Program-made: the position numbers and the translations under genes
The notes under the pieces: generated by a model
Databases searched by the model: none
Told to the model about the DNA's origin: nothing
The model's input: only the letters and a program-made list of their open reading frames with translations
In this document: one piece after another, positions 1 to 64,000 of the stretch
How the letters are laid out: every line of letters starts with the position of its first letter
Numbering within the stretch: position 1 is the first letter of the stretch
Assembly: GCA_963575745.1 (NCBI GenBank)
Contig: CAUYUJ010019370.1
Coordinates: 194,161 to 258,160 of the forward strand
Length of the DNA: 64,000 nt
Direction of reading: 5' to 3'
Source of the DNA: Prorocentrum cordatum
Taxonomy: Eukaryota > Sar > Dinophyceae > Prorocentrales > Prorocentraceae

Positions 1-70
1 CCACCCACCCACCACCCACACACACGCACACACGCACACACGCACACGCACACACCCACACGCACACACG

Positions 71-101
<31 letters not shown>

Positions 102-435
102 CCACGCACACACACACACACTCCCACACCCACACCCACACACGCACACGCACTCCCACACCCATACCCACCCACACACGCACACGCACACGCACACGCA
201 CACGCACACGCACACGCTCACGCACACGCACACACACGCACACGCACACACGCACACGCACACGCACACGCACACGCACACGCACACGCACACACGCACA
301 CGCACACGCACACACGCACACGCACACGCACACGCACACACGCACACGCACACGCACACGCACACGCACCTCGCACACGCACGCGCGCACGCGCACGCAC
401 ACGCGCACGCGCACGCGCACGCGCACGCGCACGCA
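1..435. repeat. CA / CACACG microsatellite array
   Basis: Nearly pure alternating CA with interspersed CG, mostly CACACG hexamers after about 180. The long minus-strand reading frame here (poly Arg-Ala/Cys-Val) is an artefact of the repeat. Confidence 0.97.
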
Positions 436-1008
436 AACCAACACACACCAGCACGCCCACGTCCGGTGGTGGGGGGTCCACGATGCGTCCCCGAGCTGGG
501 GACAAGGGGATGCCTCGGGCGACCAGGGGCACCACACCACCAGGAGGACCCTCCCTGGCGCCTCGCGCTGGTGGTGATGCTGCTGCCCTTCAGGGCCGCC
601 TGCGATTCGACCCGATGCGATTTGAATCGCCGGCCGGGACCGCGATTCCAAGTCGCTTGGATTCGGTTGGCATCGGCCATGGCCCGCCAGAGCTGGGCGC
701 GGCGATCCGATCCCGACCCGATGCGATCTCCAGATCTGCCTCGGGCCTGCCTCCCCGTGCTCCCAGGGCCATGCGCTGTCTGCCACAGGCGGGGCGTCCG
801 GGCCGCTGCGCCTGCAGCGCTCTGCTCCCCCGCCCGCGGGAACGCCCGGATCTCTGGCAAGCCCGCGGCCCGGGGGCGACGGCCCCTGCGCGCAGCTCGC
901 GAGGGCGGCGGATTGGGCCGCTCTCGCGGGCCGTGTGTACAGGGCAGCCGAGCGGGCTGGGCGGCTGCGGGGGGGCCAGCAGCAAGTCATGGGAGCCCCC
1001 TGTATTCC
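436..1008. other. No gene seen; GC-rich spacer
   Basis: Overlapping open frames on both strands reflect lack of stops, not coding. Between about 596 and 735 there are repeated GATTCG / CGATGCGAT-like words, a flavour also seen near 35.4 and 52.3 kb. Confidence 0.6.
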
Positions 1009-1226
1009 AGGCCTCCCAGATGAGGACAGCGTAGATTGGGTCGGAGGATCGCTCCGCATCGCTGATGCATCGACGATGCGGCTCGATGTAGAGCCCGATT
1101 TTCTCCACGCCGACGTCGCCGATGCATCGCCGAGGCATCGCCGAGGCATCGGCGATGCACTGGCGATGCATCGGCGATGCGGTGCAATCCTCCGACCCCA
1201 TCTACTCGGACCCATCAGGGAGGCCT
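1009..1226. mobile_element. Foldback (TIR) element, family FB1, copy 1
   Basis: The ends are inverted repeats of about 50 bp. The left end begins AGGCCTCCC and runs through GGGTCGGAGGATCGC; the right end is its reverse complement, ending CCATCAGGGAGGCCT. The interior is made of overlapping palindromic words such as GATGCATCGGCGATGC. There is no coding capacity, so this is MITE-like. A second copy lies at 2711-2939. Confidence 0.75.
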
Positions 1227-1779
1227 CTGTGTGTGTGTGTGCTCGCAGTTCTGTCTTCAGAGCGCATCAGCGTGCGCTGGCGTCCTGGTGATCGAGGAGA
1301 GTAGGCGCCGACTCAGCGTCGACGAGCGCCGATTCAGAGTCGATTCGTGCCGATGTGGGGCTGATTCGCAAGAGGCATCAAGATGGCATGGGAGGCTCCC
1401 ACGAGTTGCCACAGCAAGGGGGGGCAACCACGCCTGGCAGAGGTCTGGGGCAACGTCTGGTCCCGCCCGCGGAGGCGTGTGCCTCTCGGGGAGTTCTGGC
1501 GTGAGCATGGGCATGGATAAGATGCCGATCGCTTATCCCCGCGTCCTGGGGGCACACGGGTGGCTCGCCATTCTTGGCCGCCTCGGGGTGCCCGTTCTGG
1601 AAGCGCCGTCTGCTCCGCGTTGTCAAAGAAGGCCACGACGTCTGCTGGCCTGAATGAGATCCATCTCCTTATGACTGGCATTATCCCGATGCCGATGTTT
1701 TGGATTCCCTTGGTTTCTGAGGGCGTATGCCTGAGACTGTCATCGCCTGTGGGCTCGTCAATCTTAGGGATAGTGTCCC
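1227..1779. other. No gene seen
   Basis: Starts with a short GT run. The rest is unique-looking GC-rich sequence with no recognisable domain in any frame. Confidence 0.6.
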
Positions 1780-1918
1780 ATCCTCCTCCTCCTCCTCCTC
1801 CTCCTCCTCATCCTCCTCCTCCTCCTCCTCCTCCTAAGAGTTGTCATCGCCTTGGGTCTCTCTCTCTCTCTCTCTTGCCTCCTCCTCCTCCCTCCACCTC
1901 CTCCTCCTCCTCCTGCCC
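1780..1918. repeat. CTC triplet and CT dinucleotide tracts
   Basis: CCT/CTC triplets at about 1780-1836, a CT run at about 1859-1876, then further CTC triplets. The plus strand is pyrimidine-rich throughout. Confidence 0.95.
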
Positions 1919-1941
1919 CCCCGCTCGAGGCTGGTTAGAAA

Positions 1942-1978
1942 TCGGAAGCGTGGGAGCGACCCGCTCCCATGCTTCCGA
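1942..1978. other. Strong short hairpin
   Basis: Two 17-nt arms (1942-1958 and 1962-1978) separated by only three bases. They pair at 16 of 17 positions, and the exception is a possible G-U in RNA. Left arm: TCGGAAGCGTGGGAGCG. Function unknown; it may be a foldback remnant. Confidence 0.85.
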
Positions 1979-2042
1979 CGTCGTGACCTTTCTTTTGCAC
2001 AGCGCATCACCAGAGCCGTTTTTCAGGGGCAGCGATAGCGGG

Positions 2043-2210
2043 GCATAGGCGTAGGGGGGATGCACCGACCCGCAACCGCCCATTGATCGCCGATAGGGCT
2101 CTGATTGTCCCGCCCTGCCCAGGAAGGTTCGGATCTGCTATCAGGGGCCTATCGCCGATCTGTCGGCGATGTATCGCCGATTCCAGGTCGATGTTTCCCC
2201 CACTTCTGCC
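2043..2210 (+). repeat. Dispersed GATCGCCGAT-type repeat, copy 1
   Basis: About 165 bp that aligns along its length with 47830-47993. Both share GCATA...GGGGGGATG at the start, CCATCGCCGATCTGTC-type words in the middle, and GTTCCCC..CTTCTGCCA at the end. No coding potential. Confidence 0.7.
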
Positions 2211-2486
2211 AACCCCCCACAAGCGTTGCCCCTGAGTTTTTTTGGGCAGTCGCGCGGAGAGGTTTCTGCTGAACGTGCCCAGGGGGCCTGACAACGGCCC
2301 CAGGAGGCCGCCATTGTCTATGGATGGTCGTACGGGCGGCCCGGATTCGTAGGTCGAGCCTGCCAGATCAAGGGTACCCTCGTGTCCTGTGTCTTGCGAC
2401 CCCTTCCCTTCTGCATTTCTGTGGCAACGTGGCCCTCGGAAGGGTCTTGTGTCCTCTCGCGTGTCCTCTCCAAGCAAGTCCGGCTG

Positions 2487-2711
2487 CACGGCCGGGAATT
2501 CTGGGTCAGCGCGTCGCTCCTCCCCGCCGCTTCTGGCCCACCACGCTTCGACGTGACACGCTGTCTGTGTCCCCATGTCCAATCACCGATTTCCCGAGCC
2601 TTTTCCGAGCCTCCCGCCCCGCGGAGTGGAGCGACACGCTGTCCGCTTGCACGGCGTCGCGTGTCGCAGGGGCCGCCGCCGCGACGCGCTATCCCAAAGT
2701 TCCTGACCGTA
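2487..2711 (+). mobile_element. GCGACACGCTA inverted-repeat element, copy 1
   Basis: Member of a five-copy family in this window (2487, 16654, 19353, 42736, 53323). The terminal inverted repeat is about 30 bp: TACGGTCGGGAACTTTTGG followed by ATAGCGTGTCGC, with the reverse complement at the right end. The conserved interior includes TTCTGGCCCACCACGCTTCG and CGCCCCGCGGAGCGGAGCGA. This copy is diverged at its left end and abuts an FB1 element at 2711. Confidence 0.75.
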
Positions 2712-2939
2712 GGCTTCCTAGATGGGGGTCCGAGTGTATGGGGTCGGAGGATCGCGCCGCATCGCCGACGTATGGCCGATGCATCGGCGATGCGGCTCGA
2801 TGTGGACCCCGATTGTCTTTACGCCGAAGCCACCGATGCATCGCCGACGTTGCTGGTGCATCGACGATGCATCTGTGATGCGGCGCGATCTTGCGACCCC
2901 ATCTACTCCGACCTTATCTGGGAGGCCTTCAGATTTTCA
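2711..2939. mobile_element. Foldback (TIR) element, family FB1, copy 2
   Basis: The left end has AGGCTTCCTAGATGGGGGTC then GGGGTCGGAGGATCGCGCCG; the right end is the imperfect reverse complement ending CTGGGAGGCCTT. The interior carries the same GATGCATCGGCGATGCGG words as the copy at 1009-1226. It starts at the exact base where the neighbouring GCGACACGCTA element ends. Confidence 0.75.
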
Positions 2940-3424
2940 GCAAAAGCATTCAATACGTTGCTGCTGGAGGTACGGGCCCAACCAGGCACCCGCGGGGGCG
3001 CGAGTGCAATCGCGCCTCGCGCTTCGCCAGTCGGGGCTGGAGAGGCGTGCCTTTTTCCAAGAGCCTCCTGGACTGTACGCGCGGGAGCGCGAAGATGACC
3101 ACGTTGCGTGCTTCGCGTGGCATCGAAGCGCCAGGTGAGGTAACTTGCGGCGGGTCCGTACCACTTCCGCGCGGCAGCGACGCTGTCGTATTGGCGTCCA
3201 AGACTGCACGCCGCCGGTGGCCCAGAACCAGCCATAGACGGAGCGATCTTGCCCTCGAGAAGCCGCCGACTGCTGAAGGCTGAACGATCCACGCGGTGGC
3301 AGAGACCAGGGCCCAGGCATGCAGTGTCTTGACTTCTCTAGTCGACCGCCCCTGAGAGGGGGCAGGCACCGCCGCCCCACTTGTTGTTGGAGCCTGGAGT
3401 TTCCTTTTGGGAGGGCCCAGCTCG
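2940..3424. other. No gene seen
   Basis: GC-rich, unique-looking sequence; no domain recognised on either strand. Confidence 0.55.
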
Positions 3425-3970
3425 GCCACAGAAGGTCCAACAAAAGCACGGAGAAGAGCCCAAGAAGATCACCAGAGGGCCCCAGGATGGCCCGAAAACA
3501 GGCGGCACCCAAGGGCGTCGAGACCGGCGAAGGACACCGAAGAGGGATGCAGGGAAGCAGAAAGGAGCATCTCCAGTTAGTCTTGGGGTCTCACAAGGTC
3601 TTCCAGGACCCCCCTGGGCGCGCCCAAGACCGCTCACGACTTTACCAAAAAGGAGTCCAGACGGGCGTGGAGGGCCCCGAGAGGCTGTCAGGGCGGCCGC
3701 AGAGAGCATCTGCAGGTTCCAAGATGGCCGCAAGAGCCCGCGGATATACACGGGAGCTCCACGAGAGGCGCCAGGAACAGCCCGAGAAGGACAGAATCGT
3801 CAGATTCTTATGTTTTTCACACTGTCTTTTGCTTGTTGGGGGGTTTTTGGTGTACGAGATTCGAAGAGAGGTGGAGAGGCATCCATGACGGCCGTTGGTG
3901 GCCCGAAAGGCGGCCAAGATCAGCCCAGAAAGAGCCCCCAGAGGCCCCCCAAACCGGCCCAGTAATTTCC
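3425..3970 (-). repeat. CTTGGGGGCC-type degenerate repeat block, reverse orientation
   Basis: The plus strand is rich in GGCCCCCAAGA-like and CCAAGATGGCC words, the reverse complement of the blocks at 4310, 25385, 38055 and 50735. There is no clean period. Open frames here are by-products. Confidence 0.6.
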
Positions 3971-4309
3971 CGGAGAGGTGTCTGAGAGGGCTGGTGGCGA
4001 TCGGAAGCCGAGCGCGTGAAAAGGAGGTCGTTTTGGAACGGAAGTGGTGGCAAGAAGGCGCCCCGGCCGCAGCCCGGGCCCCCGGGCCAGCAGAACGAGC
4101 AGGCCGCGGGGAGGACCCCAGCAGAGGTTGCCAGGGCTTTGAGGAAGGGCATTGGTACGAGGAGTGCGTGGGCAAGAGACTGACGGGAAAGAATTCGTGC
4201 AGAATCTCACACGCCGTACCCGGCGGGGCGGCGGATCGTTTCGCTCATTCCGCCGGCCTACGTTGCGCACCGCTGTCGATTGGCCGAGTGGTCGACGGCA
4301 GAGGCCTCT
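3971..4309. other. No gene seen
   Basis: GC-rich spacer between two oppositely oriented CTTGGGGGCC blocks; nothing recognised. Confidence 0.5.
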
Positions 4310-4835
4310 TTGAACGTTTTGGAGGGCTCTTGGCGGCCTCTTAGGAGCATCTTGGATGGCATCTTGGGAGTTTCTCGGGGCCTCGTGGGGTTCTCTTTGG
4401 AACTCTTGGGAGTGCCTTGGAGGGCTCTTGTGGGCCTCTTGGGACATCTTGGGGGCATCTTGGGAGTCTCTAGGAGCCTCTTGGGGGCTTCTTGGAGCCT
4501 CTCAGGGGCCCCTTGGGGGCATCTCAGAACCCTCTTGGGGAGTTCCCGGGCGATTTGGAAGCGATCTTGGGAGTCCTTGGGCCGTCTTGGACGCAGTGAA
4601 CCCCCCAAATCGCAGATGCCCCCCCAAAATACATTTTCCAGTTGGGATGGCAGGCTTTTTGCTTCATGGACCTTCTTAGAGAGCCTCTTCAGGCTCTCTA
4701 GGAGGTTCTTGGCAGCTTCTAGGGTCGTTTGGAGGCCATCTTGGGCGTCTTGGAACGATCTTTCGGCGACTCGGGGCCCTCTTGGATCGTCTCAAGGGCC
4801 TCTCCAGGACCTCTTTGGGCCCTCCGGGCACGCTC
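4310..4835 (+). repeat. CTTGGGGGCC-type degenerate repeat block
   Basis: Repeated words such as GGGCATCTTGGGAGTCTC and GCCTCTTGGGGGCTTCTTGG at irregular 15-30-bp spacing. It belongs to a family of blocks spread through the window. Confidence 0.8.
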
Positions 4836-5570
4836 CTTGATCGCTCTGAGGGGCCAGGAAGGCCGCAACCGGAGGGAAAACCATCCCTGACCCGAACTTT
4901 CGGGACCGTCTCGGGGGGGGGGTGCTTTGGATCCGGGGACCCGCAGGGGCCGCCACGCGCTCGCGAGCTCGGATCTCGTAAGCCTGGTTCCCGAGATCCT
5001 GGCACACCTCTGGCCCGTTGGGCTGGCGAACTCAATCTGCTGCCCCCCGCAGGCCCGACCCCGACCGGTGATTCCTCCCGAGTCGTTTCTGCTGGCGAGG
5101 GCCCCTCTGGGGTCGCAAAGCTACGAGCACTTCCCGTAGTGCCGTTTTCACGACGCGAGCATGTCTGCCGAATTCACCAGCCTGAAACATAGTACTACCC
5201 ATATGATTGGCAGCACCGTGTCTCGATCCCGATCTCGAGAACCCCTTCCATGTCTGACGGCGCATCCCCCACGAGTGTAACCGCCCTGAGGCTTGTCCAT
5301 CTCGGGGAGGGGGGTCCTCTCCGAGACTGGTCCGAGGTCGCCACGGCACGAGCCCGCCGTGCCAGGTGTTCGTTGCCCCCCCCCGCTGGCGTCCGCCCCC
5401 CCGGGTGGTCGGCAGGGCGCGGGGTGGCGCCAGGGGCGCCCGCGCGCCCTCGGGAGCTGCACCGTCGGGGGGCCGCGGGTGGAGAGGGGGCGGCCCAGGG
5501 CGAGGACGGCGGGGAGGGAGAGAGGGGGCGGGCGCCCTGGGAGGGAGTCAAGAAGGAGGTCTCCCCCCCC
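4836..5570. other. No gene seen
   Basis: GC-rich sequence with several open but featureless frames; no conserved motif recognised. Confidence 0.55.
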
Positions 5571-5665
5571 CCTCCCAGGATTGAGGAGGAGGAGGAGGAG
5601 GAGGAGGAGGAGGAGGGGAGGAGGAGGAGGAGGAGGAGGAGGACGAGGAGGAGGAGCCCTGCCAC
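5571..5665. repeat. GGA triplet array
   Basis: (GAG)n/(GGA)n on the plus strand, giving artefactual poly-Glu, poly-Arg or poly-Gly frames. Confidence 0.95.
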
Positions 5666-5920
5666 CTCTCCCTTGCCCCTCCCTCCCGCCCCCCCCCCCC
5701 CCTCCTCCCCTTCCTCTCGCTTTCGAGGGGGGCGGAGCAGGAGGGGGAGAGGGCGAGGATGGAGGGGAGGAAGAGGAAGATGGGCTGACGCCCCAGACCC
5801 CCTCGGGACAACGATCACGACAGGAGGTTTTTCCCAGTCATCCTGTTGTGTTGGGTCCTCCTTTTGAAGAGACAGTGCCTCACGTTCCCACTCCTCCTGC
5901 TGCCCCCTCCCTCCTCCTCT

Positions 5921-5929
5921 CATCATCAC

Positions 5930-6009
<80 letters not shown>

Positions 6010-6200
6010 GCATCATCATCATCATCAGCATCATCATCATCATCATCATCATCAGCATCATCATCATCATCATCATCAGCATCAGCATCAGCAGCAGCAT
6101 CAGCATCAGCATCAGCATCAGCATCAGCTCAGCATCAGCATCAGCATCATCATCACATCGTCATCGTCAGCATCATCGTCATCGTCATCGTCATCGTCAG

Positions 6201-6243
<43 letters not shown>

Positions 6244-6317
6244 GTCATCGTCATCATCATCATCATCATCAGCATCAGCATCATCATATCATCATCATCA
6301 GCATCATCATCATCAGC

Positions 6318-6369
<52 letters not shown>

Positions 6370-6376
6370 GTCATCA
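5921..6376. repeat. ATC triplet array
   Basis: About 450 bp of (CAT/ATC)n with interspersed CAG and GTC triplets. Poly-His, poly-Ser, poly-Ile and poly-Met frames across it are artefacts. It runs directly into the 90-bp satellite. Confidence 0.97.
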
Positions 6377-9300
6377 CCCGTTTCAGCACACCTCTCACAC
6401 GCTTCGTGGCCCCATAGGGAGCTCCACCGAAGGCCCCAGTGCCACCGCCCGCATGCGTCACCCACGCCCATTCCGGCACACCCCTCACACGTTTCTTGGC
6501 CCCATAGGGCGCTCCACCGAAGCCCCCAGTGCCACCGCCCGCATGCGTCACGCACACCCATTCTGGCACACCCCTCACACGCTTCGTGGCCCCACAAGGA
6601 GCTCCACCGAAGGCCCCAGTGCCACCGCCCGCATGCGTCACGCACACCCCTTTCGGCACACCCCTCACACGTTTCGCGGCCCCATAGGGAGCTCCACCGA
6701 AGGCCCCAGTGCCACCGCCCGCATGCGTCACGCACACCATTTTCGGCACATCCCTCACACGCTTCGTGGCCCCACAGGCACCGTTTCGGCACACCCTTTA
6801 CACGCTTCGTGCCCCATTCGGGGGCTCCACCGACGGTCCCTGCGGCACCGCCCGCATGCGTCACGCGCACCCACTTCGGCACACCCATCACACGTTTCGC
6901 GGCCCCATACGGAGCTCCACCGAAGGCCCCAGTGCCACCGCCCGCATGCGTCACGCACACCCATTTCGGCACACCCTCACACGCTTCGTGGCCCCATAGG
7001 GAGCTCCACCGAAGGCCACAGTGCCACCGCTCGCATGCGTCACGCACGCCCATTCTGGCACACCCCCTCACACGCTGCGTCGCCCCACAGGCACCCGTTT
7101 TAGCACACCTCACACGTTTCCCGGCCCCATCGGGAGCTCCACCGAGGGCCCCAGTGCCACCGCCCGCATGCGTCACGCACACTCATGTCGGCACACCCCC
7201 TCACACGCTTCGTGGCCCCATAGGGCGCTCCACCGACGGCCCCAGTGCCACCGCCCGCATGCGTCACGCACACCTATGTCGGCACAGCCCCTCCGCATGC
7301 GTCGCGCACACCACTGTCGGCACACCCCTCACACGCTTCGTGGCCCCATAGGGCGCTCCACCGAAGGCCCCAGTGCCACCGCCCGCTTGCGTCACGCACA
7401 CCCATGTCGGCACACCCCCTCACACGCTTCGTGGCTCAATAGGGAGCTCCACCGAAGGCCCCAGTGCCACCCCCCGCATGCGTCACGCACACCCATTTCG
7501 GCACACCCCTCACACGTTTCGCGGCCCCATAGGGCTCCCCCGAAGTCCCCCCCAGTGCCACCGCCCGCTTGCGTCACGCACACCCATGTCAGCACACCCC
7601 TCACACGCTTCGTGGCCCACAGGGCGCTCCACCGCAGGCCCCAGTGCCACCGCCCGCATGCGTCAAGCACACCCATGTCGGCACACCCTTCACACGCTTC
7701 GTGGCCCCCTTAGGGACGGCGCTCCACGATGGTCCAGCAGGGCGCCCGCTCTCTTGCGTCCCGCACACCCATTTCGGCACACCCCTCACACGTTTCGTGG
7801 CCCCATAGGGAGCTCCACCGAAGGTCTCAGTGGGTGTGCCCGCATGCGTCCCGCACACCCATTTCGGCACAACCCTCACACGTTTCGTGGCCCCATAGGG
7901 GGCTCCACCGAAGGTCCCAGTGGGTGTGCCCGCATGCGTCCCNNNNNNNNNNNNNNNNNNNNNNNNNNNNNNNNNNNNNNNNNNNNNNNNNNNNNNNNNN
8001 NNNNNNNNNNNNNNNNNNNNNNNNNNNNNNNNNNNNNNNNNNCTCCACCGAAGGTCCCAGTGCCACCGCCCGCTTGCGTCACGCGCACCCATGTCGGCAC
8101 ACACCCTCACACGCTTCGTGGCCCCATAGAGCGCTCCACCGAAGGCCCCAGTGCCACCGCCCGCATGCGTCACGCACGCCCATGTGGGTACACCCCTCAC
8201 ACGCTTCTTGCGTCTACATGGGGCTCCACCGAAGGCCCCTGTGCCACTGCCCGCATGCGTCACGCAGACCCATTTCGGCGCACCCCACACACGTTTCGCG
8301 GCCCCATAGGGATTTCCACCGAAGCCCCAGTGCCACCGCCCGCTTGCGTCACGCACACCCATGTCGGCACACACGCTCACACGCTTCGTGGCCCCACAGG
8401 GCGCTCTTCTGAAGGCCCCAGCGCCACCGCCCGCACGCGTCACGCACACCCCTTACGGTTTAACAATACAACCCCCTCACACGCTTCGGAGGGCTCCTAC
8501 ATGGCGCTCCCCCCACCAACCGAAGGCCCCAGTGCCCGCGCCCGCATGCGTCACCCACACCCATTTCGGCACACCCCTCACACGTTTCGTGGCTCCATAG
8601 GGAGCTCCCCCGAAGGCCCCAGTGCCCGCGCCCGCATGCGTCACCCACACCCATTTCGGCACACCCCTCACACGTTTCGTGGCTCCATAGGGAGCTCCAC
8701 CGAAGGCCCCAGTGCCCGCGCCCGCATGCGTCACGCACACCCATTTCGGCGCACCCCTCACACGCTTCGTGGCTCCATAGGGAGCTCCACCGAAGGCCCA
8801 GTGCCACTTGCCCGCATGCGTCACGCACACCCATGTCGCACACGCCCGGCTGTTCTCGGCCTCGGTAGGGCCCTCCTTGGGGCCCCAGTGCCACCGCGCT
8901 GCTTGCGTCAAACACGCACACCCATGGCCGGAACACCCCCTCACACCTTCGTGGCCCCCATAGGGCGCCTCCCCGACGTCCCATGCCACCGCCCGCAGCG
9001 TCGCGCACACGACCCATGTTGGTACAACCCTCACACGCTTCGTGGCCCAAAATAAAGAAAACCTAAAGGCGCTCCACCGAAGGCCCAAGCGCCACCGCCC
9101 GCATGCGCCACGCACACCCATGTCGGCACTCCCCTCACGCTTCGCGGCCCCACAGGGCGCTCCACCGCAGGCCCCAGTGCCACCGCCCGCATGCGTCACG
9201 CACATCCATGTCGGCACACCCCCTCACACGCTTCGTGGCCCCATAGGGCGCTCCACCGAAGGCCCCAGTGCCACCGCCCGCATGCGCCACGCACACCCAT

Positions 9301-11246
9301 GTTGGTACACTCCTCACACGCCTCGTGGCCCTACAGGGCGCTCCACCGAAGGCCCCAGTGCCACCGCCCGCATGCGTCACGCACACCCATGCCGACATCA
9401 CACGTTTCGCGGCCCCATAGGGAGCTCCACCGAAGGCCCCAGTGCCACCGCCCGCTTGCGTCACGCACACCCATGTCGGCACACTCCCTCACACTCTTCG
9501 TGGCCCCATAGGGCGCCCCACCGAAGGCCCCAGTGCCACCGCCCGCATGCGCAACGCACACCCACCCATGTTGGTACACCCCCTCACACGCTTCGCGGCC
9601 CTACATGGAGCTCCACCGAAGGCCCCAGTGCCACCGCCCGCATGCGTCACGCACACTCATGTCGGTACACCGCTCACACGTTTCGCGGCCCCATAGGGAG
9701 CTCCACCGAAGACCCCAGTGCCACCGCCCGCATGCGTCACGCACACCCATGTTGGTTCACCCCTCGCACGCTTCGTGGCCCCATAGGGCGCTCCACTGAA
9801 GGCCCCAGTGCCACCGCCCGCTTGCGTCACGCACACCCATGTCGGCACACCCCTCACACGCTTCGCGGCCCCATGAGTGTTCCACCGAAGGCCCCAGTTC
9901 CACCTGCCCGCATGCCCGCTTGCGCACGCACACCCACACCCATGTCAGCACCCCCCCTCGCACTACGCTTCGTGCCCCTAGGGCGCCCCACCGAAGCCCG
10001 CACCGCCCGCATGCGTCACGCACACCCATGTCGGCACACCCCTCACACGCTTCGTGGCCCTACAGGGCGCTCCACCGAAGGCCCCACTGCCACCGCCCGC
10101 ATGCGCCACGCACACCCATTTCGGCATACCCCTCTCACGTTTCGCGGCCTCATAGGGCGCTCCCACCGAAGGCCCCAGTGCCACCGCCCGCTTGCGTCAC
10201 GCACACCCATGTCGGTACACCCCTCACACGTTCCGTGGCCCTACAGGGCGCTCCACCGAAGGCCCCAGCGCCACCGCCCGCATGCGTCACGCACACCCAT
10301 GTCGGTACGACCCCCCCGCGCTTCGTGGCCCCATGGGGCGCTCCACCGAAGGCCCCAGTGCCACCGCCCGCATGCGCCACGCACACCCAGTTCGGCACAC
10401 CCCTCACACGCTTCGTGGCCCAATAGGGCGCTCCGCCCGATGCCCCAGTGCCCAAACCGCCCCATGCGCCATGCACCCCCATTTCGGCCCACCCCCACAA
10501 CGCTTCGCGGCCCTATAGGGCGCTCCGCCGTCCGCGAAAAGGCCCCAGTGGCACCGCCCGCATGCGTCACGCACACCCATTTCGGCACACCCCTCACACG
10601 CTTCGCGGCCCTATAGGGCGCTCCGCCGAAGGCCCCAGTGCCACCGCCCGCATGCGCCATGCACACCCATTTCGGCACACCCCCTCACACGTTTCGCGGC
10701 CCTACAGGGTGCTCCACCGACGGCCCCAGTGCCACCGCCCGCATGCGTCACGCACACCCATTTCGGCACCCCCCCACACCGCTTCGTGGCCCTAGGGCGC
10801 TCCACCAAGGCCCCAGTGCCACCTGCCCGCATGCGTCACGCACACCCATGTTGGTACACCCCTCACACGCTTCGTGGCTCCATAGGGCGCTCCGCCGAAG
10901 CCCCAGTGCCACCGCCCGCTTGCGTCACGCACACCCATTTTCGGCACACCCCTCACACGCTTCGCGGGCCCCAAGGGCGCTCCACCAAAGGCCCCAGTGC
11001 CACCGCCCGCATGCGTCACGCACACCCATATCGGCACACCCCCTCACACGCTTCGCGGCCCCATAGGGCGCTCCACCGAAGGCCCCAGTGCCACCGCCCG
11101 CATGCGCCACGCAGGCCCATGTCGGCACACCCCTCACACGCTTCGTGGCCCTACAGGGTGCTCCACCGACGGCCCCAGTGCCACCGCCCGCATGCGTCAC
11201 GCACACCCATTTCGGCACACCCCTCACACGCTTCGCGGCCCCATAG
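6377..11246 (+). repeat. 90-bp satellite array, main block
   Basis: Tandem 90-bp monomers built on CCGCATGCGTCACGCACACC, CGGCACACCCCTCACACG, then TTCGTGGCCCCATAGGG and a GCTCCACCGAAGGCCCC end. Three monomer types recur: A (CCATTTCGGCACACC...GGGAGCTCC), B (CCATGTCGGCACACCCCC...GGGCGCTCC, usually preceded by CTTGCG) and C (CCATGTTGGTACACC...CTACAGGGCGCTCC). The period is 30 codons, so very long reading frames result. The copies at 8450-9060 and 9880-10000 are the most diverged. Confidence 0.97.
7943..8042. other. Assembly gap (100 N)
   Basis: Exactly 100 N inside the 90-bp array. A round 100 usually denotes unknown length, so the true array size is not known. Confidence 0.99.
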
Positions 11247-11415
11247 TCAGAGCGTGGATTACCTACCCCGGTTTCGCTTCCAGGCAAAACCAAGTCATAC
11301 CACGCGCCGCCTCGTCAAGCTTTCTGACCAGTACGGGCTGTAGTTTGGCGTCGCTTGGTATCTCTTGGAAGCGAGGGTGGTCAAAAGCGAGGTAGGTTTG
11401 TTTGCCCCCTACATA
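11247..11415. other. Non-satellite insertion in the array
   Basis: About 170 bp without the 90-bp monomer. The two ends look like weak inverted repeats: CCTACCCCGGTTTCGCTTCC on the left, and GGAAGCGAGG..AAAGCGAGGTAGG on the right. It may be a small decayed foldback insertion. Confidence 0.5.
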
Positions 11416-11650
11416 GGGAGCTTCACCGGAGGCCCCAGTGCCACCGCCCGCTTGCGTCACGCACGCCCATGTCGCGGCACACCCCCTCACGCGCTTCGTG
11501 GCCCCATAGGGCGCTCCACCGAAGGCCCCAGTGCCACCGCCCGCATGCGTCACGCACACCCATGTTGGTACACCCCTCACTCGCTTCGTGGTCCCACACG
11601 GCGCTCCACCGAAGGCCCAAGTGCCACCGCCCGCATGCGTCTCCTTGCTG
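11416..11650 (+). repeat. 90-bp satellite, continued
   Basis: Two and a half monomers of B, C and related types between two insertions. Confidence 0.93.
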
Positions 11651-11795
11651 GCGGCCACGTTCTAGGGGCATCAACTATCGGTCCAGCTACCCCCTCTTCG
11701 CCCCCCTTCGGAGGAAGGGGGGGAGATGTTGCAAGCGGCTCTCGTGTTGAAGTATCATACGCGCAGCAGACGCAGTTGTGGGCAGGTGGCTGAGG

Positions 11796-12059
11796 CCGCA
11801 AGCGCTCCCCGGCGCTTCCAGCGCTCCCAGGCGCTTCCAGGCGCTCCCAAGCGCTCCCAAGCGCTTCCAGGCGCTCCCAAGCGCTCCCAGGCGCTTCTAG
11901 GCGCTCCCAGACACTCCCAAGCGCTCCCAAGCGCTCCCAGGCGCTCCCAGGCGCTCCCACGCGCTCCCAGGCGCTCCCAGGCGCTCTCAGGCGCTCCGGC
12001 GCGTCCAAGCGCTCCCGGCACGCTCCCAAGCGCTCCCAAGCGCTTCCAAGCGTTCCCAA

Positions 12060-12093
<34 letters not shown>

Positions 12094-12148
12094 CCCCAAG
12101 CGCTTCCAGGCGCTCTCTCCAGGCGCTGCCAGGCGTTCCCAGGCGCAC
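11796..12148. repeat. 10-bp minisatellite (GCGCTCCCAG)
   Basis: About 35 tandem copies of GCGCTCCCAG / GCGCTCCCAA / GCGCTTCCAG inside the satellite domain. They are preceded by about 145 bp of unique sequence containing a CCCCCCTTCGGAGGAAGGGG hairpin (about 11703). The period is not a multiple of three. Confidence 0.95.
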
Positions 12149-13935
12149 GCACACCCATGTCGGCACACCCATCACACGTTTCGCGGCCCCATAGGGAGCT
12201 CCACCGAAGGCCCCAGCGCCACCGCCCGCATGCGTCACGTCCCATTTCGGCACCCCCTCGCACGCTTCGTGGCCCCATAGGGCGCTCCACCGAAGGCCCC
12301 AGTGCCACCGCCCGCATGCGTCACGCACACCCATGTTGGTACACCCCTCACACACTTCGTGGTCCCACACGGCGCTCCACCGAAGGCCCAAGTGCCACCG
12401 CCCGCTTGCGTCACGCACACCCATTTCGGCACACCCCTCACACGCTTCGCGGCCCCATAGGGAGGTCCACCGAAGGCCCCAGTGCCACTGCCCGCATGCG
12501 TCACGCACACCCATGTCGCGGCACACCCCCTCACACGCTTCGTGGCCCCATAGGGCGCTCCACCGAAGGCCCCAGTGCCACCGCCCGCATGCGTCACGCA
12601 CGCCCATGTCGGCACACCCCTCACACGTTGCGCGGCCCCATAGGGAGCTCCACCGAAGGCCCCAGTGCCACCGCCCGCATGCGTCACGCACACCCATGTC
12701 GGCACACCCCCTCACACGCTTCGTGGCCCCATAGGGCGCTCCACCGAAGGCCCCAGTGCCACCGCCCGCATGCGTCACGCACAGCCATGTTGGTACGCCC
12801 CTCGCACGCTTCGTGGTCCTACAGGGCGCTCCACCGAAGGCCCCAGTGCCACCGCCCGCATGCGTCACGCTCACCCATTTCGGCACACCCCTCACACGTT
12901 TCACACGCTTCGCGGCCCCATAGGGAGCTCCACCGAAGGCCCCAGTGCCACCGCCCGCTTGCGTCACGCACACCCATGTCGGCACACCCCCTCACACGCT
13001 TCGTGGCCCCATAGGGCGCTCCACCGAAGGCCCCAGTGCCACCGCCCGCATGCGTCACGCACACCCATGTTGGTACACCGCTCACACGCTTCGTGGCCCT
13101 ACAGGGCGCTCCACGAAGGCCCCAGTGCCACCGCCCGCATGCGTCACGCACACCCATTTCGGCACACCCCTCACACGTTTCACACGCTTCGCGGCCCCAT
13201 AGGGAGCTCCACCGAAGGCCCCAGTGCCACCGCCCGCTTGCGTCACGCACGCCCATGTCGGCACACCCCCTCACACGCTTCGTGGCCCTGCAGGGCGCAC
13301 CACCGAAGGCCCCAGTGCCACCGCCCGCATGCGTCACGCACACCCATGTTGGTACACCCCTCACACGCTTCGTGGCCCTACAGGGCGCTCCACCGAAGGC
13401 CCCAGTGCCAACGCCCGCATGCGTCACGCACACCCATTTTGGCACACTCCTCACACGTTTCGCGGCCCCATAGGGAGCTCCACCGAAGGCCCCAGTGCCA
13501 CCGCCCGCTTGCGTCACGCACACCCATGTCGGCACACCCCCTCACACGCTTCGTGGCCCCATAGGGCGCTCCACCGAAGGCCCCAGTGCCACCGCCCGCA
13601 TGCGTCACGCACACCCATGTTGGTACACCCCTCACACGCTTCGTGGCCCTGCAGGGCGCTCCAACGAAGGCCCCAGTGGCTGCGTTCGCATGCGCCCGCC
13701 GCACCCATGTCGGCACACCCCTCACACGCTTCGTTGCCCCATAGGGAGCTCCACCGAAGGCCCCAGTGGCTGCGTTCGCATGCGCCCGCCGCACCCACGT
13801 CGGCACACCCCTCACGCGCGTCGTAGCTCCATAAGGGAATTCTTCCGACGGCCCCAGTGGCTGCTTTCACATGCGCCCGCCGGACACATTTCGGCACACT
13901 GCTCACACCTTTCGTGGCCCTGTAGGGAGCTCCTC
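12149..13935 (+). repeat. 90-bp satellite with A-B-C higher-order structure
   Basis: Monomers resume after the minisatellite. From about 12860 to 13690 the order A, B, C repeats three times, giving a unit of about 270 bp. Two of the A copies share the same 10-bp insertion (CACACGTTTCACACGCTTCG), which shows block duplication. The last monomers near 13670-13935 are a diverged subtype with GTGGCTGCGTTCGCATGCGC. Confidence 0.95.
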
Positions 13936-14858
13936 CGAGTGCGGTGTATACAACGACGGTATTCACAACTGCGCATGGTTGGGTCCTTCGCCAGGCGAAT
14001 CGTCCACCATCGTTGGCCTCTGGAGGGCCTGGCAAAACCTCGTGATGATCAAAAAACGACTCGCGATTGAAAAACCTGTCCTGGGGAAGGGGGTCGAAAC
14101 CTCCGGGCGGCCCAGACATCCTCCGGCAAGATTTTCCACTGTGCGGCCCCGGGGCGTCCCGACCTCCTGGGGCAGTGTGCGTCGCGGAGCCTTCCTTGAT
14201 GGGCCCCTCTGCCCGACAACGGCCTCCCAGGTCCGAAATCCAGGAGCAAGGGCCCGATTGAGGCTGTCTTGCTCGGGGGGGTCGAGGACTCCACGGGGTC
14301 CGCGGCGTGAGCGGATCGCGACGTCGGGGCTCTGGGGCCGCGGGCTCGCCCCGGGTGGCGTGCCGGAGAGCGGAGCGGGGCAACGGAGGGTGGGTAGGGT
14401 GCGTCACGTTCGGGGAGGGTGGGGAGGGATAGCGAGGAGGAGGAGGAGGAGGAGGAGGGAGAAGGAACAGGAGGAGGAGGTGGAGGGAGGAGGAGGGAAG
14501 AAAGAGGTAGATGACCTTCAGACTCTGGCGTCGCTTTGTTGCTGCGACGGGCGATTCTGTCTCGCTTCGGGCCCCAGAGCCACTGACCGATCCGGCTCGG
14601 AAAACGATACAGAAAGATGGGGTCTGGGGCTCTGGCCGCGGTGTTTCGCAATGTTGTGTTTTTCCCCAGCCATCCTGTGGTGTGGGGTTCTCGTTTTGAA
14701 GAGACGGTCCCCGCGTCCACCTCTCCTCCTCTCTTCTCCTCCTCTTCCTCCTCCTCCTCCTCCTCCTCCTCCTCCTCCTCCTCAGCCCGCTCTTCCCTCC
14801 TCCCACCCTTGCCTCTGCCCTCCGCATGTCAACCAGCTCGACACTCCCTTCACCCCCT
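13936..14858. other. Non-satellite insertion with purine and pyrimidine tracts
   Basis: About 920 bp separating satellite copies. It includes a dispersed fragment ending GAAAAACCTGTCCTGGGGAA (similar words occur near 18170, 34940 and 53815), a GGA tract at about 14420-14500 and a CTC tract at about 14730-14785. No gene seen. Confidence 0.6.
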
Positions 14859-15010
14859 TCACTTTGGCACACCCCTCACACGCTTCGTGGCCTTATAGGG
14901 AGCTCCACCGAAGGCCCCAGTGGCTGCGCCCGCATGCCGCCCCCCCCCTCACTCTGGCACACCCCTCACACGTTTCGTGGTCCCAGTAGGGAGCTCCACC
15001 GAAGGCCCCA
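14859..15010 (+). repeat. 90-bp satellite, outlying copies
   Basis: Two diverged monomers (CACACCCCTCACACGCTTCG...GGGAGCTCCACCGAAGG). A last fragment, CTTCGTGGCCCCGTAG, lies near 15195. Confidence 0.9.
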
Positions 15011-15530
15011 GCGGCTGCGACCGCCTGCCGCGCCCGCATGTCTTCTCCCGCCGCTTCTCCCCGTGCCTGTCAGCGCCAACGGGCTACATCAGCAATGGAA
15101 CCCGTTTCGTCTGACCTCCGCGCCCCCTGCGTGCGGCCCCAGCGGCAGCTCCTGCATGGCGGCCCCGCCTCGCTTCGGCGCTCCCTTCACGCGCTTCGTG
15201 GCCCCGTAGTGAGCTCCACGGAAGGCGCTTCTCACAACGGCGGTTCTCACGGCTGCATCTGGTTGAGCCCTTCGTCATGATATTTATCGCCACTTCGGAT
15301 ATATGGGGAGGAAGACGGATAGGATGCGCAGGAGGAGGAGGAGGAGGAGGGACGAGGATTAGGAGGACGAGCAGATATCGGGGGGGGGGGACGAGTAGAG
15401 GAGGAGTGAGACAAGAAGAGGGGAATGAGGCCATCTTCATCCTCATCACTCCTCCTTTTCCATCTTCTCGTCTAATCTTGTTGGGGAGGCCCTGGAGCGA
15501 TTGGGCGCAGAGCCTGGGAACCCGGGAAGT

Positions 15531-15870
15531 GCACGATCCTCAAGCGGGTGCGCGTGGGATGAGAAGTCTAGGAGGTAGCAGCCCTGCGGGAAGCGTGCAG
15601 TCCTCGAGCGAGCACGCGTGGAAGGAGGGTTCAGGCATTAGCAGCCCTGCGGGAAGTGCACCATCCTCTAGCGGGCACGCGTGGAAGGGCCGTTCAGGCA
15701 CTAGCTACCATGCGGGAAGTGCACCATCCTCGAGCTGGCACGCGTGGAAGGGGGGGTCAGGCATGAGCCATGCGGGAAGTGCACAATCGTCGAGCGGGCA
15801 TGCGTGGAAGGAGGGGTGAGGCATCAGCCGCCATGCTGGAAGTGCACCATCCGCGAGCGGGCACGAGGAA
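15531..15870 (+). repeat. 63-bp minisatellite
   Basis: Five to six tandem copies, mostly 63 bp (one of 60 bp). Each contains GGGAAGTGCACCATCC, a CGAGCGGGCACGCGTGGAAG-type word and TCAGGCATTAGC. The period is a multiple of three, so an open plus-strand frame (15277-15819) would encode a 21-residue repeat (AGSAPSSSGHAWK core). No other sign of a gene. Confidence 0.93.
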
Positions 15871-16653
15871 AGTGGCCTCGGTGAGTAGGGTGGATGCACT
15901 CAGCAGTCTGCTGGTACAGGGGGGGGTCCCATCTTAGATTCCCCAAAACCCTACCATGCAGCCCTTGGCATCCTTACAAGCCTCAACGTGCCGGGGGGCA
16001 CGGTGGCGAAGTTTTGCCATCCAAGCGGGGCAGTTGGGGGAGCGCTCTCCTCCCCGCTGCCATGGAGGGTTTGGATCAGCCACATGCCGACCATCCTCTG
16101 TCGCCTGTCGGGGTTTGGGGGTTGGCCGCACAGGAGCCCCCCCCTCACAGCACGGTGTGAGTTTTTTTTGCGGGCTCTCACATTTTCCGGGGCGTGTCCC
16201 GCGCGTTTTCCCTTGGTCGAGTCCAACAAATTCCCCCCCCCTGATTGTCTCACCGAGAATGGGGATTAGGAGGGAAGAGTAGGACGACAAGGGAGGCGAT
16301 GAGGGAATGTGGTCCTAGACCCCAGGGCTTTCCCCAGGACGAGGTATTCACCTCAAGTGTATTTGTTGACGGTGCCGGGGGCCCAGGGAAAGCCGTTTCC
16401 CTTCTCCTCGAGAGCCATTTGTTTCATGCTCTAGGAGTAGGAGGATGAGGACGAGGAAGGACCCCTCCCCTGGGCGTGCCACCTGCTGCCGCGGCTCCCG
16501 TGGGCGGGCGGGTCCAGCGGGCGACCAGAAGGGGGAGGAGCCCGCTATGCGGGCCAGAGTTGCGATGGCGAACCAGCGACACATTGCACATTGCGTATTG
16601 CGTTGTAAAAATGAAAGGAGGACAGTATCAAGGTAGGGTCAGGACAGGGGGGA
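15871..16653. other. No gene seen
   Basis: Mixed unique sequence with short overlapping open frames on both strands; no recognised domain. Confidence 0.55.
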
Positions 16654-16867
16654 TACGGTCGGGAACTTTTGGATAGCGTGTCGCTCCGCCGGTTCTGGCC
16701 CACCATGCTTCGGCACGACACGCTATCCTTTTTGCGGCCCCCAAGCGTCAAAGTTTGGAGCTTTTCCTAGCCCCCCGCCCAGCGAAGCGGAGCGACACGC
16801 TATCCACTCGCAAGGCATGTCGTCAGTGCCGCCGCCGCGACCTGCAGAGCAAAAGTTCCTGATCGTA
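16654..16867 (+). mobile_element. GCGACACGCTA inverted-repeat element, copy 2
   Basis: Best-preserved copy together with 53323. The left end TACGGTCGGGAACTTTTGG is mirrored by GCAAAAGTTCCTGATCGTA at the right end. The interior carries further GCGACACGCTATCC cores in both orientations. No coding capacity; a MITE-like non-autonomous element is the likely nature. Confidence 0.8.
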
Positions 16868-17619
16868 TCAAGCCATGCCCAGGACCGAGATGAGCCGCTC
16901 CGGGGCGTCCCTCAGAGCGCTCCGTGGAGCGCTCCGGGGCGGCTGCGGGGCCCGATGCATCCTCCAGAGCCGTGGGATCTCAGAGATCTCCGATTTCTCC
17001 GGGTCCGATGTTGTCCTTCACCTCATGTCCATCCCCCCTCCCGTTCGGCGAACTCCCGATGCCGCTGCCGCTACATCGCCGTCGCTTCCTCGCCTCTTTT
17101 GGGCCCCCTCTTGCGGAGCCCGCATCTCGGTTGGTCGGCCTCACCCCGGAGTCCTGGCCAGATCGTGCCCAGGGAGAAGTCCGAGCATCAGCATCAGTAT
17201 CCTTTCTGGCGTTCCCCAGAAACCTTGACATCCGGGTGTTGCATTTCACGCCACGGGTTTTCGCCCGGTTCTGGGCCCCTGGACTATCACAGAACGATTC
17301 CGCTGAGAAATGTCGCAGAAAGATGGGGTCTAGGGCTCCGGTCGTGATTTCTCTCGATGTTTCGCGTTTTCGCAACAAGAGATGTCAGTGAAGGTCTTTG
17401 CCTTCGTGGACCGAAGGAGTTGCCCTCTCTTCCGCGGAAGGCGGCGGAAGGTCGGCGGAAGCCAGTGGAAGTGTAGCGGCGGCGCGTCCGCCGGCTAAGA
17501 CCGCCTGAATTCGCAGTTGCACCCCAAGAGATCGAAAGCTCTAGAGTGGGTCTTTGTTTTCTTCAAGAGCCGCAGGATCTCGCGTGGACGGGCGAGAAGG
17601 AGGGAGCCTCTGTCCCCCT
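16868..17619. other. No gene seen
   Basis: Unique-looking GC-rich sequence; a short GCGGAAGG(C) repeat near 17440-17470. Confidence 0.55.
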
Positions 17620-17935
17620 TCTTCCCTTCCTCCTCTTCCTCTTCCTCCTCCTTCTCCGGCGACGGCGACGGTAACTGGCGGCGGCGTCGTCGGCGACGGC
17701 GACAACGCGGACGGTGACGGCGGCGGCGGCGGACGCGGCCGGCGACGGCGGCGACGACGTCGACGATGCGGGCGGCGGCGGCGGCGACGACGGCGACGCG
17801 GACGGCGACGGCGGCGACGACGACGGCGACGACAGCGACGACGCAGACGGCGACGGAGCGGCGGCGACGGGGCGTTGGCGGCCGCGGCGGCCGCGACGCC
17901 CCCGCGAGGAGCAGCACGCCGAGCTCCTTCTGCGC
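17620..17935. repeat. CTC then CGGCGA/GACGGC triplet array
   Basis: Short CTC tract followed by about 260 bp of GGC, GAC and GAT triplets. It yields artefactual poly-Arg/Gly/Asp frames. Confidence 0.92.
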
Positions 17936-19352
17936 GTCGAGCGCCTGGACGCGCAGCAGCGGCAGCAGCAGCGCCGCGCTTCGATGGAGGGGCCGCCCGG
18001 GGTCTCGTCGAAGCCTCTGGCGGCCAGTCGGGGTTCCGCCTCCTCCATCCTCTTTTTCCTCCTCCTGCGTCCTCCCCGGACCTTCAACGCTTGGAACAGA
18101 TCATGGGGGAGGTGTTTCCTCGTCCTCGGCACCTGGGGGCCCTCGCGAGGCCCCGCGACTGTGCACAAAAACACAACTCGGGAGGAAGAGCCGGCCCCAG
18201 GGAAGAGGTCCAGATCTCCAGGGACCCCGTGTTGAGGCATTCCAAGCGTCGGACGTCTGGCTCCTTCCTCACTCCTCGCCCACCGTCCTTCTCCACGCCC
18301 CCATCTGCCACTTTCCTCCTCCCCCTCCCTCTCGCAATACAGTCTCGAATCAATAAGGCCTCGAAGCAATGGCAATCCAGCCTCGACGCAACACAGCCTT
18401 TCGCTTTTGCCCCCCGCCTCCCCCTCCCCCCCTCTGCATCGACTGGCGCTCAGCACGTTGGAGTCCCCTTGCCCTCGCGGGCCCTGCTCGGGCCTCCTGG
18501 GCGGTGTGTGTGGGGGGGGGGGGGGGCGCATGGCCACGGAGGAAGCGATGTTGTCCACAGCGTGGAGCACAGGAAACTTAGGCGCACATGTTCGGATCTC
18601 CGTGCCGAGTGAATGCCGCAGGATTGCGTTTTGGGGGGAGTTTTCGTCCTGATTAGCCCTATTGAGTTCGCGATCCGAGTGGAATGCCTTGAAATTGCGG
18701 TATATCGGAATACCGGCTCGCTGGTTCATAGTGCTCAGGAAAATTGCGGATGAGGTGTTTTCGATGTAATTCCCAGTTGGGTGGTTGGGGTGTATTTCGA
18801 TGTGCTGGCATATGTTGGGCTCGACCATGCAATGTTCCCTGGCTGGTCGTATTCAATCGCGCATCGATTACAACGCACGTGTGGTGAGGCGTAAAGCAGT
18901 ATATGTTAGATTCCATCGTGCCCGCGGCTGTTTGCGTATGCCGCCAGCATGCGTTTTACTCCTCGTAATCACCCTCGGCTTCTTCCTGACCAACGTAATC
19001 CTCCCCTCCCCGTCGCCGAATGCACAGTACCTCATACATTACACCAGAGAGAAGCCCCGGCCCACGATTTCCGCATACGTTCCCGCCTGCCCTCTCTCTC
19101 TCTCTCTTTCTGTCTCTGTCCCTCTCTCTCTCAGTTGAGAATGTCGTTGTATACTTAGTTTGCAGTTTCTCTGTTTACTTGATCTGCCCGCACACCTCGC
19201 TCTACACTATTGTTCCATTCCTACTCTTCAAAATTCTGAATTCTACACAGATGCATATACATATATGTTGAGATCCATGTGTTGGTTGTTTGCATCTCTC
19301 TCTCTCTCTGATTCTAGTTGTCTCTCTCTCTCTCTCTACATATATTATCTAG
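17936..19352. other. No gene seen
   Basis: Unique GC-rich sequence that becomes AT-richer after about 18650, with CT runs at about 19094-19135 and 19296-19337. A dispersed fragment (CCAGGGAAGAGGTCCAGATC) lies near 18200. Confidence 0.55.
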
Positions 19353-19537
19353 TATCTTAGCGCGTCGCGGCGCGGCCCCTGCGACACGCTATGCCCTGCA
19401 AGCGAATGTCGTGTTGCTCCGCTCCGCGGGGCGGGCGGGGCGGGAGGCTGGGAAACGGGACGTGGACGCGTGTCGGGCCGAAGCGTGGTGGGCCAGAACC
19501 GGCGGCGCGACATGCTAACCCAAAGATGTTGGCCGTA
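19353..19537 (-). mobile_element. GCGACACGCTA inverted-repeat element, copy 3 (reverse)
   Basis: Reverse-complement copy. It reads CTTAGCGCGTCGCGGCG at the left and GCGCGACATGCTAACCCAAA..GGCCGTA at the right, with GCTTCGGCCCGAC and GGTGGGCCAGAA (reverse) inside. The left terminus is truncated or diverged next to a CT tract. Confidence 0.75.
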
Positions 19538-19670
19538 ATTATGCTTACTTAAAAGCCGGCGTAATCCCGAGTTGATTCTGGGCCAGTCTGGCCCAGTGGC
19601 CCCTGCATTGAGCTCAACAGGCATTCGTCGTTCTGACGAGTCGACCTCCCAGGAGTTGCCACCATAAGTT

Positions 19671-20035
19671 GGAGGGAGATGGATATGGAGGGCGAAGAGG
19701 AGGAGGAGGCGGAGGAGGCGGAGGAGGAGGAGGAGGAGGAGGAGGAGGAGGAGGAGGGGGAGGAGGGAGGGGGAGGGGGGGGAGGGGGAGGGGGGGGAGG
19801 GGAGGGAGACGAGGACGAGGACGAGGAGGAGAGGAGGAGGAGGCGGAGGAGGAGGAGGCGGAGGGCGGAGGCGGAGGAGGCGGCGGAGGAGGACGAGGAG
19901 GAGGAGAAGAGAAGAAGAAGGAAGAGGGAGGAGAGGAGGAGGAAAGAAGGAGGAGGAGAGGACGAGGAGGAGGAGGAGAAGAGAAGGAGGAGAGAGGAGG
20001 AGGAGGAGGAAGGGAGGGGCCGCGTGCCCCCCCCC
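19671..20035. repeat. GGA/GGGGGA triplet array
   Basis: About 360 bp, nearly all purine on the plus strand. Followed 170 bp later by a pyrimidine block of complementary sequence. Confidence 0.95.
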
Positions 20036-20199
20036 AGGAGGTCTCGAGCTGTTCCAGGGGGCTGGCTTCTCCTCTTGAGCCGTCTCTTGCGGCCCCAGGG
20101 CCCGGTGCCTGCCCCGGAGGCCGAATGGCGCCGAACGCTTCCCAGCGTGATTCATTCACGGCTCGAGGGGGTCTGGGTCCCCTTCCCCCCTTCGCCCCC

Positions 20200-20345
20200 C
20201 CCCTTCCCCTCCTCCTCCTCCTCCCCCTCCTCCTCCCCCTCCTGCTCCCCCTCCTTCCCCTCCTCCTCCTCCTCCCCCTCCTCCCCCTTCTCCCCCCCTC
20301 CTCCTCCCCCTCCCCCTTCGCCCCCCCCCCCTCCTCCCCCTCCTG
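20200..20345. repeat. CCT/CCCCCT pyrimidine array
   Basis: (CTC)n with C runs, complementary in sense to the GGA block at 19671-20035. Confidence 0.95.
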
Positions 20346-20775
20346 CTCCGCCCCAAGATGGAGGAGGCGGGAGGGGAAGGTGGGGCGGGAGGGAGGCAGG
20401 GGAGGGGATAGGGTGGGAGAGGAGAGGGGGTGGGGGCGGGAGGGAGGGAGGGGGAAGGGACAGGGTGGGAGGGGCTTCCTCCCGAGGGGCTTCGCGGTTG
20501 CGCTCTCCTTGTTGCTCTGCCCTACTGTGGGGCCGTTGGCGCACGTGGCCTCAGTCTACCGCCAAAAGCCTTCAGCCTGGACAGCAACGCACCAGCCTCC
20601 CCCACCCCCTCCCTCCCCCTCGCCTCCCCTTCCCCTCCTTCTCCCTCCTGCTTCCGCCCCCTCCTCCCCTCTCTGCCCCCCGCCCCCTCCCTCTTGCCTC
20701 CGCTTCCCCCCCCCTCGCAGGCCCGTGACGGCCGAGGTGCTGCAGAGGCTGCTCGCCCGGGGCCCAGACCGTCAC
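20346..20775. other. No gene seen; G-rich then C-rich low-complexity
   Basis: GGGAGGG-rich sequence to about 20475, then CCTCCCC-rich sequence; no domain recognised. Confidence 0.55.
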
Positions 20776-20797
20776 GGTCGTTGTTGTCGTCGTCGCG

Positions 20798-20836
<39 letters not shown>

Positions 20837-20872
20837 TTCGTCGTCTTCGTCGTCGTCGTCGTCTTCGTCGTT

Positions 20873-20912
<40 letters not shown>
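20776..20912. repeat. GTC triplet array
   Basis: (GTC)n with a few TTC triplets. Poly-Arg, poly-Ser and poly-Asp frames are artefacts. Confidence 0.96.
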
Positions 20913-20914
<2 letters not shown>

Positions 20915-21925
20915 CCTCCTCTGGCACGCAGGCTTCCCATGGACCTTTCTCAGTCTGTCCAGCTGGGGCTTCCCGCTCTGGAAGTCGTGTCTTGGGGGTT
21001 CTCCATCCACCTCAAAGCTATCAGGTGCGTCGGCGGCCGGCGCCGCGATGTAGTTTTGGGGCGCGGTGCATTGAAGCGCTGCTTTCCATGCCAGCGAAGT
21101 GAAGCGAAGGGGTGAGGGGGAGGAGAGGGTGGACGACGAGGTGAAGAGGGGGAGGTAAGGGAGGGGGAGGTAAGGGGAGAAGAGGGGGAAGAGAGAGAAG
21201 AGGGAGATAAGGGAGAGGGAAGGGAGAAGTAAGTAAGAGGGTAAGGCAAGCTAGGTGCGCTCGCGTCATATCTGACGTCCTGCCCTCCCTCCCATCCCTT
21301 ACCTTGCATCACAAAGCATTTGCAACGCAAAGAATGGCATCGCACAGCGGCACATAACATAACACAACACCGCACAGCATGCCATCTCATGGCTCCGGGT
21401 TCCTTGGAGGGTGCGGCAGGTTCGCGTCGTGTCGACCGGCGGCGACCCCGGCGCCGGCGTTCATCGTTGAACGCCGCCCTTGGCCCAGAATCGGCCCGTC
21501 GTTGAACGATCCAGCGTTCACGGAACGTCCGATCGTTCAAGGTTGAACGATCCCCACGGTATCAGAAACCAACGCCGAAGTCGACACGACGCGAACATGC
21601 CCCAAGTGGATCGTCTTCGAGAGGTCTGGGCCAGTCTGGAGTCGTGGCTCCAATGTCTAGCTCCTTGGGCTCCCCGAGAAACTCCACACAAGGCAGGCCT
21701 GATGGAGAGCACCCGGTGGCTCTGCTTTCAACATCGGCTTCTCAAAGCAGAAACGGGGCTCCCGGTTGATATTTCCTGACAACGGCGAGCCCCCAAAGTG
21801 GGGGGGGGCTTCTGCGGCTCCAAATGTCAACCAGTCGACACCGAATGTGTAATCACTTCTATATTTTTGGGCATGGCATCGCACAGCGGAACACCACATA
21901 GCATTGAATTGCATGCCATGGCATG
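20913..21925. other. No gene seen; contains a G-rich minisatellite
   Basis: At about 21110-21245 there are repeated GGGGGAGGTAAGG / GAGGGGGAAGAG words. The rest is unique. Confidence 0.55.
21503..21541. other. Nested hairpin
   Basis: TTGAACGAT and ATCGTTCAA are the outer arms, and GCGTTC...GAACGT are inner arms around an ACG loop. GTTGAACGATCC recurs immediately downstream. Function unknown. Confidence 0.7.
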
Positions 21926-22065
21926 AGGCCAGCGCTGCAGAAGGAGCACGATTCGGAACGAGCGGAAGCGCGGCATTGAGGCCAGCGCTGCAGCGGGAGC
22001 ACGATTCGGAACGGGCGGAAGCCCGAACATCAGGCCAGCGCTTCAGCGGGAGCAACATTTCCAAC
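21926..22065 (+). repeat. 53-bp tandem repeat
   Basis: Three copies starting AGGCCAGCGCTGCAG at 21926, 21979 and 22032. Each is followed by a GGAGCACGATTCGGAACG-like word. Confidence 0.88.
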
Positions 22066-22339
22066 AACTCCTTGGAATCCTGTGTGCAAGAAAACAGTAC
22101 GCGGAGGGGGGCTGGACATCTTCCGGACGTCATCAGGCTTGGTATCGCTCGGACGTGTGCACTTTTTTGTCGGCGGGGGCCATCGAGGACCATCCTGGAC
22201 CATCGAGCAAACAAAAACACGCACGAAACCGCCAAATGCACGGGAAATGGACGTCCGAGCGACGGCAAGCAGGAGAGGAAGCACGGCGGCGGTGTTTCGC
22301 CGCTTTCGGCCCCTTGGGGGGCCCTCGCCGGGCCCCTGG

Positions 22340-22545
22340 GAAACGGCTGTCGGGGCCCGCGGAGGGCCTGGGAAAGCCAGAGCCCCTGGGAAAAGCCAGC
22401 CCCTGGGAAAAAGCCCCTGGGAAGCCAGAGCCCCTGGGAAGCCAGAGCCTGGGAAAGCCCCTGGGAAGCCAGAGCCCCTGGGGAAGGCCAGCCCCTGGGA
22501 AAGCCAGAGCCCCTGGGAAGCGGCTGTCGGGGCCCGCGGGGGGCC
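22340..22545 (+). repeat. GAGCCCCTGGGAAGCCA minisatellite
   Basis: Ten or so irregular copies of AGCCCCTGGGAAAGCCA-like units of 12-24 bp, flanked by two copies of GGCTGTCGGGGCCCGCGG. Confidence 0.9.
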
Positions 22546-23004
22546 TGGATGCGCCCAACGGACCCTCGTGCTCCCCGCCCTGGCCCCTCCCAGCGCCGTC
22601 GGCGTCGTGAACGTGTTCCCGCCCGCACGTTCGCCGTGTCAGAGTCGCGCCCTGGGACTGGGGACCCCGAGGAGTGGATTGGAGGGGAGGGGGGGGGGCC
22701 TTGTTTTCGTGCTCGCCTCGGCAGAGGTCCATGGGAGGTCCCCGGAGGCTTCCGGAGGCCCGAAGAGACCAAGAAACGACCGACCACCCCGTGGAAGATG
22801 TCGAGAAGCTTCCTCCTCGATCCCCGACGGTCGCAGGCAACAATTGGGAGGGAGAAGGAGGAGGAGCACCAGTGTAAACCCAAGACACAAGATACATCAA
22901 CGGTGTTGCAATGAACCCTCCCTCCAAGCTTTCGCTTCATATGTCCCTACAAGAACTCAATTTCATTGGGGGGTTCTCGATTGGAATAGAAGCGTCTAAG
23001 AGCC
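22546..23004. other. No gene seen
   Basis: Unique sequence. 22730-22830 resembles the dispersed fragments near 18100 and 53200. Confidence 0.5.
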
Positions 23005-23165
23005 TACAATCGGGCCAAAACGCCATTCCTGGGACTCCAACGCCGCCAATCAACGTGATTGCTGCGTCTTGACAATCTTGAATCGTGCCAGAACCTCGTT
23101 CCTGGGACTTCAGCACCGCGAGTGAACATACTTGTTGCGTCCTGACAACCTTTGACTGAACCAGA
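23005..23165 (+). repeat. 74-bp direct repeat (two copies)
   Basis: Two diverged copies containing CCTGGGACT(T/C)CA, TTG(C)TGCGTC(C)TGACAA and AATCGTGCCAGAACC-like words. Confidence 0.7.
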
Positions 23166-23299
23166 ACCACAGTCCCAGGCAAGTATACGAATCCTTGAAA
23201 CTTGAAGCTGTTGCAAGCGTTCATAACGAATCACATGTTAAAAAGGAGCTGCCTTCCAACTTTGAAACGGTTGCAAACCCAACAAACGAATAAGCGCGG

Positions 23300-23640
23300 C
23301 GCTATTGCGAGAGCCACATTAAGGAACAGTCCCACCCGCCATCGTGAAGATGTCGTACATCTTTAAAGAGCGCGAGCGCGGCGTTGAGGCGAGAGCCACA
23401 TCTTGAAAACGACCCGCCCTCCGTTCGTGAAGCTGATGTAACAGTTTGAAGACCTATGTTCGCGGCGTTGAAAAAAAAAAAAAAAACGAAAACCGCATTT
23501 TGAAAACGGCCTTCCCTCCATCCGTAACGCTGCTGCAATGTGTTAAGGCGAATGTGCTCGGCGCGAAGGCGAGAGCCACATGTTGGCAACGGCCCGCCCT
23601 CCATTCGTAAAACTGCTGCAAGTTTCAAGCGTTAGGCTCA
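23300..23640 (+). repeat. About 85-bp tandem repeat
   Basis: Four diverged copies marked by GGCGAGAGCCACAT, an AACGGCCCGCCCTCC-type word and GTGAAGCTG. The third copy is interrupted by a 16-A run (about 23471). Confidence 0.8.
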
Positions 23641-23719
23641 TAAATGGTGAGGGTGTCCCAGGCGCAAAGCACGGCCAGCCCTACCGACACGTCTGTGGTT
23701 CAACAGGTAGGAGTGATTA

Positions 23720-24030
23720 AAACAAATGTTTGAGGAGGAGGTGGAGGAGGAAGGTCGGGCGGGGATGAGGAGTGATTGGGGGACGGAGGAGGGGGAGCGG
23801 AGGAGGAGGAGGAGGAGGAGGAGGAGGAGGAGGAGGAGGAGGAGGAGGAGGAGGAAGAGGGGGGGTGAGGAAGGACGGAGGGAGGAGGAGGGGAGGAGGA
23901 GGAGGAGGAGGAGAGGAGGAGGAGGGAGGAGGGAGGAGGAGGAGGAGGAGGAGGAAAAGGAGGAGGAGGAGGAGGAAGAGGAGGAGGAGGAGGAGGAGGA
24001 GGAGGAGAGGAGGAGGGAGGAGGAGGAACC
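23720..24030. repeat. GGA triplet array
   Basis: About 300 bp of (GGA)n with GAAGA and GGGGA interruptions; a smaller (GGA)n at about 24153-24200. Confidence 0.96.
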
Positions 24031-24200
24031 CATCAGGGTCCTCCCCCCTTCCCTCCCCTCTCCCTCCGGCGGGCGGCGGCCTGGCAGGCAAGCGCTCCTC
24101 GCTTGCTTTTCGAGCAGCCAGGGCAAAGGCACCCTGCTGCTTTTCATTCTTCAGGAGGAGGAGGAGGAGGAGGAGGAGGAGGATCAGGAGGAGGAGGGAG

Positions 24201-25384
24201 GGAGAGGGGAGGACGGAAATGGGGGGAGAAGAGGGGCCAGGATGTGCGCGGGGGGGGAGGGGAAGGGGGAGGAGCAAGACGGGGGTGCAAGCTATGTGCG
24301 TTCGCGCGATATCTGGCGTCCTGACTCTCTCACCCATCCCTTTCCATGGCGCGATTTGTCCCTATCCGCCGATGCGTGACATAGCGGACCTGGAAGTCGA
24401 ACAAGGACCTCATCGTGCAATGCGCAATCTGAAGAAGGGGAGATGTGTACAATGGACGTGGAGGTGACGGATGAACTGGAGGAATACGAGGAAGATGAGG
24501 TTGTTGGGACGGGCCTAAAGTCGGGGCGATCCAAGATCAAACGAAAACAGACGCGTCTTAGTCCGCCCCTCGCCGAATGGGGCCGCTAGACGACGCAGCG
24601 CCTCCCCCCGAGTCTTCACTCAGGGGAGGTCATCACCAGTCAAGCCGAATTGGTCCAGGACCTGCTCTCGCGGGGCGAACGCTTGAAGGGACTCTATTTC
24701 TAGACGCTTCGCGTACGCCCACCAGTGTCCGTGTTCGGGAGTGCGCGTGGCCTCAGGAACGAGTGTGCGACTTCGGTGGCGCCACTCGTGCTGGCTCCTG
24801 GTCAGTGACGCCTTCCTGGCCATCGGTGACAGCATTACCTCCTGGTATGTACTGCAAGCGAGCTGCCCCCTTCAGGGGTTGGGTGCATGGGGTTTCGTGT
24901 GGTTGATCCTGCGCCTTGTCCTCGCCCTCTGCGGCCACTTGTCAGCGTTGTGTGCGACCTGTGTGGCGCCATTTCCATGCCCAGGTTCCTGGTCACCCAG
25001 GTTCCTGGTCAGTGTGTTCCCCCAGCCTTGCCGGTTTCCGCGATCCTTCGTGGTGGCGTTCCTGGCTTCATCCTGGTCTCGTTCCCGCCCCATTTTGGCT
25101 GCGCCCCGACTTCGGTTGGCGAATTGCATGTGCGCGCTCCTGGACCTGGTTCCTGGCAGCTGCAGCCCGCACCCCCTTCCGCTTCCGGTGATCCGAGGTG
25201 CCGCCTAGGCTCTGTTTGCCGGTGCGTTAGGCAATTCGGTTCGCGCGCGGCCCGCCCGTTCCGTTACTCGCCGCCTGCGCTTTCGCTTGCGGTTGCGACA
25301 AAAAGGAAACTTGCCAGCCCATCCAGAACCGATGCCCAGAGGAGTTGCTTCGATCATGGAAGAGGGCAGCACGTAGGAAGGGTC
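24201..25384. other. No gene seen
   Basis: Unique sequence. A short duplication, TTCCTGGTCACCCAGG, lies near 24985. No domain recognised. Confidence 0.55.
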
Positions 25385-25990
25385 CCCTAGTGGAGGCCTC
25401 TTGGGGCGTCTTTGGGGCCTCCTGGCGGTCCCAGGGGCCTCTTGGAACGTCTGGGGTGCCCCTGGGAGCCTCGTGGGGCCTCTTAAGGGGGTCTTTTGGG
25501 GGTCTTTTGGAGGCCTCTTAGGAGCCTCGTGGGCGCCTCTTGAGACGCTCGTGGGAGCCGTGGGAGCGCTCTTGGGGCCGTCTTGGAGGAGATCGATCAA
25601 GCAAGGTGGGAGCTCCAACTACGGCCCCCCGGCCCAAATAATCGCTTCTTGGGCCTTCTTGGGCCGCTCTTGGGCGTTCTTGGGGCCGTTTTGGCTTTCT
25701 TGGGCCTCTTTGGGGGCGCTCGTGGGTCCTCTTGGAACCATCTTGAGGTCTCGGAAGGCCATCGGAAACAAAAAAAGTGAGGAGGCACAACTCATGGATT
25801 TCGCATAGGTATTTGAAGGATTCTGGCCTCTTGGCGGCCTCCTGGGGAGGCTCCGTGGCCACTCGGAGCCGTCTTGGAGCGGTCTTGGGGCCTCTCGGAG
25901 CGTCTTGGGAGCAATTTGAAGCCATCTCGGGCTATCCCATGCCATCTTGGAGGTCATCTTGGTCTCTCTGAGGCCCTCCTAGCGCCATCT
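25385..25990 (+). repeat. CTTGGGGGCC-type degenerate repeat block
   Basis: Words such as GGCCTCTTGGGGCGTC and GCCTTCTTGGGCCGCTCTTG recur. Near 25755 the block is interrupted by GGCCATCGGAAACAAAAAAA; the blocks at 38055 and 50735 carry a related interruption (GTCGGAAAGCC or GCGGAAACAG) at about the same relative place. Confidence 0.8.
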
Positions 25991-26937
25991 TGGGCCATCT
26001 TGGATACTCCAACCCGAGAACCCCCCCCAGTCCAACGGAAGGGGGTAGGGGGAGGGTCAGTCCCTCCCCGAAGGGGAAGACGGGGGTTGGAAGAGAAAGC
26101 TCTTCAGAACACCTGCGTCCAGAAGGCTGGTGGGATTCAAGGGCAGACCCAGGATCCGGGGGACAAGACGAGGGGCCAGCAGCCCCCGCTGTAGGAGGAG
26201 GAGGAGTAAGGAGGAGTATGGAGGAGGACGAGGACGAACAGCAGCAGCATGAACTGTATTGGAGGGAGCAGGAGGAGCAGGAGGACAAGGGGAAGGCGGA
26301 GGAGGAGAAGGGAGGGTGGCGACAACGATGGGGAATGATTCGGATCCAGGAAAATGGCCCGCGCTGAGGCGAGGTGCCATCATTATGAGCGACGGGAGCA
26401 AAGCGCCGACCCTAAATTGAGACCCGTGCTGCAGCGGCAGCACTACTTGAAAGTCCTGCGTGTGAAGAAATACCCCGGGTGAGGGGGCAGACGAGGGGGA
26501 GACCGGAGAAGAGCGCTCCTATTTGTGAGCTGTGGGGGAGGGAGAGGAAGAGGAGGGGGAGTTTGTGGGGGAGGGCGATGAAGAGGAGGGGGAGGAGGAA
26601 CAAGGGGGGGGGCAGAGCAGAGAGGGGACGACGAGGTGGGAGTGCCGGCGCCGCGGGCCCCCCGAGGCCGTGGAGGCCACCGTGAGGGCGTGCCTGCCCG
26701 CTGGCGGCGAGGGCGCCAGGCTCGTTACCGAGGAGGACCGCCCGCGCTGTGCGGAGCGAGCGGCGCCCCTCGCCACGAAACAACCTTCTCCTCCTCCTCC
26801 TGCTCCTCCTCCTCCGCCGCCTCTAAGAACCGTGGTCGTGCAGCTCTCCTCCTAATCTTCTTCAACTCGTACGAGCCATCGACTCGAATGCTCGTCCGAG
26901 GCCTGGTTCCCTGGTTTCCTCCTCTAAGAACCGCAGA
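25991..26937. other. No gene seen; several GGA/CTC tracts
   Basis: Purine-rich tracts at about 26190-26310 and 26530-26610, a CTC tract near 26785-26820. Remaining sequence unassigned. Confidence 0.55.
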
Positions 26938-27395
26938 GTATTTTTCGCCGCCGTCACGGATGCCGAAGGCAATGTAATACAGTCTGCGGGTGCTGGAGCT
27001 TGTGCACTTGCTGCCCACTGGGGCGCCGCCCATGCCGCCGTCTCTTCTCAGCCTGCCGCTCGTGACCAGCTATCGAGTCATATTCAGCGTGCTCCTGATC
27101 GGCGGGATTGGAAAATGATGGAGGCGAGTTTTTACCAGGTCCTGGACCAACATCGGGACTCTGCGGCGGGCCCTGATGGGCTCTGCTACTCTGCCTGGAC
27201 CAAGGGGAGCTGGTTTGTCCGTTGGGCTGCGTTTCGGATGTACGAGCACGTGATGGATTGCATTGTCGAGCTCCCTGAATAAGATCGTCGCTATCGCATT
27301 TAATTGCTTTCTGAAGATGCTCTGCATGGACACCACCCTGGGGATCCAAAGGGGCTTCGTTAAGGGACGGAATGTGATAGATAACCTGCTCGAGG
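26938..27395 (+). pseudogene. LINE-type reverse transcriptase fragment (decayed)
   Basis: Frame 1 from about 26938 to a TAA at 27280-27282 contains HRDSAAGPDGLCYSAW, which matches the PGPDG..Y..W signature of LINE reverse transcriptases. After a frame change, plus-frame sequence 27263-27395 reads NKIVAIAFNCFLK, then QRGFVKGRNVIDNLLE, matching the QRGFVPGR...N signature that follows downstream in such enzymes. The usual residues between the two are mostly missing and the catalytic YADD-type region is absent. The 3' end runs into a GGGAGG minisatellite. What I see are the two motifs and the frame break; assignment to LINEs is from family knowledge. Not functional. Confidence 0.65.
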
Positions 27396-27570
27396 GGAGG
27401 GGGAGGGCAAGGGGGAGGAGGGGGAGGAGGGGGAGGGCAAGGGGGAGGAGGGGGAGGAGGGGGAGGGGTGGCGGAGGGTGAGGGCGAGGGGGAGGAGAAG
27501 GTGGAGGAGGAGGAGTGGGATGGAGAGTAGGAGGAGAAGGTGGAGGGGGAGGAGGAGTATTAGGAGAAGG
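27395..27570. repeat. GGGGGAGGAG minisatellite
   Basis: Repeated GGGGAGGAGGGGGAGGGCAA-like units; purine-rich plus strand. Confidence 0.92.
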
Positions 27571-27952
27571 GACGAGGACGACCCAGACATCCGAAGATAT
27601 GAGTGTGTAAATCCGGGGCACTTTCCCGGGTTTGTTTTTTCGTCCCAGATTCGTTGTTGATGCTTCTGGGTCCCGAAAGCGGCAACCGAGGGCGGACATC
27701 GAGGGACAACCGAAGGTTCAGCGAATCACATCGTCGGAGATCTGGGGAGGTAGATAGATAGATATATAGATAGATAGAGCGGCCTTGGGGGGCGGAGCAG
27801 TGCGTTCAGCCGCATGAATGGGCCCCCGCCGTCGCAGCTCAGAGCGGCACCTTCATCGTGATCACGGCACCACGCGCGCCGATCACTTGCCGAACGAGGC
27901 GTAGTCGATCGGCCATCCACGTTCTCATAGCCCTGCCGACCACGCGGCCAAC
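27571..27952. other. No gene seen; short GATA tract
   Basis: A TAGA/TAGATA run at about 27751-27777; otherwise unique. Confidence 0.55.
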
Positions 27953-29206
27953 TCATCTTCCATGACTCCCGCTGGTGGCTTTCCCGTCTTCACTGTGGAT
28001 GCTGTCATTGATGTTGGCCTGCTTCATCTGCTCCTCGCTGGCTTCCTCCTCCGCTTCGGCATCGGTCCACGGTCGTGCTCGATGTAGATGGTGAGCTCCG
28101 CCATGTTGCTGTCGTAGCATTTGCTGAGCTTCAGGTGCTTGACTTTGCTGAGCACGGTGGCCACGTTGATCTGATCCACGAACTTCCCGTGCTCGGCGAG
28201 AATGGTCCTCGTCTTGGCGCCCACGTCCTCGGTGCAGAGGGTCGAAATAAGCGTGACGTACAGGTGGCCCTCTGGTGGTCCGAACGCATGTCCTTTGCCA
28301 GCTTCCCTGCACTTCTCCGCGTAGATCTTCCTGCATGCTCGTAGTGCTTTGATCACCTTGGTCTGCGTGGACATCAGGTACGTGCTGTACACCGCGGAAA
28401 CGACCCACGCGATCTGCTGTGTGTTGGCCAGCACTTGCTTGATCAGCACGGTGAGCAGCTTCTTCAGCTTCGGGTCGCACTTGGTTTGGTAGGCTTCTCC
28501 TCCGCGTTGCTGTCGGCGCACTTTGTGTCCTGCTGCTGCCGCGGCTGCTGGGCTGCCCTCGCCCTTGGTGTCGTCCGCGTCCTTGTCCTGCATGGTGGCG
28601 TCCCCGTCCGCGTCCTTTGCTGCCTCGGCCTTGTCGCCTTTCTTGTGGTGGCCGCCCTTGCCCTTGGGGTGCGTAGTCTTCTGGTGCTTGTTCGAGCGTT
28701 CCGTGTCCGCCATGCTGCTCACCACGTCCTCGATGTCCTTTTCCGTAGGCAGACACCACGTCATCCTGGAACAATCCAATGTCCAGTGAGATGTGATGCT
28801 CTTCAGTTGGCAAGTGTGCCGCGCAGACGTGGTCCTGGAAGCTTGAGAGATGTGCAAACGGCTGCATGTTGGGGCACAGGGGGCAAGCTGGGTTCTCGAT
28901 CGGTATCAACGGGTAGTGAAGCCTGGTGTTGTCGGCAATGCAGCGCTTGTGCTTGAGCGAACGCAACAAATGATCTTCAGCCTGGGCCCGATCCACGAAC
29001 GTAGTACGGCAGAGTGGACACTGATTGGTGATGGTGACTGCTGCTGCTGCTGATCGAAGCCCGTGCTCTCCTCCTTTTGTCGAGATTTGGGGAGGAGGAA
29101 GAATAATAATAATAGTCAGACAACTAAGACAAATACTAGTAGACAACATACTGAGACGAAGAAGAAGACGAAGAACATCAACCATAGTAGTAATGCCATA
29201 AACCAT
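27953..29206 (-). pseudogene. Two-zinc-finger protein reading frame, frameshifted
   Basis: Reading on the minus strand from 29206, residues 63-89 form C-X2-C-X12-H-X9-C and residues 108-131 form C-X2-C-X14-H-X4-H, two zinc-finger-like units around CPLC motifs. After about 28760 the better protein-like sequence continues in another frame to a stop at 28024. That part is Lys/Asp/Ala-rich, then helical with KLKKLLTVLIKQVLANTQQI, and ends with KRRRKPARSR. A single indel near 28740-28790 would join the parts. Paired fingers like these occur upstream of RT in dinoflagellate LINE-like elements, so an ORF1 relic is possible; a host gene with an assembly indel is the alternative. The start is uncertain: the first 55 residues look like low-complexity 5' sequence, so the true start may be nearer 29040. 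Confidence 0.5.
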
Positions 29207-29254
29207 AAACCGTAATTATTGTAGGGTTATGGCGAATAATAAAGATATGAAAAA

Positions 29255-29310
29255 GCGGAGGAGGAGGAGGAGGAGGAGGAGGAGGAGGAGGAGGAGGAGG
29301 AGGAAGAGGG
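29255..29310. repeat. GGA triplet array
   Basis: (GGA)n of about 18 units, directly upstream (on the minus strand) of the zinc-finger frame. Confidence 0.95.
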
Positions 29311-29792
29311 GAGAGTACTCACTGGAGGGCTTTTCTCGCTGCTCCCTTCTTACAGACATCCCAGTTCGATATGATGCCCCGCCCCCCCCCATTGGCGACC
29401 GTCGCTGGGGGGGGATAGCTGCGTTGCTTTCGATCGTGAAGCCAACAGACACCACCAACATCAGGGCTTGGGGGCTAGCGGCAGGCAGCCCGGGCGCTGG
29501 GGGCTGGCCATTCGCCCCCTTGAGGGGGGTCGGGGCAGGGGGGCCAGTCCCTGCGAGCTGGTGGCCCCTTCGATCGCGGAGTAGTGGGAGTCAAGAGAGA
29601 GGGAGTCGCTGGAAAGGCCCGCCCCCCCGAGGAGCACCGGGCCCTGGCGCGGCAAGTCGACGAGCTCGGCGCGGCCGCGGGTGCGCCCGCCCCGCAGGGC
29701 GGCCCCTCGGCGAGCGAGCTTGCCCGCTGCTCGGAGGCCGCTGCGGCCCTCCGCGTGCTCTCGGCAAGCCCCTGGCCAGCCGTCGCGCAGGG
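29311..29792. other. No gene seen
   Basis: GC-rich sequence with open frames on both strands but no motif. Confidence 0.55.
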
Positions 29793-29970
29793 CGGCCCTC
29801 CTCCTCCTGCTGCCCCTCCTCCTCCTCCTGCCCCTCCTCCTCCTGCTGCCCCTCCTCCTCCTCCTCCTCCTGCCCCTCCTCCTCCTCCTTCTCCTCCTGC
29901 CCCTCCTGCCCCTCCTCCTCCTCCTCCTGCCCCTCCTCCTCCTCCTCCTCCTTTTCCTCCTCCTCCGCCT
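29793..29970. repeat. CTC/CTCCTGCCC triplet array
   Basis: (CTC)n with interspersed CTGCCC. Long Pro, Leu or Ser frames are artefacts. Confidence 0.95.
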
Positions 29971-30540
29971 CCCCTTTGCGTTGCTCAGACCTGAAGCACG
30001 GGCTTGTGGCGTTTTGCAGGGCGACAGTGCAACTAATGTATTTCCGGCTCGGCGAAAGGTACCTGGCGGGCGCCGCGGCGACAGTAATTGACAGAGAATC
30101 GGCTAAGAGGAGCAGCAAGAAGTAGGCACTCGTTATGTGTAGCTCGCGGTCAGCCTGAGTACCTCAGTAACACCCCCCGGTTCACCCCACCCCCGTCTGT
30201 CAGTTGCCTCCCCGTTCGCCTATCCGAATCTGTATTGGTACAGGCTGCCACGTCAGAGTATGAGTGCAAGGTAATGTGATGCATCTTGTACGTCTGAGGT
30301 ACTGCAGGAAAAACGTGGCATGGGCTGCCAGAGGTACGAATCCAGGAGCGGATGCGAGGTAGAGGCTTGCCTGTCGTAGGCTGGCATGTGCGCGACTGTG
30401 GGTCTCATCCTGCCCTAGGTGCAAGGGGCCCGCAAGTACAGAGTGAGTGTAGTCCTCCTCCACATCCTCAAAGGTACGAAGCACAGGTGCAGAACGAATG
30501 GGTGTACTTACATCCACCACAAGACTAAGTGATGCGGTGG
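29971..30540. other. No gene seen
   Basis: Unique sequence of moderate GC; no motif recognised. Confidence 0.55.
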
Positions 30541-30915
30541 TAGATGTCTGGGCTACTGCCCCAGCCCCAGAACAAAAAAGTACATAGATGCATTTCTGGG
30601 GCTGCTACCCTCGTGTAGACAAAGAGTGTGCTGCCGATGCTGAGGCTGTCTTTGAAGCTGAAAGTGTCAGAAGTAGCGAGGGAGGGGATGCGTGGGTAAA
30701 GAGGCAAGCGGTGGAGGCATGACGTAGGGCAGATGGTACGCAGCATGCTGTAATACTGTCCTGCGGCTGCTGCCCTAGTTTAGGCAGGACTGTCGATGTC
30801 TGGGCTGCTGTCCCAGACAAAGGTTAAAAGAATGCAGTTCTGGGGGTGCTGCCCTTGTATAGGCAGAACTGTGTGCTTCTGGTGCGATTTAGGTGCTGGT
30901 ACCCTAGTGTGTGGT
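30541..30915 (+). repeat. Degenerate direct repeats
   Basis: GATGTCTGGGCTACTGCCCC recurs near 30793. CTGGGGCTGCTACCCTCGTG-type words recur near 30595, 30761, 30840 and 30895, so the stretch is an old irregular tandem repeat. Confidence 0.65.
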
Positions 30916-31074
30916 TGCATGTAAAGGCATGCGACACTGGCGACGGAGGGACGGAGAGGAGAACGTGTGAATGCGCGCAAGAGGTAAACGAAGTCTGGCC
31001 TGAAAGGCTGGATTGGAGGCTGGGCGAAGCTGCTGCGCCTGATGAAGCTTGCACAGCTTACGTAGGAATCGGGA

Positions 31075-32145
31075 TCTCGCTGCCCTTCGTGGCCCCGTTG
31101 CAGCCCTTCGTGGCCCCCTCACTGCTCTTCGTGGCCCCCTCACTGCTCTTCGTGGCCCCGTTGCAGTCCTTCGTGGCCCTCTCGCTGTTGCAGCCCTTCG
31201 TGGCCCCCTCGCTGCCCTTCGTGGCCCCGTTGCAGCCCTTCGTGGCCCCCCTCGTTGCTTTTCGTTGCCCCGTTGCAGCCCTTCGTGGCCCTCTCGCAGC
31301 CCTTCGTGGCCCCGTTGCTTCCCTTCGTGGCCCCCTCACTGCCCTTCGTGGCCCCGTTGCAGTCCTTCGTGGCCCTCTCGTTGTTGCAGCCCTTCGTGGC
31401 CCCCTCGCTGCCCTTCGTGGCCCCGTTGCAGCCCTTCGTGGCCCCCCTCGTTGCTCGTCGTGGCCCCGCAGCCCTTCGTGGCCCCCTCGCTGCCCGTCGT
31501 GGCCCCGTTGCTTCCCTTCGTGGCCCCCTCGGTGCCTTACGTGGCCCCATATTTGTATGCCCTTCGTGGTCCCCTTCGTTCGCGCCCGTCGTGGCCCCAT
31601 ACGTATGCACTTCGTGGCCCCACTTTCGCCCTTCGTGGCCCCCTCGCTGCCCTTCGTGGCCCCGTTGTTGCCCTCAGTGGCCCCGTCCTTGCCTTCTGCG
31701 GTCCAATATACGTATGCCTTTCGTGGCTCCCGCTCTTTCGCGCCCTTCGTGGCCCCATACGCATGCCCTTCGTGGCCCCGTTGTCGCTCTTTGTGGCCCC
31801 TTCGCTGCCTTTCGTGGCCCCGTTGCTGCCCTCAGTGGCCCCGTCCTTGCCCTCAGTGGCCCCGCATTATCTGCCCTTCGTGGCCCCCGTTCGTTCGCGC
31901 CCTTCGTGGCCCCATATGCATGCCCTTCGTGGCCCCGCTGCCGCCCTTTGTGGCCCCCTCGTTGCCCTACGTGGCCCCGTTGCTACCCTCAGTGGCCCCG
32001 TCCTTGCCCTCTGTGGCCCCGCGTTCTCTGCCCTTCGTGGCCCCCGTTCGTTCGCGCCCTTCGTGGCCCCATACGCATGCCCTTCGTGGCCCCGCTGTCG
32101 CCCTTCGTGGCCCCCTTTTCTGCCTTTCGTGGCCCCGCTGTCGCT
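31075..32145 (+). repeat. 21-bp minisatellite with higher-order structure
   Basis: About 50 units of CCCTTCGTGGCCCCGTTGC-type sequence (7 codons, PFVAPLQ-like when read). From about 31580 a unit of about 157 bp marked by TTCGCGCCCTTCGTGGCCCC recurs at 31580, 31739, 31895 and 32052. Earlier, a block of about 195 bp is duplicated (31161 and 31357). Long frames are artefacts of the 3n period. Confidence 0.96.
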
Positions 32146-32185
32146 GTTGCTCTCGCTCTCGCTCTCTCTTTCGCTCTTCGTCGCC

Positions 32186-32195
32186 GTCACCGCCT

Positions 32196-32238
<43 letters not shown>

Positions 32239-32240
32239 GG
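32186..32240. repeat. GTC triplet array
   Basis: (GTC)n, preceded by CTCTCG repeats. Confidence 0.95.
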
Positions 32241-32470
32241 TCGGTCCCCTATTCGTCCCTCTTGGAGTCGGGCTGCCGCTGATCAGCGCTGCCGCTGGCC
32301 AGGCCAATGGTCCGCAGCCGCTCCGCCGCTTGCCGGGGCCCGGTCTGCAGGGAATAATGATATACCCCCCAAAAGGGGCGCGATCGAAGACGAAGAGGGC
32401 GGGTATCGAGGGTTCGGGAGATACACGTTGAATGACACTCGAGCAGATAAGAGCGAGCAGTCTCATAATG

Positions 32471-32472
<2 letters not shown>

Positions 32473-32527
<55 letters not shown>
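32473..32527. repeat. TTG triplet array 1
   Basis: (TTG)n of 18 units immediately before duplicated unit 1. Confidence 0.97.
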
Positions 32528-33298
32528 GAACATTATTTATTCTAAAGAATAATTATTGTTGGGACCCCTGGTGCGCGGCCCCCTCGCCGCGCCTAGGCCG
32601 CAGCCACATTTTCATCATTTTCGTGAGGAAGTCTCAGGCAAAACGTGGGTGTCCGGATCCGGTTGTTTTGTTGACGCCCGCTTTCCCTTGCAAAAAAACA
32701 CTATAAAATGAAATTTCTTGTTCTAACATTACCAAACTTCAAGAATCCTTTGCAAAAGATGATACGAAGTGCACACTCGCGCGCGCAAGATGAAATCCTT
32801 CCAAAACCTTAGTTTTCGTAGCGATTTTAACATAAAAACATGAAAAACCCAATGGTTTTTCAAAAAAAAAAAATCAAAAATTCATCTTGCGCGCTCTTGC
32901 GGATTTCTGAGGAAACCCAATATTTTTCAACATTTCTGTCAAACGGGCTCTTGCGAGCAACTTTTTCACGTGCTTCGAACTTCTGCAACAACGGTTGCGC
33001 GCATGCCAGGGCCATCATCCCTGTCAAATAATATCATATTGGACACATTCGTTTTTTCTTCGCGCGCGCACGCCGTCGTCGTCGGCCGCGGGGCCCTGAA
33101 TAGTAGCCACGGTCGTCCGCATGCCACGAAGTGAAGTGTCCGAACGTCATAGGGCGGGAAGCTGGGTGTGGGTGGTGGCGAAGAGTCGTTTGGAAATTTG
33201 GTAGAGCTTGAACCGGCCCCCCCACAAAGTGGGGGTATTGCCCGCCTCCTATGAAAACCCTGGCACTGGTGAGAACGGAGTGTCCCCACGTGCTAGTA

Positions 33299-33299
<1 letters not shown>
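32528..33299 (+). repeat. 804-bp tandem duplication, unit 1
   Basis: AT-richer than its surroundings. It opens with GAACATTATTTATTCTAAAG and is repeated at 33332. Inside is a nested inverted repeat: outer arms GCGCGCAAGATGAA (32781-32794) and TTCATCTTGCGCGC (32881-32894), inner arms GAAAAACC and GGTTTTTC (32842-32861). Near the end is a short palindrome CCCCCACAAAGTGGGGG (about 33217). No coding frame is conserved between the two units. Confidence 0.92.

Positions 33300-33331
<32 letters not shown>
33300..33331. repeat. TTG triplet array 2
   Basis: (TTG)n of about 10 units at the junction of the two duplicated units. Confidence 0.96.
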
Positions 33332-34162
33332 GAACATTATTAATTCTAAAGAATAATTATTGTTGGGCCCCTGGTGCACGGCCCCCCTGCGCCGCCTAGG
33401 CCGCAGCTACATTTTCATCATTTTCGTGAGGAAGCCTCAGGTAATTCGATGTGATCAAGATCCGGTTGTTTTGTTCCCCCCGCTTTCCCTTGCAAAAAAC
33501 ACTATAAAATGACATTTCTTGTTCTAATATAATCAAATTTCAAGAATCCCTTGCAAAAAATAAGGTAAAGTGGACATTCGCGCGCGCAAGACGAAATCCT
33601 TCCAAAAGCTTAGTGTTCGGAGCGATTTCAACATAAAAACATCAAAAAACCAATGGTTTTTCAACAAAAAAATGTCAAAATCTCATCCCGCGCGCTCTTG
33701 CGGATTCGTAGGAAACCCAACACTTTTTAAACATTTCTGTCAAACGGGCTTTTGCGAGCAACTTTTTCGAACTTCTGCGACAACGGTTGCGCACCTGCCA
33801 GGGCCATCATCCCTGTCAAATAATACCATGCGGGACAGATTCGTTTTTTCTTCGCGCGCGCACGCCGAAATCTCCAAAAACCATTGGGTTCTTAAGAATT
33901 TTACACCGCGCATCATAAAATCACCCCAAGTTCTGTGGGTGTGTACCCCACGCCAGTGTAGTAGCCACGGTCGTCCGCACGCCACGAAGTGAAGTGTCCC
34001 AACGTCATAGGGCGGGAAGCTGGGTTTGGGTGGTCGCGAAGAGTCGTTTGGATATTTGGTAGAGCTTGTAATGCCCCCCCACGAAGTGGGGGTATTGTCT
34101 GGTGTCGTATGAAAACCCTGGCACTGGGGAGAACACCACGCGTTCGGGTAAAATGATTGCGA
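33332..34162 (+). repeat. 804-bp tandem duplication, unit 2
   Basis: Aligns with 32528-33299. It differs by an AT-rich segment of about 90 bp at about 33868-33957, where unit 1 has a short GTC-rich stretch. The outer inverted-repeat arms are more diverged here; the inner arms and the CCCCCACGAAGTGGGGG palindrome (about 34078) persist. Confidence 0.92.
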
Positions 34163-34250
34163 TTGTTGTTGTTGTTGTTGTTGTTGTTGTCGTCGTCGTT
34201 GTTGTTGTTGTTGTTGTTGTTGTTGTTGCTGCTGTGTTTGCTGTTTGTTG
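34163..34250. repeat. TTG/GTT triplet array 3
   Basis: (GTT)n with a few GTC and GCT triplets, closing the duplicated region. Confidence 0.95.
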
Positions 34251-34263
34251 TTGTTTGGAGTCG

Positions 34264-34498
34264 TCCCCCCCGCGACCCGGCCCGCGACCCACCCGCCACC
34301 ACCCCGCGATCCGCTCGCGACCTACCCACGACCCACCCGCGGCCCACCCCGCGAGCCCCCCGCGACCCGCCCGCGACCCATCCCGCGACCCGCCCGCGAC
34401 CCACCCGCGACCCACCCGTGACTCACCCGGGACCTGGTCCGCGACCCATCCGCGACCCGCCCGCGACACACCCACCCGCGACCCACCTGCGACCCACC
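34264..34498 (+). repeat. 10-bp minisatellite (CCCGCGACCC)
   Basis: About 23 copies of CCCGCGACCC / ACCCGCGACC. The period is not a multiple of three. Confidence 0.95.
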
Positions 34499-36359
34499 CA
34501 CATCGGATTAGCGAAAAAATCGGCACCTGCGGTGGGCTCGTTGCATATTCTTTCGTTTTTTTTTTTAAATGGTGCCTGCGGCGGGCTTCTTCAGAGCCTC
34601 ACAGACTGCAGGCGTCCCCCGCCGCCCCCTCACTCCTATCCGCGGCTGCGGGGTGCTACGTTTATCATTATTACCACCCTGTATGACACAGGGCGGGATC
34701 GGCTCTTTGACCCAGTCCACTCTTGACAACACCTGTTGGCTCCGCAGGCGTGAGGTCCCAGGGTTTCGTCCGGCCAGGGTCTTCGCGCGTGGATTGTGGG
34801 CGTTAGCCTGCATGCAGTATTGGACGAGAGCGCGTCGGCCTACTCAGACCCCCTTGAATCGTGAAAGCACGACAGGTGACCTTTCGCTATGTGTTGCTGA
34901 TGGCCGCCCTTATTGGGCTTCAGGACACATGAACAACGATTGAGGATAAAAAACTGGCCCCGGGGGAAGATCTCGTCTGAGGGGCGGCGAATAATGTGGG
35001 CGACTGTGCCGACATTCGCGCGCCTTGCTGGCGGCCCGCGCAAGGCACCGCGTAAGGTCGCCATGCTGTGAAAAATACCACGTCGGGGGTCGGTCCATGA
35101 AGCCTGGTGCAGCCAGTGGTGTGGTGTTTTTTTGGCCGGCCACCCATGTTCGGACGCTCGCAGAAAGACCTCGAGCAAGTCGCGGGGGTGCTGTGACGGT
35201 GCGGTGTTTCTTTTCTTCAAGGCCTTGGGTGTGCTCGCCGGTCGATGATGCTACGTGTTCGGTGGGGGCTCTCCGCTTCCGCGGCCGCTCGCCGCGTGTC
35301 CACCTGCTCGGAATGCTCGCGCCCGTCGCGAGAGCGTGGGGCGGGGCGTGGGGGGCGATCCGGACTTCGAGCGGATTCTGGTCTCCAGAGGACCTTCTCT
35401 TTCCCGCTCGCCAGGATCCGATCACTCCGATTTCATACCGAGTCGATCCCGATATTCTGGCGATCCGACGCGGCCTTGTGCTTGCGCGGCGCGGGTGTGG
35501 ATCTCGGCGCGGCCGGCCCGGTTCGAGTTCCGTTCCGTGCCGTTGCAGCCCAATCCGGCGCTCGTTCCGATTCGACCCGTTTCCCTGCTCCGGTGCCGAT
35601 GTTTCGTCGCCAGCCTGCAACATGTCCAAACATACCCTCAAGATCGGCATCGCTTCATCATAGTGTCGCTTTTGAATGCTCCCCCAGTTTATGGTGCGCA
35701 TCCCGCAGATTGTCATCGCCTTGGGTTTGTCAATCTGAGGGGTGCCCCGGACTCCGGCGTCGGACTCGTGATTCTTATTCGTTAATGTCGACCTCCCGGA
35801 GCTCTCGACCCCTTCCTCAGGACCGGCCTTTCGTCCGAAGTCGTTTTATGCCGCTCCCGGGGCCCTGGAATCCGCCCCTGGAGGTCGAAAATTGCAAGCC
35901 CTTTCGTCGTGATGTTTGTCGCAGCGGGGGGGGGGGGCGCGGGCCAGACGAAAGGGGGGGATTGGGAAAGGGGGGGTTACGACATTTGCTGCATGCAGCT
36001 GGTTTCTGCCCCGCCGCCGGGCCCATCCCTCGATACATAGCCGCCTCCGGCGCCGGGAGGCGCCGGGAAAATCAGCCACGCGAGTTGCTTCTCAAACTGC
36101 CTCCTTTGCTATCCCCCCTTTCGCCCGGCCCGAGAGGCGGGTTGCTCCCCGGTGCCCGAAGCCCTGCGGCCGCGCGCAGGACCCGCCCGAGGCAGCGGCG
36201 CCGTGCGCCGACCCCGAGCTGGCCGCCGCGCGGGAGAGGCTGAGCCGCGTCGAGGCCCCGCGGAGGGCGCAGGCACTGCCCACCCGCAGCGCGCCGGCCC
36301 CAGGCGCCGGGCCGGTCCCGGGCCCGAGGGTGGCGCAGAGGGAGGGGGGGGGGGAGATT
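34499..36359. other. No gene seen
   Basis: Unique GC-rich sequence. It contains a dispersed fragment (GAGGATAAAAAACTGGCCCC) near 34942 related to 14063 and 53815, and GATTCCGAT-like words at 35400-35600. Long shadow frames on both strands lack motifs. Confidence 0.55.
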
Positions 36360-36485
36360 GTTGCAGGTGGCTGCTGCTGATGAGGGTGATGCAGCTGATG
36401 CGGATGATGGTGATGGTGATGATGGTGGTGATGGTGATGCTGCTGATGATGAGGATGGTGATGATGGTGATGATGGTGATGGTGG

Positions 36486-36526
<41 letters not shown>

Positions 36527-36655
36527 TGATGGTGATGGTGATGGTGATGGTGATGGTGATGGTGATGGTGATGGTGATGACGATGGTGGTGATGATGATG
36601 ATGGTGATGATGATGATGATGATGATGGTGATGACGATGGTGATGATGATGACGA
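36360..36655. repeat. GAT/GGT triplet array
   Basis: (GAT)n and (GGTGAT)n. Poly-Asp, poly-Met and poly-His frames are artefacts. Confidence 0.96.
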
Positions 36656-37612
36656 ACATGATGAACCATATGAGGAGGGTAAAGACGATGATAGTAATGT
36701 TGATGCTGCTGTTGATGGTTGTGGTCCTGGTGATGGTGAATCTGATTTCGTCGACGACGACGAATATGATGATGCTGAAGAAGAAGAGGATGAGGATGAG
36801 GACGAGGAGGAGTAGGCGGAGGAGGAGGAGGAGGAGGATAATGCGGCGGAGGAGGATAAGGAAAAGAGGAGGAGGCGGAGGGATGGTGAGAGGTCAGGAG
36901 TCAGGAGGGATTGCTGAGAAGGGACGAGAGGGGAGAGAAAAGAGGAGGGCGCGCACGAGGAGGAGGTTGACGACGAGGAAGAGGACTCCCCGTGCGCCCA
37001 GAGGGCCAGAGCCCAGGACAGGCCCAGCGTCGACCGGGGCCGGCGTTTTGCGGTTGGTGGCCGGCGCCCGCCCGTGCTCGAGGGCAGCCTGGAGGACCTG
37101 GCCGCCACCCTCAAGAATGTGTCCCGGAGGACCTGGCCTTCCCCCTCCCCCTCCTCCTCCTCCTCCTCCTCCGCCTCCGCCTCCTCCTCCTCCTCCTCCT
37201 CCTCCTCCCTGGCGCCAGCTCAGGCCGCCCCCGGTGGTGGGAGCGCGCGCCAGGCGGCCAGTGTCCGGGGCGCTGCTCAGCCTCGCGTGCGCCCTCCCGC
37301 TCGAGGCGGGGAGGCAGCCCACGGGCTCGGGCAGCAGCTCTTCCTCCGGGCCCGGGTCCGGGGCCGCGGCCCGCGGGAGGGAAGGGGCGGCCGCCACGGA
37401 GCAAGCGGGTCCTGAGGGAAACGGCCGCATCCAGAGGTTCTGTTCGCCATCTTCGGCCTCCCGCGCGTGTTCGGTGCTCGAGGTTCTCGGGTTATTCGTT
37501 GGTCCTCGTCGGTTCCTCGAGGTGCGCTCCAGCAGCTGCGCCTCGCCGAGGGCGTGCCCGGGGTGCCGGGAGCGCCTCGAGCGGCCACCGAGACCCGAGC
37601 TTTGACGCGAAA
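36656..37612. other. No gene seen; GGA and CTC tracts
   Basis: GGA-rich at about 36778-36870, CTC-rich at about 37140-37210; remainder GC-rich without recognised motif. Confidence 0.6.
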
Positions 37613-37615
37613 GCC

Positions 37616-37812
37616 AATTAAGGGGATTCGTCGTTATTGTCGCTCCCCCGTTCCTCTCTTTGGAGCGTGCCTGCGCGCGCGCTTCCGCGCGTTTGGCTCA
37701 CCGTGGCGCGAAGCATGGTTAGCCGCAAAAGGAGTGTAGAAGGGTGCGCGCGCCTCTCTCCTAGAGCGCGCGTGCCGTTATACATGTTTACATTTTCCAG
37801 TCAACAGTGCTA
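37616..37812 (+). repeat. Dispersed repeat D2, copy 1
   Basis: Aligns with 39433-39662. Shared words include TTGTCGCTCCCCC, CACCGTGGCGC(A)AAGC, TGCGCGCGCCTCTCTC, TAGAGCGCGCGT and CATGTTT(A/G)CATT. Confidence 0.8.
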
Positions 37813-37826
37813 GCGAAGGCGCCCAC

Positions 37827-37932
37827 GGCGAGTCACCGCCGCCCCCTGCCTTTTGGAATCGCCCATGTGACCGAGCGTTGTGGCAAGAGCTCTGCCAAGC
37901 TATCGGACTATGTGTTCCCCCAACCGTTGTGG
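37827..37932 (+). repeat. Composite element head, copy 1
   Basis: About 105 bp aligned with 49970-50074: GGCGAGTCACCGCCGCCCCC, ATGTGACCGAGCGTTG, then GCCAAGCTATCGGACTATG and GTTCCCCC. In both places it precedes a triplet array and a CTTGGGGGCC block. Confidence 0.82.
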
Positions 37933-37976
37933 AAACCTTTCGGGGAACACTTGGGGGAGGATGGCGGGGAATATCA

Positions 37977-38054
37977 GGAGGAGGAGGAGGAGGAGGAGGA
38001 GGAGGAGGAGGAGGAGGAGGAGGAGGAGGAGGAGGGGGAGGAGGAGGGGGAGGA
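37977..38054. repeat. GGA triplet array
   Basis: (GGA)n of about 25 units, middle module of the composite element. Confidence 0.96.
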
Positions 38055-38580
38055 GTGGGCACTCTTGGAGCCTCCTGGGAGCTTCCTGGGAGCCTCTTGG
38101 AGGCATCTTGGGGGCCTCCTTGGGCCTCTTGGGGGCCTTTGGGGGCTTCTCGGGGGCCGCTTTTGCCGTCTTAGGGCATTCCTGGTCCGTCTGACGCCGT
38201 CGGAAGCCGTCTTGGGGCTCTCTTGGGGTGCTCTTGGGCCGTCTTGGAGGCCATCTTGGGCGTCTTGGAGTCCTCTTTGGCCGTCTTGGGGCCCTCTTGG
38301 GGCCGTCTTGGAGGCCTCGTGGGCCGTTCTGGGGCCATTTTTGAGGCCTCTTGGGCGATCTTGGGGGGCTCTTGGGCAGTGTCGGGCCGTCGGAAAGCCG
38401 AAACGAAGCAAATGTACGGGAAGTCCATGATTTTGGTCTCTTCGGGCCTTCCTGGAGGACCTCTTGGAGGCCTCTTGGGCCGTCTTGGAGGCCTCTTGGG
38501 GGTCTGGTGGGCCGTCTGCCGTCATCTTGAGGCTGTCTTGGGCGAAACGATCATTCTTATCATAAGGCATCTTGGGCTAG
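38055..38580 (+). repeat. CTTGGGGGCC block (composite element body, copy 1)
   Basis: Words such as GGGCCTCCTTGGGCCTCTTG and GCCGTCTTGGAGGCC recur. It is interrupted by GGCCGTCGGAAAGCCGAAAC near 38388. A tail motif, AGGATGTGTCGAGCGAAAC, follows at about 38605. Confidence 0.8.
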
Positions 38581-39432
38581 AATCCCCAAGATCGCGATTG
38601 ATTGAGGATGTGTCGAGCGAAACGGCCGTTTTTGGAGACGTGGGTTGCGCAGCGGCGCGGTCTTCCAGGCGAGACCGGCGAAGAGTTCGTTTTGCAAAAG
38701 GAACCCAACACAAAACTAGCAGGGTCTAGCACGCCGGGCACCCCTGTGGCAAGACCACAGGCGGCGGCGGGTCTATTGGCCTTCGGCCCATCCCGCCACG
38801 GTGCCTGGGTTGTGGGTCAGAGTCGTCAGGCAAGCTTCTTGGTGTTTCTCTGAGGGCTCTCGGGTCTTTGGAGCCTCTGGAGGGCCCCTGGAGGGCGTCT
38901 TGGGGGCCTCTTGGGGTTTCTTAGGGCTTCCTGGGGGCCCACTGGGGACCTCTCGGGGCCTCTCTTGGGGGCTTCTTGGGGGCCCCGGAGAAACGAAGGA
39001 GGAGGCGGCTCCTCTTCGACGCCCTGGCAAAGGTCAACGTCCTGGTTGGGCAACGATCTGTCTGGTCACTGGGCCAATGGCCGCCCGCGGCAAGACCGCG
39101 ATAAAAAAGGCCGCGATGCGACCGGAGCGTGGACTGCGGAGAGTGACCCGTAGAATAGCTGGCGCCGGGACGGCGGCTGGCAGGGGTTCCAAGGGAACGA
39201 GGTCGAAGGGAGGCCGCGGCAAGGACAGCACCGGTTGAGCGTACAGCGCCGGGAGCCCCGCGGGCCTGTCGAGTCCGCTCAGGCCTCGTCGAGCAGCCGA
39301 GCCCTGACCTCTGCAGCATGATCAGATGCCACTCGGACCGGACGGGCTGCGCCGTGAAAGCTGTTTGGGGTTGGCGCGCCCTGTTGAGGTGTGCTGCAGG
39401 CTGACACGCAAAGGCTTTGGTGGCTCAGGAGC
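38581..39432. other. No gene seen; second short CTTGGGGGCC block
   Basis: A block of the same family lies at about 38845-38990; the rest is unassigned. Confidence 0.55.
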
Positions 39433-39662
39433 AATTCGCCCGGGGAGTCGTTGCTGTCGCTCCCCCTGCCTCTTTCTGAACGAGCCTACGCGCGTTTCCG
39501 GGCTATCGGCTCAAGTCGTACCATGCCAGCGCTTACCGTGGCGCAAAGCGTAGCGGTAAAAGTGTGCGCGCGCCTCTCTCTGTCTCTCTGTCTCTCTCTC
39601 TCTCTCTTTTAGAGCGCGCGTATCGTTTTTCATGTTTGCATTCATCTAACAGCACTATATAG
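39433..39662 (+). repeat. Dispersed repeat D2, copy 2
   Basis: Homologous to 37616-37812 but with an expanded CT tract (about 39572-39608) between GCGCGCGCCTCTCTC and TTTTAGAGCGCGCGT. Confidence 0.8.
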
Positions 39663-40184
39663 TTGCCGCATGACTTCGTGACGGGAACGTCCGTCAATCT
39701 CTTCCTGGAGTTGGAACCCCCTGAGCTAGGACGAGTGAGGACAGTGCTCGGATGTCAGAATCTAAGGGTTATCTGGCACATGACCGAATGGGTTCTGAGG
39801 GAAACGGGTCCTGAGGTTTTCCGCTTCTGCTGGCCTTTGGGGGCCCTCCACGGGCTTCGGGATCGTCAGCAAAACGACCGGACCGAGCGGAGGGAGGCTT
39901 CTTTGGATTCTGAGGTCACCGCGCGGTTTGTCACCACACGATTTTGAGATCCCCAATGTACCAGGCCGTTTTTTTTCGGGCCGTCGGCTGCGCAATGTAA
40001 AGTCCACCCGCATAGTAAGGATGGGCAACCTTCCCAAGGGTACTTTTTGCATCCTGAATCCTTGACTACTCAGCCCATCATTGGCGACTTTCACTGGCCA
40101 GCCTCGTTTGAACAGAAACATCAGCTTGGCCCTCCAAGGCCCTTGTATCCTTACCGCGCATTCTTCTGATACGGGTTGATTGTA
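39663..40184. other. No gene seen
   Basis: Unique sequence; no motif recognised. Confidence 0.55.
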
Positions 40185-40695
40185 TTGCGCAACTCATCAA
40201 TTCATCGCAGAGCGTTTTATTCTCGGCTGCTGAGTGCGCAACCTGTGTCGCAGCCAATAACGCGGGTGTTTGTTGCTGCCTTGGCCGTCGAGAGCGCGAT
40301 TTCTGACGCAACAAATGGCAGGTCGTTTGATTTTCTGCCGCCGAGAGTGCAACCTATGTCACGGCCAATAGCATGCCCTTTCGTTCTCGGCCACCGAATG
40401 AGCAAGATATGTGTATATATGTATACATGACGCAACCCATATGTGGCCGGCTTCTTCTCGGCCCCCAAGTGCGCATTTTTATGGCGCAGCCAATAGCAGT
40501 TTTTTTTATAATCTTCGGCCAGCGAGTTTGCAATGTCTGGCGCAACCAATAGAAGGCTATTCTATTCTCGGCAATCGAAAACGCACCTTGTGGCGCAATC
40601 AGTGGCAGGTCGCCGTATCCTCGGCCACCAAGTGCCCAATCTATGGCGCAACCAATGTTTGGCCGGTGTATTCTCGGTCGCCGTGTGCCCACATC
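40185..40695 (+). repeat. CCAAT-bearing degenerate tandem repeat, about 50-70 bp
   Basis: Nine units, each with a TTCTCGGCCACCAAGTGCGC-like word (starts near 40220, 40284, 40333, 40384, 40455, 40511, 40564, 40619 and 40671). Most are followed by a GGCGCAACCAATAGCAGG-like word. Five retain a CCAAT box. Units are diverged and spacing varies. Confidence 0.8.
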
Positions 40696-40889
40696 ATCGC
40701 CGCATCATTTTTGTTGTCGGATTAGGTCGTGAATCCCCCGCCCGTGCCCACACATGCATGATGATGCTGTGAAGTTTTGCGCAAGAGCGCGGGCTGCACT
40801 TTCCCATCCGCCCGAGCGATCCTGGGGAGAACCTCTTCAGATGTGGCCGGCCTGTGGGCCTGTAAGGAGGGGGAAGAGTGGGAATTGGA

Positions 40890-41012
40890 AGCGGACGAGG
40901 CGGAGGAGGAGGAGGAGGAGGAGGAGGAGGAGGAGGAGGAGGAGCAGCAGCAAGAGGAGGAGGAGGAGGAGGAGGAGGAGGAGGAGAAGGAGGAGGAGGA
41001 GGTCTGACGCTT
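40890..41012. repeat. GGA triplet array
   Basis: (GGA)n with one GCAGCAGCAA interruption. Confidence 0.96.
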
Positions 41013-41611
41013 CGGGTGTGCGCGCCCAGTGGCCTGCCGAAGAAAAATGGAGGAGGAAAAGGAGGAGGAGCAGCAGGAGGAGCAGAAGGAGGAGAGGCCT
41101 CGGCCGGCGCACCCTCTCCCCCCTGGGAGTGGCTGCCTTCTGCGCGTCGCTCGTGGGGGAGCCGCCCTTCTTGGGGGGCGGTGAGGGAGTGGGCCGGCTC
41201 CCGACAACAAAGCACCCGCGGCAAAGGGACCCGCGGCTCTCGGAGGAGGAGGAGGAGTGCAGCAGGAGGAGCAGGATGATGAAGGAAGAGGAGGTGGAGG
41301 GAGGGGATGAGGACGAGGGGGACGAGGATGGGCAGGGGGTGTCATCAACGGTGGACGTGAGTCGCTAGCGCCGCACCGAGGACGGCTTGCGTCGGCCCGA
41401 CGACCCTGGACGAGTGGTCCAAGCGGGCCGACGCGATGGAGCGTCCGCGCCAGCGTGATGTACCTTCACTGGGGGAGCAGGATCGAGGATTGCTGTTCGA
41501 GGATCGCGGTTCCAGGTCTTGGCACTCTGGGTGGCTTCTCGTCGCCATGGCTGCCTTCAAGAATCTGATGTTTGAAACGCATTTTTGGAGTAGTCTGCGA
41601 TGGAAGGGACT
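41013..41611. other. No gene seen
   Basis: Purine-rich to about 41335, then unique sequence; no motif recognised. Confidence 0.55.
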
Positions 41612-41692
41612 TTGAGGGAAGATGAGGAGGAGGAAGAGGAGGAGGAGGAGGAGGAGGAGGAGGAGGAGGAGGAGGAGGAGGAGGAGGGAAGG
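41612..41692. repeat. GGA triplet array
   Basis: (GGA)n of about 25 units with a few GAA. Confidence 0.96.
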
Positions 41693-41749
41693 GGTACGCA
41701 TAGGGGAACATGACTCGCAGTGTCCAGAGGGCAGTGCCCGTCTGGCACT

Positions 41750-42094
41750 TCAATGCATCTCATTCCGCCGCCTCAGACCTATTGCAGCAGCGTTCACGTT
41801 CGCTCGGGCCTGCCACGCCTCCCACGCCGCCACGCTCATCGGCGCTGGCACCCCGAGCGGGAGTTCGGTGTCCCACGCCTTCTGGGCCTGGGCTGCGCTG
41901 AGGTAGGGGCACGACTCCTGTCTTGTTGCAGTGCAGCTCCATCTGACGCACAAGCTCCAGAACACCTCAGAGCCAGAGAACGCATTGGTCCTCGACGCGG
42001 ACTGCTCAACGCTGCCATATATCAGCGTGCGCTTGTATGGATTCGGATCCGCATGAAAAGCGTCACGAGCATAAAAATCTGCCACCGGAGCCAT
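41750..42094 (-). CDS. Possible coding exon, unrecognised
   Basis: A 114-codon minus-strand frame whose composition looks more protein-like than the Arg/Pro/Ser-rich shadow frames around it: balanced aromatic, acidic and aliphatic residues, for example DPNPYKRTLIYGSVEQSA. No family was recognised, and no partner exon or reliable splice boundary is visible. The plus strand is also open here, so this could be chance in GC-rich DNA. Listed only as a candidate. Confidence 0.2.
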   Translation of the reverse strand: MAPVADFYARDAFHADPNPYKRTLIYGSVEQSASRTNAFSGSEVFWSLCVRWSCTATRQESCPYLSAAQAQKAWDTELPLGVPAPMSVAAWEAWQARANVNAAAIGLRRRNEMH

Positions 42095-42569
42095 CTCAGG
42101 GTCTACCCTGGCCTGGATAAGCTGGCCGCCCGTCCTCTGGCCTGTCGCGCCAGCGCCGCCGGCTGTCGGCAGTCTGCGTTTGGTTGCGTACAGGGTGCAG
42201 GGCTAGTTGCGTCCTTCAGATGTCAGTCCAGAAACGAAAATGACCTCGGGGCCAAGGCCGACAAGGAACCGACCGACGGGCCTGAGAGCGCCGCAGAACC
42301 AGAGGCCCAGAAGGCCGACAGGCCTGCCCGAGACCGTAGAACGGGGCCGAAAACAGAGAACACGACCATCGTGCAGCGACAGCGGCACACACACAACATG
42401 TCGGAGGTCCGCGCGGAGTCCCAGGGTCGGCGCTGGGACTCCCCCCGTCGGCGCTGGGACCCCCCCGGGGAGCGCGGCAGGGGAGGGGAGCCCAGCGCCG
42501 CCCCCACGAAGTCCGCGCGGACTTCCAACGGTGTTCGGTCCGGAGCTTTGGCGTCGCGCGAAGCGCGTC
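42095..42569. other. No gene seen
   Basis: Unique sequence. A short direct repeat GTCGGCGCTGGGAC occurs at about 42427 and 42448. Confidence 0.5.
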
Positions 42570-42735
42570 CTCCTCCCTCCTCCTCCTCCTCCTCCTCCTC
42601 CCTCCTCCTCCTCCTCCTCCTCCTCCTCATCCTCATCCTCCTCATCCTCATCCTCCTCCTCCTCCTCCTCCTCCTCCTCCTCCCCTCCTCCCTCCTCCTC
42701 CTCCTCCTCCTCCTCCTCCTCCTCCTCCTCCTCCT
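42570..42735. repeat. CTC triplet array
   Basis: (CTC)n with a few CAT triplets, directly adjoining a GCGACACGCTA element. Confidence 0.96.
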
Positions 42736-43120
42736 TGGCGTGTCGCTCCGCCGGTTCTGGCAACGGCTACGGCGCTCACGTTGACGGCGACGGCGACGGC
42801 TTGTTGTCGGCGGTGGCCTGGCTGATGGCAGAAGACCAGAAGAGGGCACAAGCGCCAACGATCGGAGGTCCGCGCCGATTGCATGGGCTGGCACCCGTCC
42901 CCCCTCCCCATGCCCCTCGCAAGAGCCTGGCGCCGACCCCCAAAAAATCCGCTCGCTTCGGCTCGACACGCTATCCATGTCCTGGCCCGCAGGCATCAAC
43001 GCTCCGAGCCTTTCCCAGCCTCCTGCCCCACGGAGCGGAGCAACGCGCAATCATGTTGCGAGGAATAGCGCATCGCCTGGGCCGCCGCCGCGACACGCTG
43101 AGCAGAAGATCCTGGCCACA
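42736..43120 (+). mobile_element. GCGACACGCTA inverted-repeat element, copy 4 (interrupted)
   Basis: The left part (GGCGTGTCGCTCCGCCGGTT) is separated by about 190 bp of foreign sequence from the rest (CGACACGCTATCCATG... to GCGACACGCTGAGCAGAAG..CCTGGCCACA). The left terminus is lost at the CTC array. Looks like an element split by a later insertion. Confidence 0.7.
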
Positions 43121-44239
43121 TGTTTCTACAGGTGCTTGTTTTGTGAGCGGCTGCCGACGTCCCTTCCCCCTCCTTTCCTCCGCCTCCTCCTCCCATGGCG
43201 CTGCTCAGCCTGGCCTGTGCCCTCCGCCTGAGCCGGCGAAGTCGAACGAGTGCTGCGCAGTCCCCTGCCCGTCGATCGGGGAGCAGGGAAGCCCCTCCCC
43301 GCCCAGAGAGCGTTTCTTCACTCCCTGAAGAGAACGGGCGTGACCGGAGGGGGGTGGGGAAGGAAGGCAGGGGCCCGGTCAGGTCGCGATTCGCGCCAGC
43401 GCTGGGTGGGAACGCGCAGGAGGAATGGCTCATTCCAAGACGGCGCCAGCGCGAATCGTGACGTGATCCGTGGGTGGGTAGGGGTGGGTGGGGCCGGTCA
43501 CGGGCGTTATCGCGAATGATGCAAAATAGCTCTTTGGAAAGGGGCTCACACTTATTTGGAGTTTGCTGTTATTTTCAGTGGTTTTCACAATGATGAAGAA
43601 GATGCTTTGTATTCCGCATGATAGCATCAGGATTCCACAGGACGACATCATCAGGATTCCACGAGGAGTCCGTGGGCCCGCCGAGGAGACATCCCCCAGA
43701 TTCTTCAAGATTCCGTGTGATTCTTGTTGAGAATGATTCCAGGTATCTTCGGAGTCCTATGTATGAGTATATAATGGTTGTCTTCAGGGCTCCTGAGTAA
43801 CTAACACTCATGATTATTTCGGAGGAATTCCGATGCAATCCCAATGACAGATGTTTTCGGAATTCCTTGCGATTCCTCCAGTCTTAGGGCTCCTGGCGAC
43901 ACGGAGCCAATGGGCACCGACAATCCCGAAAGAGCACGGAGTTGGAGTCAAGAACACCTGGTCCGATGAGAGGGGGTACATGATGCGGGGTGCCCACTCC
44001 AATCTCCGGGGCAGTTTGACACCCAGGCCGCTGGGCCGATTGCAGGTCACAGCTACGGCGCCGACAGCGCCCCAAGCTCTACATCGGGAGCGCACGCAGA
44101 ACGCGCACAGCAGGCTGCAACTAGTCACGTCCGGCCCAGACAAAGCCCAGCCGCTGACCAACCCTGCTCCATGCGAGAGGGGGCCGAACAGGCGAGCCAT
44201 TCCCGAGGACGGCAGATGACACCAACGGTTTGATCGACA
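43121..44239. other. No gene seen
   Basis: Includes small direct repeats (ATCAGGATTCCAC near 43626 and 43650) and AT-richer sequence at 43500-43880; no gene recognised. Confidence 0.5.
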
Positions 44240-46080
44240 CTCGACGTGACAGAGCCTATCCTGAATACCTACGAATTGCCAAATCTCCAGACCTGCGAGG
44301 GAGTCACCGCCACCATCAAGAGCGCCTTCTCGGATCAGCCCGTTGAGCTAGTCGACACCCAGGCTGAACAATCGAGGCCATGACCAGCAGGGGCCCTTGA
44401 CGCAAGTAGACCTTCAAGAGACCGAACATGCCGACCTACAATCAGGTCTTCTGCATTGACTCTCTGGTGCACCCGACCCTCTCGCACAACGACTACGCAC
44501 GGACCAAGATACAGGCATGCCACCAGGCACCAGGATAAGCACTCGTCCAACCTCCAGGTCCTCAGCCACGCCGTTCGACTACTTCTTGACATCTCCAGGA
44601 GAACAGGGAGATTGCTGTACCTACCGAGGCGATTCCTACATGGTCCTACCACCCTACGTAAAATTCTTGACGAGGGCGCAAGACACAGCACAAGTTGGAC
44701 TACGACGGTCACTCAGGACATCGAATGTTTTTACGACCGCATTAGCCAGGAAGACAGGCAAACGTCCAACATGGACCTGGGCAAATCGGCACGAGCAATA
44801 GTTACGAGAGGACCCGCCCCTCCGCTTCCGCGCAGAAGTCAAAAAGGCAATCAGCAGACGCCTGCGACGGCAGCAGGACCGAGCAAACATAGGGAGCTGG
44901 TACCACGAGCTCGAACCATGCCAGAGTATGGAGGAGATGCCGGCATTACCCACCTCGGCACCACCACCACCGCCGAACTCCCACCTCATATGCTACCAGT
45001 GCGGCGCCATGCGACGCCCAGAACATGCAGTTGGGAGTGTCACGCATACGCCCTTCTGGTCAAGCACCACAGGCGACGCCGTTTTGCGCAATACCATGGA
45101 TGAAGGTGGTGCGCTAACTACCTGACGAGACGATCGAGCAGAACAGGCAACAAGTCCTGGCTACCCAGCGAGCCAATATCTCAGCGGGGAGGCCCCCCGA
45201 TTACGCCGACCAGTCGAGCTACAAAATAGACGCCCCGCCAGACTATGCCACGGACCGCGACGCCACCCACGACAAGATAACGCCAGTCGCACTGCCTCCC
45301 ACCGTCCCCTCCGTGCGGAATCCAACGGTCCCGCGAGTCACCAAGGAGATCACTCGCTTTGTGCTCCACCTGTGCAGCGGGTAGCGTCGGAGAGAGCACT
45401 TTCAACCGACTGACAGCATTCAGACGTATGCCTATCTATCGGCGTCGGCATCCATGCCATCCAGGGCGGCTTAACTAACCAGGCTACAGCTGTTTGTTTC
45501 TGGATGCATGCGAGAAGGCAGAGTGGCAGTCCTATCTGCAGAACTACCACCACTTGAAACGTGGAGAACGACCAGAACGAGGGACCCACCAGATCCCCGA
45601 AGACAGCCACTACCATCACGTTGCCGAGAACAACATTGGGAACTGAAGTACTTGGCCGACTGCGAGAACGACCATATCGACCTCGGCAAGCTGCTACTGA
45701 GGACAACTTCATTGTTTCTCTACGTCGCCGACCCCCTTGTGATACCAGCAAGTATGGAGCATCCAGAAGCAGTTCACGACAGATGACAGGTTGCGAGCAG
45801 CTGGCGACTGCCCGGAATCCAGGAGTCTGCCTCGCACCGTTCGACCAGCGCGTGATGGGCTGGATCTTAAAAGGAAATTTGCCAGCCGACATGCCATGGG
45901 AACGACTGGACATCCAGCACGTGTTTTCCATTACCCAACCGAGCGATCTGCAACCACGCACGCGCAGCAAACACGCCCTTGTTGAGAGGCAACGAGGATG
46001 GAACATGGCGAAGTGCTGCGACCAATACATGCCCAACCCAGCTAAATTGCAGTCTTCAACGATATCTGCATCTTGAATAC
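44240..46080 (+). pseudogene. Decayed coding-like stretch, possibly a retroelement polyprotein
   Basis: The plus strand changes character (A/C-rich, fewer G runs) and contains protein-like fragments in different frames broken by stops: TYNQVFCIDSLVHPTLSHND near 44430, LREDPPLRFRAEVKKAISRR near 44800, RVTKEITRFVLHLCSG ending at a TAG near 45381, and VCLAPFDQRVMGWILKGNLP near 45840. The third fragment resembles a segment I associate with dinoflagellate retroelement-like polyproteins, but that is from memory and weak. No catalytic motif is intact. An unrelated dead gene is equally possible. Confidence 0.3.
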
Positions 46081-46254
46081 GCACTAGCCTCGACCATTGT
46101 AGTTGCTTGGGGTAATCAATCAAATTTGCGACGCGGGGTTTCGAGCAGTTTGTGCGAGACCACCAGTCCCCCATTCTTCTCAGAGAGAGGGGTGCCCGAA
46201 CAGGATTACTTCTTCCCTGGGCGTGCGTTGCGTTGGCAATCCCGAAGGGTTCGC

Positions 46255-46356
46255 ATCCGGGATGGACACTGATGGACACTGGGGATGGACACTGGGGATG
46301 AACACTGGGGATGCACACTAGGGACGGACACTGGGGACGGACACTGGGGATGGACG
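46255..46356 (+). repeat. 15-bp minisatellite (ACTGGGGATGGACAC)
   Basis: Six to seven tandem units of GGACACTGGGGAT type. Confidence 0.95.
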
Positions 46357-46569
46357 AAGGGGAAACAGAATTCATCGGAGCAGGAAGCTGGCATTGCTTT
46401 CGGCGGGCCCACCGGCTCGCGGCAGACTCGGGAAGAGACGCGCCCCATCGGGGCGCCCTCGCCCGGGGATCCCGCAGCCGCCGCGGCGCCCTCGCCTTCC
46501 ACCGCGCTGCGGTCTGCCAGAGGCCCGCTCAGGGGAACCCTGCGCCGAGCGCTCAGGACTCGGGCGAGG

Positions 46570-46717
46570 AGAACTATGCACATGCACCGATCCTGACAAC
46601 GCCCATCCTCGACCCAGGATCGGTCCATATACATTCCTGGCCAAGGTAAGAGGGCGTATGCACCGATTCTGGGCTCAGGGTTGGGCCTGGCCAGAATCGG
46701 TGTATGTGCATAGTTCT
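46570..46717. mobile_element. Small foldback element with alternating inverted motif
   Basis: Arms 46570-46595 (AGAACTATGCACATGCACCG...) and 46692-46717 are inverted with 24 of 26 matches. Two more copies of the TATGCACCGATTCTGG motif lie inside (about 46613 reverse, 46650 forward), so four copies alternate in orientation. No coding capacity. Confidence 0.7.
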
Positions 46718-47829
46718 CTTTCCTCTAAGGACCACCTCTGCCCAGAAGCGCCCTGCAGGCACCGTGCCCGCGCGAGCAGCAGCCTCCGCCGCAGCCGCCG
46801 CGGCCCGCACCGCTGCTCCCCTGCTCTCGGCGCGACCGCACGGCACCGGTGGGCGCGTGCGCCAGCAGCGTGCTGCCGCCTGGGGATCGCACCGCACGTG
46901 CCCGTCGGCTGTTTGCCCGGCGGGGCACGGCACGCGGCCCAGCCAGCAGTCCATCTTGCGAGCGTCGGGAGCGTCAGTCAGCACCCAGCGGGGGCATCCA
47001 CAAGCTGGGCCCTCCTGGTAGCGGCCGGGGCCCGGGGGCTCGCGAGGGCAGCCTGCCGCTTCGTAGCGTTGTGCGCCCCCAGCCCACCGTCGCGAGGCTG
47101 CAAGACGAACCCCCGACGTTGTCTACTCACCTGCGCTTTCGCTTAGGGCACGGCCTTTGCCTCACTTAGGAGCCATGGGCGCGCACGGTCGCCACCAGCA
47201 AACCTGCGGCAAGCTTGAGCCCAAACAGCTACGGAACATGGCTTTGCGAAAGACACGCGCACATCTCCCTCCAACGCCAAGTCGCACACGCCTATGGGCC
47301 ACGGCACAAACATGCACTCCGCTGGTGCACCCCTCCCTCTTATCTGCAAATGTGGGGATTAGGTAACTGATGGGAACGTTCAAGCACGAATGTGGACGGG
47401 GCCCTTCATCCATGCATGTGATCGGCAGGACATCATTTTGGCAGGATGTTTCAAGCGAAACGCTCGGCCTGGCCTGCGAACACGTCTGGTGTTGGGAGGG
47501 GCGTCTACCTGTAAGGAAGAGGGATTGAGGGAGGACCTTTCGAGGAGCTTCTGTTGGGAATGCGCGAACAACGATGTTGCACTGCGTTCGGGCGCCTGCA
47601 CTTCCCATCAGCACGGCAACGCCGCTGCAATCAGCAGTGGCCCTACGAGAAGGCTAAGCTTGCCACGACTATTGGCGAGAGGTTTTTCCACGCATCCGAT
47701 CACAAATCCCCCAGGCGTGCCGGCGGGCCAATTCTGCCCTGCTGTTGGGGGGGGGGGGGGCGCGGCGCAGCCAAGGGATGGAGGGAGGATTTGGGACGAC
47801 GAGGCCAGAGGCAAGGATGGGGGGGATGG
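46718..47829. other. No gene seen
   Basis: GC-rich unique sequence. A motif CAGGATGTTTCAAGCGAAAC near 47445 matches the tail motif of the composite elements (about 38605 and 51558). Confidence 0.55.
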
Positions 47830-47993
47830 GCATAGGGGGGGATGTATCGACCCCCAATCGCCCACTGAAGACTGATAGGGGCCCGATAGCCCCAGCCTGC
47901 TCAGGAAAGTGCGCATCTATCATCGGGGGCCCATCGCCGATCTGTCAGCGATGTGTCCACCGATGGCAGATCGATGCGTTCCCCTTCTGCCAG
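47830..47993 (+). repeat. Dispersed GATCGCCGAT-type repeat, copy 2
   Basis: Homologous to 2043-2210 along its length (GATGTATCGACCCCCAATCG..., CCATCGCCGATCTGTCAGCG...). Confidence 0.7.
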
Positions 47994-48639
47994 TCTCCCT
48001 CTCTCGCTGCCCCTCGCGAGGAGGGAGGACGATGGATGAGGAGGCGGGTTGTTTTTGTTGGGGGGGGGGCGGACGAGGCGGGAGGGCCCCGCGCCCCGCC
48101 CGAGAGGAGCAGAGGATCGCGAGGCTGGAGGGCGCCGACGGACCCGCGCAGGACGGCGCCCCCCTTCGCGCCCCCCCCCCCTGTCTTTCCGGGGAGCGGG
48201 ACTCAAGGGAGGAAAGACCACCCGGACCGGACAATTGGCGTTTGCTAAACGGCCCTCTGGGCGTTTACCAAACAGCCCTGCCCTGTTCGATTCCTTCTTT
48301 GGGCGCTTTTACCTAGCGACTTCTCGTGCCGGGTTGTTTTATTATGGGGGTGGATTTTTTGACCTCCATTGGCGATCCACACCCGATCGAGTCGTGACAC
48401 AAATCCCAGCGGGCGGTTCGCTGTCATGCGGTCGGCCTTCCGGGGGGGGGGGCCCGTGGCGGGCCCTGGGACGGTCAGAGATCGACTCGCGGGGGGAAGA
48501 GCCTGTCCCGCGCAAGGGGTCGAGACCTTGGGGGGGCGCACGTTGCGAGAAAAGCACGACGTCGTGTGTGTGTGTGTGGAGGATGGCGATGACTAGGGGG
48601 GGGGTATAGCATGGCCGGGGCCGTGATATCTCCCTGAAT
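47994..48639. other. No gene seen
   Basis: GC-rich, with several G runs; no motif recognised. Confidence 0.55.
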
Positions 48640-48722
48640 ATTATGGCCCCCTCTTCTTCTTCTTCTCCTCCTTCTTCTTCTCCTTCTCCTCCTCCTCCTC
48701 CTCCTCCTCCTCCTTCTTCTCC
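48640..48722. repeat. CTT/CTC triplet array
   Basis: (TTC)n and (CTC)n pyrimidine tract. Confidence 0.94.
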
Positions 48723-49969
48723 CAGCACCACCCCGGGTTCCCGCTCGTCCGCGCGCGTGCCTCGGAACACGATTTGCGACCCCCCCCTTCTCGGACGACG
48801 CGCCCGACTCCTCTCCAGGCTGACCCTTCCTGCTGCTGTTGCCGCTTCCTGGAGGGCCGTCCTGCCTGAAGGCAAAGCTGAGGATGAGGATGAGGCAAGT
48901 GGATGTTGCCAGACGGGGGCGAGCAGAGAGTGGCGGATCTGGGCACCCTTTCTGCCAAGGTGCCGATCCGCATTTGAGTCCGAGTCATCTCATTCGGGAC
49001 CGCATCGGGTAAGCTGCATCACGCAGTTCCTTCGGGGCAGAAGAGCCAACAGCCTGGGGGCGTAGGCTGTGCCATGAGGAGGGCATCCATGTTCCTCGAG
49101 GGGCAAGCAGTCGTTTTTGGCCTTGATGGAACACATCGATGAAGGCTACGTTCGCCCTTGTCTTCAACAAGAACATGCGTTCATGAAGGTCGGTGCTGTC
49201 CTCAGCGTGGGGCCAGTGATCCCGCAGAAGGCGGGATTCGCTTCCGGGCATCATTCCAAGGATAGCAAAAGGGAGCCCGCTTCCGACACCTCTCAGGTTG
49301 CAGGTCTCGGTTCCCGAGGTCTGGTGGCTAGCGCCGACAGCTTCAGAATCCCATGCATGCTTCTTCTCTCGGCGAGCACACGGCCGCCCCCCATCGTGCA
49401 AGTCGGCCCCTTCCTGCTGCGGCTCCTCCTGAGGGACCATCGGTCGACGACATTAACTGTTTGGGGACTCTAACTTCTTTCTGCGGCTCTGGGACGCTTC
49501 TCGTGGCCACGGCTGGGAGATTCCGACCGGAACGCAACTCTGCAGCGGCCCAGCGTGGGGGGAGATTTTGACACCGCGCATGGCGAGAAGGGGTCTGCTA
49601 CAGTCAAAGTGCTCCTATAAGAAACTTCCGGTCATGGGCGAAGCTTTCAGGCCTCATTTTCTACGAGGTGCATGAGGAGCGCAAGGGGAAGGCAGGCGTT
49701 CAAGTGCCCAGAATCGGCCAACATCGAACGACCCCTTTTCAAGCCGACCCTTCCTGCTGCTGCTGCCCCTCCTTCTGAGGGACGGAGATGGCTATATCCG
49801 ATCGAGGTAAGAGGCTCGAGGAAGCCTTGGGCGTTTTGTGGGTCTCTTCTGCGTCGTCGTGGCTGGATCATCCTCGAAGGTCTGGTCAGAACTCACTCCC
49901 GGAGAGGGTCCAGGGTAGGATTTTTGAGGAGGGGACGGGGGATCGACAGTAGCCACCGGAGACGACTTC
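48723..49969. other. No gene seen
   Basis: Unique sequence. A short duplicated word, AGGCTGACCCTTCCTGCTGC (about 48817) / AAGCCGACCCTTCCTGCTGC (about 49740), suggests another dispersed repeat. Confidence 0.5.
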
Positions 49970-50074
49970 GGCGAGCCACCGCCGCCCCCACGCCTTTCCA
50001 GAAAGGCCTATGTGACCAAACGTTAGGCTAGAGTTTCGCCAAGCTGTTGGACCATGCGTTCCCCCAGTCGTTGG
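49970..50074 (+). repeat. Composite element head, copy 2
   Basis: Aligned with 37827-37932: GGCGAGCCACCGCCGCCCCC, ATGTGACCAAACGTTAGG, GCCAAGCTGTTGGACCATG. Confidence 0.82.
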
Positions 50075-50164
50075 AGGAGGAGGGAGAGAACGGAGGATGG
50101 AGAAAAGAAGCAGCAGGAGGATGGAGAAAAAGGAGGACGGGAAGGATGAGGGTCAGGAAAGGAT

Positions 50165-50256
50165 CATGATGATCGTGATGATGATGCTGATTATGATGAT
50201 GATGCTGCTGCTGATGATGATGGTGATGGTGATGGTGATGATGGTGACGGTGATGG

Positions 50257-50287
<31 letters not shown>

Positions 50288-50565
50288 CATGATGATGATG
50301 CTGATGATGATGATGATGTGGATAATGATGATGATGCTGATGATGATGGTGATGTTGATGCTGATGCTGATGCTGATGCCGATGGTGATGGTGATGGTGA
50401 TGGTGATGGTGATGGTGATGGTGATGGTGATGATGGTGGTGGCGGTGATGATGATGATGATGCTGATGATGATGATGCTGATGCTGATGCTGATGCTGAT
50501 GATGCTGCTGATGATGATGATGATGATGGTGATGACGATGATGATGATGATGATGATGATGATGC

Positions 50566-50597
<32 letters not shown>

Positions 50598-50604
50598 GTG
50601 ATGG

Positions 50605-50655
<51 letters not shown>
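50165..50655. repeat. GAT triplet array
   Basis: About 490 bp of (GAT)n with GCT and GGT triplets. Confidence 0.97.
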
Positions 50656-50722
50656 GGAGGAGGAGGAGGAGGAGGAGGAGGAGGAGGAGGAGGAGGAGGA
50701 GAAGGAGGAGGAGGAGGAGGCG
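50656..50722. repeat. GGA triplet array
   Basis: (GGA)n of about 22 units directly after the GAT array. Confidence 0.97.
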
Positions 50723-50734
50723 CAGGATAGGAAG

Positions 50735-51245
50735 CCTCTTTGCGGCCTCTTGGAGTCTCCTGGAGGCCTCCTGAGAGCCTCACGAGGGCCTCTGTGGCTT
50801 CCTGAAGCCTCTTGGGGGTGTCTAGGGGCCTACTGGGCCTCTTGGCATTCGGAGGCCAACTTGGGGCCATCTTGGGGCCTTCTTTTGGCGCTTCAGGGCC
50901 GTCGTTGTGGGGTCGTCTTGGGCTCCTTTGGGGCCGTCTTTGGGGCTTCTTGGGCTGTTTGGGGGCCATCTGGGGGCCTTCTGGGGCCGTCTTGGAGGCC
51001 TCGGGGGCCGTTCTCGGTGTGAGAACGCGGAAACAGTTTGAAGCTCGAGGGACAGAAGCAGTGTATGGATCTTCTGGAGATTCTGTTGGAGCCCTCTCGG
51101 GGCGTCTTCTGGGCTTCTTGGGCCGTCTGGAGGGCATATTGGACCGTCTTTGAATCATCGTGGGCCGTCTTGGTGGCATCTTGGGCCCTCGTGGGACCAT
51201 CTTGGAAGCGCCTTGGGACCGTCTTGGAGGCCATCTTCCAATTTT
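50735..51245 (+). repeat. CTTGGGGGCC block (composite element body, copy 2)
   Basis: Same word set as 38055-38580. It is interrupted near 51010 by GAGAACGCGGAAACAGTTTG, at a position comparable to the interruption in the other copies. Tail motif AGGATGTGTCAAGCGAAAC at about 51558. Confidence 0.8.
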
Positions 51246-51639
51246 GCCGTCTTGAAGGGGCAGGAAAAGCGATGGGAGCCAGTTTTACGGATGCTTTCGA
51301 GTGGCTAACGGGTTGAGCCGAGACCCCATCAGATAGGTAACCTTTTTGAAGGGCCCAAGAAGGGTTAACCGCATTCCGATGATAATAAAGGGACCCCCCT
51401 TCAGTGTTTAGAGTTGATTATCGTCGCCCCATACAAAATTCAAATTGGGCGGCGAGCGCTGAGGCCGAACTTCATTATCACCTCGAAACGCTATGTTGAG
51501 ATAGCAACATCAAGCGATGTTGATATAGCAACATCAAGCGAAGCGATCACACTTTTTCAGGATGTGTCAAGCGAAACCAATAATTTTGGGAGGCAGACTC
51601 AAACGAAACGAGCAATGTTCTTATTATTCTTCTACTTTC
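51246..51639. other. No gene seen; short palindromic direct repeat
   Basis: ATAGCAACATCAAGCGA occurs at 51499 and again about 26 bp later. CAACATCAAGCGATGTTG is itself a hairpin. AT-richer than average. Confidence 0.6.
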
Positions 51640-52013
51640 CTCTTCTTCTTTTATATTTCTATCTGTCCTCACGCTCGCCTGAACTTTTTTATCCCTGGGG
51701 TTGATTATCCATGGAAAATGAAGCACATGAGCTACCCTACACGAGCACTTAAAAAAACAATTTTCATAAAGCGCTTGTAAATTAAAATTGATAGATTTGG
51801 AACTTTGGATTTTTCCTTTCTTCGTCCTCTTCTTATTCTCCTCTTATTCTTCTTTCTTATTGTTCTTATACTGTATTCTTCTTCTTTTACATTTCTCTCT
51901 GTCCCCACGCTCGCCTGAACTTTTTTATCTCTGGGGTTGATTATCCATGGAAATTGAGGCACATTAGCTACCCTACACGAGCACTTACAAAAAAACAATT
52001 TTCATGAAAGATA
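51640..52013 (+). repeat. 236-bp AT-rich tandem duplication
   Basis: CACGCTCGCCTGAACTTTTT, TGGGGTTGATTATCCATGG, then GCTACCCTACACGAGCACTT and AACAATTTTCAT are present in both halves with a 236-bp offset (51671 vs 51907). Confidence 0.9.
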
Positions 52014-52580
52014 AGCCATTGTTGAGGATATTTTTATGAAAACTAAACGCCAAGGATGTCTCAAAACGTGCTCGGCTTGGTCCCCTCTTGATCATCTCTT
52101 ACTTCGAGATTATGCTGAGGTCTGCTGGGCTACTTTTATTATCTCTCCCTGAACCCCGAACTTTATTATCCCCTAGTGTTTATTCTCACGGGCATGAGGT
52201 TAGTTAGAACTTGGCCCACCGCCCACTCCTTTGCAAGTAAAGAAGGCGGAAAGGAGGGTTGCTAGAGAGGAGGGGGCGGGAGGAGGAGCATGAGGACAGG
52301 GGAGACACCCCGAGGAGGAGGGCTCATTTGACCCCTCCGATTCGATTCGATCCGATGCCGATCGATTCCGATTCCCATTCGATTCGACCTCGGATTCCGA
52401 TTCAGATTTCGGCGTCTCCACGGAGACCTTGCTGGCCTGCCGATCTCTGCCGATCCGACTCCTCCCGGGCCTGGGGCGCCCGTCACCGCCGGTCCGATTC
52501 GCGTCGATCGCCGACCCGACTCGTCGATGCCATCCTGGGCTGGGAGGCGGGGCTCCCGGGAGGCGGGGCGTATCGGCAGG
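52014..52580. other. No gene seen
   Basis: AT-rich until about 52200, then GC-rich with GATTCCGATTC-like words at 52330-52420. Confidence 0.55.
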
Positions 52581-52714
52581 CCAGCCACAACTGGGGGAGC
52601 TGTGGTCCTTACCCCCCTGGGGGACCCATCGATTTCGACACGCCTCTCGAGAGATCGTCGAGGCGATGGGTTCCCCCAGGGGGGTAAGGACCACAGCTCC
52701 CCAGTTGTGGCTGG
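52581..52714. mobile_element. Near-perfect foldback element, about 51-bp arms
   Basis: Left arm 52581-52631 and right arm 52664-52714 are reverse complements apart from two single-base indels (CCAGCCACAACTGGGG... and its mirror). The 32-base loop holds the palindrome CTCTCGAGAG. No coding capacity. The high arm identity suggests recent origin or active correction. Confidence 0.85.
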
Positions 52715-52809
52715 TCGGATCGGGCATCGGCCCCCCCCCGCCCAGGACGCGGGGCCGCTGCAGAGCGGGAGCCGGCCGGCCGCCTCCGCCGACGGCGGGC
52801 CGGCGGTCC

Positions 52810-53045
52810 AGGCTTCCTCCTCCTCCTCCTCCTCCTCCTCCTCCTCCTCCTTCCCCCCCTCCTCCTCCACCACCTTTTCCTCCTCCTCCTCCTCCACCTC
52901 CTCCTCCACCTCCTCCTCCTCCTCCTTCACCTCCTCCTCCTGCTCCTCCTTCTCCACCACCTCCCCCTCCTCCTCCACCACCTTTCCTCCTCCTCCTCCA
53001 CCTCCTCCTCGTCCTCCTCCTCCTCCTCCTCCTCCTCCTCCTCCT
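52810..53045. repeat. CTC/CTCCAC triplet array
   Basis: (CTC)n with CAC and TTC interruptions. Confidence 0.96.
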
Positions 53046-53322
53046 CTCGCCACTGCCGCGCGCCATCGCCGCGTGCCGTCGCCGCGCCGGCCGCCGCCTG
53101 CCCAAAGCTCAGATCTTCGGAGGGGCTCGCATCTGCGGTCGGGCCCAGGCATCTGGCGTTGCGAGGAAAGCGAGGCGGAGGTGTTCCGTCGTTCGCAGCC
53201 TCTCGGGGTCCTTGCGGGGCCTCGGGACCGTTGAAAAACGGCTCGGGATGGAACACCGGTCCAGAGTGGTCGAGAGCTCGGGGGTCCGTGTTTCGCAGAA
53301 ATCGAGACGCCAGATGTCTGGG

Positions 53323-53550
53323 TACGGTCGGTATTTTTTGGATAGCGTGTCGCGGCGCCAGTCTGGCCCACCACGCTTGGGCGCGACACGCTATCCACGT
53401 CCCCAGTTTCAAGCGTCAACGTCCCGAGCTTTCCCGAGCTTCCCGCCCCGCGGAGCGGTGTGACACGCTAACCACTCGCAAAGCACAGCGTGTCGCCAGG
53501 GCCGCCGCCGCGACACGCTAAGCAAAAGTAAGCAAAAGGTCCCGACAGTA
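53323..53550 (+). mobile_element. GCGACACGCTA inverted-repeat element, copy 5
   Basis: TACGGTCGGTATTTTTTGGA..TAGCGTGTCGC at the left and GCGACACGCTAAGCAAAAG..GACAGTA at the right. A local duplication AAGCAAAAGTAAGCAAAAG lies at the right end. The interior is well conserved with the 16654 copy. Confidence 0.8.
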
Positions 53551-54096
53551 CACACCACGTCGTTGGGTTGGCCGGGGAGCCAGGAAGTTCGGCGAAGGGA
53601 TTCGGTTCACTCATAGACGCTCCAGCGTCCCACAGGTTGGGCAGCTGAGGCGTCTAGACACCGCTTCTTGGCCGACCCAATGGCGTTGTGTATACATCGA
53701 GGCCCTCCCAGATCTCCGCAGCCCCCAATGTTCCGATGAGCGTGACGCAGAAGCTCTTCGCTGTTTCTGGCCTCGGGAGGCGCTCGCCGGACCATGGGGC
53801 TGTCAAGACATGGCTCTCGATGAAGAGCCTGCCCTGGGGAAAAGGTCCAGACTGCCAGGGATCCCGTATTGACAAGAGTACGACAAGAGTTTGTTGAGTC
53901 CGATCCTGGGTCCGACAAGAGTCTGTTGAGTCCGATCCTTTTTTTCCCCCCGATTTCGGCTGCTTTGGCATGTCATCAGGCTCCAGTGACCACCAGGAGC
54001 GGATGCGCGGCGCAAAGCTACCTCCAGGGAAGGGGTCGGGAGTTCTGGGGCCGCAGATCGAACCGAACCCCTGTCGGAGGATGTCTCTGTCTCCGA
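53551..54096. other. No gene seen; dispersed fragments
   Basis: Contains GAAGAGCCTGCCCTGGGGAA, related to fragments near 14063, 18180 and 34942, and a tandem pair GTTGAGTCCGATCC at 53873-53940. Confidence 0.55.
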
Positions 54097-54200
54097 CGAC
54101 GACGACGACGACGACGATGACGGCGACGGCGACGACGGCGGCGACGTGGTCGTCGTCGCCAGTACCCGACGACGACGACGACGACGACGACGTCGTCGGA
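54097..54200. repeat. GAC triplet array with internal inversion
   Basis: (GAC)n, then GTGGTCGTCGTCG, then (GAC)n again. The array can fold on itself. Confidence 0.93.
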
Positions 54201-54384
54201 GGCGTCCCCAGACCTCGGACGTCATGAAACAATTCAGGACTGAGGCCTGTGCTAGCTCTTGGCGCGGGGGCCGTTTCTGGGCTCCGGGGCAGCCAGGCTT
54301 AGGGCCCCCCCGTGCTTGCGGTTCCCCTGTGGCATAGGAATTGTGGCCCCCCCCGCAGCAGGCGGCAGGACCTACATATTCCAG

Positions 54385-54420
<36 letters not shown>

Positions 54421-54510
54421 GCTTCTTCTATTCTCTGTGAGCAAGCTCCTGCTGTCTCCGCAGCTTCTCTGCCCAAGTGCCCCCCCGTCGGCCGCGCGTG
54501 CGGACGCCTT
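54201..54510. other. Upstream region of the retroelement; GT/AT run
   Basis: A (GT)n(AT)n run at 54384-54420 and a pyrimidine-AG stretch (CTGTCTCCGCAG) near 54465 precede the first ORF. No long terminal or split repeat was recognised, so the 5' end of the element is not defined. Confidence 0.5.
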
Positions 54511-55035
54511 ATGCAGGCGCTCGCACAAGCGGCTCTCGGAGGCGCTGGGGAGATCTTCTTCAGGGGGCTGCGGGCCGCGCTCTACGAGCGGCTCGTGTCC
54601 GCCCCCCTCTCTGTGCTTCAGGACCCAGGGCCTCCTGCACCGGCCTGGTCCATCCAGCAGGCGGACTCGTCCGAGGGTGAGGGGGCTTACTGTCCCCTCC
54701 CTTCGGCGGGTTCCGCCTGCCCCACCGTCTGCCTCGGGCTGGCGGTGGATCTGAGCGGCGGGGTCTCTCCCTGGCTGCTCAGCACGGTCGTCGCCCTCCT
54801 TTGGGTGACGGCCGCGTGCAGCGCCTGCGCAGGCTGCTGCTTCGGGCTGCTGGGCCCGCACGTGTGGCGGAGACTCAGGGCCTCCGTCTGGCCGCGCGGA
54901 GCGGTGCCTGCCTCCCTTGGGCAGGACCGCCGTGCGGCGCGAGCGCTGGCTTACGGGGTTCCGCCTCGGCCTCGAGCGCTCGAGCGGGCAGACGCCCAGC
55001 CTTCGGGGAGCAGCTCCCACGGCATCACCCATTGA
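54511..55035 (+). CDS. Retroelement ORF1: small protein with one membrane segment
   Basis: A 174-codon frame from the ATG at 54511. The same frame is open further upstream, but that part encodes the GT/AT run, so this later start is preferred. Residues around 90-115 include PWLLSTVVALLWVTAACSA and then CAGCCFGLL followed by an Arg-rich stretch, i.e. one hydrophobic segment with a basic flank, as expected for a single membrane helix. It ends in TGA at 55033-55035, and the next ORF's ATG uses the last base of that stop (TGATG). I do not recognise the family. The tight coupling to the Gag-like ORF suggests it belongs to the element, although chance openness in GC-rich DNA cannot be excluded. A membrane anchor for particles or replication complexes is a guess. 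Confidence 0.5.
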   Translation: MQALAQAALGGAGEIFFRGLRAALYERLVSAPLSVLQDPGPPAPAWSIQQADSSEGEGAYCPLPSAGSACPTVCLGLAVDLSGGVSPWLLSTVVALLWVTAACSACAGCCFGLLGPHVWRRLRASVWPRGAVPASLGQDRRAARALAYGVPPRPRALERADAQPSGSSSHGITH

Positions 55036-55037
55036 TG
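55033..55037 (+). promoter_or_regulatory. TGATG stop-start overlap
   Basis: The stop codon of ORF1 and the start codon of the Gag-like ORF share a base. In other eukaryotic retroelements and viruses this arrangement is used for termination-reinitiation. The use here is inferred. Confidence 0.55.
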
Positions 55038-56975
55038 GCCGAGCTGCCACCAGTCGGCGGAGGGCCTCTATGGCCCGAGCTCTACCCATTCGCGGCTCCC
55101 ACGGCTCGCGGCTACGCACGATGGCGTTTAGACGACGGCGACACCAGCTGGGCAGCTATCCCCCTCGCGTCTCGAGAAGGGGGCATCCTTCTGGCCCTGC
55201 CTGGCGCCTTTCGCCCTACGGCGGAGCTCGAGGCTGCCGAGGCGGGGGGTTTTGCTGGGATGATAGGCCCTTTCCAGCTAGTGGACGTCCAGCTCCAGGG
55301 GGCCGCTTCGCGGCCGCTCGCCACTACTGCATCCGTCCTCGTCGTGGATATCGAGGTTGCAGAGCTCGAGCTCGAGTCGCTTTACCCTCTAGAGTTCGGC
55401 GAGGACGCAGCCATCGTTCCCTTCGCCGAGGTGCGGGGCCGCGTCTATTGGCCTCATCCTTCAGGGGTTCGGGTGCTTCGCGAGGGTTACGCACGCTTGC
55501 ACGGCGCCCCGCCTACCGCAGGGGAAGAGCCGCTCCCAGGGGCCGATCGGGCTACTCCCTATCACTCTGCCGACGAGATGGAGGAGCCCGAAGGGTTCGC
55601 GGCCGACGAGGAAGCCGAACGCACGGCCCCAAGTGCGCGATCTCCCGCGGACGCTGGAGCGCCGCGCGGCCCGCCCGCGAAGCGCGCGGCCACAGCCGCG
55701 CCGCCACGGGTCGCGGGTCCCGCTCCGATCGCTCCTGGTGCCCCTGCGGCGGCTCTGGACGACGGGGCTCCTATGACTCGTGCCGAAGTAGCTGCCGAAA
55801 TGCGCGCTTTGCTTGCAGCCCACGCGGCCTCCACGATGGTCGGCCGACCCGAGCCGCTGGGCTCCGCTCCGGCTGCTCGGAGCGATCGGCCCGAGGTGCC
55901 TCAGCTTTTCAGCGACGAAGCGGTGCGCCTCGGGCTGGATCCTGCGGGGATCGAGGCCGCCCTGTCCCACGCGCCCGTGGCTCCACAGCGGGTCTCCGCG
56001 CGTCCCAAGGGTCCGACCTCCGCGCTGGTCTCGGCGTGGGAAAAGGCGCGCTCTCTTGCTGTCCCTCGGGCCCCTTCGTCCGGTTTCGGAACGATGGGTC
56101 CCCCGCCGCCACCTGGGCTAGCCCATCCCGCTGCGGCCGACGGCTTTGCCGAGGTGGGCGGCGCCGACGGGTCAGAGCCGCCCCATGCGGCCAATCCGAC
56201 GGACCTCAGCCTCATGCTACAGTGCCTGCACCAGTCCCTCCTTCTGCAGCAGGGGCGGGGCCATCGCCCAACCGTCCATCCGCTGCTGGGGACCCTGAGC
56301 GACTCAGCTCAATCTCCGCCCGCGAGTTCGGGCGACCCCGCGCCCGCATCGGCTCAGATGGGGGGCATTGCTCGGAGGCGCGAGTGGCAGCAAGCGCTGA
56401 TACAGCACGGCCCCGACGTGCGAGGGCTGATGAAGGAGAATTTGGCCCGCGTTCTGGGCGTGGAAGTCAGCGCCGTGACCCCCATGGCCATGCATCAGTA
56501 CTTTCGGGAGCACAGTCCTTTGGGGGCTCAGCCGACGACGCACGAGTTGTTGACGCATTTCGCCTTCCTCAGCGCCGAGCTGTGGCGGGCCTGCGAGGAG
56601 GGCAACCCCGAGAGAGTCCAGACTCTTCTGACGTGTCAGTGTATGTTCATCGACCAGCTGGCGGGGGACCGCGGCTATCTCGAGGCCGCCTGGTTCCTCA
56701 CGGGACTGGAGCCTCCCCCGTGTCGCGTGACCAGTCGTCACACGGAGCGCGAGGCCCAGACCCCGTTTTCACCCCTGGTGGATCCTCGCTGGCTGTCGGC
56801 GCAGGGCGAATACGTGAAGGAGCTGCAAGCATTTCGGGCGCGTCTCGACGCCGAGCGCGCCGACGCGCTCCCCAAGCATCCACCTCACCAGCCCAAGCAG
56901 CCCAAGGTTTCGAAGCAGCCCTTCAAGTCCCAGGGTGCTTCCAAGGCACCGAAGGCGGTGCCCAAGAAGGACTGA
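55035..56975 (+). CDS. Gag-like protein of a DIRS-like retrotransposon
   Basis: 646 codons from the ATG at 55035; the frame is also open upstream to 54801. The N-terminal third is globular-looking (LESLYPLEFGEDAAIVPF, then RVYWPHPSGVRVLREGYARL). The middle is an Ala/Pro/Asp-rich linker. The C-terminal part is predicted helical (EWQQALIQHGPDVRGLMKEN to LVDPRWLSAQGEYVKELQAF) and ends in a Lys/Pro-rich basic tail suited to RNA binding. No CCHC zinc knuckle is present, as is usual for DIRS-type Gag. The PFSPLVDPRW...YVKEL region resembles the C-terminal part of Gag-like ORFs I associate with dinoflagellate DIRS-like elements. Expected role: packaging of element RNA in a cytoplasmic particle. The pol frame overlaps its end at -1, with no evident slippery heptamer near the stop. 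Confidence 0.75.
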   Translation: MAELPPVGGGPLWPELYPFAAPTARGYARWRLDDGDTSWAAIPLASREGGILLALPGAFRPTAELEAAEAGGFAGMIGPFQLVDVQLQGAASRPLATTASVLVVDIEVAELELESLYPLEFGEDAAIVPFAEVRGRVYWPHPSGVRVLREGYARLHGAPPTAGEEPLPGADRATPYHSADEMEEPEGFAADEEAERTAPSARSPADAGAPRGPPAKRAATAAPPRVAGPAPIAPGAPAAALDDGAPMTRAEVAAEMRALLAAHAASTMVGRPEPLGSAPAARSDRPEVPQLFSDEAVRLGLDPAGIEAALSHAPVAPQRVSARPKGPTSALVSAWEKARSLAVPRAPSSGFGTMGPPPPPGLAHPAAADGFAEVGGADGSEPPHAANPTDLSLMLQCLHQSLLLQQGRGHRPTVHPLLGTLSDSAQSPPASSGDPAPASAQMGGIARRREWQQALIQHGPDVRGLMKENLARVLGVEVSAVTPMAMHQYFREHSPLGAQPTTHELLTHFAFLSAELWRACEEGNPERVQTLLTCQCMFIDQLAGDRGYLEAAWFLTGLEPPPCRVTSRHTEREAQTPFSPLVDPRWLSAQGEYVKELQAFRARLDAERADALPKHPPHQPKQPKVSKQPFKSQGASKAPKAVPKKD

Positions 56976-59900
56976 AGGCGCCTTTGGCGCCCGCCTCCTG
57001 GAAGGGTGGGCCTTCGCGGGGCCGGGGTACGCCGCCGCACGCAGACTGCACCGACGCTGTTACGGTTGCTAGGCGCGTTTGGGCACAGCGAGGGCGTGAG
57101 GGTAGGAATGCGCTCTTCCAGCGATGCTGTTGCGGCCCCGCAGGGAGGAGTACGTTCCGCCACCACGCCCTTCGCTCTGCTCCGAACCGCTTCTCGGATC
57201 CCTTCGGCCATTTTGGCCGACGCTTGCCTCAGTCGAGCGCGCCCTCCAGGGGGCCTGCAGCCCCTGAGGTTGGTGTCCCTGCTGGTGCCTGTTCTCCTTC
57301 AAGCACCCCTGCTGCTCTTGCCAAAGTCGCGCCATTCGTCGCTGACTTGTCTGCCTTGCTGCGCCTGTTCCCAGGCGCGAACATTGATATCACCCACTGG
57401 GCAGCAGCGCTGTCCCAGGTTGGGATGGGTGCTCGATGTTCTCTTGGATCTTTCTCCCGCTCATCTATGCGTGCAATGGACAGGGACGGCCCGTACCTTT
57501 TGGGGCCGCCTCCCCGCGATCCTTGGCCGTGCCCGCCTGCTCCACCTCTTGGTCCCCCGCCTGACGGCTTGTCGGCGAGGCGCAGGGAGCGCTGGAGACT
57601 GCGGCGCGCGGCGCGGACGCTCGCGCAGTATTCGGTTATTGCGTTGAACTGGCTCACCTTGGGTCACCCCAGCCTCGCTCCCGCCGAGGCTCGCGTCCGC
57701 GCCACGGTCTCGCCCTGCCAGGAGGGCGTCCGCACCCGTATCGAACGGTTGTGTCGGATCGCAGTTCGCCTCGCCCGTGGCGGCAAGAGCGACTTAGGTC
57801 GAGCCTTCGCCAAGTTCGACTCCACTGAGGTCTCGCTCCATGGCCTGGCCACCCATGTTGCAGCTTTGGAGGCCTCTTTCACCTCCTCTTCTTCCGTACC
57901 CGCCCCCATGCGGCACTGCCCGACCGGCGCTCCTCCTGTGCCTGGGTCGTTGGCGACTGCGGCGGCTTGGGACTCCACCCAGGCCGAGCCCTTCGATTTG
58001 AAAGTCAGGGCGTCTCGCATCAAGTGGGATTATTCGCCAGAGTTTGATCCCGTTCCCTTCCTCTCTGACGCTCGAGTCCGCGAAGCTTTCATCGATCCTG
58101 AGGTTATGCGGCTACCGGCATCAGAGTGGCCTGCTGGCCAGAAGGGTGCGCGCGTCCATATGGACCGCGCCGAGCTGTGGGCCCTACTCCAGAAGTGGGA
58201 TGCCTGCGGCGCCCTGTACCTGACTCCTGCTTCGGACCTCGCCTGGGATGAAGCCTGTGGAGCTTTCAGGGTACCGAAGGACAGCGATTACGACAGGCTG
58301 ATCCTGAACCCCACGGTCGTGAACAGCCGCTGTGCTTCAATTTCGTCCAGCACCCAGCGCCTTGGCCAAGGTTTCCTGCTGTGCCGTTTGGGGCTGGCAC
58401 CTGGGGAGTGGCTGGCAGTTTCTTGTGACGACCTACGGGAGTTTTACTATACTTTCCGCGTCCCCCCCGCGCGCGCCAGACGTAACGCCCTGCGCGTTCG
58501 CCTGCCATCCTCGCGTTTCAAGGCCTTTCGAGCCTGGCGCCCCGAGCTGGAAGGTGTGGATGTCGCGCCCTGCCTCAATGCTCTGGCGATGGGCGACAAC
58601 ATGGCTGTGGAGATTGCCAACTCTGCGCATGAAGGCGTCTTGCACAGCTTCGGGGCTTTGCGGCCTCACGAGCAGGTTGTCCACCGCTCGCCCTTCCCGC
58701 GGGGCCCGTTTGTCGAGATGCTGAATATTGATGACCATACAGGTTTTCAGAAGCTCTCGTGGCGTGGCTCCGCTCCTCGCCCCGACGACCCGTGTCGCCG
58801 TGATCGTGAGGTCTTTGCCGCCTGTGATGCGGGTTACCCGCGCGTGGGCCTGATACAGCATCCAGGCAAGCGCGCGCGCGGCGAAACGCACAAGGTGGTG
58901 GTGGGCGCCGAGGTGGAGGGGCGCATAGGCATCGTCTGCGCTCCTCTTGTGCGGACGGTGGCCCTGTGCAGGCTGACCCTGATCCAAATCTACCTCGGGA
59001 TCACCACCCGCTCCCTGCTAGCCTCTCTGGTGGGCTGCTGGGTCCAGGTCTTCCTCTATCGCCGCCCGCTGCTCGCCATCTTTACGCACGTCTACAACTT
59101 CTTGTCGCGCCTGGCAACCGAGGACGGCATCGAATACGACCTGCCCCCTTATGTTCGCGACGAGCTCCTGGCCTGCACCTTCTTAGCCTTTACGGCTATA
59201 ACCGACCTTCGGGCGCAGCCTTGCCCCGAGTTGTTCGGTACGGACGCGTCTCTCGGCTGGGGGGGCGTTGTCCGCGCTCCTATCAGCCCGCAGCTCTCTG
59301 CCGAGCTGTGGCGCAGATCGGAGCACGGGGGGTGGCACACGATTCTGCACAATCGGAGCCTCCTCGCCGTGCTCAGCCGCGGCGTGCCCTTGGGCCCTGA
59401 GCTCACCCAACTGCATCAGGACCTGGGGCTCCCTTCTATTGAGCCCCCCGTCGCGCCGCGTTGGGTCACCGAGCTATCAGAGGCGCTGCGCTTTCGGCTC
59501 GCGTACAAATGGGAGTTCCGCATGCCTCGTCACATCAACATCCTTGAGACAACAGTGTATAAGAGTCTGTGCAAATACTGCTGTGTTCGCCTCCCTGACT
59601 CTCGGATCCCCGTTCTCCTGGATTCAAAAGTGGCTTTGGGCGCGACCGCGCACGGGCGCAGCAGCTCTCCTGGTCTATCTCATGTTCTCTCGACCACTTT
59701 GCCCTATGTGATAGGAGGAGGTTTATATATGGGAGGCATGTACGTGCCCACGGACGTGCATAGGGCCGACGATCCCACGCGCAACCGCGCGGTGAGGCCC
59801 CCGTCCCGTGACCCTCCCGCCTGGTTAGTGGAAGCCGAGAGAGGAGAATTTACTCGCTTTGATTGCATCGCGTACGCCGACTCTCGCTCGCCATTCCCTA

Positions 59901-62900
59901 CCTGTCTCTGGGGCCGATTTGTTGCGCAGCTTGTGGCTCGAGGCCCTGAGGGGTTGCTCAGCCACCGTTGGGCGGCCGCCCCCCCCCTCCCGGTGGGTGC
60001 GGGCATGGCCGCCGACGCCGCCGGCGACGGCGCCCAGGGCGAAGCCCTCGACCCCTCGGGCGCCGCCGAGAGCGTCAGCGAAGCTGCTCTCGCCAGCGGA
60101 GAGCGTCGCGGGCCTCGCAACGCGCTCTTCGCTGACTGCGATCGGCGTCTCACATCCACAGCAGACGCCACGCCCAAAGCGTCTGCGTCCTCGGCGGGCG
60201 GCTCGCACGGCCCCGACCCTGTCGCCGCCAGCGCTGGTTCGGCTCCCCCCGCCGCCAAGCGTGCGCCGCCCCTGGCCCTCCGCTCCAAGGCCGCGGCGGC
60301 CCCTCCGCCTGCGATCGGGGGGGGCTCGTCGCGTGTCGGCTCGCGGGAAGCGCCAAAGGGGGCCACGGCTGCTACCCCCCGCGTCTTCCAGCGAGCGGCC
60401 AGGGTGAGCGCCTCTCGCCAGCTGCTTGGCGTCGTGGACGGGGCCTCGCGCAGCACCATTGAGGCCGCCTTCAGGCGCCAGTCCCTGGTCTGCCATCCAG
60501 ACAGGACTCCTGCACACTTGGGGGCCGACGAGCGAGCAGCCCGCGCGCTCAAGTGGAAGCAGCTCTGCGACGCCAAGTCAGTGCTGCTCCAGGCCCTCTC
60601 GCAGGCCGCCGCGCCGCCCGCCGCTCCTAGCACGGGCGGTGACGGTCCTGCCGCTCGCGCCTTCGCCCAGGCAAAAGCGGCAGGGAAGGGCGCCCGCAAG
60701 GGCAAGCTGGCTCCTGGGTCGGCCATGGCCCTTCAGGCGCTCGAGGAAGCGGTCTCTTCGCGGGTCGCCCTGGCGAGTGCCGAGCTGGCCCCTCGGGCTG
60801 CCCTCCCCGCCTCGGGTGCGCCTCTCCCAAGCAGGGTTTCGTCTGCCCTCGCGACGCGGGCGGCTGAGTCTGATGCCATCCTCGCCTCCGCCGTGTCGCG
60901 CGGCCGCGTGGAGCTCGACGCACTCCGCACCGCGCGTGCCGACGCCACCAGGCGCACGGTGCAGGCTCCAGCACGCGGCGAAGGCGAGCGTGCCGTCGCT
61001 CGTGCTGAGCTCGCGGAAGGGATGGCCGACCGCGCCTACTTCCGTCGCTTGCGCGAGGCCGCCAGTCGTGAGGCCGCGGGCTTGCCGCGTACGGCTCCCG
61101 TCCAGCTGGGTCGGGATTGGCGCAAAACTCTGCGCGCCGTCCTGCACAACGCTGAGGTCTCGACGGGCCTCGCCAACGCGGATCGCGCCGCTCGTGCTGG
61201 GGACGCCCCCGCGTCGTCTACTGGGCGCTCTCTGGCCGAGGTGGAAGCTGAGGACCCGCGCACCTTGGCGAGGCCTGCCGACGACCCAGCGTCCAGCTTC
61301 AGCCGTCGCGAGGGGCGCGCGGTCCGCGCCCGCCTGGGCCCGCGGGACGAGGCTGTCGAGGACCAGCCCAATCGCGGTGATCACGCGCCACACTCCGCCT
61401 CGCGCACGGGCGCCGCGCGCAACAAGCGCGCCAAGAAGCAGCGGCGAGCTTCGACGGCGGCGCTACCCGCCCCTGAAGAGGGAGCCGCCACGACGCCGGG
61501 CCGCAGGGCGCGTCGCACTGCTAATGCGCGTCGCTGGGCAGGCGCGGCACGCCCCAGCTCCGCCGCGGGAGTGGGCCCTCCACCGCGGAGCCGCAGCCCT
61601 GCCCGCAGCCGTACGCGGTCTCCGAACCCGTACGGGACTGATTACACTTCCCCCTCGGGAGGCTGCTCCTCGCCTCCCATCGACGTCTCGAGCGCGCCTG
61701 AGGAGCCGTCGGGGCCACCGGCGGGGGAGGCATCGGAAGGCCCGCACACTCCTGAGGGGTCTCCTCCAGCGAGCGCCCGCAGCCGCTCGAGAGCGGAGCC
61801 CGCGTGCGAGGAGGACTCACCGACGGAGCTCGAGGACGTCGTTTTGAGTGCCCTCACTGACTCCTCGGTGGACCTCGAGCGCGTCGTGGCGGGCCTTAAC
61901 CCTGAGGCCCTCCGCCGCTTGCAGGCGGCCTTCCCTCGCCGCGCGGAGGCCTCCCCGCCCGCCGCTCACGCTGCGGCTCGCAGCCGCTCTCGGGGCCGCG
62001 GCACGCGTGCTGGCTCCGAGACGCCGCGGCCCGTCCCCCCGCCGCCATCGCCACCCCGTCACCACTCTGGTGGGCGTGCGGCGTCGCGTTCCCGTGCGTC
62101 GCCTGGGCGTCGCGTGGTGCGCTCCCCTCGAGTCGCTCCGAAGCGTCGCCCGAGCCCCGCCACTTCGCAGCGGCCAGCCAGCTCCCGCGCGGACTCCGCT
62201 GCTCAGGCCCCTCCGACTTCGGTAGGCATGCGCTCTTCCAGCGATGCTGTTGCGGCCCCGCAGGGAGGAGGGCGTGCCGCCGAGAAAGGGGGGTCTTCGA
62301 GCGGCTTCGCGCTTGGTCGAGCTTCTGAGCCCGAGCTGCCTCTCAGCGGCTCTCACAGTGGTGACGCTGGAAGCGCCGCGGCTGCAGCCTTCGCAGCGCG
62401 GCGCACGGCCTCGGCGGCCGCTGAGCAGCCCTTGCCTCCAGGGGCCGCCAGCGCCCTAGCGTGGCGCCTCAACCTAGGCGGTGAGAAGATCACAGTGGTG
62501 AGGTGGGGACCCGCCTGGCAAGGTGCTTTCCAGAGCGCGGCGTCGTGGCTGAGGACTTTTGCACCCGCAGGGGCCGCCGAGCCTGAGGGCAAGGATGACC
62601 TGCACTGCCTCCTGCGGGCCTTGCACGCCTACAAGCGCCTGTTTCAGACAGGCGGCGCCGAGCCGCTTGACGAGGCCTCGTGGCTGCATCCTTACGTGGC
62701 CATCGTCGAGCCCGAGGCGATCCCCGCGGATGCTGACCTCCAGGCCATGGGGGCGGGCGCCATCCGTGGCATCGGGCTCGGCTCAAAGATCGAGCAGCGG
62801 CGGCGCGCGGGCAAACTGGCCTGCCTTTTCGACCTTCTGTACCACGTGCAGGACAGTCACGGCGCCATCCCAGCAGCGCTGTGGGGATCCCATTCCCCTC

Positions 62901-64000
62901 CGTCCGAGATCCTCGACGCCTTCGCGGAGGTGGTGCCCGTGCCACATCATTCGGGCCTCACGTCCTCGGCAGCTCGTTCCGAGCTTGCCGAAGCAGCCGC
63001 AGCTGCGCGTGCCGAGCCGCGCCCGCCTTTTGACTGGCCGACCCTCGAGAGAGGGGACGCTCTGCCAGCCGAGATCGAAGCAGGGGCTCGCCGTGCCTAC
63101 CGTAACATGGGCGGGTCCTTCAGCTCGGCGCGGGCGATGCTGGCGGAGGCGTCGGGGTTCGAGACCGACGGGCGGGACGCCCTCGTTCCGCCCTTCTACG
63201 CGTCCAGGCGCAGGAGGGCCGCCACGGTGATCAGCTCTCCAAGCCCTGGCCGCCCTGCGCTCATCCTGTGGTGCGTCTGCGGCCTCTGCATCTCTCTGGG
63301 AGCCGCGGCGCCGACCGCAGGCCAAGGGCTTAGTCGGGCTGCGCCGTCCGCGCCCGCTCGCCCTCCGCGCACTCCCTTTGTGCGCGATTCTCACCTCACC
63401 TCCGCGTATCTCGACCGTCGCTCGAGATCGATTGATGCCTTCGAGCTGTGGTTAGCAGAACACACTGGCGTGCCACCCGCCACACTTTACCGAAGCGGGA
63501 TACTTCTCGCTCGTTTCCTCGCGACCTTCGGCGTGTGGCTTCATGATGCAGGTTTCCCTCATTATATTTTGGTCCATGCCATCTTGGGAATCCAAAGCGC
63601 CCATCCGCATTGGAAGGCCTTTCTGACAGAAGCTTGGGACGTAGCGAAACAATGGAAGCTTGCGGAGCCGCCAAAGCTCCGTCCCCCCTTGCCACGCGCG
63701 CTGCTGCGCGCCATGGTCGGGCTCTGTCTCGCCTGGGACTGGCCTGTGATGGCGGCGCTGCTGCTCATGGGCTTCACGATGTTCCTCAGGCCTGGCGAAC
63801 TGCTGGCGTCACGCCGCTGTGACCTGTCGCTTCCATGCGACCGTCTCGAAGTCGACGGGGATGCTTTTCTTTCAATTCTTGTTCCAAAGACCAGAAGAAC
63901 GTACCCGACGCAACATGCTCGCTGCTCCGATCGGGGCACGGTGAAGATTTTGAGTCAAGTGTTTGGAAGGTTGGCTTCCACCGATCCTCTCGCCCCCTTC
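56975..64000 (+). CDS. DIRS-like pol: RT - RNase H - J domain - linker - tyrosine recombinase (3' partial)
   Basis: One frame stays open for 2,342 codons from the Gag stop to the window end; the first ATG is at 57425 and no start is certain. Counting from 56975: FRVPKDSDYDRLILNP (about 430), RT motif A DDLREFYY (485), motif B LAMGDNMAVEIA (537), motif C NIDDHTG (DD at 586). RNase H follows: FGTDAS (756), HINILE (E at 858), LLDSKVALGATAHGRSSS (880-898) and a VPTDVHRADDPTR end, the DIRS-type layout. A J domain covers about 1146-1210 with LLGVVDGASRSTIEAAFRRQ and HPD at 1174-1176. Then come about 800 residues of Ala/Arg/Ser-rich linker with RSRSPARSRTRS, a hydrophobic stretch (ALILWCVCGLCISLGAAA, about 2092), and a tyrosine recombinase with an SAM-like N-terminal half and FLRPGEL (R at 2272) and PKTRRT (K at 2305). 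The HxxR and Tyr motifs lie outside. RT and RNase H residues look intact, suggesting a young copy. Confidence 0.85.
57101..57161 (+). repeat. Internal direct repeat R, copy 1
   Basis: The first 50 bases match 62221-62270 with one mismatch (GGTAGG, ATGCGCTCTTCCAGC, GATGCTGTTGCGGCCCCG, CAGGGAGGAG), then weaker similarity to base 61. It lies 125 bp after the Gag stop. The two copies are 5,120 bp apart, which is not a multiple of three, so pol reads them in different frames. Confidence 0.93.
62221..62281 (+). repeat. Internal direct repeat R, copy 2
   Basis: Second copy, at the start of the region leading to the recombinase domain. In the pol frame it encodes GMRSSSDAVAAPQGGG; the same peptide would be read from copy 1 only in the Gag frame. 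Confidence 0.93.

Follow-up and report, generated by a model that had tools for sequence, protein, structure and literature searches.

A DIRS-like retrotransposon lineage in a dinoflagellate genome carries its own conserved J domain

We found that a DIRS-like retrotransposon in the window (the whole 64,000-nucleotide stretch analysed, all features being on its plus strand) carries a J domain at 60407-60604, in the same frame as an upstream divergent DIRS-type reverse transcriptase (RT)-RNase H and a downstream tyrosine recombinase. The J domain is real and fused in frame. A sequence-only reading had placed a J domain within the polyprotein of a DIRS-like element, and this was supported by an HMM match, by split direct repeats, by 11 of 11 long loci in the same genome and by more than 300 places matching a J-segment pattern. 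A DIRS-like lineage that encodes a conserved J domain of its own is a real variant, and no description of a J domain in a retrotransposon was found in the literature searched, which covered subscription papers thinly and does not show absence from print; the term DnaJ was not found in the accessible parts of PMC6338049 or PMC5890265, and the J families treated in those of PMC5670126 were all cellular.

The element with its right flank spans 54419-64799 and contains a single Pol frame of 3191 codons, which runs from 54809 through the end of the window at 64000 to a stop at 64384. Its terminal repeats, with 100% identical copies, follow the order A1-ORFs-B1-A2-B2, the split direct repeat arrangement by which DIRS-like elements are recognised. 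Repeat A1 at the left element end (54419-54474) matched A2 just past the window (64552-64607; 2552-2607 of the right flank L031) at 56/56 positions by blastn, and B1 (64396-64553) equalled B2 (64642-64799) in the right flank at 158/158. Since both the A and the B pairs are identical, this result suggests a young insertion. In the other ten-kb loci, both B copies were found in 6 of the 8 loci compared out of 11, the alignments of L033 and L041 ending before B2. The same repeat order, A-coding-B-A-B, is given for SymbioDIRS in the accessible text of PMC5890265.

Upstream, a 764-codon open frame in another frame (54681-56972) is Gag-like by position only and had no significant match among the 20 relatives described below. 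Within Pol, the divergent DIRS-type RT (58001-59200, DD at 58730-58735) and the RNase H (59201-59947) were assigned by homology and by constraint, with BLASTP matches to all 20 relatives and 24 invariant alignment columns that include IDD and the acidic residues of the RNase H (conserved D 59243, E 59546, D 59621 and D 59768, with presumed roles). A low-complexity, fast-evolving linker N (59948-60406) then opens a block of about 1150 codons that is absent from the three closest relatives, P0001-P0003. The J domain within this block is followed by an Ala/Arg/Ser/Pro-rich linker with RS dipeptides (60605-62500) and by a globular-looking segment (62501-63250) for which databases gave no credible match; its one PDB match (E 0.73) was judged to be chance. 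A protein search with the C-terminal segment found 0 relatives among the 8000 candidates sharing most words. The first part of the tyrosine recombinase lies at 63395-64000. It is homologous to the C-termini of the relatives and contains LRPGEL at 63785, followed in the right flank L031 by LRGSGAT, RGRW and RYLQ, all four of which we take to be tyrosine recombinase motifs. Library matches to the recombinase were weak (PHROG integrase, E 0.03; Pfam integrase, E 0.048 in one of 20 alignment members). Pfam gave no match to RT, RNase H or recombinase in the Pol of the window, and these domains were placed by homology to Symbiodinium-type polyproteins and by motifs; as far as the accessible text of PMC5890265 goes, Pfam likewise misses the RT of Symbiodinium DIRS elements. 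The recombinase part at 63395-64000 differed from the RT-RNase H in synonymous codon use (r 0.51, where equal blocks of RT-RNase H gave no value under 0.67), and its GC3 was lower although the element looks young. Elsewhere in the window, far from the element, a run of 100 N at 7943-8042 is probably an assembly gap. A candidate spliced-leader relic at 57208 was discarded as unremarkable, the 10-mer occurring 3 times in the window.

The J domain was identified by profile and control searches. The Pfam DnaJ model, the check that the sequence-only reading had called for, matched a 97-residue slice with E 2e-7 and 31.5 bits (cut-off 27.8), and matched the whole 2300-residue translation with E 2.3e-5 and 24.8 bits, under that cut-off. 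NCBIfam DnaJ matched the J segment with E 8.5e-5, far under the model's full-length cut-off. When the slice was scrambled (one reversal and six shuffles), 0 of 7 controls matched any Pfam family, and 0 of 4 open reading frames from other frames of the same region matched in a domain search. In addition, the frame was free of stops over 1149 codons, where 300 shuffles gave 12.3 stops on average and never fewer than 4. The best PDB matches, over helix I to HPD, were the cellular J-domain proteins RabJ, human HSP40 (phmmer E 8e-4) and Williams-Beuren region 18 protein (E 1e-3), all of them host proteins. A search for the donor with J alone against 2362 candidate proteins of about 412-1312 residues returned none at E ≤ 10.

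The landmarks of the domain were located where they had been read from the sequence, in a frame open from 54809 to the end of the window: LLGV at 60422, helix II with AFRRQ at 60467, HPD at 60494-60502 and helix III, LKWKQL...AKSVLL, at 60548-60589. In an alignment anchored on HPD, the equivalents of DnaJ Leu10, basic residue 26 and Leu57 are kept as L1109, R1125 and L1162 of the 2300-residue translation, Tyr25 is replaced by Phe and Phe47 by Trp, Tyr7 by Arg, helix IV Asp59 by Gln, and QKRAA by an Ala-rich run. The loop after HPD is about six residues longer than that of DnaJ. According to the accessible part of PMC1906734, Leu10, basic 26, HPD and Leu57 are important for DnaJ function, and helix IV has been proposed to be non-essential.

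Copies of the J domain were searched for in the same genome, of 4,128,499,153 bases in 21,875 contigs. The best 150 matches, scored from 958 candidates, all covered 87/87 residues with at least 93% identity and 0 stops, and 62 of these 150 sit in frames of at least 3000 residues, some of which cross runs of N. With HPD masked, the J-segment pattern occurred at 326 places, and with the HPD codons fixed at 325, whereas the reversed pattern gave 0. HPD was intact, with 0 stops, in all 79 distinct J copies, so that the refuting case named in the sequence-only reading, HPD in this one copy alone, does not apply. The equivalents of Leu10, basic 26 and Leu57 were likewise invariant in the 79, while the residue before HPD varied (VYHPD in 68, VCHPD, the form of the window, in 10 and VFHPD in one). 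The HPD codons did not vary even at synonymous sites; because the copies are young, their invariance is partly due to recent descent. RT, RNase H, J, a segment of the 62501-63250 type and recombinase followed one another in this order in 11 of 11 ten-kb loci, with the RT partly matched in L040, the recombinase partly matched in L041 and L042, and runs of N in three loci. Among the fetched loci, L003 and L004 duplicate L032 and L033 and were excluded, L007 corresponds to the window, whose own sequence took its place in the pN/pS analysis of the 79 copies, and L031 is without J. Since these copies had been found through J, a reverse check was run from the recombinase: among the 46 recombinase matches on contigs within the J-pattern listing, taken from the best 150 of 4612 candidates, 45 were preceded on their own strand by the J-HPD pattern at a distance of 2.9-3.2 kb, and the 46th had it 5.5 kb upstream. 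More distant recombinase families without J may exist in this genome beyond those best 150 of 4612.

Selection was examined by pN/pS, calculated as Nei-Gojobori proportions over haplotype pairs, which are not independent. For J, pN/pS was 0.112 (codon bootstrap 0.046-0.217; 79 copies, 26 haplotypes), well below 1, the outcome that the sequence-only reading had set as a check; these copies were picked by J similarity (best 150 of 958 candidates), which lowers the pN of J. In the same J-selected copies, the neighbouring parts gave 0.061 for the RNase H end, 0.349 for linker N and 0.194 for linker C. Frameshifted and short copies had been dropped (4 and 1 for the RNase H end, 8 and 0 for linker N, 0 and 0 for J, 6 and 1 for linker C), and stops were present in 5/74 kept copies of the RNase H end, 1/72 of linker C and 0/79 of J. 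In the window plus the 11 long loci, pN/pS was 0.037 for RT, 0.051 for recombinase, 0.087 for RNase H and 0.096 for J, against 0.399 for linker N, 0.171 for the first C linker, 0.204 for the segment 62501-63250, and 0.244 and 0.322 (five copies only) for further linkers; from this set RT lost 1/12 copies, the linker segment lC3 7/12 and the recombinase 2/12. The pN/pS of J was lower than that of linker N (permutation p 0.003), its difference from linker C fell short of significance (p 0.13), and when variable codons were counted, Fisher tests did not separate J from either linker or from RNase H. Going by point estimates, no other part of the captured block is as constrained as J. Overall, the constraint on J is close to that on the enzymes, with some of the comparisons not reaching significance.

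The element also contains a pair of hairpins of about 100 nt, one in the spacer before RT (57081-57181) and the other inside the coding linker of the J block (62201-62301), which have an exactly identical, invariant 25-nt tip. All 12 elements examined (the window and L032-L042) have the pair, at a spacing of 5120-5239 nt. Their flanks differ in sequence yet pair, as well or better in only 0/200 shuffles for copy 1 and 11/200 for copy 2. With the copies in register, 11 of 34 base pairs were changed on both sides between copies, compared with 0 of 40 within either copy. Rfam and tRNA searches gave no match, and the hairpin pattern had 0 matches in viral contigs. The hairpins look like a duplicated cis-acting RNA signal, a candidate for packaging, dimerisation or protein binding.

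A whole-polyprotein search returned 20 relatives (P0001-P0020), some of them labelled Symbiodinium by source, among the 8000 candidates sharing most words, and 0 relatives in viral contigs. RT/RNase H was 36-45% identical to that of P0001-P0003, and the recombinase 32-35% identical. The spacing between RNase H and recombinase was about 20-32 residues in these three relatives and about 1150 in the window. The DnaJ profile matched one of 20 alignment members, that of the window itself, and phmmer found no J domain in P0020, which lies outside the alignment. Within the same genome, RT and J occur together in all 11 long loci, and none of the 20 public-data relatives shows a J domain; as far as seen, the J domain is lineage-specific. 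A methyltransferase-like domain was present in 17 of the relatives (E < 1e-6), 12 of which built the profile, and was weaker in P0015, P0019 and P0020, the last of which carries PF00145 in its record. In P0001-P0003, P0009 and P0011 this domain is embedded in RNase H; in P0004-P0008, P0010 and P0012 it stands between RNase H and recombinase. Its probable identity as a methyltransferase is drawn from motifs, a PHROG match (E 0.02 in 2/20 members) and published precedent. In the window, the 12-relative profile gave nothing credible in six frames (best E 0.55; the last 384 nt of the frame lie outside the window). The J block thus occupies a site at which the group houses accessory cassettes, the methyltransferase-like cassette of the relatives being found either at this junction or within RNase H. 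Ten of the 20 relatives (P0001-P0008, P0010 and P0012) have GDxExNPGP or GEAx(N/H)PGP, an xPGP-type motif, directly before the recombinase; as the 2A-like motif in the RNase H-recombinase gap, two of P0001-P0003 carry GDxExNPGP and the remaining one carries GDIEPHPGP. Such a motif would presumably split Pol from the recombinase in these ten, and it is absent before the recombinase in the frame of the window. Residues 1103-1200 of P0012, ahead of the methyltransferase-like domain, matched Tet/JBP dioxygenase weakly (E 0.063, 13 bits; PHVDRNN ... PWKGTR), a match not seen in the other 19. This element may pair a methylating with an oxidising enzyme.

The J cassette has been captured and is kept under constraint, and J is very likely a functional, selected part of the element. 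We consider it probable, as the best explanation of the data, that a DIRS-like lineage took up the cassette and retains it as a means of recruiting host Hsp70. That J acts through Hsp70 is in itself likely; that Hsp70 has the polyprotein or ribonucleoprotein of the element itself as its client is favoured by a little. The cassette would have entered Pol at the RNase H/recombinase junction, and its HPD face would dock host Hsp70 onto the polyprotein in cis. Cycles of Hsp70 binding may then help the RT-recombinase fusion to fold or to become active, or may remodel the complex that it forms with RNA, with J acting in cis on fused RT-RNase H and recombinase that have no 2A-like motif between them. 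Somewhat better than evenly supported is the reading that a recently active lineage swapped a methyltransferase accessory for a built-in Hsp70 co-chaperone, giving a self-chaperoning 3191-codon RT-RNase H-J-recombinase protein that lacks the 2A-like break seen in its closest relatives. Recruitment of Hsp70 could also serve ends other than RT folding, such as particle disassembly, nuclear delivery of cDNA or a link between transposition and the heat or chaperone state of the host. These are close rivals of RT folding: the constrained J with intact HPD fits them, the J domain of SV40 large T antigen takes complexes apart (references cited in PMC7356129), and nothing separates such roles from RT activation; we regard them as possible, on the unlikely side.

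The remaining explanations deny J a role with Hsp70. A J-like fold that now serves only for structure or dimerisation would account for the lost equivalents of Tyr7 and helix IV, for the longer loop and for a lone domain within a long low-complexity block, but HPD and the basic residue of helix II, which serve Hsp70 binding, are invariant in 79/79 copies, and this makes such a use improbable. That host J-protein sequence is carried as a passenger without function would suit the lack of J in the 20 relatives and the abundance of J domains in dinoflagellates, with 408 gene families in Symbiodinium (accessible part of PMC5670126). A passenger would not, however, be expected to show pN/pS of about 0.1 beside 0.35-0.40 in the adjoining linker N, nor to keep frame and HPD across copies, and we consider it very unlikely; a passenger in a single copy is ruled out by the multi-copy J matches. 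The GC-rich, Ala/Arg-rich sequence has long open frames in other frames too, and the full-length Pfam score falls below the cut-off, as chance resemblance or an assembly chimera might produce. Against this, the scrambled controls did not match, the same architecture occurs on many contigs, and the absence of stops lies beyond the shuffle minimum; a chance match and a misassembly were both rejected on the controls and the multi-copy architecture, and such an origin is scarcely credible.

If J works in this way, the element would be the first retroelement known to us to encode its own Hsp40 function. Chaperone dependence of RTs is known to us mainly from hepadnaviruses, with a host-derived co-chaperone. 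An RT polyprotein with its own conserved J domain would make the role of Hsp70 for a retroelement testable by a single HPD change, and the accessory site of dinoflagellate DIRS-like elements accepts cassettes beyond methyltransferases. Polyomavirus T antigens likewise hold a selfish element's own HPD-bearing J domain in cis with a nucleic-acid protein, but they belong to a DNA virus, with an N-terminal J domain and no known RT or recombinase. Hepadnaviruses are not known to encode a J domain, and their RT depends on the Hsp70 system through a host co-chaperone in trans, whereas the element of the window encodes J in cis. The need of the hepadnaviral RT for Hsp40/Hsp70 in trans is the subject of two papers cited in PMC7356129 (Beck and Nassal 2003; Stahl 2007). 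With SymbioDIRS-Dnmt3 and dinoflagellate DIRS-like elements, as far as the accessible text of PMC5890265 describes them, the element has in common an RT-RNase H missed by Pfam, a tyrosine recombinase, A-coding-B-A-B repeats and an accessory domain fused to Pol; SymbioDIRS-Dnmt3 has its recombinase in a separate open reading frame, whereas here the recombinase lies in the Pol frame. Where most of the relatives have a methyltransferase-like domain and no J, the element of the window has the J block and no methyltransferase match within the window.
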